Below are positions 1-64,000 of a stretch of 64,000 nt of DNA, one piece after another. Under the pieces are notes generated by a model. That model had not been told where the DNA came from. It was given only the letters and a program-made list of their open reading frames with translations, and did not search any database. Position numbers and translations under genes: made by a program. Origin of the DNA: Liolophura sinensis (lineage: Eukaryota; Mollusca; Polyplacophora; Chitonida; Chitonidae). Each line of letters opens with the position of its first letter. Position 1 is the stretch's first letter. The stretch covers positions 20,965,501 through 21,029,500 of the forward strand of contig NC_088303.1 in assembly GCF_032854445.1 (NCBI RefSeq), written 5' to 3'.

Positions 1-2222
1 ATCAACACATTCCCTCTCCTCACAACCCTGCTCCATGTACATGCACATGTATGTACAGTGTGGCTGCCACATTCATTCTGGGGTGACTGTTACTGTTGGC
101 TAAATGTCGAGTCATGTACATTAAATTAACTATTTGTATATACCCCCCACCCCTCCCACAAAATAACAGCAGTATGTTTCCGTTGACTAGTGATTTCAAC
201 TCAACATGCAATTTTATATTTCCATCACCTACATGTACTTGCAAAGAATAGAAGCATTTGAGTTTTACAATAGGCCTAAATATATACTGTAATAACAAAC
301 ATATATCACATGAAATTGTTTTTCTGGTCTTCTTTCACTTCAGTAGTCATTATTCAACAAACACAAAACTGTCATTTATTTATGCATTTTATTGCTGATC
401 AACCCTTACACTTCACTTACGTCATGGTGGTCAGTCTTATCGGTGGATGAAACCATGGAATGCTTTGGAAAGTTAAAGAAAACTCTATTGTGTGACACAC
501 AGACATGTGTCCTCTCAACCAAAAGACTAGTACCACGTGACATACAACTAAAACCACATGGATGACCCAAACACTGTCATGAGTCAATCTAAAAAACACT
601 CAACTTTATCATAACCACTTCTACAAGCCTTTTTAAATTTGACATTTCTATGATTTGAATAACGTGTATATCCACATACATTTCAACTATTCTCAATCCA
701 TAATTCACAATAATCCAAAGCATGCTGAATAAATACCTCAGAAATGCTTTTGATATAGGAAGATTCCTTCTATCAAATAAATGTCAGGCTGGGGGCCATG
801 TACATGTAAGAATGTATGTACCTCCAAACTGGAATGATTACAGCGCTGCTCATAAAACTGACACCAGAAAGCCTCTACCCAAGTCACTACACTATGAAGA
901 ATTCAACTGATGCCAGCCTAGAGAGTTTGCTTTGTAGTACATTGTGGAAGTAATAAAACTGCTGTAAAGCAGTCACAAAATCAGAGGTTGAGTAGAAAAC
1001 CACCCACATAAACACTCCATGCCCAGTTCTCTCTTTTCATACGTCCCTTTGTACTTCCTTCTGAATGTTCTTGTACTAGGCCAGTGAGGGTTATCTCCTC
1101 AGCTACTAACATCAACCTTACCCTAAAAACCTCTACTCATCAAGTCTTCACACTGGTATTATGATGTTTGACCATTGCATTTTGTCTTCACATTTACAAT
1201 CACAAATACCGACATTGGGTATCCTGGCAGAAGGGCGAAGGGAAAATGTTACTATTCTGTAATTTTATTAATAATGTGTTACAAAAAGGTAGAGAAAGTA
1301 AGACCTAAATGAAGATCTCATAAGGTGTACATTTACACACAGATGTACTTAAATGTCTACAACAAAACACACCAACACATACACCCAACAAATGCATACC
1401 TCTAACAACATTTACTCAAAGTCACTTGTTAAGCCAATTTAGTCGTCTCATTTCTAAAACAGACCTACACTATATGTAGATCTCATATGAAGATTTCATC
1501 AATTAAGTGCCTTTTTACAAAACAAAAGCCTAAGAAAGGTGTGTAGAGTAAAACAGAAGTAAATCTGAAAACAGAACTTCAGGACTGAAATCTAAAAATA
1601 CATCAGGCTTAGAATTCCATGTGAATCTAAGGATCGATTCGCGCGAAGACTCGTGCCACACTCATCTACAAGAATCCACATGGATTCACACAGAGGAAAC
1701 GTTTATTTTTTTTTCCTGAGGAGTTCCACAAGAAACACAAATTCTGTCTGAACGTAAATCGCTCCAAAACAAATTATGGCCTGTCGGTTTCGACTTCCGT
1801 GAGTTGAATTTGTTCCCAACTCCTTGATTGGTTGAATCTGGAAATTTTGGCCAATGGCAGTGTATCGCCCAAGACTTGAAGTCACGCGAAAGCGTAGTGG
1901 TGACAACCTCTGCCACATTTAACACTCCTCGTCTGTGTTTAATGTACAAGTAGTAAATTCAATGTTACGCTTAACATTCTCAATTATGTTAATGATAAAG
2001 CAAAGCGGAAGAGTGCTCGCACTTTTCAGAGAACAGACAGGTCTTCTCTTTGGTAACCATCGCAGTAAAAATGGACACCACTAATGAATTCGGTGTAGAT
2101 TACACTTGTCAAAGTAAATAATGCTTTTCTAAGCTTTGGATGTTTTGGATTCTCTCTGACTTTGAGAACCTTTATGGATTTTGCAAGAAATTTCGAAATT
2201 CTAGTTCTGTACATGTACTCAC
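1..2222. other. Left-edge non-coding stretch, probably Dvl intron 2
   Basis: No further Dvl exon was recognised. The stretch is AT-rich with scattered TACATGTA octamers. A short CpG-bearing patch at about 1620-1900 carries an open frame on the minus strand (1949-1686) that resembles nothing I know. I treat the whole as intron by inference only. Confidence 0.5.
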
Positions 2223-2292
2223 CCAAGACACAACCCGTCCATTAAAACACGGCAGATGGGCGTCATCATCGATGATCTCCTCTTTGACCACT
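2223..2292 (-). CDS. Dvl: Dvl exon 2 (end of DIX)
   Basis: 70 bases: one base completes the split glycine, then 23 codons encode [20 protein letters not shown] and VSW, the last DIX strands. The acceptor is TTTCAG and the donor GTGAGT; it ends in phase 0. It is too short to appear as an open frame, and was recognised from the Dvl DIX pattern. Confidence 0.92.
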
Positions 2293-5200
2293 CTGAAATC
2301 ACATAAGTTTAAAAAACAGATTATACATTATGTACATGTACATGTGTTAACAGCAGGACAAATATATTACAGAACAAATTTATATGGATATAAAATTTCA
2401 TGAGATTTGACTGTAGCGAAACTACATGTGTACATTCAATAACAACGTCACACTGACCAGCTTCCTTTTAATGTTATATCCAAACATAAGATTGAAAATA
2501 TTGATGTATATGTAAGAACAGATTAAATGGACAGTGAAGGAGCCCTTAACTGAAGATTTCTGAAGTTCTGAGGTTAAAATGGCGAGATCCAGGCCATGGT
2601 ATGAACAAATCACCAGGCCTTGTAAGAAACTAAAAATCCTCCACTAAAACATGACTTACTCATCAAACTTTTGGAGTTCACTTGGCAATGAAGCATGTAT
2701 TCTACAAATGAGCCATAAACGAGTACCCAAACCAACATGTACCTGAATTGTATAGAATTATATGTTGTATACTCTTTACATGTGTATCTGAAAAATTATC
2801 TGAAATTACTTGTGATGTACATTATCTAACTTCATATGATTTTGAACCAACAATTCACCCTTCTATACTAGTTTATAAACCCATGTAATTGGTAAAAAAA
2901 AAATTTCATGTACATGTAGTCGGTAAAATATTCCATATCACTGTGCATGTGCATGTAGGTGATTTACTGTGTGTACTGTAAACGCATAAATATTAAAACT
3001 TTTCTCAATACTGACATTCAGTGCATATACATTTACCCACTATGCTTTGGTTACTGTGTGTATGATGTTACTTGAGATTATTCATGGTTATGCCATCTTG
3101 AAACCTTGCGACTTTGTTTCCTTCTTGAAATGCTAGCATAACATGGATGGTACATATATATTTGTACACTTAGGTTGGTCATCCAGTTCCGTGCAAGTAT
3201 TTTTTTGATCTTTGTATTCCTTCTCCATCAGCCTAAAACTAACCCAGGTAAATTTTAAATATAATATTAGGAAGGACTACATGTACTATACATAAAAAGG
3301 TATATTATAATTCTACCAAGGTGACACTGTGAAACACATCAAATTCATCACCTTGTGAAATTAGGTCTTCAGTTTGACACCAGCAATCATGAATGTCAAA
3401 ATGCCACAGATGACAGCTCATTACCAGTACACAGCTGCTCCCAGATTACCACGTAATTGTGTGGGCATGAAACTATCTGTGTGTATATGTACCCTTGTGA
3501 AACTCTTCTGTCACAAACATGGTTGGATTACAAATGAACTTATATAGTATGTTCAGTGTTCAACGCCTTTGAATTCATGACTCTTTGAGATGTATACAAG
3601 TGGAAATATTCTGTAGTCTTAGACACAGATAAGATGTGTATAAATACAGTGTATATATTATTTACAATACACAATACAAAATGATCAGAGCCAGGTTAAG
3701 AGGTGAAAGAAGAGTGCAGCACTAGAGTAAATGTCAGCTCTCAATCTCCTCATGGACAGAGATCTTCTAAACATTACTATGTGCAAAACTTTTTGTTGAT
3801 GATCTACTTCTAAATGCAACATCAAGAAAACCGAAGTGCTGACCATAGCACATTTTCCCTCTTACATGTGCACATGTAGATTACCTAAGGAATCTGATGA
3901 TTTATCATTATTAACACTGTGACATCTTACATCCCACAGTAGCACCAGTAGCAGAAAGTATATGTAATCAGTCATATTTTTGTGCACGTATCTGGTGTGG
4001 TAATTCTGAATTGTCCAATCAAACACTGTAAATGTACATGTACACAACTTGCATTTTACAACTAATCTCCCCTGATTGTATCTTTAGGCCTACATGACAC
4101 AAAAAAAAATTCTAACACGTATGACTAGCCTAAGACACATCTAGCATTATGCGCTGAGCCCAATGGCAGTGGTAAACTAATAGACTAGTAATTTGATACG
4201 ACAAATGAGCATTATCATATGGATGGGCTGCAGCCAAGCACACCATGAAGACATTTCAATATGCATATTATCACGATAAGCAGATCTACATACAATAATT
4301 GTAAATAAAACCAGTTTTTCGGGATGTGGAACAAATGTAATGACAGAATTCGTGAAATGCTTCATTTATTGTAGATGTACATTGTAAGAGCGACAGGGTA
4401 CATGTACAATTGTACACAGTCATCCACGAGATTCAGTGCTTGGTGACCATGTCAACAGAAGCAGACAGGTTCATAAACTAGCCTAAGGTATACAGAAATT
4501 ATAGGTTACATAGGTGCATAGGAACAGTTTTTCTACACCCAAAGCACATGTCCATACATAATAATACATAATTAACCATATTCAAAAAATGTCTCAAACC
4601 AAAGGACAAAAAAAGAGTTAACACCGTAGAAAAAAAATGTTCATGAATCTCTTTGTGCCAGCCTTCTTCACTTACAGTTTTGTTCACCACTAACTGCCCC
4701 TCTCCCCTCACCACCCACCCCCAAATGACACAGCCTGCATAAAATGAAAATGCATTGGTATCCATAAGCATATATTATATACATGTACATGACGCTGTGA
4801 AACCTCTCTAGTGAGGAATAGCTCAATTATGCCCTTGACAAAGAAGCTGAGCTCAAAATGATTCATCAGGTGAACTTCAATGTATTTTATAACATCAGCC
4901 CATGTTTCTGGACAAAAATCATTAAGACGTGGGAGTATTCAGATCATCTGAAAACTGACCTTATAAGTTCCAAGTAAATTCTTAAATTAAACATCAATAA
5001 ATGTGGATTTACCTGCACAAGTACATGTATATAATTATATGTACAAAAATGTTGTCTAGAAGTGAAATAAATTTATTGAAAAGTCAAATTGAAAGACAAT
5101 ACCCGTGTTAAAATGTCAAGAGTTTTAACTATTGGGTGCAGTATTCTTAAGTTCCCCACCAGGGGTCTCTGTAAGCACTTAGTGTCAGACTGAAGGTTCA

Positions 5201-8134
5201 CAAGAAAGAAAACAAAGTCTTGTGGAAAGCGTCTAGATTGCTATCACAGTAAAGGTCTGCCAAATTCATCAAGACAACTGGCCCATGGTGTATGGATAAG
5301 TCACACTTTGAAGACATGTTCCAGGGAGTAATATCACTGCACTTTGGAAACTACATATGCTCAAAATTTGTTCACATTTTGATCAAGTCAAGAGAGAATA
5401 TTGTAGACTAATTAACACAGAAAATTATACCTTGGTTATAATACATGTCCTCTTTTCTTTGATGAAAACCTCACCTAGAGCCAATATTGCTATTCACCAT
5501 ACTGAATCAATTAAACTGTTTTCAGACAATATTATGTAAATCCAGACTTAAAGTAATTCATGCAAACTGACAACCTTACTTCATCTTTTTTGCACCTTGT
5601 TCTTCATAGCTGATATCGGATGTCACATGACCTGTCTTAATGGACACATTTAAGATCACCAGCCTCCTTAAGAACTCTATTTAAAGTTAAACCACAATAT
5701 CTGAACAGTTGATTTGTAGATCAATTTGAAATGAGTATGGTGGTTGGTAGACAAAACAATGTTGACAGTCTAAAAACTGAGTCTAAAGCATCTAAGTGCA
5801 TCTAAAGCATTCCCCAAACATGCAAGACTTTCATTACTTTTTGAGAAGGCTTTCCTGGAAAAGTATCCACCCGCCTGACGGAGAGCAAGTGAAATATGAA
5901 ATTTGGTCAAAATAGGTAGCTGTCCACTTTCTGACAAGAGTAGCTGCTGCAGGTTCCTGCCCTTTAATGATCCCCTTGAAGATGTAATCCATTTCATTTC
6001 TCAAACAAGTGATCACATTAACCAGCTAGAATTCTTGTTTTCTTAGTTGAATTGTTGCGAGATCTCACAGTACAAGTATATGGGGTCTGAGGGCTAATCT
6101 AGACCCCATGGCATGTGACTTAACATAGCAGCAGCAGCGTGCTTACTACATTACATATCTGTTTCACCGAAATTCTATGTTGCAAAGCATATTCCCATTT
6201 GCAGTAACTTATGGCAAACATAATAAAGAAAATGAAAACACCCAGCAGAGAGTGTTGAGAGGTGACACGCAACTTGAAATGCAGACGTGCCTTACTGACA
6301 TAATACTGCAATGAACATTTACATGCCCCCCATGATGCCCTCTCACGTTTTGTACGTGGAATAAAAACTGCAATAGAAGTGTACTAAAATGGTTTCAATT
6401 TATGACATGTTTTATCTGGAACAACTGTCATACAGACTGCTCTTTATTTACTGACGCTTTGTGCCCATTTTGCCCTCCATGGTTCGGATCTCTTTTAACT
6501 GAGTCTGCGTCGAAACTGATATAAGCTGCCAGTCCATGTATGTCACCTCAGAGTTTCACCTGAATATCACTGTACATGGTCATATCTTTCATGATTTAAG
6601 GAGTATGACTGGTTATTTGACATGACTGAAATGTATATCTGTCATCCAGATTTAAATGAATCCCTTAACTTAATTAGTATTTGAAGAGATGTTGCTTCTT
6701 GAAAACTGAGGTCATGAACAAACTGTTTCAGATGCCAAGGAGGTTGTATCAGATTTCAGCTGACCATCTGCAGAAATGGTGTATAGGTTGGGTTTGACAA
6801 ATAGTGACCTTATTTCAATATAAGGAAACAAAGACATCTGGGCCCTCTTTCACAAAACTTTTGTAAATCAATTTTTCGTAACTTTTCTCATAAATGATGG
6901 ACATTGCCTTATGGCACTATAACCTAGTCAAGGCCTTTTATGAAAAAAGTTACGAGAAATATGACATACAAAGTTTTGTGAAAGTGGCCCCTGAGTGACA
7001 TAACTACCATGTCCATAAGAAATGCTTTGCCTGCATGTCTATATAAGCGGTAGAGGTGACAGCTTAGAGATGGTGTAAGTAAGTCTGACATTCACAACTA
7101 GGATACCATTTTGACAAACTAACCAGGATCAAGACGTTCCTTATTGCTTAGTGATTCAATTTCCGCGTACACAAAGCAAAATGGTCAAAAAAAGTTTCAT
7201 TACTTTTTAACGACCCAATTCCTCTTGGCTGTTATGGTGGGTTTAAATATTAAAACCTTTTGAGCTACAAATTCTTTGCTAGGCTGGTTTTAAATGTAAT
7301 CATTCAGTACATGTATATGAATATCCTGCATATAACTTGGCCTGACACAGGCAGTTGTAAGGTTGGTGTCAGGTTGTAGAGTGAAGTCAATTCATTCACT
7401 GTTCATTCACAACGATCACAACGACCAAGAAAAATAGCATCAACCTAATCTTTACTACCCCTCTGAAACCATCACCATTTTCACATCACAATTACCTCTC
7501 TGGCTGAAAGTATTAAACGCAAATTGTTTTAGTTTTATAACACACAGATGTATATTAAGAGTGCCAAAAAAAACGTTCAAATATTGTAGGCCTATATCAA
7601 AATTGCATCAAGTTAAACAAATAACACTAGCATGGGGTTGTGGAATTATAAAAGAGAAAACAATGTTCAGCAATGTTCTTACTTTCTAAGATAAAATGGT
7701 TCAGCATGCACAATGAGCAACTTAGTCATGGTACCGACTTCACTTAGCCTAAACATGAGGCCTTCCAATCCTGACATGCTAAATAACATTACACGAATGC
7801 TGACGACATACGTGTACTGCAGCCAAAGCATCAAAATTACAAGTACATGTAAATATTGATGCCTTACACTCAATTACATCGTTGAACGCAATCCCATGAA
7901 CGATCAAAATCAGAAATATTTCTGAACTAGAGACTACCTTAGCTGTACAATCTTTCCCAAAATCATCACTTACCCAAAATCATCGTCCATAGATTTGAAG
8001 AAAAATTTGTAGTTGGGTCGATTAAGTGCATTCTTGAAATCTCCTAGTGTTACACGATCAGCGGGAATTGGCAATTTTATTAAATAAGGAGTGTCTTCAT
8101 CATCTATGTGATAAATAATCTTAGTCTCCTCCAT
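2223..8134 (-). CDS. Dvl: Dishevelled (Dvl), 5' part: DIX-domain exons 1 and 2; gene runs off the left edge
   Basis: Dishevelled is the cytoplasmic hub that relays Frizzled signals to the Wnt/beta-catenin and planar-polarity branches; its N-terminal DIX domain polymerises head to tail and binds Axin. Exon 1 is 8134-7974 and exon 2 is 2292-2223. They join in phase (GG|A codon) to give 77 residues, [18 protein letters not shown]... ending ...FNGRVVSW, which covers almost the whole DIX fold, including the TLGDFK and VVKEE segments typical of Dvl rather than Axin or Ccd1. Donors are GTAAGT and GTGAGT, and the exon 2 acceptor is TTTCAG. An in-frame TAA lies 12 bases before the ATG, which fixes the start. 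PDZ, DEP and C-terminal exons are not in the window, so the gene is incomplete here. Confidence 0.93.
2293..7973 (-). other. Dvl intron 1
   Basis: The intron is defined by the two Dvl exons, whose phases join directly. It contains no recognisable exon on either strand, many TACATGTA palindromes and one foldback element (6840-6991). Short open frames inside it are not supported by any domain or splice pattern. Confidence 0.8.
6840..6991. mobile_element. Foldback/MITE-like inverted repeat
   Basis: The two arms are about 50 bases and mirror each other: the left begins GGGCCCTCTTTCACAAAACT and the right ends AGTTTTGTGAAAGTGGCCCC. Inner blocks also pair (CGTAACTTTTCTCATAAA with TTTATGAAAAAAGTTACG). 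The whole is about 150 bp with no coding capacity, consistent with a non-autonomous DNA element. Target duplications are not clear. Confidence 0.7.
7974..8134 (-). CDS. Dvl: Dvl exon 1 (start codon, first two thirds of DIX)
   Basis: 161 coding bases (53 codons plus 2). The ATG at 8134-8132 has G at -3 and G at +4, with an in-frame stop just upstream. The segment encodes the first beta strands of DIX, with [15 protein letters not shown] and [11 protein letters not shown]. The exon ends GATTTTGG before a GTAAGT donor. Confidence 0.94.
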
Positions 8135-9051
8135 CCCGGAGGACCCTTAAATCCAACGATTCACTCAAATATTCACACGACAATGTTCCTTCTCGCCAGC
8201 AAAATGGCGACCGATCCGTTCGGTTCCCCTGACGGTAGATCCTCAGTATCGCTCCTGTAGTCTGCGCATGGCTGTCTCTTTCACTTCACCAATTTCTGCA
8301 CTAGCTGCTGGGCTGAGGGAAATCAGCGCTGGTTAATCTCCATTTTAAACTTTCATGTTAAACAATAGTGATAAAATTCCAGGGTTAAAACGTTTTCCGC
8401 TCCCCCGCTAACACGGTAACGAAGGTCTGCATAAAGACCTCAAAACTGGGGCTTGCCCCCGGTAGATCGCACTGCCAGTCAGCCCAACACCTATTTTGCA
8501 TTCGGGAACCCCCGGCAGAAGAATAATAAAAGCCAATCACAACAGCTTCAAGAGGCCCAAATGAATCTGTTTTAGCGTTGTGTAACTAAGGTTATTTTCA
8601 AAGTAAAACAAATTTATTTCATTTAAATTTGAACAAAAGCAGAACAAGATAAATGATTTTCTATTATTCCTCTTAGAGGGAGGATTCCACACACCGCAAC
8701 AGCATCAACAAACAAGTTACCTCCCTGTATTAATGTACTAACATTTGTACAGTGGCCAAAAGAGAAAAAACAATTACATATTTCTGATGGAACGAGGCAT
8801 AAATCAATCGCAGCAAAAATAACAATATTGTTGAAACATAAAAGATAATAAAATATATATTTCTCACTGTGCTTATTTTCAACCAATCAAAATCGAGTTC
8901 ACATTCGCCTCGGTGTAGTCAAAGAGGTCAGTGCTCGTTTTCCTAGGTTTGCAAGTTCCAACTTCAGTCCAAATTGGGGTGTTAAAACGAAGTTAATAGT
9001 TTGACGATATTTCTTTATTGTGTTGACCCGAGATCAAAACTAACGGCGAAG
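8135..9051. promoter_or_regulatory. CpG-rich candidate bidirectional promoter between Dvl and mib2
   Basis: This stretch is richer in CpG than its surroundings. It has an AAAATGGCGACC motif (YY1-like, about 8200-8212) upstream of Dvl and a CCAAT motif near 8883 on the plus strand. The sequence GCGAAG|GTAAGA at 9051/9052 would be a good plus-strand splice donor, so the right part may be a non-coding first exon of a gene reading rightwards, mib2 being the only candidate in the window. No transcript evidence; promoter use is inferred. Confidence 0.4.
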
Positions 9052-12000
9052 GTAAGAGACCAACAACTGAAAACAACTCTGGTAACGTTAAAACTTCACC
9101 CGATGCCTGATTATAACATATTTGATTGGTTTTAAAGTTGTCAATTTTTGTAATGTCACCGACATGGAAGTGTTTAACACGAAGCTAAAACCACATCATA
9201 TCATCGAGACATCACCCATGTGTTAACACCTTTTTTGCCCTTCCAGACTCTACTACTTACAGGCCGTATTGACGACCTTGAAACCGTTCAGAGTGGAACA
9301 TGTGGGTATCTAGTTCTATAAGACTATGTCTCATTCTGACGTTATTTGATAGCAGACAGTTTCAAACATCATCAATGATATCTCTTTCTCGTCTCGGTTG
9401 TTGCAGTAGTGGCATAATCCTGATATTTCAGGATCTTGGACTATACTTGACACAAATTCAGTTTGCTTAGCAGCTGATCATGGCATAATTTTTATTTAGA
9501 TGAAGTAAATAGACAAGTCAAAGGTTTGAATAATTAATCTTCTAAGGGCCTGGACTTATGAGCACTCACAGAGGTTATGGGGAGAAATTTATGTAGGGAA
9601 TATCTCTTGATGGCTAACCATAAGTTGCACCATATTTACGGATAACTTATCAGGTTTATTCACATTTTTTTGTTTTATTTCCTTTAATGGGAATTTTTTG
9701 TGGTGGGACATTGAGGGGAATACTCAGTGCATATTAATGGTGCAAAGGTTAAGGAATCATGGGAGTTTGGTGAATCTTGGATTAAGATAGACATCTGTCG
9801 TAATCCCAGTTTGGATCCAGCGCATTTTCAGTAGAAAAAAAAAAAAGGACATACCACTTTCGTTTCTGAATTATTTGTCTTTTTATATTGCAATAGGGCA
9901 TATCAAGCATGAAAGCCTTTACTAATTGTAAACCAATCTGCTGCCATTTCCACCCAGCTTCCAGTATATGTGTGAATGGAGTGATTGCCACTCACTGTGA
10001 ATGACAAACTGGCATGTCAGCTCTAGAGCCCTAATGAACTTGAGCGTGTGATACAAAATAACATGTAAGCTTTGTCACAAAATCTTGGTGTTTTTCAGCT
10101 CTTGTTTAGAGGATTGAAGTGGGTTTCATATTTCTTGATCCTTATAAGTCCAATCTGTGTTTCAGGAGTTGCGAGTTCATGCAGATATCAGCGAGACAGC
10201 TATAGGCTCTCGCAAACCAATGTAGATGGCGCCATTGGTACCTATCGTAAAATGACGTCTTTTAGATGCGGAAGTTTGTAAGAGCCCCCACCTGTCCGGC
10301 CGATATATACGTGAATTTTCAAGGCCCATGAAACACTGATTGAGCTTATTAACACTTCAAATCTATGCTGAAATTGCCAAGCAGCTCAGTTTGAGAGGTG
10401 TATAGCTGGTCAGATGCTGTTTTACTCATACAGGTTTGCAGCCTTTAGGTTTAGGTTTAGCCAGGGGGGTGTCTCAGTGTTTGAGATGCCCTACTGTGGC
10501 AAATTACCATGGGAGAGATGGGGAAATTAGCAGGAAATTGGAAATGGTATGGCCTGATTTCAAATACTGACAAAATTTATGGACAGAGAGGACACTACAG
10601 GTTGAAGAACCTACTTATAAAACTCTGTTTCTTGGCCTCATGGCAACATGAGATCAAAACTACATGTATGCTTCGTTGATGTTCACAATGTAAGTATGTT
10701 TTGTAGGTTGGGGATATGTCTAAAATTTATAACTTCTAGTAAAGCTTGAAATATAGCATGCACACGTGTCTGTTTGCACGTATAGATAGTGCAGCCGACT
10801 TTCACAGCTGACATGCACAGCGTGCACGTAAATACTTTGAGGTGGAATGCAGCAAATAATCACTGACCAGTTGTATTTGTTCAACCTGCATGTAACATCG
10901 TATACAGCCAGAAAAATCTTTGCAATAGAGATCAAGATTAGATCTGTGTCCCATGCGATTGGCCTTCATCAGACATACATATATACATTTATTGGTGGCA
11001 GTCGACTGGTTGATCCACAGACTCCTTGAGTCACAAAACACATGCTGTTGACATTTAAATACAATGAAACGACAATAAACTGATGAAGGTGTTGATATAG
11101 CCACCACTAGCCACCACACAAGGTAGTATTTTAGAAATGCCAAGTATGCAGCAACAACAACAACATCACACTGATAGTGAAAGTCAAACGATGGCACAAA
11201 GCAATCCTCCGTCAACATCAAGTGGTAGTGAGACTATTGGCATTATACTACTTCAAACAGTGCTTGTCCTTCCCACAGATTGATCTAAGACTGAAGGTGG
11301 ATTTTCTCTGATAAAAAAAAAAAAACATGATTGGAGTGTCTCTGTATCTGCAGATAGCCTTTCAATTTTGCTTATAAGCATGAATTCCAAAGCTTCACTG
11401 ACTGATTACAATACAGACAGAGCAGTATGAACTGTGGTGGGCAGGTGGAAAACAAAGACGTAGACCTAGTACTACACCATGTGGGCCAAGAGAGAAGTGA
11501 ATGGCGTTTGATAGTGGTTAGGATTCCTCTTCTGCTGGTCTGGTGGAATCTCTGTCTGATAACAACTTTGTTTAAGGAAAACATATACATGTAAAACAAC
11601 GTATTTGTACTTCAGTTTCAGTGTCCTACTCGCTTTATGACATGTACATATATAATTTGTGCACGCGAGTTTCATCCGGTGCATGTAAAATAAATGGGTG
11701 CACGGTGTGCATATAGTTTTTGACAAGTATTTTGAGCAGTAATTATCACTGCCCGTGTTATCTTTCACCTCATCATTTTGTTAGCCACCTCAGTGGCAGT
11801 AAAGTACTTGTATGAGTACAGTCTTGAATAGTACAAATATGCCATTCTGGAATACATACATTAGTCTTAAACAGTTCCGCTAATTGTCGTAAAGTGTTAT
11901 TAACATACATTTATTCAGTTGTTGCTCCTGTTGATGATTTTGTCCCCTGTTTACTGATTCAAAATCATTCATGTTGCAGGAATTCATTTAAACTTTAAAC

Positions 12001-15000
12001 AAGAACCACATCATGGTGATGAGGTTTTCGGTCAAAGCTTGACTCAGAGAATGCAGTATACATGTACATATAATCAGATATTTTGTATTGTGTAAGTGAT
12101 GCGTGTGAGGGAGAGCCATTGGGAGATTATCCCTTGAACACCCTAATATTCCTGTGTTAAAGTGACTTTCAAGTTAATCGTCCATCTTCAGTGAATGTGT
12201 ATGGATTATTGTTGAAGTTCATTAGAGTTTGGTGATATTTTATACATACATGTATATGGATCCTGTATTCTATTTGCCTGGTCTTTTTGCACTGATAACT
12301 AATCCAGTGAAATTAAACACCATATTTGCTTCTATCTTTCTATATTGCTCTTGCCCTACAAGTTGTATGGACACATCATTTGGAAATTATAAAAGAAATC
12401 CACATGTGACAGTGATGTACCTATTTAGAATGAAACGCTTTTTAGTACTACGTTGTACCACAGAAATTGATTTGTCAGGAAAATTTTGTGGGTGAAAATG
12501 ACCACAAAAAACCATGGACATCTGACCCAGAAGCTACATGAACATCAGACATGTAGGCACAGTGGTCATTTTTTAGGAGAAAATATGTACGTTTTTTGGT
12601 TGCATCAATATATCCCGAGGAAGCTGAGAGAACTACATGTAACCAACGCATACTTCTTTAGACTTTACATTTGAAAAAGGGAGGTTTGCATATCTGTGAG
12701 GTGTTGAAAGCAGATTATCAGATATATTATATAATCAGGAAGGTGTTCATTTAGAACAATCCTATGAAGTTTCTTTCTGTTCTTAGAGACTTGTTCTTTG
12801 TGATATGTAGCTGGCTGTCTAGACGTATTAAGTAAGTGTCGTGAGTCTAATTAAAGAAACGTAATCTAGTACAAAAATTCAAATATGTTTTTGCTGTCAG
12901 GTACATAGCAGGGGGTACGTGTGATGACATGTATTCTCTGGCCAGGTGTGGTCTCTCCCTTGGTTTCCTGTAATTTTCCCAACCTGGATTACTTTCCTCA
13001 GTGTTTGTTTTCATAATTTCCGTATGTACATGTACAATACTATCATCATGTATATGTGGATACAATGTATCCCTTAGCCCTTGAAAGACGTCCTCAGTTT
13101 GTTGCAGAGTTATATAGCTAGGTCATCTGTAAACAGTTGCTTGTCTGGTTACTGGTTACCATTTCTTGGTTTAGATTTTTCTTATTCACCTGGTGGGTCA
13201 GTGGTATTGTTGACGGAATCTTTGCACTGTAAGCATTATGTGAAGGGTTTCTGTATGTTTTCAGTTTCCATAGCAGCAGACTACGCCTAGGGGATTTAAG
13301 CGTGTTAGGGTGTAAATTTGAAGTGTATCAGTGTTGACTGTTTCGCTCATTTGTGGGCAGACTGGATCTTATGAGATCAACCAATCAGTGTCTGTGGAAA
13401 TGTCACGTGAGTACATACAGACACAGCTATTTGGGGTCACGTGGCCTTGAACATATCATGTGACAGTCTTTTGCCTTGAACCTATCATGTGACTGTCTTT
13501 CGCCGCTGAAATCTTAAAAAAGGGACAACAAATGTTGTTTGTGTGCGGGTAACCGATATTCAGGGTCATGTTAACAAACGCTGTCCAAAATGTCATTTGT
13601 TTTGTGTTACTCGACTTCGCTATTCTGACAAATGCCATTGCCCATGATGAAAACTGCTACTGTGTCCAAGATGGGAGACAGTCACATGGCTAGTGCAGAC
13701 ACGCCAGATTCTGTGAATCTACATGTATAACGACTTGCTCTATTGCACCATTATAGATGCTGGCTCTTCCCCTTAGAATCGCCAGTGATCCTGCCAGCCA
13801 AGTCCCATCTGTTTCCTCCCTGAATACTTACTCATGATAAATCCGGTGCGTAGACATTACTCAACATTCCTGCTCGGCCTGTAGTACCGACTGTTATCCA
13901 CAACTCTTGCAACATTGCTTAATTGGCTATCTTCATAGATTCAATACACAGATAATTAATGTTTATCATTTAAATGTATCTTAAACAATGCAAATTTGTT
14001 CAAGAAAACCTGAAGCTCAAGCTGAGCCACACTGCAAAGGAAACAGGCTGCTGTGCTCTTTGATGAAGTCTGGGAAGAATGTTATATAATAAGGGTTATA
14101 GTCATAATCTTGTAAAACAAGATTGCATCAGTTATTAAATGGGTGCTATTGAAACCTCAGACCTTTTCACTCCACATCCACTGTTATCCATAGACATAGC
14201 AACTATTTAATATTGTTCTAATTATACAGAATATCTTTTTTGATGACAGAGATCAAATATTACAATGCTATGTGATGCGCCATGGAAGTTTCACAGTGCC
14301 ATGTGAAGGCGCCATATGTTAATGTGTCTTGAAACACGATTTTGCATCACTTGTAGCCTCAAGCAAACAAGAGTTCGGGTGATGGAAACAGCTGTTTTCT
14401 CGGATTATAGAGATCATATCTCGCACCTGATTGATAAAAATTGGTAACATGGTGGCACTTAAGATTTTCTGAATGTGTGCGATTTTGCTGACTTTGATCT
14501 GCGAAGTTTTGGTTATGCTACATCACAAAGAAATCAGTTGATAGTGGTCATACATGTAAATTTATCTTTAATTTAAGAGATATGGAGTAGATGATTAATG
14601 GAATATAGTATCTAATGAATGTGAAAACGTTTGAAGCAAGAAAATCATCCTGACCATGGAGCGTGAAGTACTGTATATACATAAACATGTATACAGTACC
14701 TGAAAGAAGAACGCTAAATAAATCAAAATGATGAAGGCAAGCAATTCTATAGCTGCCAAAATTACCTGTACTTAGTAATTTTATTTTTAGAGACTAAATA
14801 ATCTTGACATTTCATTTGTGGAACTGCTGGAAATATTTAGTTTCCCGTAGCCTGGAAAGTCAAGCAGAACTTAACTAGCAGTGTTTCCACTAATATTTCT
14901 GCTGATAGTTAAAAAATTTTCATTCCTTGGATGTTAGAGCTCAGACGAACTTGTAAAATAGTTCTTTAGAGCCATTTCATGCAGCCAGGACTCACACAAG

Positions 15001-15982
15001 GCTGTTTTTGTGGAGCTTAATATTCGAAAGGAAATGAGGAACGTGTATTGCTGGGTAGCATGAACATGTACCTACACATAATGTTGAAGGGTTGGTCATG
15101 AGGGTTCAGTTCCAAATGATCTCTCTTTCATCTAGGCAAGCATTCTTTTGAAGATGCTACCATTTCAGTTTTCCTGTAACAAATAATGTACATCAGATTG
15201 CAGTGTTTTGCTAACTGTTTTTCTCATTATGCACAAATGGGCAAATTTCATCCTGCATGCCAGTCAGTTTTTTACATACACATGTATTTTGTGTTTGCTG
15301 TCCCAGAAAACAGATTATGCATGTAAGAAAAAGTGGATGAGGATGGATGTTTGGATACTGCTAGTTGGACCTACCAATTACATGTATTACTACTATACCT
15401 GAAAAACATTTATTTTAAAGTTGGTTTGAAATCAGGCATTCATATGAGAAAGTGTTTTGTTTTTAGGGGTTCGTCTGAATGTCTGACGGAGAATTCCTAG
15501 TGGGGACATAGACATGTATATTATGCATATGCTGAGGAGTGTTGCACAACTCTGCTGACAGCTTGCACTGACATGACTGCTCCTCAGGGAATAATCAGAA
15601 TATGTTCTCAGCCAACATGAGCATGTATATATACATGTACAGACTGTATATACATGTAGTATACATACTGCAGACATACTGCCAAGCAGGCTATCAGTGA
15701 AGTACATATAGTCTTAGCATTACTCCCCCCCCCCCCCCCCAAGAAAAGTGAGAGAGATGTGTAATTTTTAGCCTTCAGCACGACTAATATCTGTACTGAA
15801 AAAGAAATGAGGTGTTGTAAGTATGAGACTTTGGCTTATGAGGTTGTTACGTGTAGATCACGTACTTAAAGCTGTATATTTCATTCCTGCTATTGCTTAA
15901 AGGAAAAGACCTCTAAAGTCAAGGTAGGCGTCACTAATTATACCACTTAAAACCATGCACAAATATTCTTTCATTTGTTTTT

Positions 15983-16290
15983 TTAGATTTTTGTGAAAGG
16001 AGTTAAAGGCTGTCAAGCATTTGAATTCTGAGGTGGGCTTTATGGACCCTACTATCACAGAAAGTTTTTCCCACCTCTGATCAGGACACTGGCTGTTGGA
16101 ATAACTCGTTTTTACCCATGAGTAAATGATTATTGAAATAATGTTCCCAAATTAGCCTTTCTTCTGAACATCAGGAAAAAAGGTGATGTGATGTGATGTT
16201 AGAATTCCTCAGTATCATCAGTATGGCTCATAAAGCCCACCGTAGTTTTGAAATATTTGAATGGCTTTCAACACTCGTAAAAAAAATCTG
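15983..16290. repeat. Imperfect foldback repeat, arms about 63 bp
   Basis: The left arm (about 15983-16046) ends GGTGGGCTTTATGGA; the right arm (about 16225-16290) starts TCATAAAGCCCACC and continues as an imperfect complement of the left arm. The interior is about 180 bp with no coding signal. It is probably a decayed MITE. Confidence 0.55.
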
Positions 16291-16832
16291 GAAAAACTTT
16301 AATACAAAAGGGTTGTGAATTCCTTGATACCAAGGAGTTTTTATGTCTACATGTAGCAAATATCCTTAAAGCTGTGCAGTTGAAATAATCTATCATATCA
16401 GAGAAAACATCTTCAAGAGACATGTATGTGTAGCTAAGAAAGCTGCTATGAACTTTTAATATTGGGTAAGGTCTAATTAATACACAACCGAGAGGTCGTC
16501 CATTGTAAAATTCTTGTATTGTAACACAGTGTTGGTCGTTGCAGCGAAAATACCTGCTGAAAGTTGCGTGACCTAGGCAAAAATCAAGTAAATTACATGA
16601 TATCTTACTTTAATGTTCAACTTAAAACTGTCATGACAGCAACATTTTACATGTGAAGCTACATGTGTTGTTTGTTAAACTGTTGGCATTTTATGCCATA
16701 CAAGAGGATTTGGCTTCACCCTGAGACTCGCAGTACTGAATCACTTCGAGCTCATCCAGAAGACCATAAAACTAAGACCATTAAGCTTGCGAGTTCAAAT
16801 CCAGCTTTTCCTGGATCCAGTGCATCTTTGCA

Positions 16833-17415
16833 TTAAATGAGAAGAAAACCTAAAAACATGACACTGTAGACTGAAAAGAGCACATTTTTTTCTATCTGGT
16901 GGTGCTTGCTGCATAATTTTGTCATTTTTCCTTGCCATACAATTCAAGCCTGAAAAGGGCAAAGCTGGCATAAATCGCTGAGTCCATCGTGTCCTCCATC
17001 TTTAACACCCTGCAATTTATGCTGGGGGTGTGTTGCCTCTCAGCCAATGAGAGTCCTTAAAAACTGCCGGCTTGTTTGTGTAAACTCGGAACCTACGTCC
17101 AACATTCCGGTTTCCCGATCGTCAAGGGGTAAACGAACTGTACTGTTCACTACCTTCAGGGAAGAAGAGTTCTACCGGAAATGTACGAACTGCACTTAGC
17201 GGTTTCCAACAGCAATTCTCCTCCTAACACAGAAGACTTCAGGACTAGTTCTTAGGCAAAATGGAGTCACCCACAGCAGATTTTAGTGCTGACTTTATTT
17301 GTAATTCATCAACTTGAGGTACATATTAAAAGTTTTTTTATGGCATGCACCTGCGAGGAAAAGCATACTCTTTTTAATGGTATTTGATTGATATTTAAAT
17401 TTTCTTCTCCTTTAA
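16833..17415 (+). mobile_element. Non-autonomous TTAA-flanked element, copy 1
   Basis: 583 bp bounded by TTAA on both sides, with terminal inverted repeats of about 20 bp (AAGGAGAAGAAAAT type) and clear similarity along its whole length to 58665-59241 in the same orientation. TTAA ends suggest a piggyBac-like target duplication, but no transposase is present. Inside are a CCAAT box (CAGCCAATGAGA) and an 18-codon frame at 17261-17317 (MESPTADFSADFICNSST). Confidence 0.7.
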
Positions 17416-18139
17416 GATGTTTGTGACAAATAGAAGTAAAATTTTTTGTCTTGGTAAATGTGAAATACATGTACGAATCAGTGAATTAATAAAGAATTCA
17501 TAAGGAATTCGGGTAAAACCTGGTATGTTGTTGTGTATGTACATGTGTGCACATGTTAGGTAAGACAGTGCAGTCATAAGGTGCTGAAAATAGACGAGGT
17601 AAACATTCAGAGGTGCTGACTACATGTACATAAACATACATGTACATAGAAGTGAATCAATTCTTGAGCATGGCGATAAACAAGAATCAAGTGAATAAAT
17701 AAACACATGTTAAAATTGGGTACACATCTGCAGATGACAGATGTTTGTGTTAATATGGAGATGTACTTTACATTGGCATTGCATAGTTGTTTATTACAGC
17801 AGTTGGTAGATGGAGCACTTTCAACTCCATCTCTGGTGAAAAGTCTGTGTATATTGGGTCCATTAAGCCAGGTTAGGGATAATGTGAGCAATCACCTGCT
17901 CGAACAATAAGAGACTGGATGACATGATGTAATACATTGATTTATTGATTTCTTGTACTGTTTTCGGGACTGTTTATTCTCCAGCTGCATGTTAAATACA
18001 TGTTGATCCATGCTGCATGTTTACAGGGCCAGTTGGCTTTAAGAAAGTAATACATGTGTATGGTATACACACAGCAGTTGTTGTAGGGATATCTAGTCTC
18101 CAGATGTTATGGGTGTACCCAGTTCTGAGATGTTGTTGT

Positions 18140-18832
18140 TGATATGTGTGTGGTGGTGTGTGTGGTGGTGTGTGTGGTGGGGGGGCTAGGGGGGATCTGT
18201 TGTCCAGTTGTTGAGTGCATGAGGGGGGGCTGGGGGTGGAGTTTGCTGTGGGTATCTATTCTTCATTTGTTGTTGTGTTGGGGTGGGGGGTATCTACTCT
18301 CCAGGTGTTGTGTGTGTGTGGGGGGGAGGATCTGTTCTCCAGTTGTTGTGTGTGTTGGTGTGTGTGTGTGGGGGTATCTGTTCTCGAGTTGTTTTGTGGT
18401 GTTGGGTATGCTTGCTCCAAAAGTTGTTGTATATGTTGGGGGGTAGTGAGGTATCTATTCTCGAGTTGTGTGTGTATGTTGGGGGCAGGGAGGTATCTAT
18501 TCTCTAGTTGTGTGTGTGTTGGGGGCAGGGAAGTATCTTTTCTCTAGTTCTTGTTGTATGTGTAGGGATCTATTCTCTAGTTGTTGTTGTTTTGTGTGGG
18601 ATGGGGGGATAGGGTATTTATTCTTCAGTTGTTGTATGTGTGTGTGTGTGTTTTGGAAAATGTGGGGGGTGGGGGGGTATCTATTCTCCAGTTGATGTGT
18701 GTGTATGGGAGGTATCTATTCTCCAGTTGTTGTGTGTGGTGGGGCGGGGGTGGTATCTATTCTTGAGTTGATATGTGTGTGTGAGAGATATCTATTCTCC
18801 AGTTGTTCTGGAATTGTATCTATTCTCCACTT
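18140..18832 (+). repeat. G/T-rich minisatellite
   Basis: A degenerate array built around TATCTATTCTCCAGTTGTTG followed by GTGTGTG and runs of 4 to 7 G. Units vary from about 35 to 75 bp. The open frames across it (up to 110 aa) are products of the low-complexity sequence, not genes. The G-runs could form G-quadruplexes on the plus strand. Confidence 0.85.
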
Positions 18833-19027
18833 TCTGTGGCCGAAGGGTTAGCACGCCAGCACGACGCAATGACTGAGGAGCCGCTCATCACTCTTGTGAG
18901 AAAGCTGGCTTTCTCTCTGGCCGTACATGGGAAGGTCTGCCAGCAACTGGCAAATAATAATGCTGGCCGCTGTCGTCTAAGTAAAATATTCGTGAGTACG
19001 ACGTAAAACACCAACCAAATAGCTAAA
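18833..19027 (+). mobile_element. tRNA-derived SINE with 12-bp target duplication
   Basis: The copy has the family's tRNA-like head (GTGGCCGAAGGGTTAGCACG), body (CTGGCCGTACATGGGAAGGT) and 3' part (AAGTAAAATATTCGTGAGTA, then CGTAAAACACCAACCAAATA). It is flanked by TATTCTCCACTT at 18821-18832 and again at 19028-19039, so it jumped into the end of the minisatellite. Confidence 0.88.
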
Positions 19028-22000
19028 TATTCTCCACTTGAATTTGAGGATACTTTGTCGTCAGTTGTTGTGAGGGAGAGGGTGTATGGTGAATGTGGGA
19101 AATTACTTTCTGAGCGTAAAATCCGCTTGCTAGAGCACATGATCGTTGTACATCATGTCTTACGGAATATCATGTCACTGTGTGTTGATCAGTGGAAACT
19201 AAGAATCACTCTCTGAGGTATAAGAACCCCATATTCTGTCCTATTTCCTTATATTTGATATGCATGAACCATACAAATTTTTAATTTTATTCTTCATTCA
19301 CTATAACTGCAATTTCTGTGATCGTGCCAAATTGGAGGGGCTAATATTATGTACAGGTACATGTTGCTTCACACAAGTATGATGTCATCTGTCTACAGAT
19401 ACACATGTAGGCTGGATGATGTGCTCAAAATATGCTGTAATGTATAGACTCACAAAAAGGTGGGAAAACCTGCAGTTCATCTTTAGTTCACTGTGCTGAT
19501 CCCTGGGCAGAGAAGAAGCTGGCTCAGTGTCCCGTTCATTTGGTCAAGTCTTCAGCATACTGAGAGCATCTCTTAATAATGTATGCGCTAAGTGTATGTA
19601 AGACCTGGCTGATGTTTTTTTTTTTTTAAGCTCACTCTGTCTGAAGCCTAAGTATTGACACAGTTCATCTCAGTCTGGGCAGCTGAACTGGGCCATGAAT
19701 CCCTGTGTTTTTAAACAGCCAGAGCCAGACAGCTCTATATTTAGGGACAGTACTGCCAAGGCCAGTGTGCACCAATCAGAGCAGTGCAGGATCTCAGCAG
19801 GGATGTAGAGCCCTTCAGGATGTTGGTACACATGTGTACAAGTGAAGACACACCCCCAGTGCTTAAGGGTGTCACATTGCCCCTCTAACTCACCAATCAC
19901 AGTACCCCGTTTATTACTGATTACTGGTACACTTATTAAGTGTTGTCATATTTTTCTATTTTCTCAGTGCATGTGTGTGGCCATATTTCCTGCTCCTCTT
20001 TCTTGTGAATGACATCAACATCACAGTATGACTCTCATGTGATTCCATTTTAGTAGCGGTACTGTACCTCCAACATGCATGTCTACATGTACGTATGTGC
20101 ATATATGTATTCTGTACTGTGTATATTTCCAAACTTGTAAGCCAGTATGTCTTAATTTAACATTGATTTGAATTTTCTTACCCAAGAAAATTCTCTTATG
20201 TCCATGTATATGTTATGTACATTTAGAATAGTAGTTGATTCTATCGTGAAGTAATTTGTGCCCCCAGTGCACTGAAGATACATGTGTAAGCCGTGTCAAA
20301 ATTGATGCTTTTTTAATAGAGCCTGTTGCTAGAGGAGGACTGAATTCTGTAGATTGGACAAATGTCATATGTAAAACATGGTGTGTTTTATTATTAGAAA
20401 TGGTATGTTTTATTATTAAAAATGATGTATTTTATTAAAATCATGTAGGGGGTATGTTATTCCTGTGTACTTGTGGAATTAATGTCTGACTCTGTACAAA
20501 CCTTACTACTTATCTAAGGGGGGGTTATTGTAATATATATTGATTATTGTTGTACTTGTTCTACTTGTGCTCAAAACTACTGTATAGTCAGTGATAGGCC
20601 ATAACTGAATTAATCATTGATAAATTAATGCAGTTTTACCAGTGCTTGTTTAACACTAGTGCTGGCTCGTCCAGAGTTCCACTAACCTTGAACCAGTTCT
20701 AGTTTTGATCTCTTACAAATTTAAATTGTAGTGAACAAAAGTTAAATCCTTTTTTCCAACTGGTCAGATAAATATCTAGCCCTAATAGTCAGGAAAAGTT
20801 TCATACAAAAATTTTTTTAAAAAAATTTTTAATTTCGGCCATGAGTTGAAACACTACAGTATTAAAGACCATTAAAGGGATTCCCATTGACCCTAGAACG
20901 TACATGTACTTCAATTTTAGAAAACTGTAAAAAGTTAAAAAGAACTTTTTATATAAAAATATGTGAAATTTTGAGATGTTAAATATCATATATTGCATTA
21001 TGTTTGAGATGGACAGATATTTACATGTATGTTACCTACAATACAAAGTATTATCCATTACATATATTTAAACTAAATGAATCAGATGATCCTCCAAAGT
21101 CTTCTTTCATTGGTGAAAACTTTATCTAAATATAAATCAAGGGACACCCTAGGCACATTTTTTTTGCTATATCACTTTTATCATTGTAGGAAATTTCGCC
21201 TTTATATGAATAATAAATCTGCCTAGCTTGTCCCTCAGGCTTTGGGCATGGGATACACTGGTGTCATTCATTGAATGAAATAAACGAATTCACATGCACC
21301 ATTTACAAATAGATCCAACAGTGCTGTATTCAGGTACAATTTGGCAACATTGTAACAATCATTGAAATTCTGAGAACATTTGTGCAATCATGCATAGTTT
21401 TTACCTACATGTGGATGTGGCTTGTAACTCAATCCCTAATGCTCTTGGCAATGATACATGTAATTTCCCATTGCAGAAAACACTAATTGTGATGTAAAAG
21501 CCATATTGGAATCATTTCACCTAAGCAATTTTGGACATCCATCGTGATAAACAAAGCTCCGGAAATTATTGAGGTATGTTTTTCTGGTCTGGAGTTTGCT
21601 GTTCGAGATCGCGTACATCCTGGCATTTGCCGTTCCACATACGGTGGTGTAAACATCGATACAAAACTCTGCCTCATGGCCTCATAAATCCAGAATTTTG
21701 TTCTGTTGACATTCAAAATTTATACATGCTGTGCACATTGTTCTGTTGGCTAAAACACTATAACTTTCTGGTTATTGTCAGCCAAAGTACTTCTCAGAAT
21801 ATCGTCCAATGTTGTTCATTTCCCTATACTTTCCCATCGTTATCTGCTTGTGGCTGCCACGTGAGAATGAAGTGCCTGTATGTGCACTGTCGTTTAATTA
21901 ATGAAGGCTGCAGAGACATGTGCATGTGTATACTTGTAGGAATGCCATGGCAGCATGTTGTGCTAATAAAGCTGCTGTGATCATATCTGTCCTCTTGTTT

Positions 22001-25000
22001 GGGGGGGGGAGGGGGTGAGGGGAGGGGCAGTGTTCTCCTTCAGTTCATGACTCAGTCTCAGGTTTATGGGTCAGTGAGACTATGTCCAGTCATCCCTGCT
22101 GGCCAGCCACCCTGTTAGACTGTTACTCATAACCCCTGCTGTAAACAAACTGAGTATCTCTGTATCTCTGTCCCTGACTGAGCAGCCATTGTGATGGTCA
22201 CACCTCTAGGATAAGCAGCCAGGGTATCCATAGCCAGCCAGAGATGCAGGACAGTGAGAAGATTATGGGCCATTCAGGATCAGGGAAAATGAGTGGTGGA
22301 ATGATACATGACCCGATTGAGGGCCTCTAAATGTAAAAGTACATGTAAACCTACATGCATGGACACCTCGTCAGTTGTGTTGGGGAGACCAGTGTTATTA
22401 TTGTAGTCTCATGAAGCAGTTCTAACTGTATCTCTCATCTACAATCTGTACTAAGGTGTACCTTAGTTTATGATGATCTGAGTATTAGGAGTTTAATTCA
22501 GTTGCCTCGTGGTCTTCCAAGTGGCTTTGCTTAAATGTACGTGTATTTAATAAACCAACATGATATACCTGTATTTTTTTTGTTTGAAATCCCCTTGGTA
22601 CAGATATACATGTAGATATTAAAAGTTTTATTTTTAAGTAAATGGAGACCCCTAAAGCTATACTCAACAAGTGTGCTGTATATGTTTGTCATTGTGCGTG
22701 TGCAGAGTTTGAAATCATCTTGTATACCCAAATTCTTCTAATTTTTGGACAGATTGTAGTAGTGCTGAAAGCAGAGTAAAGATATGAAAAGTAAAGAAAT
22801 GAGTATGTTATTCATCAAATTGTCTAACCATGTGGGACAACTAACTATTCCTGCTATAGTGTACATGTATGTTGTCTAAAAAGAGCGTACCAGCTGTCCC
22901 ATTTAGAATAAGTAGGGCATCTGAATGCTCATGTGTATTTAACCATTATGCATGATTGTAGGTGTAGCTTTTTAAAGTTTGCTGAAACTCATGCATACTG
23001 AATGAAGACCCCAAGAGCTACATGTATACCCAGTTAATTAAACCACTGACTAAGGGGTGTTTGTAATGTGTACATACTTCTTCAAATTAGGGAGAAAAGA
23101 AAAGAAGTAATCATCACCAGGAAGACTAAAAGTGCTATGTCAATATCCTAAAATTAATGTATCAATTTCACATGATTTTCATTAATGAAATTTCGAAGTG
23201 AGGAAATTTACTGTATGGTAATGGTGGCATTATTGTGTGTTATGTCCAAGGAATGCAACAAGGTGGCATTCAGGTGTGAATATAGTTCATGTACACATAT
23301 GAGATGTGACTCTGGTTTTATCAGAAAAGGCTTTTTTTTTTTCTTTTTTTTTTATACATGTACCCCTGACAGTTGGAATTTTTGACCATGTCTTCAATTG
23401 CCATCATGTTTTCTGAGCAACGTACCTCCCACATTGTAGAGGGTTGAATGATACCGTACACTTCAAAGTTCCTGAGATTTAATGCACTTGTATATTGAGG
23501 CCACAGACCTGTGAATATGCAGGTATATATTGCACAAATGTATGGGTTGATAAAAACAAAGGAAGTTCTGTGGCAGGCGATATGGGCAGGTCCAGACACT
23601 GTCGTCAGCAGAATATATCCCAACTGTATTGGGCTGAAGTCAGGAGGAAGTAAGGGAGGCTAAAAGCTGGCCGCTGGGTCCTATTCTAATATTTGTTTTG
23701 GCTGTTGAGCAGGAGTTTTGTCTGTGGATTTGCCACTTGCCTGTGTTTGTTAGAAGTCCTTGTTTGCCTGTGGATTCTTCCAGCATCTCAACCCATACAC
23801 AAAGCAATATGTCAACTTGGAGACCGGGTGCTTTTTTGTGGCCTGACTTAGACCCACTGACAACATGCCAGCTACAATTGAAGCTGGATACAGGCAACTC
23901 CTTAGAAGAAGTTTGTCCTTGTCCTTCTCATTTTTTTCTTCTTTTTTTTTTTGTAGTTGAAATTTTTTCCCCCTCTTTTCATGAAGTTGTGCGTCTTTGC
24001 ACTGCTGTGCATTTGTTAATGTAAATGCTGTTGACATGCATGCTCTTTACATGACTAGCTTCACACCGGCATTCGTTTAACTTGGAAATCTGATTTGGAG
24101 GGGGAAACTTGCTCTCAAGGTAAAGAAAATCTTAACTAACATTTACCTGTATAGCTGTTACAATCAGATTCCATTTCCAGGTGCAGTGTAAACCATTGAG
24201 TTCATATGAACTTAGCAGCATTCATGGTATGCTATACAGCTTCAGACGTGACGTACTGTGTGTGTGTGTGCGTGTACACATATGTGTTTGCATGGGTTAT
24301 GTTTTGACATATTTGAGAGTGTTATATGTACAGGTGTAGTTTCTATGGTTCCTATACCTGTAAATGATGAAAGGGACCACTTAATGCAGCCACAGGCAGA
24401 AGCAGTGTGTAAAGGCACCTTTATGATGGTACCCTCATGATATGTCTTATTTACATATACATGCATGAAAAAAATCAGATTCTTGTTTTAAAACACTTTA
24501 TGATAACATTTTGTTCTGTTATTCTTAATTCATTTATAATATACATATGTACATATGTATGTATGTACATTAAAGGTACATCTTACCCATACATGTACAA
24601 AAAGAGTATTGAATTCTCATAAATTACATGTTTCTTCTCTTGAAGCCAAACATTGACCAATTTGTCTATTGGACATTGGGATTTTTTATCATAGTTTAGG
24701 TGAGAGGAGGTATCAGTAGGCCATATTCAGGAATTCTTTATTTTGATGTGTGGGGTCCTATCAGGTTTGAAGCTGGAGAAAAGGAGCAGAGGTTGAATAC
24801 CATTGTCATACAGGATACCTTTTCATAGTTTAATCTTAGTGCCTTGATGGCAAGAAGCGGTTGAAGGTGTTCTGTCACGTAGGGTTACATGAAGTTGAGT
24901 GGAGACATCTTGCCCTTCACCTACATGTACATGTAAATGATGTGCTTCACATATGAAGAGTCAGCCAGTAACTTGCCAAAGTTCAGTGGTTTGCTCCCAA

Positions 25001-25234
25001 GACACTGGTTTCCTTTACCCATAAAACTCGCCACTATCCTCTGAGTGGAAAATTCTTGAGTAGGGAGTTTCAACAGTTAACACTCAAACAAATGAAAAGA
25101 ACACACTCAAAGTTAAAATGCTGTACATGAATATAGGACATGTACAACATTTTACATGTATTTGTTGCAAATGATTAAAGGAAATGCTCACCTACATACA
25201 TGTGCAACTCTCTGTTTTACACCTAGGACTTACA

Positions 25235-25285
25235 ATGAATGAATTCGAAATGGATGAGGATTTTCAAGGAGGGTTCAAGCCATAA
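25235..25285 (+). other. Candidate upstream ORF in the mib2 leader
   Basis: ATG to TAA, 16 codons (MNEFEMDEDFQGGFKP), in a different frame from the mib2 start and ending 200 bases before it. Immediately upstream is a good acceptor (pyrimidine-rich, CACCTAG, exon from 25227). If the first mib2 coding exon starts at 25227 this would sit in the 5' leader. Whether it is transcribed or translated is unknown. Confidence 0.35.
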
Positions 25286-25485
25286 GATGGTCCAAGTCTT
25301 CATAAAGAAAGATTCACAGTACCCAGTTATATCAGGACTGGCTTTCATGTAGGGTGCAGAGAATCCCCCCAAGAAATATTACGACAGTCGTTGCCAGGGA
25401 AGAAGAAACACTCACAGAGGTCACAAAGGTAACCAGCACCCTGAAGAACAGAAATTTAGATCTCGATTCCGTTAGTGCTGTCAGC

Positions 25486-25708
25486 ATGGAGGTGGGTCTT
25501 CGTGCGGTTCGTGGTCCCGACTGGAAGTGGACCAATCAGGACGACGGAGAAGGCCACTTAGGCACAGTTGTGGAGATTGGCAAGCCCGGAAGTACGACGT
25601 CTCCAGACAAAACCGTTGTGGTGCAGTGGGATTCGGGCTCCAGAACCAATTACCGTGTGGGTTACCAAGGAGCTTTTGATCTCCGTATTTTAGACAATGC
25701 ACCAATAG
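25486..25708 (+). CDS. mib2: mib2 exon 1: first MIB/HERC2 domain
   Basis: Encodes residues 1-74 and the first base of G75: [20 protein letters not shown] onwards, with [20 protein letters not shown], the hallmark of a MIB/HERC2 domain. The donor is GTAAGC. The exon may extend 5' as leader. Confidence 0.95.
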
Positions 25709-28700
25709 GTAAGCTTGAAAGATACGTGTAGGAAGTAGTATGAAACCATAGAGGCCAGGGGTCACATGTACAGTGTACACTTTACTGTGTTAAGCCAACC
25801 ATTGTAATAGTGAAACATTTATATATTTGGTTGGAGTTTTTTTGCTGTACTCAAGAATATTTCACTTATATGACGGCGGCCAGCATTATTGTAGAAGGAA
25901 ACCGGGTAGATAGTAGTGAAATACATGCATTCTTGGGTGTGGTGTGAAATAATGAAATGAAGAAAAAAAACTGGCGTGAAACTTGTGTAAAAGTTTAATG
26001 GGGTCAGTTTTTAGAAACATTTTAACACCATAAAAAATACAGCTACATGTTACTGAAAGCCAATAATTTGATATATTCTTAGAACACGTAAGTACAGAAA
26101 ATTCGATTTCATTATGAATCAAATCAAATTCATGAAATGAATATGGGTTTATATGCCACAAATCTCAGCTATAGCCTCTTTAAGCTCAAAAACACCGTCA
26201 TGAAAGTGAATTGTTCTTGAGTATGACATTATAAAGAAAATTAGTCAAATTAACAATCACTTTTTGTGGGAAGATGATTGTGAAAAGTTTATTGTGAGCT
26301 GATTTGAATGTTGTATTCGGTAGAGCACAGGTAGTACTTTCTGGGCTAATCTTGTTGTGGTTGTGATGAACATTGTAGGTGTGAAGCATCCAAACATCAT
26401 CTGTGATGCATGTAAGAAACAGGGGATCCAGGGCATGCGATGGAAGTGTACCAAGTGCCATGACTTTGATCTCTGTACCACGTGTTACATGGCTGACAAA
26501 CATGATCTGACACACTCCTTCCAGAGGTTTGACACAGCCTCCTCTAAAGGGTTAGTATGACAACTCCATTCTGCTGTGAATACACCAACTTGGTAATCAC
26601 TCTACTCGCTGTTGTTTTTAGGAGTAATCTGGACCAGAGCAATGAGGGCCAAAGTTCAACCCCAGCTCCTAGATTTGTTTAATGATTCTCAGGGGTAAAT
26701 GTTAAGTCAAACATGAAAGTTTTCTTTATCACATGTTGCAGGAAACTCAGAAAATTTACCTAAAATGTGACAATCAAAAAAAAAAATTTACATTTAATTT
26801 TCCCGTATGCTTGTCAAGACTCTGTAACTCCAGACGCTAATAAAGTTGTTTTTGAAATAATACAATGTACTGTGCATATAGATACACAGCCATATGTCGA
26901 TTGCTGTCTTATTGTTGGTTAATCATACTACTATATTTGTATGTATGTTTGTTTGTATGTTTAATGTCCCGTTGAAAATGTGGACTTTTATTTGATTTAC
27001 CCCTTGCACAAGAGAATGCCAGCCCATTGGCAATATCTCATATACGTGTAATATCTACCTAAGATTTCCAAGACTGGGAATTTAATCAAGTCAGTGATGG
27101 GACAGTAAACTTAGTCCTTGATTGTTTAATGCACATAAATTTTCGTTGACATAGTTCATGAAATAGTTGTAAATGGTTTGATTTTCTTAGGCATTCATTC
27201 AGTTCTGTGTAATTAGTCGATATATATTTACAGCTGTACTAATTTACATGCACATGATTAATGTCATTCCAGAGTGAAGGTTCCGAAGAGGGTGAGTGGC
27301 ACCAAGGTACAGATGAAGGGCATTTTCCCCGGTGCCAAGGTGGTAAGGGGACCAGACTGGGACTGGGGTAATCAAGATGGTAAGTCAGCAACAATCTAGT
27401 TGTGCAAAACAGTAGTTACTTACCACCCCCAATACCACCACCCCCCTCTTCCCCCTTCACACCTTCACCCAAACTATAACTAAAAAAGTGCCTGCAAATT
27501 TAAACAAGCAAGGTATTTTATGAAATTTGCTATCGTTTCATACTCTATATCGGGGCTATACTCTAAACATATTTTAATTTTTTCCCCCTCACGAATGTTA
27601 ATTTCTTAATTAAAATTCTTATTTAAAATTTCTCAGTTAAAAAAAAAACTGAAATTCCCTGCCGATCGACTCAGGTTTTAGTTCTGATAGTTGGGTTTGC
27701 GCAACAAGAATGTTTTGAGGATTGCCAGGCGTGTACAAGCCTCACAGTGCAGTGAAATGCCAGATTTAAAATGACACCTCTTGAAATTGTCTGCCTGTAA
27801 ACATCTCTGAAATAAGCCTTTGACCATCATTATTAACATAGACAATCAATATGAATTTGTCTGACTTTTAACTGACCAGCGGAATGAGTAGGCAATTGAT
27901 TCTGTTTCATTCAATGAAGAAATCAGGACAGAAGTCAATAAGGCATGGCTTCAGGTGTTAATGTTGGAGGTAGGAAATATTACATCACTGAAGGGCTTTA
28001 GCAAGTTGACAGGAAACGGGCATTATACACAGCCGGCGAAGCATGACTTGATCTTCCATGGGTGACACTCTGGGTTATTACCTCGTCAAGTTCACTGGAC
28101 TTCCCAAAATTACTCCATTGTAATTCTGAAAAGACTAGATTACTATTGTGAGCCCAGAATTACTCACACATCAAACTGTAATTTAAACTTAATGAAAGGA
28201 TAACATTATATCCAGCTGAAAGCCTTTTTTCACATATTTGTAGACTTGCCTTAATTCTGCACAAATTTCTCAGTTTCTCAGAACTTCAGGATATATTCAT
28301 CTTTAGTTGTCACTTGAAAGTATGATGGTATGATACCTTATCTCATTTCCTGTCACCCATGATACTGAGAATTAGTAAAAGTCTTTGCATACTGTCTTGT
28401 GGAAAAGCTTGTTCATCTGTCAGTTGATCAAGGTACATGTTCAGCAATGCAGCCATATGTTTATCAGGAGTTATTTCCTCCTGAGTACACACTAGATCTT
28501 GAAGGTGTCAAATGAGAACCTCTGGTTCAGATGAATCTTAAGTTTGAAGCCTGATTTCATGTTTTCCTGTCTTAAAAAAATTCCTTTCAAAATTTTTGTG
28601 ATGATTATTGCGTTATGAACCCATGGTTATTATTTATTATGGTGGATCGTGTGTGGCAAAAGGCAGAAATTAAATGTTTGTTGAGTGGCGGTATTGATGG

Positions 28701-31700
28701 TACTGGTGCCGCTTTAATAGGGAATGCGTATATGATTTTGCTTTATGCTTCATCGAAAAAAAAAATTTGGTACAGATCTGAAAAAAAATGTATTGTATTT
28801 CCAGGTGGGGAGGGTAAAATTGGAAAAGTCACAGACGTGCGAGGCTGGGACTCTGAGTCTGGGAGGAGCGTTGCCAATGTTACATGGTCATCAGGATCAA
28901 CCAACGTGTACAGGGTGGGGCATAAGGGCAAAGTGGACCTAAAGTATGTGCAGGAGGCCTCAGGAGGCTTTTACTACAAGGATCATCTACCTGTGTTAGG
29001 TAGGCAGCCTAGTGAGTGTTCACAACAGCTGCCTCACCCACACTGATACTACACACTGGGGGACTGGGCGTTCCAACACTGAAACCAGCACAAAATCTTA
29101 CACAGGAGTGTAAAATGCAAAATTTCATGATGTCTTGATCTGCACAGTACCCAACCCAGTGTCCTTCACCTTTACTTGCATTGGAAAAGTAAAATTCTTT
29201 TGATATGATCTGAAGCGAAAATGAACAATGAACAACACTGATAAATGTCAGAGCCAGTCGGATAATGGCCTATTTGAAAATTGATAGTTAGTTATATGTG
29301 ATTAAGGATTGTTCTGAAGGTTCCTTTTTTCTCGTGTTAATTTTTACGTTAATTGAAAGTAGGTGCCATGTCAAATTGTTGCATCTCACAGTGATCAGAA
29401 ATTTGGTTTTATTTTTTTCAGGCGAGTTCACTGAAGTAGCCTCTACCAGTGGAGTTCCATGTCAGTTCAAAGTCGGTGATAAGGTCAGAGTTGACCTGGA
29501 AACAGACATCCTCAAGGTCATGCAGGAAGGTCACGGAGGATGGAATCCAAAGATGGCAGATGTGAGCTACAAGATAATTGTTTACTGTACAAAGGGATGT
29601 GATTTTCATATGAGTATAATTATTTAAGCTGTTCTATACACTTTTAGCAAAATTGAACAAGTATGTATGTGTGTTTTCCAAAAGTTATCATATTTAATTT
29701 AGTGCTCATAACACTGTCTCTCTCTTGTGTTACCACACTTGTATGTTCTTCAAGGAAAGTGACACTCATGAAGGTAAAAAAATCGTAGTGTACATAACAG
29801 AATGTCAGCCAAACACCTACCTCTATCCATAGCTTTTGTGTTTTGTTTCTCATTTCCTGCACTAGCTTTGGTGTAGGTAAGACAAAGAACATATACTCAT
29901 CAGTGATGACAGAAAGGAGAGATTTCACCGGCTGTCAACATTTCATTGTCTTGTCAGTGTTTTTGGTCTTAGGGAGGCAACTTGTCATAACCAGACTGAA
30001 TGAATCATTATGGCTTAACACAGTACTTGGGACTGTTTTAGCCATATTATCAGCGGTAACATAACCAACTGAAAGTTCAAGACTTTCAATTGATGATCTT
30101 AACTAGGTACTAGTATTGTGATGTAATATGTTTTTTAGTGAATGTTTCTCAAAAGAACGTAGTTTCCTGTAAACTGTCTGTTATTAGCGGGAAATAATTT
30201 CCTCTGTATCATCCGTCTTTTACCAGTTTCTGAATGATTAATGTGTTGGGAGAAAAACAGTCATAATCAGCTTAGTGTTTTACAGCACAGTGTACTATCT
30301 GAGAAGCAACGATATTGAAGGCTCAGGATAATATCTAATGTGGTGTGTTGTGAACTACACATACAGATATTTGACTTCATATTTCAGTATATTGGCAGAG
30401 TAGGAACAGTCCATCGAATCACTGAGCGAGGGGATGTCAGGGTGCAGTATGAAGGCTGTTCTAACAGATGGACCTTCCACCCTGGAGCTTTGACAAAGGT
30501 AAACCCATTGTTCTACAGTCTGCTGTAGCAGTTTGACCTATGACCTATCATGTTTGTCTTGTTGATTGTACAAGCATTTATTTTTTTAGGGGTGTCTTAT
30601 TTGCTTCATTATGTTTGCTGGCCTCACTTATAAATTGTAAATTGTTACAAAATTGTAAAAGTTCACATTGCTTCAGTAAGGAAATGCAGAAATCTGGGGG
30701 TATATGCCCTTCAAGTAGCTGTTAGGCATAGGTTAAATGTAAGTAGGGTACTGTATTAGTTTAAAATGATTGCCCAAAGAACTGCACTTTTATAGACAAA
30801 TATTGTTCATAAAATACTACTTTTGGTGCTGAAACTTACATTTGTCCAGTAGGATATCATCCTACAGGACAAAAAAAAAAAGAACAGAATCTTCAGAATC
30901 GAGCATAAAGAACATCGTCACAGACAAAGTTTTAGATCATATAAGGAGGTGAATGAAGACCTGTACCTATGTTCTGCTAACAGGTACAACTGTTCTCAGT
31001 GAATGACGTAGTGCGGATCTCAGATGACGTACACAAAGTTAAGGAGGAACAGAAGGGACATGGGGAGTGGACAGAAAACATGAGAGCTGTAAGTGGATCT
31101 TTGGTGACATCAGGAAGTTTGTGAGCTTTGAAAAGGTTTTTCAAACAAACAAACTTCTGTTGTTATGCATTGCCTTGTGAATTTTTGCAATGTTTGGTGG
31201 AATTTAATCTGCGTTTCCTCAAAAAAAATATTTGAATAACTATCTTACAGATATATGTACATGTAGATTATATATTCCATATTGTCAGATTTGCTCCAGT
31301 AAGGTACCATTCAGTGGATAAAAAATATCTCTGTGTTATGCACACTGTTTGCTTTCTCTGAGTCAAAAACCAGGACATGTGAAGACAGGGGTGGGCCGTG
31401 GATGGAATTGATTGATATTACAAGTTAGCCCAAGTGCTCTTTCATGACATCAGTGCTCTGCACGCTGGTGTTTTATGTTTCATCGGCACATAACCTAACT
31501 AACATGCTGGAAGTAAAATAGTCCTGAGTTTGAACAAATAAAAAGCAAAAACAAAGAACAAAAATACTTTGAGAAGGTATTTTAATCGTGACTACAGCAG
31601 TATGCCCTCAAAATTACCTTTTAACTGTGAAATATAAATTTTTATTCACCTGTGTCCCAGCATGCCCTTAACATTCAAATTGTTATTGTAGACATTAAAC

Positions 31701-34700
31701 ATGTTGGGCCGTGTAAAGAAGGTGTATATGGATGGCGACCTTCGTGTGGATGTGAATGGGCAGACGTGGACGTTCAATCCATCATGCTGTATCCTTGTAC
31801 CTCATGGAGCTCAGGAAATCAACAACACACTGGGTGGGCACGAGCGAGAGGAACGTAGCAGAGGTAAGCAGTTATATACTATGGAATTTGACCTTGTCCG
31901 TGGCAGCATTTCAATTTCATTCTTAAGGATTAAGTTAGATATCAAAGTGTCAACTCTATACTGGAAGATGACATTCAACCATATTCATGTGCTCAAAAGA
32001 AAATTACATGCTGGCTTCCTCTCTGGCCATACATGGGAAGGTCTCCAACAACCTGCAGAAGGTCGTGAGTTTCCCCCCAGGCTCTGCCCGGTTTCTTTCC
32101 ACCATGATGCTGGCCGCCATCGTATAAGTGAAATATTCTTGAGTATGGGGAAAACATCAATCAAATAAATAAATAAATCAAAAGAAAATTACATGTAAGC
32201 ATAACAATATTTTGTACAATTATTACTTGGTACTGTATATTGTGATTTTTCATTGTTTTATTATCGTGCTGTGATAATTTTTCTGTGTTCCAGCTTTGTA
32301 AATGAAAATGATCTTCATATTTTACTCTCACATGTTTAGATACTCTGCAAGCGCTGTTGGACCAATTTATGGAGATTCAACCAGCCTACGACTCTGGCCC
32401 TGACCGGCTGGTGAAAGAGGCTGCTCAAGGTCACGCGGAGGTTGTCAGTGAAATTGTTACAAAATTCCCAGACAAGGTTAGAATCAGCTTGGAATACAGT
32501 GTAGCCTTTGCTGTAAGGCGCCTCTATATAGCTCAAAATCGGATATAACGTGACCCAAATCTTGTACCCCAAAAATCAGTGGTGTACTTTCATGTGAGGA
32601 GGCTTGCATTTCCAATGACAACAGTTAAAACAGCAAACGAACAAGGATTTTCACCAAGAAATATACGTAAAGAGTCCTACATTATTCGCTTCATTTCTTA
32701 CTGTTGGTTTGTGATCCATGGGTTATTTCAATATTTTAGATTTAAGATTTTGAAAGATCACATCTATATAAGCAAAAAAGAAAAGGAGTTACTTATGAAT
32801 AATGGAAGAGGTTACATTTCCTGGCAAGCGAGTTTGATTCTAAGTGCATGTGTCGGTGTTTCTGTTTGCAGAATTACTTTCATGTAACTGTGGCTTTGTT
32901 GGCAATAGAGAACACATTTTGCTCACTATAAGAAGCACACCTTCTAAAGGGGTTGATGGTTGTACACTTACCGTAAATGCTGATGACTTATTAAATGGCT
33001 ATAAAGCGAGGTGTGAAACTACATGCACATGGGAGCGAGATGTGGCTTACCAGTGTGTTGACATGTTGGGATTGAGATGAACTCCCGCAAAGTGTATTTA
33101 TTTTTTATTTGTTCACTAGCTACATGTACAACGAGGTCATGTGATCAGGTTGACAGTAGTCTGCCGAGTCCACCATTTTGAATCAGAGACATTCTAAATT
33201 CCATGAGTTACTTCTGTTAAGACCAGGCATGAACAAAACGGATACCAGATATAAAAGTACAGTGGACAGAACTACATTAATTGATTTCAGTTTAACATAC
33301 GCTGAGTTCTGTAGATCACCTCAGGTCCGTGCTTAAACAATACCAGGCTAACTTTGCAGGATATGAGCAGGACAGTGCCGAGATGCTGGTGTTCCATATT
33401 TAAAACCTTGCATGCCGTAGAACACTATGATCGGATCTGTAGGTAACAAAACACTTACGCATTTATACTAAACTAACAATGAAAAAACCTTTGACAAAGC
33501 ACACTTTGCAACGATAAAACTTAGTTCAATGTCAGAATCATGTATGCCTATATACTGGATTCCAAGGTCATTTCGTGATAGTGCGATGTAGCCTATGACG
33601 CGCTCAAGAAGTTCTCCCCATAACGGTGCGCTATAGAAGGCTGCACAGTATTTGCATTACCTTACCTTCTTGATCTTATTTTTGGGAAAGCATAGACTAA
33701 TTTTTACTCAAAGCTGCAAAGTATATATACAGATGCAGAAAGTAGTAAAATAAAGTTTTCATAATTATATGAATTAATAACACAAAGAGAAAGTTAGTTG
33801 TTGAAGTAAATCTCGTCTAGATTTTGGGGGAAATCAACCAGAAGGTTCCGTTATGCCCACAAGAGGTTGTTTCAAAAAACTTGATGGTCATAGGGTAGAA
33901 GCCTAGAAAAAAACAGATGTATGTTAAATTCACCAACAAGTAAGTTTACCGTAATATATTTTAGGTATGGCCTAAAAAAACTTATGCATTCTTAGAAGCA
34001 AACACAGGTACTTTTAGTGCTGAAGTTTACATTGTTACAGTAAAATCCATCTGAGATCAAAGTGATTGGTGTGCCAGCTCAGCACAATGACCTAGGAGCC
34101 TCTGACCAATGCAGCTGTGAGTTCATTTATATACCAGCTCATATTTCCAGCAACCTGTGGATGGTCGTGGGCTTCCCCCGGTTTCCCCCCTGCCCCCGGG
34201 TAAATAAATAAACAAATGTAAGATCACAATAATTCTTAGAATTAGGCTAAAAGAGCAACTTAATCAAGGCAAGTACTGTAATTGTTACATAACCGTTGTG
34301 ATTTGCGCTGTTCAGGTGGATCAGAAGAGCTCCGGTAAGACAGCCCTACAGGTGGCCTGTCATCAGGGTCACCGAGAGATTGTCCAGTTACTGCTGACCG
34401 CTGGTGCTAAGTTGGAACTACAGGACGAGGATGGGGACACAGCACTACACTACTCAGCCTTTGGGTATGTCTCGTGCATTTTATAAAAGTAATAGACGCT
34501 GTTTGTTTTCACAACTTTTTTACTAACAAGAATTTAAGTGAGTTCGCATTTCGTGAATACACAAGGATGGGGTCCAAATCTAGTAACTGTAAGTAGTTGC
34601 TCCAAAGATTTTATTGCATGTAAAAGTAATCTTGCTTTAGAGATTCCATGCTTATAACTTTAACGATTTGAAATTATGTATGTTTATTTGTGAAAAAAGG

Positions 34701-37700
34701 ACTATGAGTGTGAATGTGAGTCCTAACCAGATAGCTGTCAAATGTAAAACCGTGTACGAGGACATTTGATATATCATAGAACTTCCTGACATTCCAGCAT
34801 GGGTTTAATGTTATAAAAGGAGGTTAAAAAGATTTAGTAAGCTGTGACAAAGTTTTAATTAATTATGAAATACCTCAATGCAACTAGTATTTTTGCACAT
34901 TTGCAGAAACCAGCCAGAAATAACAGAGCTACTTCTGCAGAAGGGTGCAGGCATCGATGCCCTCAACAAGGGAGGTTGTAGCACACTGCACGTGGCTGTC
35001 AACAAACAGCACCTCAAGTGTGTCAAAGTCCTGCTCAAGCATAAGTGCAATGTCAATATTCAGGTAAACTTGTTCACACATGCCCTTTGGGCACAAATAA
35101 CACTGTCATCCCATCAGGGGGTCCTCCGTGGCCTAGTGGATGGCACGTTAGTGCAGCACAGTCACCCAGAAGCCTCTAACCAATGTGATCGCTGTGAGAC
35201 CAGCTAATGCAGGCTTCTAGTCTGGCCATACACAGGAAGGTCTGCAGCAACCTACGGATGGTTGTGGGTTTCCTCCCACCATATTACTGGCTGTCATCAT
35301 TTAAGTGAAATATTCTTCTTCTAAATTGAAAACTCCAATCCTATGAATTCATTACATAAGCTGTAATTCTGAGTCATGCCAGCAGTATGGACCAAAATAT
35401 AGTTGGTTAGCTGATCAGCATAGCTTAAATTGATGCAATGGGAAACCTTTCAGATCCCACCTAAAGTAACTTGGGCGTAAACTGTGTAATTGGTTGTTTG
35501 TTTATGCCTTTGTGATTTGTGGCAAACTCATTAACTGGTAATGTAGTAATTAGGTTCAGTGGTCAACCATGCTTGGTCCCCGGGTCACCGTTAGACGAGA
35601 AAAGCTACCTGATTGATATCCCAACAGTACTTTTCAGAGTATCACTGTCATTATTTATTAGTTAATGTGGTAAGAAGTGTTTGTCAGAGAAAACAGTTGT
35701 TTGTGTTGATCGGTTTTGAAGTAAAGCTCTTTTCTTATGCCATCTGGTAACAACACTTTAGGTTTGTTCAGTCATTAGCTAGGGAAACTTTGCATCTGTT
35801 TACCAGGCATTGTCAATCATTGATGTGGTATTTTTTCAGGATGCTTATGGGGACACAGCACTTCACGACGCCATCGGAAAAGAAAATCGGGAAATCATAG
35901 ACATACTCGTAAACTATCCAGGAATAGATTTTACCCTCCGAAACAAAAGAGGCTTTAATGTCCTACATCATGCAGCATTGAAGGGGAATAACTTGTGAGT
36001 AATAATGCCTATGCAAAACACGGCCTATTCACGGCAATGGTTTTCGTATCGATAAAGCTGTGTAAATTTATTCAATGATTTAAATCTTTTTGAAATACTT
36101 AAATTAGTCAGCCTTTTTAACTGCCTCTGCGACTGATATTTTGAAACATTCGGATAGAACTATGGTGAGTAGAGAAATTATTTATACAGTTTTGTTGAGC
36201 TTGTGTTTGTAATGATGTTAACAAATCATTTTAATGTTTTCCTAATAATTGTCTGCATATATTCTACTGACACTGTTTGCTGAGAATTGGATGCTTTTAT
36301 TTCTTGTCCATATTACTCAATAATTCTTGATCTTTTTGTTCAAGTGACAACTCTCGTCTGGAATGGAACCATTGATTAGGCATAAGACCTTGAGTGCAAA
36401 TATAACCCTTGAAACAATAAAACAGTTTTACATAAATGATAAGTCATGTGATACACGTATGAGTAGATGTATATGTTAACAGTGGGATGTTACTTTATGT
36501 CATGGTATTTTCCTGATTTTTTCTCACAGAGCTACAGAGAAAATATTGGGGAAATGTCGACAGATTGTTGACATCAAGAAAGATGATGGATTTTCAGCGC
36601 TTCATTTAGCGGCATTGAATGGCCACAAGGATGTCTCCAACACATTGTTAACTGTGGTACGTTGTTCATTGACCATTGTAGACAAACTTTTTGTGTACGA
36701 CCGAGAGTCCTGCAAATTCATTCCAACCAAAACTGTTTATTTGTATAAGTAAATGTACATGTAAAAGTAGAACAATTCATAGCAAAATTTTCTCTACGGT
36801 TATATTTTCATCTCTGATGTCTTTAAAGATGGAATTGTATTCCTCCAGTTGGATGATCGATTTTGTTTTGCATGTGGAAAATATAGTTTCAAATGTGTTG
36901 ACATGTTGATTTTTCATCTGCCAGGGTCAAGCCGACATCGAGATTCAGAATAACCGACAACAAACACCTCTACTGCTGGCTGTGTCTCAGGGGCATACTG
37001 CTCTGATAGAGCTCCTTGTTACCAAAGGTAAGGTTTACAGTGTTGAGACCTTTATTGCTGGCTGTGTCTCAGGGGCATACTGCTCTGATAGAGCTCATTG
37101 TTACCAAAGGTAAGTTTTACAGTGTTGAGACCTTTATTGCTGGCTGTGTCTCAGGGGCATACTGCTCTGATAGAGCTCCTTGTTACCAAAGGTAAGGGCT
37201 ACAGTGTTGATACCTTTACTGCTGGCTGTGTCTCAAGGGCATACTGGTCTGATAGGGCTCCTCGTTACCAAAGGTAAGGGCTACAGTGTTGATACCTTTA
37301 CTACTGGCTGTGTCTCAAGGGCATACTGGTCTGATAAGGATCCTCGTTACCAAAGGTAAGGGCTACAGTGTTGATACCTTTACTGCTGGCTGTGTCTCAA
37401 GGGCATACTGGTCTGATAGAGCTCCTCATTACCAAAGGTAAGGGTTACAGTGTTGATACCTTTACTGCTGGCTGTGTCTCAGGGGCATACTGTTCTGATA
37501 GAGCTCCTTGTTACCAAAGGTAAGGGCTACAGTGTTGATACCTTTACTGCTAGCTGTGTCTCAGGGGCATACTGCTCTGATAGAGCTCCTCGTTACCAAA
37601 GGTAAGGGTTACAGAGTTGATACCTTTACTGCTGGCTGTGTCTCGGGCATACTGCTCTGATAGAGCTCCTCATTACCAAAGGTAAGGGTTACAGAGTTGA

Positions 37701-40429
37701 TACCTTTACTGCTGGCTGTGTCTCAGGGGCATACTGTTCTGATAGAGCTCCCTGTTACCAAAGGTAAGGGCTACAGTGTTGATACCTTTACTGCTGGCTG
37801 TTTCTCAGGGGCATACTGCTCTGACAGAGCTCCTTGTTACCAAAGGTAAGGGTTACAGAGTTGACAGATCTACTGCTGGCTGAGTTTATCACGCAGATAT
37901 TGTAGAGTTCCTCATTACCAAAGGTAAGATTTCAGTGTTGACACCTTTACTACTGGCTGAGTCTATCATACAGATATTGTAGAGCTCCCTGTTACCAAAG
38001 ATAAGGGCTACAGTGTTGACACCTTTACTGCTGGCTGTGTCTCAGGAGCATACTGGTCTGATAGAGCTCCTTGTTACTAAAGGTAATTTCATTTGTCTGT
38101 CTTTTGTCAGTTTCACTTATCTCAGTGTTACATCTGTTATATTGATTTTTGTTATCCATCATGTTAATTTGTCTCAAGCAGAATTACATGCTGCATTGAT
38201 CTATCGCATTACATGTGTCACATTGATTAATCTCATTCTTATGTATGTCACACTGATTTATCTCATTACATGTCTTACATTGATTAATCTCATTACCTGT
38301 GTCACATTGATTTACCTCATTGTTATTTGTGTCACATTGATTTGTCTCATTATATGTCCCACATTGATTTCCAGGATCCGATGTGAGTGTTGAAGATGAA
38401 GATGGAGATACATGTTTGCACTTAGCCTTGATGCGCCAGACTGTTGCCACGGAAACAGAAAACTCACCGATGCTTGATGCTGTAAGCATTAATTTCCCAA
38501 CATGCAGAATTATCATGTTCACACTGATTTAGTTTGTACTTACATTGGATGAAGTTTACTAAATCAGAAAAAAACTGTGTCCAAAAAGTAATGATTCCTT
38601 GGGGACAAGTCTTAAAAAAAAAAAAAAAAATACATTTGTGTTTTCTACGATGAAGATACCTGAGGTGTAACATTTCAAATGATTACACATACTGAGTTAA
38701 GTATAGCTGCAGACTTGACAGAATGTGCCTTGGTTAGGTGACCAGGCTCAACCTTACTTTCCACTTTCAGATCCGAGCTCAGTTGAACATGACTCAGAAT
38801 GAGAGTCAGACCGGTGCTGCTATAGCGTGCTACCTCGCCCAGCAGGGGGCCAGCCTCACACACCGCAACCACCAGGGCAAGTCTCCCATGGACCTGATAA
38901 ACGACCCACGCATAGAGGAGGCTGTGCGACAGTTCTCTGCCGGCCAGTAAGTACTCATCTGTCCCTCTCACAAATTATATTTTATGGGAGAATTTTTCTA
39001 TGGTAATGTCATTCCACGTTACACTAGAATACATGTGTATGTAATGCTTTGAAATATTTATGGTAGAAAGTGTTTAGTGTGCGGTTTCAGTAAAAGTCAG
39101 TATTTTGCACTGAAACAGTTCTTGGCAAAAATCTTTGTTTTCTTTCTTCTTCCAAAATTGAAAACGAAATTAGTATTCAATATCCTATGGTAAGCCAAGA
39201 CTATCTTTGGGTTTGCCTCAAATTATTTAAAAATATTAATTTTGTAAATATTTTTTCATGTTTTTATGTAAGGTCATGGTAAGCTAAAATATGCCAATTT
39301 CCTCAGATTTGCTATGTGTGTTTTTGTTGTGCATAGGCATGGGAACACAGCTGACATCCAGGCTACAGTAGAAGATATGGTGCCGTCGTCATCATCAACA
39401 GACATACGAGAGTGTCGCGTGTGCTGTGATCAGCCAGCTGATGTCACCTTCCAGCCCTGCAGACACCAGCTGGTGTGTGACGAGTGCTGTATCAAAATGA
39501 AGAAATGTTTAGAATGTCAGCAACTCATCACCTCAAAAATCAGTAAAGGTAAAATTTGAAATTTTGTTGGGTTACAGGGTGTTATATTATAAAGGAGAGT
39601 TTGTCTAGTCATAATGGCCGTGCTAGTGTAATCAGACAGTAATCAGATATGTTCAAGGAGCAAACTTTTTTGCCTGGTACCTAGGAACCACAACCTGTGT
39701 TGTAGCATTTATCTTGTGTTGTGAAATAAGTTGGAGTGTTGCAATGGTCATTGTTACTTTATACATTCATCTGCTGGTATGCCATGTATTAATAAGGTGA
39801 TATTGTTGTATCAGTGTGACAATGTTAAATTTTGTCCTAAAAACATAAGGGGAGCAAGTAATGCAAAATTCCCTCTCTCACACTGCTTGTGTGGCCTTGG
39901 TGACAACAAGTGTTGAGTGCATGTGTTGCCATTTGTGTAGTGTAACAGTCATTGAAGGCCACCTGTCTTCTAGAAGCAAGGTGTTCATATCTGTATGGCG
40001 CATGTGGAAAAGTTCGTCAGTGACCTGCCAGAGGTAGGTGGTTTATGCAGGGCATTCTGGTTTGCTCCACCCATATAGCTGACTGCCTGTATATGAGTGA
40101 AACATTCTTGAGCATGCTGTTAAACAACAAAGAAATAAACACAAACAAATGAAAGACACAAGTGATTTTACGCACACGTTTTTTTTTTTGTTTCAGACGG
40201 AAGTGTTATCAGTGAGTTAGATACTGCTCAGCCTACAGAGTCTGACGTTACGAAGCTACAGAAGAAAGTACGGGAAATGGAAGAAACATTAATGTGTGGA
40301 ATCTGTATGGAGAGGCCCAGAAACATGGCATTTTTATGTGGACATACAGTCTGTAGCCAGTGTGGTGACTCACTCAAGATATGTCACATGTGCAGGAAGC
40401 AGATTCTCAAGAAGATTACCCTGTTTTAG
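25486..40429 (+). CDS. mib2: mind bomb 2, E3 ubiquitin ligase, 18 coding exons, 926 aa
   Basis: Mind bomb proteins are cytoplasmic RING ligases that ubiquitinate Notch ligands such as Delta and drive their endocytosis. Exons: 25486-25708, 26379-26550, 27273-27379, 28805-28999, 29422-29561, 30388-30498, 30984-31088, 31692-31863, 32340-32476, 34316-34464, 34907-35063, 35840-35994, 36530-36656, 36925-37027, 38375-38481, 38771-38946, 39337-39548, 40197-40429. All phases join and the total is 2781 bases. Order: MIB/HERC2 (about 1-76), ZZ (83-120), MIB/HERC2 (about 148-222), MIB repeats (about 240-400), ankyrin repeats (about 410-775), RING (805-839), RING (883-915). Two RINGs rather than three, and the length, point to MIB2 rather than MIB1. 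The ATG at 25486 has A at -3 and G at +4, and the only upstream in-frame signal is a stop at 25303. Confidence 0.95.
25826..25908 (-). mobile_element. SINE 3' fragment in mib2 intron 1
   Basis: Matches the 3' half of the window's SINE family in reverse: GCTGTACTCAAGAATATTTC, then GACGGCGGCCAGCATTATTG and GGAAACCGGG. No tRNA-like head is present. Confidence 0.7.
26379..26550 (+). CDS. mib2: mib2 exon 2: ZZ zinc finger
   Basis: Residues 75-131. All eight expected zinc ligands are visible: C83, C86, C98, C101, C107, C110, H116 and H120, with the [18 protein letters not shown] core. The acceptor is TTGTAG; the donor is the less common GTTAGT. Confidence 0.95.
27273..27379 (+). CDS. mib2: mib2 exon 3: start of second MIB/HERC2
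   Basis: Residues 132-167, ending [16 protein letters not shown], the start of the second MIB/HERC2 domain. Split glycines at both ends join exons 2 and 4. The donor is GTAAGT. Confidence 0.93.
28805..28999 (+). CDS. mib2: mib2 exon 4: rest of second MIB/HERC2
   Basis: Residues 168-232 with [20 protein letters not shown] and [15 protein letters not shown]. The acceptor is TTTCCAG and the donor GTAGGC. A long A-rich intron part precedes it. Confidence 0.94.
29422..29561 (+). CDS. mib2: mib2 exon 5: MIB repeat region
   Basis: Residues 233-279, with [20 protein letters not shown] and [11 protein letters not shown], the first MIB (SH3-like) repeat that recognises ligand tails in the family. The acceptor follows a T-rich tract; the donor is GTGAGC; phase 0. 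Confidence 0.93.
30388..30498 (+). CDS. mib2: mib2 exon 6: MIB repeat
   Basis: 37 codons, residues 280-316, [20 protein letters not shown] then [14 protein letters not shown]. Phase 0 on both sides. The acceptor is TTTCAG and the donor GTAAAC. Confidence 0.93.
30984..31088 (+). CDS. mib2: mib2 exon 7: MIB repeat
   Basis: 35 codons, residues 317-351, [20 protein letters not shown] then [11 protein letters not shown], repeating the pattern of exon 5. Phase 0 on both sides, so exons 6 and 7 could each be skipped without shifting frame. The donor is GTAAGT. Confidence 0.92.
31692..31863 (+). CDS. mib2: mib2 exon 8: last MIB repeat
   Basis: Residues 352-408, [20 protein letters not shown] then [15 protein letters not shown], followed by a polar linker (HEREERSRG). 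The acceptor is TTGTAG and the donor GTAAGC. It ends in phase 1. Confidence 0.92.
32011..32177 (+). mobile_element. 5'-truncated SINE with perfect 18-bp target duplication in mib2 intron 8
   Basis: The body starts at CTGGCTTCCTCTCTGGCC and runs to the AAAT-type tail. TCAAAAGAAAATTACATG occurs at 31993-32010 and again at 32178-32195, a perfect 18-bp duplication. The tRNA-like head is absent, as expected when target-primed reverse transcription stops early. Confidence 0.88.
32340..32476 (+). CDS. mib2: mib2 exon 9: linker into ankyrin repeats
   Basis: Residues 409-454, with [20 protein letters not shown], the first ankyrin helix pair. The acceptor is GTTTAG and the donor GTTAGA, a weak form. 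Confidence 0.9.
34049..34219 (+). mobile_element. Diverged SINE copy in mib2 intron 9
   Basis: Retains GTGTGCCAGCTCAGCACAAT, CAGCAACCTGTGGATGGTCG and an AAATAAATAAAC tail. The tRNA head is only partly preserved. Confidence 0.65.
34316..34464 (+). CDS. mib2: mib2 exon 10: ankyrin repeats
   Basis: Residues 455-503: [20 protein letters not shown] and [14 protein letters not shown], one full ankyrin repeat and the start of the next. The acceptor is GTTCAG and the donor GTATGT. Confidence 0.94.
34907..35063 (+). CDS. mib2: mib2 exon 11: ankyrin repeats
   Basis: Residues 504-556: [20 protein letters not shown] and [20 protein letters not shown]. The split glycine joins exon 10. The donor is GTAAAC; it ends in phase 0. 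Confidence 0.94.
35126..35330 (+). mobile_element. SINE copy in mib2 intron 11
   Basis: The tRNA-like head TCCTCCGTGGCCTAGTGGAT is followed by the B-box region GATCGCTGTGAGACC, then the body TCTGGCCATACACAGGAAGG and AAGTGAAATATTCTTC. Diverged, with the tail lost. Confidence 0.75.
35840..35994 (+). CDS. mib2: mib2 exon 12: ankyrin repeats
   Basis: Residues 557-607: [20 protein letters not shown] and [15 protein letters not shown]. The acceptor follows TTTTTTCAG and the donor is GTGAGT. It ends in phase 2. Confidence 0.94.
36530..36656 (+). CDS. mib2: mib2 exon 13: ankyrin repeat
   Basis: Residues 608-650: [20 protein letters not shown] and [20 protein letters not shown]. The acceptor is TTCTCACAG and the donor GTACGT. 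It ends in phase 0. Confidence 0.93.
36925..37027 (+). CDS. mib2: mib2 exon 14: ankyrin repeat; its 3' end is copied many times downstream
   Basis: Residues 651-684 and the first base of G685: [20 protein letters not shown] and [14 protein letters not shown]. The donor GTAAGG at 37028 is the first of about 13 intact copies in the following array. I chose it because it joins exon 15 in phase with no insertion relative to the family pattern. Confidence 0.92.
37028..38082 (+). repeat. 82-bp tandem array copying the 3' end and splice donor of mib2 exon 14
   Basis: Donor-like GTAAG starts at 37028, 37110, 37192, 37274, 37356, 37438, 37520, 37602, 37682, 37764, 37846 and 37924; the next is mutated to ATAAG at 38001; the last is at 38083. 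Spacing is 82 bp, apart from one 80 and the decayed units of 78 and 77. Each unit is about 13 intron bases (GTAAGGGCTACAG) plus 69 bases copied from the exon. Those 69 bases keep the exon frame as 23 codons in most units. Confidence 0.93.
38190..38374 (+). repeat. 27-30-bp tandem repeat forming the acceptor side of mib2 intron 14
   Basis: About seven units of TGTGTCACATTGATTTATCT plus CATTAC, with units of 25-30 bp. The last unit becomes CACATTGATTTCCAG, the exon 15 acceptor, so the pyrimidine tract is repeat sequence. Confidence 0.85.
38375..38481 (+). CDS. mib2: mib2 exon 15: ankyrin repeat
   Basis: Residues 685-720: [20 protein letters not shown] then an insert-like [15 protein letters not shown]. 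The acceptor TTTCCAG is the last unit of a tandem repeat. The donor is GTAAGC. Confidence 0.92.
38771..38946 (+). CDS. mib2: mib2 exon 16: last ankyrin repeat
   Basis: Residues 721-778: [20 protein letters not shown] and [19 protein letters not shown]. The acceptor is TTTCAG and the donor GTAAGT. Confidence 0.93.
39337..39548 (+). CDS. mib2: mib2 exon 17: first RING finger
   Basis: Residues 779-849. A serine-rich linker leads to a C3HC4-type RING with ligands C805, C808, C820, H822, C826, C829, C836 and C839. The acceptor is GCATAG and the donor GTAAAA. Confidence 0.95.
39965..40150 (+). mobile_element. Decayed SINE in mib2 intron 17
   Basis: Weak match to the family body: TATATGAGTGAAACATTCTT, GAGCATGCTGTTAAACAAC and an AAATAAAC-like tail. 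It lies directly upstream of the exon 18 acceptor tract. Confidence 0.5.
40197..40429 (+). CDS. mib2: mib2 exon 18: coiled linker, second (C-terminal) RING, stop
   Basis: Residues 850-926. A charged helix ([15 protein letters not shown]) precedes the RING ligands C883, C886, C897, H899, C902, C905, C912 and C915, with the catalytic-type [12 protein letters not shown] core. The protein ends ILKKITLF and TAG. Confidence 0.95.
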
Positions 40430-41970
40430 CCTTAAAAAGGAACTCACATGTGTCAGTGAGGCAGGACTAATTAAAGACAACAAATATGGCATGCTGCAGG
40501 GAGGCTTTGTGAGAGTTGTGCTATTCAGACTTGTGGAAGAGTTTTACCTCGATACTGTCTGCGGACTACAGAATTTGTGATAAATCTTTGTGGATATGGC
40601 ACTCTACTGGCTCTTTATTCCCAGTTTTCATGGAAAATGCTGTTTAGGTTTTGGTTTTGAGCATAAAGGAGTTCTGGGATTGTTTTTCAGTGTGATTTTT
40701 GAAAATTGAGATTTTGTGGTGTTGATAATGTGATAGAAGAACACTTTCCCTTTTTCTGTGTTAGAGATAGTGTTTGGTTGACAGAGCCTGGTGTGATACA
40801 ATATTTTTTGACCGAAAGAAGGCATTGTGAGATACATAAACGAATATGTACATGTACGCACACATGCATGCATCTGGCAATCTGTTTATGTCTTATTTCA
40901 ACTGTAAGCTTCCCCGAAACAGTTACTAGTAATGTAAAATGCACATCATAATGTTCATTCTACTATTTCTAATGCGTGTGCTCTGCTAACTCTTCTTTGT
41001 ACATACCTGTTTGTATGAAGAGGAGGGTTTGGTGTTAGATCGCTTAATTTCCCACTTGAATATTACATCTTAACCATCAATATTCCATCAGTAAATATGA
41101 GGTTTAATATTTTGATCGGATGGACTTCATTCCTCAGTCTCTCAATTATGTGTACTTAAAGGGTTATTATTAACCCTTTAGATCTTGTAACATGTCCTCC
41201 ACACACTAACTTATTATTTACATGTACTTGTTGACCATCGACTTGGGGGGTATCATTTATAATATTCATTAAAAACATCTATATTTTGATATGAAAGTTC
41301 AAGGCCAGTTATAGTTTAAGGAAGTATCTTTAACTGTGCGATGTTGACAATCCCTTTATCGTGTTCATCACAACAAAATCACAAATATTCAGATTTATTT
41401 TGAGATATCCCAAAAGTGTTGACGTGAATGATAGACATCCCTGCTGTGTTTAGAAAATGTGTAAAGTTTAGAATAAACATGTATAGGTGTACTCTCACTG
41501 ACTGTGCAGTGGTTGAATTCCAGCCCATTGATCTTGTGTGTGTACATGGCAAGGTAGGGAGGAGGCTTGCACATATCAAATATAAACTTCATATACATGT
41601 ATTAGTGATACCGAACCAGAAGTAGCCATAAACCTGCCTTTGTCCATTCTATTATTATACTTTTGTATTTGACCTAAGCTTAACATCAACAATTGCTGAT
41701 CTTCCCCCAGCATTGAAACCTGTCAATCTGTAAATCATGTGGAAGTATGTGGAATGTGACAAAGTGGATCAGACGTTCGGTCAAATTACCGGAGGTTTTA
41801 AAAGTGGAGGACCTCTCCTCTCCTCCTAATACATGGAATTTGATATTGCATTGAAAGAAGGATTGGAGGGAAATAATGTAATATTTAAAATTAGACTTGT
41901 GGATCAGCAAATCAGGTGTGAACAACCTGCTGTGTAATCTGTATGCAATAAATGGACACAGAATTCATTC
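40430..41970 (+). other. mib2 3' untranslated region (inferred)
   Basis: Non-coding stretch after the mib2 stop. It contains AATAAA at 41472-41477 and at 41947-41952. The 3' end is inferred from these signals only. Confidence 0.5.
41947..41952 (+). promoter_or_regulatory. Candidate mib2 polyadenylation signal AATAAA
   Basis: Canonical hexamer 1.5 kb after the mib2 stop. An earlier AATAAA at 41472 is an alternative. Confidence 0.4.
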
Positions 41971-44249
41971 TGATTAGCTGGTGTGAGAGATAGGCAACTC
42001 CAGGCTATGCCTGGCCTAATGTGAATTTTAGGTATGGTACATTTAGTCAAGTGTTGCCAAGGCTACAAGATTTTACCCACAAAACCCTATCTCCACTGTT
42101 AGCCAATCAGCGTCGATTTTGTATCCCTTTGTACTCGTGTACATGCGAAGAAACCTGTGTCTGTGCAAAGTATTAAATAGTAAGAAATCATGTTTCAAAT
42201 TCAGGATAACTGTACCGTAGTAAACTATGGTGTTTTATACTGTGGTCAACATATCCTCCTGTACTTACATTACCATTGGCTGCTGATTTGAAACATATGC
42301 AAATTCGTGCCACTTATTGAATTCTTCAGTGGAACTCCGTGAGAGTCCTGTCACTGTAGGATTTGTACTTTTACCTGCAGGATATATTTACAAAGTGCAG
42401 GCACAGCCTCAGTATTTTCATAACACTGGTTGTACGTATATGTTACACAGAAGGTATCTGTGCTTTTGTAGAGACTAGTATAGTGTGGGTTAATGGATAG
42501 ATTTGGACCTGTTGTACAAAGTGCACATCAAAGTCTACACAGATGACTGACATGTTCAATCCTGCATCAGGCCACTAAGATGCATATCATGAGTGCTATG
42601 TGGTATAGTTCATGCTCCCTTGGTATAGTTGATAACTTCAGGTATCAGTATAATACCACAAGACTAGATATGCATTTTCAAGTCTTCAAGCCTGCAAAAC
42701 TCCACATGTACATGAGCGTTGTGCAGACGAGACTGGGTAGAAGGCATTCAGTGGATGAGTATCCACATACCTTTTTACCATTTTACATGTATGTTTACTG
42801 TAGGATCTGTTGGCCAAGCCGTTCATCATTCCCAGGATTATAAACCTTGTCACCCTCGTCCATTTCTGTTGAACAAGACGCTTATATTGTGTACATTTAT
42901 TCTAACCCTGTTGATTCAGAGTGTCTGGCAGACATTTTGTCAATTTTATTACCTTGTTTTTCTTCACATTCAAAGTATTTATTATCCAAACATGGCATGG
43001 AAAGGTGTGTGTACATTGTGTAGATAGCATTGTTTCATGTGCTTTTATGTAATAATTATATCAGAGTGCATATATTTGTTTTTTTTTTTTTTTGTGGTTA
43101 AATTTTAAACCGATATAGATGTCTTGGGGTGATCATGTAACTATTCAGGCAGAATTTCAAATCTGTTACCCTGGAATGGCCCAGTGAAAGTCTATACCTT
43201 AAAGCCATCACCGTCACTACCAGATTGTCATGGAAACGAGAGTATGTCACATGTCAGGGTTGTTTTCATGGTAACCAAATAACTCTGTAGGCTACCTCGG
43301 AATGAGTTTGTTGAATTTTTAATTTTTGAAGGACAGTTTTAATTCTCGCGGCAACCGTTTGTAAATATATCCTAAAACAATTAACTTATAGAGTAAAATA
43401 AAGAAATATGAAATATCTCCTTGCATCTGTGTTCATTTACACATTTATTGTGAAAATTCGTGAGAAAGTGGATAAAACGACTGCATAGATTCTGTTCTGA
43501 CCACTATTTATTTTATTTGTCAGGAGTTTAGTTTGTTAGTTCATTAATTTATCAAAAAGTATGTACAGCATGTTTAGGATGGCTTTTTAAATCATTGAGT
43601 GTTTACTAATATTTCATTTTAAAGATGACAGTCCAGTTTTAAAATGAAATCAGATAAAAAATGAGGCTGTCGATACTGACACTTCTGTTGAAGCCAACGG
43701 CAAACTTCATGATCTATTAAAGCAGAAGATGGAATTAATATATCTTGTGACTGTGTCAGTCAGAAGGTAGTGACTATGGTAACGTGCTGCCTGCAAAAAA
43801 AAATCCATTATGTTATGCTCATAATATCAGCAACAATATCTCCAAAAATATGTTACAGCTAGAATGAACTGAATCATGGTGCAGTATTGCTGCTGATATT
43901 ACACAATGTATGCTGATGTTTGTCAGGGCGGGATGGGGCTCTATGGATGGGGGTTAGCAGTGATAGTTGTATCACAGCCTTGCTCAATTAGGTATGCTAG
44001 AGTTATCATACAACAATTTGACAAAGGAAGGATGTCTATTTGTGACATGATGCGAAGGCTTGCCAATGGAAAGGCGGCATATTTATGAATCCCTTGAGAT
44101 GGCGCCAGTGTGAAGCAGAACATAGACGCACTGTTGCATCAAAAATGGATTGTAGCGCAATGTCTGCAATGTTACAATGTACGAGTTTGGAATGTAACAT
44201 CTTACTGTCTTGAATGTGACCTCATGATGTTTACTTGATTTTTTAACAA

Positions 44250-44390
44250 GGCGTACTCGAGAATGTTTCACTTATACAACAGCCGCCAGTATTATGGTGG
44301 TCAGAAACCAGAGAGAGCCTGGGGGAAACCCACAACGATCCGCAGATTTCTGGCAGACCTTCCAATGTGCGACGTCATGATAAGCTGGAC
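44250..44390 (-). mobile_element. SINE fragment
   Basis: Reverse of the family body: GCGTACTCGAGAATGTTTCA, CAACAGCCGCCAGTATTATG, GGGGGAAACCCACAACGATC. The head is lost or diverged. Confidence 0.7.
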
Positions 44391-46159
44391 ATGGAACATT
44401 CGATGTGAATGAAATGACATCAAGTTGCTGCTGCCGTCCCCATTAAGAAGCAACTGCAGGACTAAACCTTATCACTGAGCTGTACTTGACACAGCCACAA
44501 ACCATCAAAGGTGGCCATGATTCCCTTTACACTCAATTATGGACTCGTTTATCTTGCCAAAAATCAAAGGACAAGTCATTTTTACTTGAATTTCCAGAAA
44601 ATGTTTTTAACAATTCACGTCATCGTATAAAAAGGATGTTGCCTGTGGTGGAAATTGCATTTCCGTGCACAGGAAGTTCTGTTCATAAGATGTGGTTGCA
44701 CTGTCACGGTTGAAAGGTTTAGTGGAAAATGGACGGATGCTTAATATCAGTGTAAACATCGGTCGTGGTAGACTGGTAACGATGCTACAGATGTGTCCCG
44801 TTGTATTTGGTTTATTTATTTATCTCAAGAATTGTCCCTTTGTAACCTTGTGACAAAGTGACCAAACATACCATTGAACCTACTTATTCCCTTGTGGTGA
44901 ACATGAACTGTCTCCTCAAAGTGTAGCACAAAATAGAACCGAACACGCTTTTGCTTTTTAGTCAAAAATCTATTCCATAACAATTCACATGAATGAAAAA
45001 TGACAAAATAAACACATATCCTCAAAATGATGAAGTCATAGGAATGAAGTCATTGTAAGTACAAGTGTGCATGTTCACCACATACATCAGGGCCTGCATG
45101 TACGTGTCCATATAGGTAGAAATCCAATACTTCGTAAGCCTTATATTTAACACTGACACATTACTATTACATTTTATTCAAATCCTATTTTGATATGAAT
45201 CAGACCTACTTTTGTGCAGTAAAACCCTTCATCTTCACTGAGTTTATACAATGACATATGCTAGTTCTTTCACGCATATAAAAATAGATGTACAGTACCA
45301 AAAAAACATGTAGGCCTACTAGATTATTTCCTCTGCAAACCCCAAAATTACTTCATTTCAATAATGAATGTGCCTTTCTAACCAGAAAACAACCCACACA
45401 CATTTGGGTAAGACTGACTGTAACCCTGACATGCCCCCAGGCATGATGACATACCTGTACATATATACATATATATGCTGTTTTTTTATAGCTGAATTTT
45501 TGAGTGTACATGTAACTTGCAAGATGTAAAGCTCAAAAAGTAAACTGCTATATCATGATTATAAAAACATGCATGGAATGTAAAAGGTAGTATCTAAAAA
45601 AATTAAAAATGTATTAAAATTACACTGTGCTTGTTTGTTCACTACATACATGGACATGTTTACTTGTGTAATAGTGAATAAAGGTACGCGCATGTTATAA
45701 CTTATATACATGCATCAGTGTATTACACAGACAGTGAGTTTATAGCCTGCAACAAGACACAGAAATCTAAAATATTTAATCAGTAATGCACTGAAGTCGT
45801 TAGCAACTGCCATCAACCGTTCTGGGTTTACCATAAGAGGGGGGGTCATCTGCCTAGCTGCTCAGGGTTAAAGGCCCTCACAACCAACTTTCACCACAAA
45901 TGTCTGTGTAAGTGCACATATGCATGTATGGTTCAACTTCCAGCCAAACTGTTTCCACAGTAAAGTTCATTATACACACAAGTAGACAAATGAATACTGA
46001 GACTGATATTTCACATACCCGTACACTTAAACTTGTCATAAACACATCACATGTTAATGCTGAAGTGGCACTGCAGTAGGCAGCATCATTTATGGGAGAA
46101 ACTTTCTGGTCAGATTCAAATTTGTAAAAACAACACTTGGTCTATTGAATGACTGACTG

Positions 46160-46240
46160 GTGTTCAACACCACACTGTATAATATTTCACTTATACAACA
46201 AATCAGTTTTATGGGTGGAGGAAAGCAGAGGCTCTTAATC
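46160..46240 (-). mobile_element. SINE 3' fragment
   Basis: TTCAACACCACACTG, then AATATTTCACTTATACAACA and a degenerate body. Short and diverged. Confidence 0.45.
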
Positions 46241-46308
46241 ACTAGCCATTGGCAAGTAAATGACTAAGTTTCCCCAAAAATGATGCAAAGTTTTTCACCT
46301 GCATAAGA

Positions 46309-46578
46309 TTTTTTTATTTTTTTTTTTATTTTTTTGATTGGTGTTTTTACGCCGTACTCAAGAATATTTCACTTATACGACGGCGGCCAGCATTATGGTG
46401 GGTGGAAACCGGGCACAGCCCGGGGGAAACCCACGACCATCCGCAGGTTGCTGGAAGACCTTCCCACTTACGGCCGGAGAGCATGAGCTGGACTTGAACT
46501 CACAGCGACCGCATTGGTGAGAGGCTCCTGGGTCATTACGCTGCGCTAGCGCGCTAACCGACTGAGCCACGGAGGCCC
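46309..46578 (-). mobile_element. Full-length tRNA-derived SINE with 13-bp target duplication
   Basis: Best-preserved copy. Read on the minus strand it starts GCCTCCGTGGCTCAGTCGGT (A-box region), has GGTCGCTGTGAGTTCAAGTC (B-box), then the shared body ending GAGTACGGCGTAAAAACACC and an A/T-rich tail. CACCTGCATAAGA lies at both 46296-46308 and 46579-46591. Confidence 0.92.
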
Positions 46579-46590
46579 CACCTGCATAAG

Positions 46591-48712
46591 AAGCTCAGTT
46601 TATGTGTTCCCTATTTGTGTAAGGTAAGTGATGGACAAGAAACTTCGTGTATGTGTTCCCTATTTGTGTAAGGTAAGTGATGGCCAAGAAACTTCATGTA
46701 TGTGTTCCCTAGTTGTGTAAGGTAAGTAATGGCCAAGAAACTTCATGTATGTGTGCCCTATTTGTGTAATGTATGTGATGGCCAAGAAACTTCATGTATG
46801 TGTGCCCTATTTGTGTAAGGTATGTGATGGCCAAGAAACTTCATGTATGTGTGCCCTATTTGTGTAAGGTATGTGATGGCCAAGAAACTTCACGTATGTG
46901 TGCCCCATTTGAGTAAGGTATGTGATGGCCAAGAAATGTCACGTATGCATGCCCTATTTGTGTAAGGTAAGTGATGGCCAAGAAACTTCATGTATGCGTG
47001 CCCCATTTGTGTAAGGTAAGTGATGGCCAAGAAACTTCATGTATGCGTGCCCTGTTTGTGTAAGGTAAGTGATGGCCAAGAAACTTCACGTATGCGTGCC
47101 CTGTTTGTGTAAGGTAAGTGATGGCCAAGAAAGTTCATGTATGCGTGCCCCGTTTGTGTAAGGTAAGTGATGGCCAAGAAACTTCACGTATGCATGCCCT
47201 GTTTGTGTAAGGTAAGTGATGGCCAAGAAACTTCGTGTATGTGTGCCCTATTTGTGTAAGGTAAGTGATGGCCAAGAAACTTCATGTATGCGTGCCCTAT
47301 TTGTGTAAGGTAAGTGATGGCCAAGAAACTTCACGTATGTGTGCCCTATTTGTGTAAGGTAAGTGATGGCCAAGAAACTTCATGTATGCGTGCCCTATTT
47401 GTGTAAGGTAAGTGATGGCCAAGAAACTTCACGTATGTGTGCCCTATTTGTGTAAGGTAAGTGATGGCCAAGAAAGTTCATGTATGCATGCCCTATTTGT
47501 GTAAGGTATGTGATGGCCTAGAGCCTTCACGTATGCGTGCCCTATTTGTGTAAGGTAAGTGATGGCCAAGAAACTTCATGTATGCGTGCCCTATTTGTGT
47601 AAGGTAAGTGATGGCCAAGAAACTTCACGTATGTGTGCCCTATTTGTGTAAGGTAAGTGATGGCCAAGAAAGTTCATGTATGTGTGCCCTATTTGTGTAA
47701 GGTAAGTGATGGCCAAGAAACTTCACGTATGCATGCCCTATTTGTGTAAGGTAAGTGATGGCCAAGAAACTTCATGTATGCGTGCCCTATTTGTGTAAGG
47801 TAAGTGATGGCCAAGAAACTTCACGTATGTGTGCCCTATTTGTGTAAGGTAAGTGATGGCCAAGAAAGTTCATGTATGCGTGCCCTATTTGTGTAAGGTA
47901 AGTGATGGCCTAGAGCCTTCACGTATGCGTGCCCTATTTGTGTAAGGTAAGTGATGGCCAAGAAACTTCATGTATGCGTGCCCTATTTGTGTAAGGTAAG
48001 TGATGGCCAAGAAACTTCACGTATGTGTGCCCTATTTGTGTAAGGTAAGTGATGGCCAAGAAACTTCATGTATGCGTGCCCTATTTGTGTAAGGTAAGTG
48101 ATGGCCAAGAAACTTCACGTATGCATGCCCTATTTGTGTAAGGTAAGTGATGGCCAAGAAACTTCATGTATGCGTGCCCTATTTGTGTAAGGTAAGTGAT
48201 GGCCAAGAAACTTCACGTATGTGTGCCCTATTTGTGTAAGGTAAGTGATGGCCAAGAAAGTTCATGTATGCGTGCCCTATTTGTGTAAGGTAAGCGATGG
48301 CCTAGAGCCTTCACGTATGCGTGCCCTATTTGTGTAAGGTAAGTGATGGCCTAGAAACTTCACGTATGCCTGCCCTATTTGTGTAAGATAAGTGATGGCC
48401 AAGAAACTTCACGTATGCCTGCCCTATTTGTGTAAGATAAGTGATGGCCAAGAAACTTCACGTATGCCTGCCCTATTTGTGTAAGATAAGTGATGGCCAA
48501 GAAACTTCACGTATGCGTGCCCTATTTGTGTAAGGTAAGTGATGACCAAGAAACTTCACGTATGCCTGCCCTATTTGTGTAAGATAAGTGATGGCCAAGA
48601 AACTTCACATATGCGTGCCCTATTTGTGTAAGATAAGTGATGGCCAAGAAACTTCACATATGCGTGCCCTATTTGTGTAAGGTAAGTGATGGCCAAGAAA
48701 CTTCATGTAAGT
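46591..48712. repeat. 49-bp satellite array, about 43 units, with 392-bp higher-order period
   Basis: The unit reads AAGAAACTTCATGTATGCGT then GCCCTATTTGTGTAAGGTAA and GTGATGGCC. Marker variant TAGAGCC occurs at 47519, 47911 and 48303, exactly 392 bp (8 units) apart, and the variants between the markers recur in nearly the same order. Edge units at both ends are more diverged or of separate subtypes. It lies just beyond the 3' end of sigmar1. Confidence 0.95.
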
Positions 48713-49155
48713 CTACATGAAAAAAAGCCCCTGCAATCAAGCATTAGCAAGTTTATAGCTATCCTGTCCAACTTTATTTTTCACAACTGGCCATTAAATG
48801 TGTCAATGATGTGATTATGTTATATTGACCGTATGAATGTACATGAAAACTAAGTAAATGATTTGTCACAACCTGAGACATTCTACCATGTCACAGACAT
48901 GTACCCTCACATATGCTCCTCAGCATCACTGTGACCCTAAAAAAGCTTTAAAAAACATATCCCTGATAAGTTGATTTTTTAGAAAGCTACTGCACCCCTA
49001 AAATGTCTCATTGTCCCTTTTTCATTCAGAAACAATACAAACAGATATGCAGTGAAAAATTGCCACCCTGCCCCCTTTTTTGAGGAAATTACCAATGCCC
49101 TGTGTCCCTTCTGATTTCTTGCTAGGGGTCAGAATCCAACACTATTCCGTTTTCG
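48713..49155 (-). other. sigmar1 3' untranslated region and flank
   Basis: Non-coding. A minus-strand AATAAA lies at 48779-48774, 377 bases after the sigmar1 stop, so the transcript probably ends just before the 49-bp satellite. Confidence 0.55.
48774..48779 (-). promoter_or_regulatory. Candidate sigmar1 polyadenylation signal
   Basis: AATAAA read on the minus strand, the first canonical hexamer found downstream of the sigmar1 stop. Confidence 0.45.
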
Positions 49156-49400
49156 TCACAATGCATTCTTAATTACATTTTTAAAATCAACCCAGAGAAA
49201 GCCTGTCTCTTGTAGCAGAGCTCTAATATACACCCTCAGCACATAGTACATGGTAAGGAAGTCCTGGGTACTGAATATCGTGTCTGATAGTCCAAATCCA
49301 AGCGTAGAAGGGATGAACCCACGCCCATACTCCACCATCCATGTACCCTCAGCCCAGGAGACCGCTGCCACATCCCCCCACACATGCAACACTGTATCAC
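49156..49400 (-). CDS. sigmar1: sigmar1 exon 4 and stop
   Basis: Residues 143-223: [40 protein letters not shown] and [20 protein letters not shown], including E166 and the two C-terminal amphipathic helices. TGA at 49158-49156. Confidence 0.95.
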
Positions 49401-51279
49401 CTGTGGGTGGAAAAGCAGGGAGAAAGAAATGTGGTAGCACCAGTAAGTACAAAGTGTCTCAGGTCATGTATAACAATATTATATTGCATAGTGTTTTAGT
49501 GAGGAAGCCAGTATGTGCTGGACTTGAACTCACAGCGACCGCACTTGTGAGAGGCTCCTGGGTCCTTACACTGCCCTAGCTCACTAACCAACTACGCCAC
49601 GGAGGCACTCTAATTTTTGGTGAGATTTGGCACTTATATTTATTAATGTCCATCTATTTGATAGATTATTAACTTGTCTTCACAAAAGAAACTTTTTGCA
49701 ACAATATGTCTTATACTGTATTATTAGTTACATGGTTACTGAGTGACACGATATGGAAATATATGGTGTCAGTAACCCTACTATTGGGCAAGGTGTCAGA
49801 TGAGGATATGCATCCACATTTTATCACGAAGTAACAATGTAACAAATTTATTCTGCAAAAAACCCATCAATTCAGTGCTAAACACCGATGTATAGGTGGA
49901 TCGCAATGTAACCATTTTTCAAAACCGACAAAGAGAGACAACACAATCAGCAGAGACACTTGACATCAGTTGCAGGATATGGGAATATACACATCCCCCT
50001 GTAGTGCCCTTTGTTTTTACCTGGTTTGTAGACAACATTACTCAACTCTCCTTCCTTCCACTGCATGAATGAGCCCGTCACTATTGTGTCCGAAATATTT
50101 GCCCAGTAGCGCCCTAGGGAAGAAATACACATGATTCAATTCCTTGGTGTCATAAATGCATAAACTGTCTACATGCTATGTACAGATAACACAAGATAAA
50201 AGAGATTTTTGTACGAGTTGCCTGGAACAGGTGGTTTGATTTAAGTTATCAGTAATAAACTGTGCAAGGGAAATCCCAGTAGCTGGGTTGGCATCAATAT
50301 CTGAATATCTGAGGATGTGTTGGTCTGTATGTATAGAAGATATACATGACAGAAGATAAGGGTATAATACCTGAATGTCCTGAAGTGGGAACAGCAGTAC
50401 CAAACAACAGGACATATTCTGTCAGAGAGGCATGTAGCAGACAGAAGGAACCCATCCAGCCCCCAGCATTGATGAACACCCACTCGATGTGTTCAGGAGG
50501 TAAGATGTGACCTGGGTAGCGCTGTCGAAAGGTTTGTATTATTTTCTTGAATGAAGCTTTCACATCAGTAGTGCCTGTGAACAGAAAAGAATAGATGTAT
50601 ATAAATATAAATTAATGCTTCATGTTATAAATTTCATTTTTCAATTTCAATAATTGCATGATTAATGATATACTGCAGATAAATATTGCGAGGTTAGGTG
50701 AGGTGAGGTTGGGTGGGGTGAGGTGAGGTGAGGTGAGGTTTGGTGAGGTGAGGTTTGGTGAGGTGAGGTGAGGTGAGGTGAGGTTGGGGGAATACAATAC
50801 TGCCCGATCCTAACAGTATACTCTATACGTCCATTTTCATCAGCTTCTGATATACGTTTACGTTAACTGAACTACCTTTCTATGTTTTAAGATACTGTAT
50901 TAATATTAATATTTAGGACTATCTGTTCATTTGGAGCCACATATAAGTATTCAGAAATGTGTTAAATCTTCAAATATTCCTTGGTAATGGTGTGGAGGTT
51001 GCGTACTCAGCAAGCTGGCCCCTGCTATAACAACTCATATGAGTGGTGTAGTCAGGAAAGTTTGCTGATGTACAAGAAGGTCTTCTCACTTCAAACTGCT
51101 GTTTGTTCACCGTGAATTTCAGTTACGCCTACATGTATAAGTAACTTACCAACATGTTTCCGCGCTATCGAGGCTACAGCTTCTTCATCGAACAAATATG
51201 ATTTCCTTTCTAACCAGTACTGAATAGAAAAAATACAAATCACCACAAAAATAAGCAACTTAGCAATAAAGCGCAACAT
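49156..51279 (-). CDS. sigmar1: Sigma non-opioid intracellular receptor 1, four exons, 223 aa
   Basis: Sigma-1 receptor is an ER membrane chaperone and ligand-binding protein enriched at mitochondria-associated membranes, related to fungal sterol isomerase ERG2. Exons: 51279-51150, 50574-50371, 50113-50021, 49400-49156, all phase 1 junctions. The 223 residues equal the human length. An N-terminal membrane helix (about 4-22, [17 protein letters not shown]) precedes the cupin-like barrel with [30 protein letters not shown] and [21 protein letters not shown]120 (NISDTI) and E166 (MVEYGRG) match human ligand-site D126 and E172, both with an offset of six. An in-frame TAA sits 18 bases before the ATG. 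The sequence shows no operon or overlap with neighbours. Confidence 0.96.
49507..49606 (-). mobile_element. SINE head fragment in sigmar1 intron 3
   Basis: The tRNA-like half only, read in reverse: GGACTTGAACTCACAGCGAC, GAGAGGCTCCTGGGTCCTTA and CCACGGAGGC. The body is missing. Confidence 0.75.
50021..50113 (-). CDS. sigmar1: sigmar1 exon 3
   Basis: Residues 112-142, [20 protein letters not shown] then [11 protein letters not shown], including ligand-site residue D120. The acceptor is CCCTAG and the donor GTAAAA. Confidence 0.95.
50371..50574 (-). CDS. sigmar1: sigmar1 exon 2: start of the ligand-binding barrel
   Basis: Residues 44-111, with [20 protein letters not shown] and [15 protein letters not shown]. 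The acceptor is TTCACAG; the donor is GTATTA, weaker than usual. Confidence 0.95.
50690..50788. repeat. (AGGTG)n simple repeat in sigmar1 intron 1
   Basis: About 20 units of GAGGT/TGAGG type with a few GTTGGG variants. The minus-strand open frame across it is an artefact. Confidence 0.9.
51150..51279 (-). CDS. sigmar1: sigmar1 exon 1: membrane helix
   Basis: Residues 1-43 and the first base of G44: the N-terminal hydrophobic helix and [20 protein letters not shown]. The ATG is preceded by AAA and an in-frame TAA. The donor is GTAAGT. Confidence 0.94.
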
Positions 51280-51866
51280 TTTCTCACATGAGTTTTACTC
51301 GCGACGACAAAGTGAGGACATCTTGGCGGGCAATCTTGGTTATCTCCCTTAGAACACAAAACTTGTTCTAAGTTCGTATCAGCTATGGGCTATCCCCATG
51401 CACCCACCGAAACAATCTCCTGTGTCATCGTACGATAGCATCGATGTGAAGAGTGAAACAAGGATGCCTCGACCGTTGTCATGTGAAGCCATCGTGCAGA
51501 AAACCTATCCTACAGGAATTATGGTCGCTAATTCCAATATAGCCTGAGCAGAAAAGTGTATACTACTTGTAAAAGAAAATATAGGGCATAATTTTGTTCA
51601 GACCACGAGGAAATAGAAACGTGAAATTTGCTAAGTACACAATATCGATGGATAATAGACATTTCTGAAGCGACCATACATATATGTGTTGATATAGGCC
51701 TACAAGGGGTGGTTTGTCTCCACTGTTGCGAGAATCAACAGCTAGTTACTACCATCAAAACTGAATCAATGTATGAGTGCATTCTCTCGTCTCTACCAAC
51801 TTAATCAACCAATCAACCAATGAGACTGCGAAAATGTTATACTTGGCTCTACTTATCAAAAGCATT

Positions 51867-52126
51867 AAGAGATCTCCGTGGCCGAGTGGTTGGTGTGCCA
51901 GCGCGGCGCACTGACTCAGGATTCTCCCACAGATGCGACAGATGTGAGGTAAAGTCCAGCACATGCGGGTTTTATCTCCGGTCGTACATGGGAAGGTTTC
52001 TAGCAACCTGCGGATGGTCATGGGTTTTTCCCGGAAACCACAATGATGGCCGCCGCTGTCGTAAGCTTCTTGAGTAAGTAAGCTTCTACGGCATGAAACA
52101 TCAATCAAATAAATAAATAAATAAAT
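51867..52126 (+). mobile_element. Full-length SINE with (AAAT)n tail and 9-bp target duplication
   Basis: Head GATCTCCGTGGCCGAGTGGT, body CCGGTCGTACATGGGAAGGT, CAACCTGCGGATGGTCATGG, then CATCAATCAAATAAATAAAT tail. AAAAGCATT lies at 51858-51866 and 52127-52135. Confidence 0.9.
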
Positions 52127-52370
52127 AAAAGCATTGTAAAACAACATATCACAACATATTAACCAATATAAATAAATAAATCAGTCCCAGTCTTGCGTTT
52201 GTCCATCGATCCAATATGCCTCATCTGAATGTATTCTAGTATTGCAGAAGATTGTTCTATTAAATGAACTTCCGACAACACAAATATTCTATTACTTCAG
52301 CATGATCATTCTTTTAGACTAATATTATGTTGAATACGACAGAATATTATGTTATAATTACAGAATTATT

Positions 52371-52462
52371 AGTGTGTAACCTGTTATCTATTAATGTCTA
52401 ACTTGTTATCTATTAATATGTAAATTGTTGTCTATTAATGTGTAACTTTTTATCTATTATAA
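52371..52462. repeat. 24-bp tandem repeat, about four units
   Basis: Units of the form GTGTAACCTGTTATCTATTA plus ATGT with small changes. Confidence 0.8.
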
Positions 52463-52599
52463 TGTTTAAAGCATCCCAATATAGGTGACATGCGAGAAAA
52501 TGAAGTATTGTAAAGGTGACTGCTGAAGTTTACTGCTTCAAACATGAAAAGACGATCGTTTCCATGTGAATAAGATGCTTATGTTTTCAGTCGTCGTGA

Positions 52600-52710
52600 T
52601 ACACTAGACAAGGGTTCAAACCCGGTCTTGGGCAGCGGGTTTGTGGATTCCTCCACTCTAACTGCTCGTATGACCTTGGTGTCAGTAGGTTGTTGGCGAC
52701 GCTCGTGTAA
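52600..52710 (+). repeat. Possible second tRNA-derived repeat
   Basis: GACAAGGGTTCAAACCCGGT resembles a tRNA B box but no full cloverleaf is present. It is followed by TGGATTCCTCCACTCTAACT. One copy only in the window, so the family assignment is weak. Confidence 0.3.
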
Positions 52711-53052
52711 CCGTTTATGCGTATAATCTAACGTTCGCTGAAAACCACTTGTCTTCCACCAATATGGTGTGGATATATCTACGTCGTATACATACAGAAG
52801 TTCATCGGGAACTTGCCAAATATTGGTGGATTGCCCAATAGGAACTCCTCAACACATGAAACTGACAGCGATTGTATATCGGTAAGTGAAATATTCTTGA
52901 GTACATGCCTAAACAATGATGAACTAAGTATAATAAAATATAACCAACATTGCTGGCACCTGTCACGCCGTCGCGAAAGCTAAACGTGTGATCCGTGACA
53001 AAGGCGCCAGGTTTTAGTCTTGGTAAAACTGCATGTTTGGGAACTAAATGAC

Positions 53053-53170
53053 GCATTTGTGAGTGAGTGAGTGAGTGAGTGAGTGCTTGGGGTTTAACGT
53101 CGTACTCAACAATTTTTCAGTCATATGACGACGAGACGTATTTGCGACCACTACGTCTATATAGCGTATA
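53053..53170 (+). repeat. GTGA-headed dispersed repeat
   Basis: (GTGA)7 followed by GGGGTTTAACGTCGTACTCA and CAGTCATATGACGACGAGAC. The 3' block resembles dispersed repeats I know from molluscs. It differs from the main SINE family except for the shared GTCGTACTCA core. Confidence 0.55.
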
Positions 53171-53430
53171 CATATAACTCCAGTGCCAGGTGCATCACTA
53201 GGCACGTGCGATTTGTACAGTCATTTTGATTTAATTTGTCGACTTTCCACCCGTTTATGGAAAGGTCTGTTAAACCTTTGAACAAATGTACCGGTATGCC
53301 AGGAGGTCTGTTTTACTTCGTAGACCGCAAGCTCCTAACAAAACAAAAACAAAACAAAAACAAATGACTGAGCTATTCCAAAGGTAGATTTGGGTCTGAG
53401 ATGGCGTGGAGTTTAAAAACCGGTATGCTT

Positions 53431-53585
53431 AACACCTTGTCTCAAGCAGTGAAGATTTTAAAAACCGACAGGCCAAACACCTTGTCTCAAGCAGTGAAGA
53501 TTTTAAAAACCGACAGGCCAAACACCTTGTCTCAAGCAGTGAAGATTTTAAAAACCGACAGGCCAAACACCTTGTCTCAAGCATT
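53431..53585 (+). repeat. 45-bp minisatellite, 3.4 units
   Basis: Units start at 53431, 53476, 53521 and 53566. The 45-bp length equals 15 codons, so the open frame here repeats NTLSQAVKILKTDRP. There is no signal for a real gene. Confidence 0.92.
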
Positions 53586-54218
53586 GATCATAGAGTTAAC
53601 TGAATACTGTATCGTTTTTCTTGACGTATGTATGTGTATACATATTGCAATCTACGTACCGTACATTAAAGTGAATGTGCTAAATTAGACCCAACCGTAC
53701 GTCCGTACTGTAGTTTCAGTCTTTAGAAAAATTTAACAATTCATTACATTGGTCAAGTTTTTGTTATACTGTGTTTGATATTAAGCTTCTGACGTGGTTG
53801 CATGTCCAAACCCAAGTCATGCGGATGGATGAGGTAGTTTTCTTCCGGACTCCTCGTGGTAGACTCCACAAACAACAATCGCATTAGACAAATGACTAAA
53901 TGTGCATATATGTCGCTGAAAACTCAGTGAAAACCAGCAAACAATTAAGAATTTTACAATGCAGACCTGTAATCGACTTTTGCTCTCGTTTTTCCTCGAC
54001 CTATAATGCTATACAAATACAAAAACGTCATATATTCATACTTCTAGTCTCCTCGGTATTAAAGGACTTAATCTATACGGCGAGTCTGTGTACAGAATAT
54101 CGTCTTTGGTGTTCAGCACTATGTTAAACTCAGGCAGGAGACATGCTTTTGGATCACTCTGATGTATGAAGACACCGTTTTAATGTCGGAAGATAGTTAA
54201 CGAAATCTTATATATGTC

Positions 54219-54355
54219 TATTTATTTGATTGGTGTTTTACGCCGTACTCAATAATATTTCACTTATACGACGACGGTCAGCATTATAATGGAGGGAAAG
54301 CCGGCAGAGCCCGGAGGAAACTTTTGACCATCAACACGTTGCTGAAACAAAATCT
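54219..54355 (-). mobile_element. SINE 3' part
   Basis: Reverse of the family: TTGATTGGTGTTTTACGCCG, TACTCAATAATATTTCACTT, GACGACGGTCAGCATTATAA, GGCAGAGCCCGGAGGAAAC. The head is absent. Confidence 0.8.
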
Positions 54356-55469
54356 TATTAACAGAGAACTGGTAGAGCTTGACTCTGGACGTTACGCCTG
54401 GACAAAGCTCTTTGCCACTTTAGTCAAAATATGCGTGACAAATAATTTATAAATGAAGTCAGTTTCTTAATCATCCTTAAATATAGTGCGCACTATATAT
54501 AAACGGGTTTCTTAGAAGTCCCCACCCACCCCCACCCCCCCACCCCCACCATCTCCGATCAATCAAAAAAAAAAATTCTATTAATTCACCTACATAAACC
54601 AGAGACAAAGCAACAATAGCTAAATTCCCAAATGTTATGCGAGTATACCTTTTGACTTTAGAGGCAATGTTAGATCGTGCAACAGGGAATCAGTGTACGT
54701 TATGTTATGAAATATGCTCAGTATGTAGCTGTATGATCTACTTAATAGGACAAGCAGTGCAAAAGCATGCTGAACAAACTTTTTTTCAAACGATATCATA
54801 AAAGAACAAAGTCAAAGACATTAATACAAGGACTAGCCAACAAAGAGTGTTTTATTTCGTGGGCAATGGCCGCTAGAAATGTTCGAGGGAGAGAAAAAGA
54901 AAGATTGTATATAGTTATTTATTGTTTTTACTTTGTAACACAAAATGCTTTGGAAATCCCAGCGGGGAATCGGTTTCCATGAACTGCCACCATACCACAA
55001 CCTTGGCCATAAATGCCGAATGTGTTTGACACAAGACACATGCCATGGTAGTCGTTATTCTTTTCCGGAAATCTCTTCCGGATATCTTCAGGTTTTAAAC
55101 TTCTTAAACGTCTCTTCCGTAACCTCAAACATGCACGCCTGTTTTGCGGAAACTGTTCTCCCTTTTCTCAGTACAATGCTGATGTGGCCAAATTCTAACT
55201 GTTTTTTTTATTTAAAATTGAACTATGTTCACCATGAGTTTCCATAACACGGGTACCTTCCATCGTGTCTAAACAATCTAGCCTTGTATTCATGAATAAA
55301 TCGTTACAGCTCAACGCAACATTGGCAGTTTTACATGCAGCCTGTTTTTGTCGACGCCTTAAATGACCTGTACTGCTACAACAGTAGCTGACCGAGACAC
55401 CGAGCCGATTAGGTGAGGGTTTATAATGGTTAAATAAAGATCCACATTTGGCAACAAGAATAATGCTTT

Positions 55470-55475
55470 TTTATT
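55470..55475 (-). promoter_or_regulatory. Candidate polyadenylation signal of the neuropeptide gene
   Basis: AATAAA on the minus strand, about 210 bases after the stop at 55684. Confidence 0.45.
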
Positions 55476-55683
55476 TAAATATCGGAGAGTCCGGGTCCAT
55501 CACAAATGTATAAGAGTCACTTAACAGTGAAGTCAGTCACTTGATTTCGCTTCCATTATGACATTACCTTTTGGGTTGATTAAGTTAATATGAAAACTGT
55601 ATACGATATCATTACAGATGAACATTTCTAAGATATAAATGGACAGTGATCAACAACATAAACATGTATGGCCAGTCTGTTGT

Positions 55684-55851
55684 CTAGTAGCATGTTATGG
55701 AGCTGAAGTAGCAGGCCGTCACGTAGCCTCTTTTCCTCTTCATGTTGGAGAGTTCTTCATCCGTGGCCCCCAGATCCCGGTACGTCTGCTCCACCGTGTC
55801 CAGCAAGCGGTGCATCAGTCGGTTGATCGCTAACTTCTGTTGCGACATCTC
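55684..55851 (-). CDS. Neuropeptide precursor exon 2: spacer and mature cyclic peptide
   Basis: EMSQQKLAINRLMHRLLDTV, then EQTYRDLGATDEELSNM, KRKR and GYVTACYFSSITCY with stop TAG. Only the opposite strand shows a long open frame here, which hides this exon. The acceptor is GTTTTAG. Confidence 0.87.
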   Translation of the reverse strand, partial: EMSQQKLAINRLMHRLLDTVEQTYRDLGATDEELSNMKRKRGYVTACYFSSITCY

Positions 55852-58800
55852 CTAAAACAAATAAATACCGAAGAAAGTTGTGTTGAGCGTAACCACTGAA
55901 GATTTAAATACTGATTTTTTTTACTCATTTAGCTAAATGAATGAGTAATATTACCCTTATATTTTTTTTTAATTAAACGCTGAAGATCAGATCTATTGGT
56001 GGTAAAAAATTTAAAGTTTTATACTGAAATAGTCGTTATAAAATTTACTATTTAAATTTTGTAATATGCCTATGTATTTCCATGGTTTTGATTCTACTGG
56101 ATAAGAAACTTCGTGCACCAGGTTCCTGGCGTCAGTAATTTTTCCTGATTCCATCCACCTGTGTTGGGTACAATAACCAGCGTCATTCATTTAGGCAAAG
56201 TTTTTCAACATTTTTCATTAGACTAAACACCATTTTATGTTCCAAGATGTCAAAGATAGTAATTATGACGATGGCGATTCTGACGAAAGCGTCTGAAGGG
56301 ATCCAAGGATTTATGAATCCTTCGTGGGCTACCGTATAAACTAATATAGGAATTCATCAATAATCGTAATCTAGAACAACAGATATCTGCCGATGATATC
56401 TGTTGTATCAAAGTCATCGGTTACCCGGGGGAAACCCTTGACAATCCGCAGGTTGCTGTCAGGCCTCCCCATGTACCACCGGAGAGGCAGCCAGTTTGAG
56501 CTGTATTTGAAATCACAGCGACCGCTTTGGTGAGAGGTCATTCTGCTGCGCTAGCACGCTAATGAATATCTGCGTGTGCTATTTGCTTTATCGAAGTCAT
56601 GAGCTAGTATCTCGTCCTCTAGGACAACGTGCTGTCAGCTTTATCGAAGTTATCAGCAGCCAGCTAATCTCGTCATCTAGAACAATAAACGCTCACTGCC
56701 ATCTGAATTCACCGAGCATCATGTACTGGTTCATCTCATCACTTAAGGGCAATGTACGCTCCCGTGTGTCATCTGCTTTGAGAAAGGCAACGGGTACTAA
56801 CTGACCTCATCGCCAAGGACAGTATACGCTCATGTTAGTCATCTGCTTCGAGAAACACAACGGGTACCAGCTGCGTGATCTCATCACCTACGACAATGTA
56901 CGTTCACGTGAGTCATCTGCTTTGAGAAACACAACGGGTACTAGCTGCGTGATCTCATCACCTAGGACAATGTACGCTCACGTGTGCCATCAGCTTTGAG
57001 AACCACAACGGGTACTAGTTGATCTCGTCACCTAGGACAATGTACGCTCAGGTGTGCCATCAGCTTTGAGAAAAGCCACGGGTACTGGCTGATATCGTGA
57101 CATGGGACAATGTACGTCGACGTGTGCCATCTGCTTTGAGAAACACAACGGGCAATATAGGTCATCTCATCACATAGGGCGAAGTATGCTCACATGTCCC
57201 ATCTGCTTTGAGAAACGTAACGGGAGCTAGCTGATCCCATCACTTAGGACAATGTACGTTCACGTGTGCCATATTCTTTGAGAAAGACAACGGGTAATAT
57301 AGCTCATCTCATCACAGAGGGCAAAGATGCTCACATGTCCCATCTGCTTTGAGAAAGGCAAGGGGAAGTAGCTGATCCCAACACCAAGGACAATGTATAC
57401 TTATGTTCGCCATCTGCTGTGAAAAGGACATGTTGATGTCGACATAGGACAATGTACGCTCACGTGTGGCATCTGCTTTGAAAAAGGCATGGGGAACTAG
57501 CTGATCTCAGCACAGGGCGATGTATAGGCTTGTGCTCTCACGACGTCATTGGGGATTAGAGAATCTTGTCATCTAGAACAATGGGCGCTTGCGTATGCTC
57601 TGTACTGTGACAACTTCACTCTGCATTACAGGATCTTATCATTTAAGACAATGGATGCTAGCGTGTGCTCTGTGCTGTTACGACGTCAGCAGGCATTAGA
57701 GGATCTTGTTTTCTAGGACAATGGACAACGGACGATGTATCCGTCATCACAAACACCCGGATATCGTTATCTAGAGCAAGAATGTGCTGTTTACTTTCGC
57801 AAAGTAATCAGTTAAGAGAGGAACATACAGAACAATGATCGCTAACGTGTGTTATTTGCTTTCGCGAAGCCATCGAATACAAAATGATGTTGTCATATAG
57901 AACACTGAACGCTCATGCGCGTGTCCTTTATCTGCTTTTGCGAACCCAATAGGCCTATAACGTCATACAGCGGGTATCATCATCCGGGCCATCAGTGCTT
58001 TCACTAGATATCTACAAGAGGATCTCGTACTCTAGCACAATGAACAAGTGTCAAATCTACCAAAAGAAAACATGACAAGTGCTGCCTGTATCGGAAAAAG
58101 AAGTGAAGGGTCTATTTAGAGTTGAGTTAATCTGCGACGATGTAATTTAATATTGTTTAAGGGTCTTAGGCAGCATTGAGAAACGCCTTAGTCAACTTAG
58201 CCAGCGAAAGCAATGAAAATCTATTTATCCAAATATAAGCTTTGCAAACGGAGTTATATTTAATACCTATGCAATGGCGTACGTTCTCTAGGTGGTTTCT
58301 AGAAGGTTTAAGACAAGGCCTCACATTTAGCTTTGGATAAGAGAAAAGCACCGTAATAAAACAATGTAATGTTTTTAAATTCGACTATGACACACACAGC
58401 GTTTTGATGTTACTATAGTTAATTTTTTCAAAGAGTCGCCTATATTTAGTTATCTGTAAAATCAGTCATGCTCGCCACAAAAATTGCCTTTAGTCAGTGA
58501 CACGTAACATCACAATCACATTGTATGTTTGACGTTCACATTATTGTAAGGAAAATGAAGCTAGAACACTTTTCAAAAACCACTGTCATGCTGGATATTG
58601 GGCGGAGTTCAACATGTTTTGACGGAGGGCCACACCATTTACCTAAACTGCTATCGATTTTACTTTAAAGGAGAAGAAAATTTAAAAACATGACACTATG
58701 GGCTGAAAAGAGCACATTTTTTTCTATCTGGTGGTGCCTGCAGCATAATTTTGCCATTTTCCCTCGCCCTACACCTAAAGTCTGAAAACGCAAAGCTGGC

Positions 58801-61800
58801 ATAAATCGCTGAGTCCATCGCGTCCTCCATCATTAACACCCTGTAATTTATGCTGGGGGAGTGTTGCCTCTCAGCCTATGAGAGTCGTTAAAACTGCCCG
58901 CTTGTTCGTGTAAACTCGGAACCTACGTCCAACATTCCGTTTTCCCGATCGTAAAGCGGAAAACGAACTGTACTGTTCGCTACCTTCTGGGAAGAAGAGT
59001 TCTACCGGAAATGTACGAACTGCACTTCGGCGGTTTCTAACGGCAATTCTGCTACTACAGATGACTTCCGAACTAGTTCTTAGGCAAAATGGAGTCGCCC
59101 GCAGCGGATTTTGGCGCTTACTTTATTTATAATTTATCATATTGAGGTGCATATTAGAATTTTTATGGCATGCATTTGCGAGGAAATGCATGCTCTTTTC
59201 AGTGGTATTTTGTTTGTAATTTAAGCTTTCTCCACCTTTAAACCTGTTTCTGACACTGCCATATTTGACATTGTTTACATTATAGTATCATATATCCTTA
59301 ATAAAAGAATTTTATTTTATCTCTTGTAGTATATGATCTAACGGAAGTATGGTTCTAAAAAATGTAGCCTATTTACGGAGAGTGTATTGTAACCATGTTC
59401 ATTCTTACCGCATTTTGGTGCACCTACTGTGAAAAAAATTACTCCACACACATTCCCCAGCATGTCACTGGTTTTTTTTAAGAATTATGACATCACGGAA
59501 ACAATGACCTTTTGGCATCAAAACTGAGCTTATGTTATTTAACATTATGAATTAGAAAAAGCGTTCTAATTTGATTTTCTTAGCAAGAATATGGACTTCA
59601 AACATATCCATGAGTAAATCTTGTGCTGTTACGTGTCACTGACTAAAGGCAATTTTTGTAGCAAGTATGGCTTATTATACAGACAGGTATATGTAGGAGA
59701 CTCTCTAAAAGAAATAGACTATAGTGTCTATTCTCACAACACCCTCGTGTCCCGTAATTATTCCTTTCTGTATAGAAACAAATCGGTTAAAGTTTTACTC
59801 CAATTCTGTACTTCACTGAGAAATATGCAAATACCAACCAGATGATTTTCAGAAGGATTGGTCATTGTAATTGATGGTAACATGTACGAATAGGTCGAGA
59901 CATTGTGCTCGCCGGACCCTTAGAAGCCATTGGTTTGGAATGGCACTGGGGTGTACTGAGCAAGGGGACTCCGAGTCTCTGTTTGTCTGACAGATGTAGT
60001 GCCGGCTCACAAAGACTCTTCCCCTGCTTGTCGAGATACTCGATTAATTCAGAGCCTGCGATACATGTCCATGCCTTCTCCAAGCCCGTCTCTGTATAGC
60101 CCAGGCAGCGGGACTCGGTCCACTGGAAGGCCGTGTGGGAAGGGAGCGTAAACTGATTTCTAACCAATTTCGCCTGTCTCCAGTATCGGCTGGATAATTC
60201 TCGGCTTAGTTCTACCCACTGAATTTTTCCTCCTCAGCTAACCCCCTCAGGCCAAAGATGTGCACGGTCGACTTACGTGGTTTGTGTTCAATTACTCCGG
60301 GGAAATTGAGGAGATTTCGTCTCCCGCTTGAACAATCATACGACAACGAAACAGAGATATTAAATGTTCATAAAAAACACATCATTTGCTTATGGAATTG
60401 GACCGTCGTAAATCACCGTGTGGTAGTGTCAGATGCGCTCGGATTACTACATCATGTTCGTGTGAGAATCACAATATGACAACAGTAAAAAAAAGAACTG
60501 TATCCATCGAGTGCATAACTGTAAATTTAACTTGTACGTCAACACCTTTTAAATGTGTATTGCTAAATATTCAGTATACTTGCCGTGAATAATTGATGCC
60601 TTCTTTGTTCCTCCAAAGTCATATAGGGCTTATTTTATCTGTTCAAGCTCCCATAACGTTTCTACCGTCAAGATTTCGTTCTTATATGAGTTACATTTTA
60701 GTTCATTTTTGGGCTCATTTCTCCTATTCAAAGACGGCCCGGTATGATACATTATTATATTTATTGATTTATTTCATAGGTATTTTACTCCGTACTCAAA
60801 AATATTTCACTTATAAGACGGCGCGTTCAGTGTTATGGTAGGAGGAAACCGGAGCAGGGCCCCGGGGAAACCCACGACCATCCGCAGGTGCTGGAAAAAT
60901 GTTAAACTTCATTTCCATGTCCACACCTTTCCTTGGAACTCCATAATTCGAACCCAATTTTTTTTTCTCTGTAATTAGCCATTCGATCATATTTTGAGCA
61001 AGATTGCGCAGTCGACTAAAGCGCTCATGTGCGCTTGAATAGATCCAAGGGATCGTTTGCGGTTAACGATAATGTGGGGATATTAGAAGTGAAGACAATT
61101 TGGATTGTGAGCACACAAATTCTTTAATCAGATCCATTTTTTCCCTACATTTATTAATGAGGGAAAAAGATATTTCATAACTCTTATTTCATAAGACTTA
61201 TTTGTCTTAAAACTGTAGTGTAATCAAAATTAATAAAACAATTCTGATTGGGGCAGCTTTGTGAATTAAAAATATTGCTATGTTTTTCTCTTCACGTGAT
61301 GATCTTCGTATTACATTCAATTTGCTAAAAGCGGATTGAAGAATTTATTGGAGTATTTCCTTTGAGGGGATACACCTTTGTTATAGGCATCCAATATCGC
61401 ACAATAACGCCATCGTTTCTTCATATCACTCACTTACTTTTTCCAATTTCCTTCCATTCTTCCGAGGCTTTGTTAAAATTGGTTTTGGAGAACAAAAGAA
61501 CGCATCTAATTCAGTTCTTTTCATACAAGGCAATGGCAAAGATTAATATTTAGTCAGTTTTATATTCCAAGCGTGAACAATTATTCGTCAGTAAAGAATA
61601 TGGCTTCATCGTCTTGGTTTTAAGTGGAAGGAAATGGAGAATAATAACCTTGATGAAACACAAAGTAAGAACTATGAAAATGTGTTGTCCTAAACCTCCG
61701 TAAACTTTGATAATGATGAATAAAATTTATTCCTTTCCTTACTAAGGACTTTTACTTACTCAAGGTGTTTCAGGCCTGTATTCTGTATACGCCCACTCTC

Positions 61801-63072
61801 ACGTTTACACGTTGGTTATTGAAATGATTGACAGGTGTTAAACACCGTATTCAAGGATCTTTCACTTACATGACCTCTGTCAGGAATATGGTTGGAAGAA
61901 ACGAAGTGCCCAAAAGTAAACGACCAGCCTTCGTTAGTACCTGACAAACTATTTGACTTGAAATAACAGTCGAAATAGCTAGATAAATGGAGAGTGATGG
62001 TCGTGGATAGTTGGACGCAAGGAGAGAGTATCAGTATAGTGTCCGTGGCTTTTGTTCACGAGTGGAACTGCAGGACCGCCTGCGCATCGCGTTAAGTTTC
62101 ACGACGCCAAAACTGAGAATCCAGTACACATTGTAACTATGGCAAGTTACAAATAATTACCAACTCGTCTAATTATGTCTTTGTTTCTGTTTGCGAAGTC
62201 ATGGCATTTGTTTGATTTATTCAGATTCGACGAGCTTATTCCATTATTTTCGCGGGCAGCGCATGATTTTGCTGTTTTTGACAAATTGAGGACTTATTCA
62301 GATTCACTGGGATGGATCCAACATTTCTCTTCGCCCTTTTTATCAAAACAATATCTGCAAACAATTTAATCAGTAAAAGGACACTTAATGTTTGTTTTGG
62401 AGTGATCGATGTTTGTCTCTTGTGACTCTGGCTATGCTACTCCTGTCCCTGCAGGCAACCAGCCAAAGGACACGCTTTATGTGCCGGTCCTATTGGGCCT
62501 GGTGTTTATGAGGCGGAAAAAATATCTCTTTTAAGAAACATCGCAATAAGGGACGTTTTTATCCAGGAACAGAATTCCTTGAGGTGCCCTTAGCGAATTC
62601 CACGACACACATCTGTCAAGTATTTCATCTGCACTATTAATCAAATATTAATGGACATTAAACTATCCCATAAAAAAGATGGTATTGCGACAATAGTTTA
62701 GTAATTTAGAACATTACAACAATCTTATTTTCAAACAACAGGGGACATCAAACATTTCATTACCTAGTGGAACGATTTCAGAACTAAATTTTCACAATTT
62801 TGACTGCGTAGAAATTCAAAAAAGCAAACAGGAGTTAAGACAATTATGTGGAGATAACAAGGTCACTATTCCGAGTGACAGTTAACAAGTGTTTAGAGCA
62901 TTTGTGTTTTGAGTGTCCTGTCTACGACAACAATCGCGACAAAATGGGAATAATGAAATCTTACCTGGAGAGAGGAATCCCCCTGTAGCTCTGATCGCTT
63001 CACTGATGTTGCACCTATCGCCAGCATAAAGCAAACCGCCAAACAGAACAGGGATAGCGAAATCTGTGCCAT
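55684..63072 (-). CDS. Allatostatin-C/somatostatin-like neuropeptide precursor, two exons, 91 aa
   Basis: A secreted precursor. Exon 1 (63072-62965, 36 codons) gives a signal peptide, MAQISLSLFCLAVCFMLAIG, then ATSVKR. Exon 2 (55851-55684, 56 codons with stop) joins in phase 0. Near the C terminus a KRKR cleavage site (74-77) releases GYVTACYFSSITCY, with C83 and C90 able to form the 8-residue ring typical of allatostatin-C (CYFxxIxC). The middle is a helical, charged spacer as in other precursors. Donor GTAAGA; acceptor TTTTAG. There is no C-terminal glycine, so no amidation. The receptor in such systems is a somatostatin/AST-C-type GPCR. An additional exon in the 7.1-kb intron cannot be excluded, but none is needed. 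Confidence 0.82.
56360..58050. repeat. Degenerate 70-75-bp tandem array, roughly 20 units
   Basis: The unit core is ATCTGCTTTGAGAAACACAA, CGGGTACTAGCTGATCTCAT and CACCTAGGACAATGTACGCT. Unit starts near 56771, 56841, 56914, 56989, 57059, 57129 and 57201 show 70-75-bp spacing. Units become much more diverged towards both ends. A SINE fragment splits the left end. Confidence 0.85.
56425..56566 (-). mobile_element. SINE copy lacking its 3' end
   Basis: Reverse of the family: CCCGGGGGAAACCCTTGACA, GCAGGTTGCTGTCAGGCCTC, AATCACAGCGACCGCTTTGG and GCTGCGCTAGCACGCTAATG. The 3' half with the tail is missing. Confidence 0.78.
58665..59241 (+). mobile_element. Non-autonomous TTAA-flanked element, copy 2
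   Basis: 577 bp, same orientation and clear full-length similarity to 16833-17415, TTAA at both ends and inverted ends (AAGGAGAAGAAAATTTAAA against AAGGTGGAGAAAGCTTAAAT on the other strand). The 18-codon frame is kept at 59089-59145 (MESPAADFGAYFIYNLSY). Confidence 0.72.
60765..60897 (-). mobile_element. SINE 3' part
   Basis: Reverse of the family: TCCGTACTCAAAAATATTTC, AAGACGGCGCGTTCAGTGTT, GGGGAAACCCACGACCATCC. The head is absent. Confidence 0.78.
61823..61935 (-). mobile_element. Diverged SINE 3' part
   Basis: GTGTTAAACACCGTATTCAA, TCTTTCACTTACATGACCTC and a diverged remainder. Old copy. Confidence 0.5.
62965..63072 (-). CDS. Neuropeptide precursor exon 1: signal peptide
   Basis: 36 codons ending DSSLQ before a GTAAGA donor. 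The hydrophobic core ISLSLFCLAVCFMLAIGA is a classical signal sequence with likely cleavage near GATS. The ATG context AAAATGG is good. Confidence 0.83.
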
Positions 63073-64000
63073 TTTTATACTGCCTAGAGTCTCTCTGAGT
63101 TTCGTTTCTGTAGCTCAAGGTAGCAGCCGATGGAATAGAGGCGGACTTAAAATGTTCTTTCCTTTTGAAGTAACGATGTTGCAATATCCTCCACTAGGAG
63201 GCGCGCGTTTCGAGTGAATTAGCATAATGAGTGGTTCCTCCGGCGCATGGTAATGCGTTCCATCGCTGATGTGAAAAAGACACTCAGTCGTCAATTAATG
63301 CGCTATAAGCATTATCAAGACACTTATACGAATTCTGATATCTCATAATTCAGCCAAGGGCCATCGGTATAACTATGTTAGCGGTCTGCTGTTAGGCTAG
63401 CGGAAACGATGTCCAATGATTTCCGATCCTATAACAGCGTTTAGAGGAAAGCTGCTTTGCGAGGGCGTTTTTGTTATTATAAAGTAAACAATCGTGCATT
63501 TTAAGGAGACCTGTAAAGTTTCAAGCTTAAAGACAAAAATGTGTAGTTTGGGTGGAAAAGGTATTTAGTGGGCTTTCCTTTGACTTCACGGCACGTTTCA
63601 CCGATGTTGAATACAATGGCGGTCGGTGAGCAAATTAACGCTTGGGGATCGAGTGTTAGAAACTCCTTTTCCGAAGTGACCAAGACAATGTAATTCAACG
63701 GAAGTCGATCGTCGCCAATCCGAGTCATTCAGCGTCAGTGACAAAGTAATTAGTCTAAATGCCTATGTTCTTTTGATGACTCTAGATTTCAGATTACTCG
63801 CCAGATCAGATATAACGCCAGTAAACAACAGACTGCGTATGCGCCCCGCTAAGGATATTGATGCTGGCCTCAGACTTTGGACGATGTGACGGTGACACGA
63901 CATAGGCCAATATACAAGGCGCGAGAAGTCGAATTTCTACATGTATATACCGAATAAAACCTTGCAAGCCAGGCTAGAAATCACTAGACAAATTGGCAAG
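63073..64000 (-). promoter_or_regulatory. Upstream region of the neuropeptide gene
   Basis: No coding exon recognised. The minus strand has an octamer-like ATGCTAAT (about 63220-63227). A TATAAAA lies only a few bases before the start codon, too close to act as its TATA box. An open frame at 63728-63501 on the minus strand is unrecognised. Confidence 0.3.

Follow-up and report, generated by a model that had tools for sequence, protein, structure and literature searches.

The 82-bp tandem array that starts inside exon 14 of a mind bomb gene in the chiton Liolophura sinensis raises the question of whether a splice donor multiplied in place serves as a source of new transcripts or is the by-product of a minisatellite. 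We favor, with a probability of about 0.78, the reading that the array is a neutral exon-border minisatellite lying in the intron, which is hidden by the choice of the first donor and whose units are exchanged between paralogs. This reading relies on a neutral pattern of codon changes, on the stops that follow use of any later donor, and on the occurrence of arrays at the homologous donor of paralogs and at other exon ends.

The window, i.e., the whole stretch of 64,000 nucleotides that was analyzed, corresponds to C9:20965501-21029500 of the L. sinensis assembly (609,464,459 bases in 632 contigs); genome searches scored the best candidates only, and copies could thus be missed. All window features given below are on the plus strand. 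Profile matches in the window gene comprised MIB_HERC2, ZZ, SH3_15 (the mind bomb SH3 repeat), ankyrin, and RING domains. Its MIB_HERC2 exon (25495-25692) scored 97.2 bits, the best among the genome matches listed, and the last domains found were two RING fingers in separate exons (39407-39535 and 40289-40408). We took two RINGs to denote MIB2 and three to denote MIB1; among the best 150 of 304 candidates scored, two RINGs were counted in the window gene and three in another gene at C7:372875-375976. The predicted domain set fits a MIB2-like gene and agrees with the name mib2 given by an earlier annotation made from the letters alone (hereafter, the sequence-only reading), whose count of predicted exons is retained here. 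Exon 13 (36530-36656; acceptor at 36530, donor at 36657) lies in the ankyrin region and is conserved in two paralogs, D and C, as revealed by tblastx. Exon 14 (36925-37027), delimited by frame, ankyrin matches, and homology to the array units, ends at a phase-1 donor; on its own, it matched Ank_2 (E = 0.00035) and Ank (E = 0.00049) under Pfam's cut-off. Exon 15 (38375-38481) follows the acceptor CACATTGATTTCCAG/GATCC, which scored 7.3. The array copies thus sit between two exons that tblastx identifies as conserved, within an intron of 1.35 kb. The assembly was built from PacBio HiFi reads and was first published as Liolophura japonica (PMC11068029), a species name later corrected to L. sinensis (PMC12441733). 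The mean read length stated in the assembly paper, 8.3 kb (PMC11068029), allows reads to span the 1.1-kb array, which makes an assembly artifact unlikely.

Tandem Repeats Finder (TRF) delimited the array at 36966-38086, with period 82, 13.8 copies, 88% matches, and a score of 1640, bearing out the roughly 13-fold repetition that had been described at this donor; nhmmer recognized 15 full or partial units. Fourteen donor positions are in register, exon 14's own at 37028 included, and their spacing is 82 except for one interval each of 80, 78, and 77. Homology of the units to the exon reaches back 62 bases from the donor (identity at 59, 60, and 57 of these 62 in three comparisons), and extension from the donor at 37028 yields a unit of about 62 exon and 20 intron bases. 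The unit had been divided into 69 coding and 13 intron bases; this division does not hold, since 7 of the 69 "coding bases," the leading ones, derive from the intron. The TACAG said to end the intron piece of every unit occurs behind the donor in 12 of 13 units, with TTTCAG in the other one, and the 23 codons in exon phase are likewise a property of most units only: the 69-nt frame is retained in 10 of 13, and the remaining three pieces (67, 65, and 65 nt) are frameshifted. Two shortened units, W11 and W12 (CAGATATTGTAGAG; 37862-38013), differ from the rest and have mostly units of paralog D as their nearest relatives. Between the array and the acceptor, TRF found a second tandem repeat with units of 27 to 30 bp (38183-38370), which stops some 4 bases short of the exon-15 acceptor. 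Intron 14 consists mostly of tandem repeat.

The authentic donor, AAG/GTAAGG (first intron bases 37028-37036), forms a predicted U1 duplex of -10.0 kcal/mol, which makes it the strongest among the gene's 16 assigned donor sites. The other 15, which were picked near the ends of exon blocks and some of which may be wrong, range from -4.3 to -9.6 kcal/mol. Thirteen further donor positions, located by register and U1 score within 37110-38091, follow at 37110, 37192, 37274, 37356, 37438, 37520, 37602, 37682, 37764, 37846, 37924, 38001, and 38083. As had been proposed, most of them keep a GTAAG (11/13; GT in 12/13): ten pair with U1 at -10.0 or -10.1 and one at -9.5 kcal/mol, whereas 38001 reads ATAAG and 38083 reads GTAATT. 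Computed joining of any of these 13 positions to exon 15 results in a premature stop.

A tandem duplication across the 3′ end of exon 14, spanning some 62 bases of the exon plus the donor and 20 bases of the intron, would have seeded the array. The first exon copy and its donor would remain intact, with the extra copies falling within the intron, from which splicing would remove them provided that the choice falls on the first donor. Duplications hidden in this way from selection, presumably neutral at the level of splicing, would be free to expand, decay, and homogenize, probably driven by slippage and unequal exchange; paralog D, about 2.65 Mb away, has an array at its homologous donor with which units would also be swapped. 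Birth from an exon-intron border, which the sequence-only reading had offered as its alternative, is thus the option that the composition of the unit (62 exon bases, donor, and 20 intron bases) favors. Purifying selection on the coding part of the units, for which a test had been suggested, was not apparent among the ten 82-bp units, the three shorter ones being left out of the count: 7 distinct changes were synonymous, 13 were nonsynonymous, and none created a stop, in line with neutral shares of 0.34, 0.64, and 0.02. Of the three codon positions, the second has the largest number of changes.

Arrays at the homologous donor also occur in MIB2-like paralogs located 2.5 to 2.7 Mb away, in a cluster at C9:23.38-23.68 Mb. 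Paralog D (C9:23655346-23656950, minus strand), retrieved by DNA search of the genome, contains after this donor about 20 units of 59 to 105 bp, which were located by their donor-like end, so that units lacking one would be merged. The in-frame 69-nt piece is found in 1 of the 20; 16 are out of frame, and 3 lack a CAG or TAG at the expected place. In paralogs A, B, and C (L002-L004), about 97 to 98% identical over the exon 13-15 region, the same donor is followed some tens of bases later by a 74-bp array of diverged sequence. Another MIB_HERC2 match, at C9:23381752-23386209, possibly represents the 5′ portion of paralog A. Among the papers listed for MIB2 expansion in molluscs, none seemed relevant from its title and abstract. 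Repeats of an exon's own end were found in 1 of 19 conserved exon blocks of the window gene (exon 14), in 2 of 16 blocks of D at the donor end (exons 14 and 15), and in none of 16 blocks of C, although the C array exists. The exon-15 end of D is repeated with its donor about five times in decayed 89-bp units (sense 21937-22426 of the joined D region, L001). Unit 6 of the D exon-14 array, 105 bp long, seems by eye to hold an inverted piece of the unit. A 43-bp intronic array of the joined D region (sense 14446-14884) comes within about 5 bases of the acceptor of an ankyrin exon; it was considered as an acceptor-side exon array and discarded, as it consists of intron only and abuts the exon without entering it.

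Units appear to have moved between the window and D loci. The two genes are identical at 149 of 248 fourfold sites when all rows are counted and at 114 of 208 (about 55%) once the array row (19/19) and two dispersed-repeat rows (12/15 and 4/6) are set aside, and DNA comparison of window positions 36001-39500 with L001 returned matches at the exons and the array only. D unit 7, however, is 96% identical to window unit 6 and 95% identical to both the exon end and four further units of the window, as against at most 85% to other D units. W11 matches D3 best (0.80), followed by W12 and D9 (0.79), and the best match of W12 is D9 (0.85). Since units devoid of coding constraint are 96% alike in genes whose fourfold sites agree at only about 55%, the simplest reading is a recent exchange of units between the two arrays, the direction and mechanism of which we infer.

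How the A/B/C-type array relates to that of the window and D bears on a variant of the preferred explanation, in which amplification occurred independently at the same donor in the two lineages, the site being a mutational hotspot, instead of descending from one ancestral array. Unit lengths differ (74 and 82), and the non-exon junctions of the C-type and window units align weakly, with a p value of 0.018 for one consensus and of 0.11 to 0.39 for five other versions, both of which are compatible with separate origins. Against this, whole-unit alignment scored 82 versus a shuffled maximum of 30, although much of that score is owed to the shared exon end. We therefore regard independent amplification as possible and adopt it at most tentatively.

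Arrays at exon ends are not confined to MIB2-like genes. A genome-wide scan for three AAGGTAAG motifs spaced 60 to 90 bases apart, with the motif read backwards as a control, returned 369 + 243 (612) triplets versus 284 + 197 (481), so that donor-motif arrays are only mildly commoner. Among the matches listed, grouping by position resolved 29 distinct arrays on C1-C3, and the span common to both lists contained 28 donor-motif and 19 control arrays. Inspection of the stretch upstream of each of the 29 placed at least four at the end of a coding exon that shows PDB homology and ends at the first donor: MSH6 (1.3e-10; 53 exon bases in the unit), a PDE5-like gene (4.5e-17; 66 bases), an aminopeptidase N-like gene (L015, C2:1306763; 3.4e-5; about 17 bases), and a SID1-family gene (1.8e-8; about 9 bases). 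Pfam missed or weakly scored short exons that the PDB searches recognized. Three more arrays, L018, L021, and L037, have exon-like flanks with no PDB match and units with 28, 45, and 41 exon bases, respectively; these are likely exon-end arrays as well. No such exon was seen upstream of the remaining 22 listed arrays, for at least five of which (L024, L025, L032, L033, and L034) the examined piece starts inside the array, the true start being outside the view. L015, L033, and L034 (C2:1306763, 1338012, and 1368848) are three similar 74-bp donor arrays, and the latter two may be paralogs of the aminopeptidase N-like one. Collectively, these data suggest that exon-end arrays recur in this chiton, with an enrichment at exon ends hinted at by one 8-base motif among the matches listed. 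The window itself holds other arrays. A 49-bp one at 46601-48709 (43 copies, 93% matches) has AAGGTAAGT in most of its units and is placed some 6 kb past the final RING exon; it was set apart as being far from the gene and because its listed genome matches are itself and one of 54 bases. Downstream of the gene, at 56723-57726, TRF also detected diverged tandem arrays with a period of 70 bp (142 bp).

That five MIB2-like genes have arrays at the same donor could reflect function instead of long neutral persistence, and the exon-derived part of the unit does provide material for it. Seven TCTCAG sites, with putative acceptor cuts at 37073, 37155, 37483, 37565, 37727, 37809, and 38046, are each followed 37 nt later by the unit donor, defining seven candidate pseudoexons within 37073-38082 whose inclusion would shift the frame and lead to a stop in every case. 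These pseudoexons, together with about a dozen decoy donors, might divert transcripts to decayed mRNA, the number of units tuning MIB2 output. The TCTCAG sites score 7.5 to 9.1, at or above the median of authentic acceptors (7.4 for 38 acceptors, three of 41 having been left out); with the 41-acceptor matrix, six of the seven exceed the exon-15 acceptor (7.3). The donors that close the pseudoexons equal the strongest in the gene, and the donor core, 14 columns reading TTACCAAAGGTAAG, shows the least change of any part of the window unit: it accumulated 3 changes in the window array versus a mean of 10.4, and random columns were as low in 1.3% of draws. The corresponding figures are 19 versus 32 (6.8%) in D, where 9 of 69 windows are as quiet, and 22 versus 41.6 (2.2%) for both arrays together. 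The trees behind these counts were built without the donor region, and the choice of test followed the observation of the pattern; the low change could mean constraint on the donors, but the sign is a weak one. GT is kept in 19 of 20 D units, a count biased by the finding of units through their donor-like end.

The acceptors are less persuasive. Arrays of shuffled units produced at least six such sites in 12.5% of 200 trials, and the other introns of the gene contain 18 of them in 10.4 kb (1.73 per kb); chance can thus explain the pseudoexon acceptors. Sites that reach the median number only 7 for the 13 window units, 3 in the D array, and 0 in the C array. We consider this diversion into decay unlikely. 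The same low standing applies to its broader form, by which equal donors and 37-nt pseudoexons would act as a brake on MIB2-like genes that works and can be tuned by copy number, selection on the donor core having kept it at one and the same donor in the five genes, and exon-end arrays would be a recurrent regulatory device in the chiton and not debris; we doubt it.

Productive use of the units has still less in its favor. According to the sequence-only reading, splicing into later units would add whole ankyrin helix pairs, each 69-nt cassette running from a TACAG to the next donor and contributing 23 residues. Nine of 12 possible cassettes are in frame and open, with introns of at least 95 nt, as a result of the coding exon having been copied recently. 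An ankyrin repeat measures 33 residues, and thus the 23 residues of a unit do not make a whole one. Moreover, the twelve TACAG or TTTCAG sites score only -1.1 to 3.4, under the 3.8 that marks the lowest tenth of 41 reference acceptors (mean 6.7, median 7.1, minimum -8.7), a few of which score lower than the TACAG sites; these references were picked by script near the starts of exon blocks in three paralogs and taken as authentic. A usable acceptor is therefore not predicted before the cassettes, where the pyrimidine share averages 0.32, compared with 0.65 upstream of authentic sites. Together with the neutral codon pattern (7:13:0) and the single in-frame piece among 20 D units, these poor acceptors led us to reject the 69-nt splice-in, which we deem very improbable. 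Recursive splicing, with the AAAG/GTAAG of each unit as a ratchet point and a zero-length exon, was rejected as just as improbable on its acceptor score: AG and GT do adjoin in 12 of 13 downstream units, 11 of which would regenerate a strong donor, but the AAAG/GT acceptors score -5.0 to 1.6, do not conform to the consensus (Y)nNCAG/GTAAGT quoted from PMC5126111, and lie in an intron of merely 1.35 kb.

Read as a neutral exon-border minisatellite, the array provides a natural setting for testing how the first donor is chosen among about twelve near-identical strong ones, 82 bases apart, and how often that choice fails. It also suggests a rule, namely that a duplication crossing the donor can amplify exon sequence without cost, since the mRNA can stay unchanged. 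Exon-end arrays can mislead gene annotation and are raw material for new splice forms.

Related systems are known from other animals. The CeRep25B minisatellite of Caenorhabditis elegans, located near alternative splicing, resembles the chiton array in its possible relevance to splicing, but the repeat occurs near many genes, and the abstract describing it makes no mention of an origin in a neighboring exon (PMC4039745). Intron gain via tandem duplication of an AGGT segment, as outlined in PMC4974935, similarly copies splice signals by a duplication across the exon-intron border, whereas the chiton copies sit within an existing intron. For human segmentally duplicated genes, De Grassi and Ciccarelli reported in 2009 internal tandem repeats at exon-intron boundaries, with 27 intron modifications (PMC2812944). 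Both those repeats, as summarized there, and the chiton arrays are minisatellite expansions that cover exon-intron borders and vary among paralogs; the human cases concern near-identical, primate-specific paralogs, whereas the chiton genes are more diverged and the array presents about a dozen nearly equal donors. From what the title and citing passages convey, the closest precedent is the minisatellite of human IFI6, which has multiple donor sites (PMC3618361, PMC4526556), two downstream repeat units serving as donors that generate different isoforms (PMC4526556). By an IFI6-type definition of our own, drawn from that title and those passages and including the use of more than one unit donor in mRNA, the chiton array is a candidate of the same kind: it begins at the 3′ end of a coding exon, and its units have consensus donors (GT in 12/13, GTAAG in 11/13). 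In both, a tandem repeat offers splice donors unit by unit; unlike that of IFI6 as cited, the chiton unit is 82 bp long and mostly exon-derived, and every downstream donor is predicted to give a stop.
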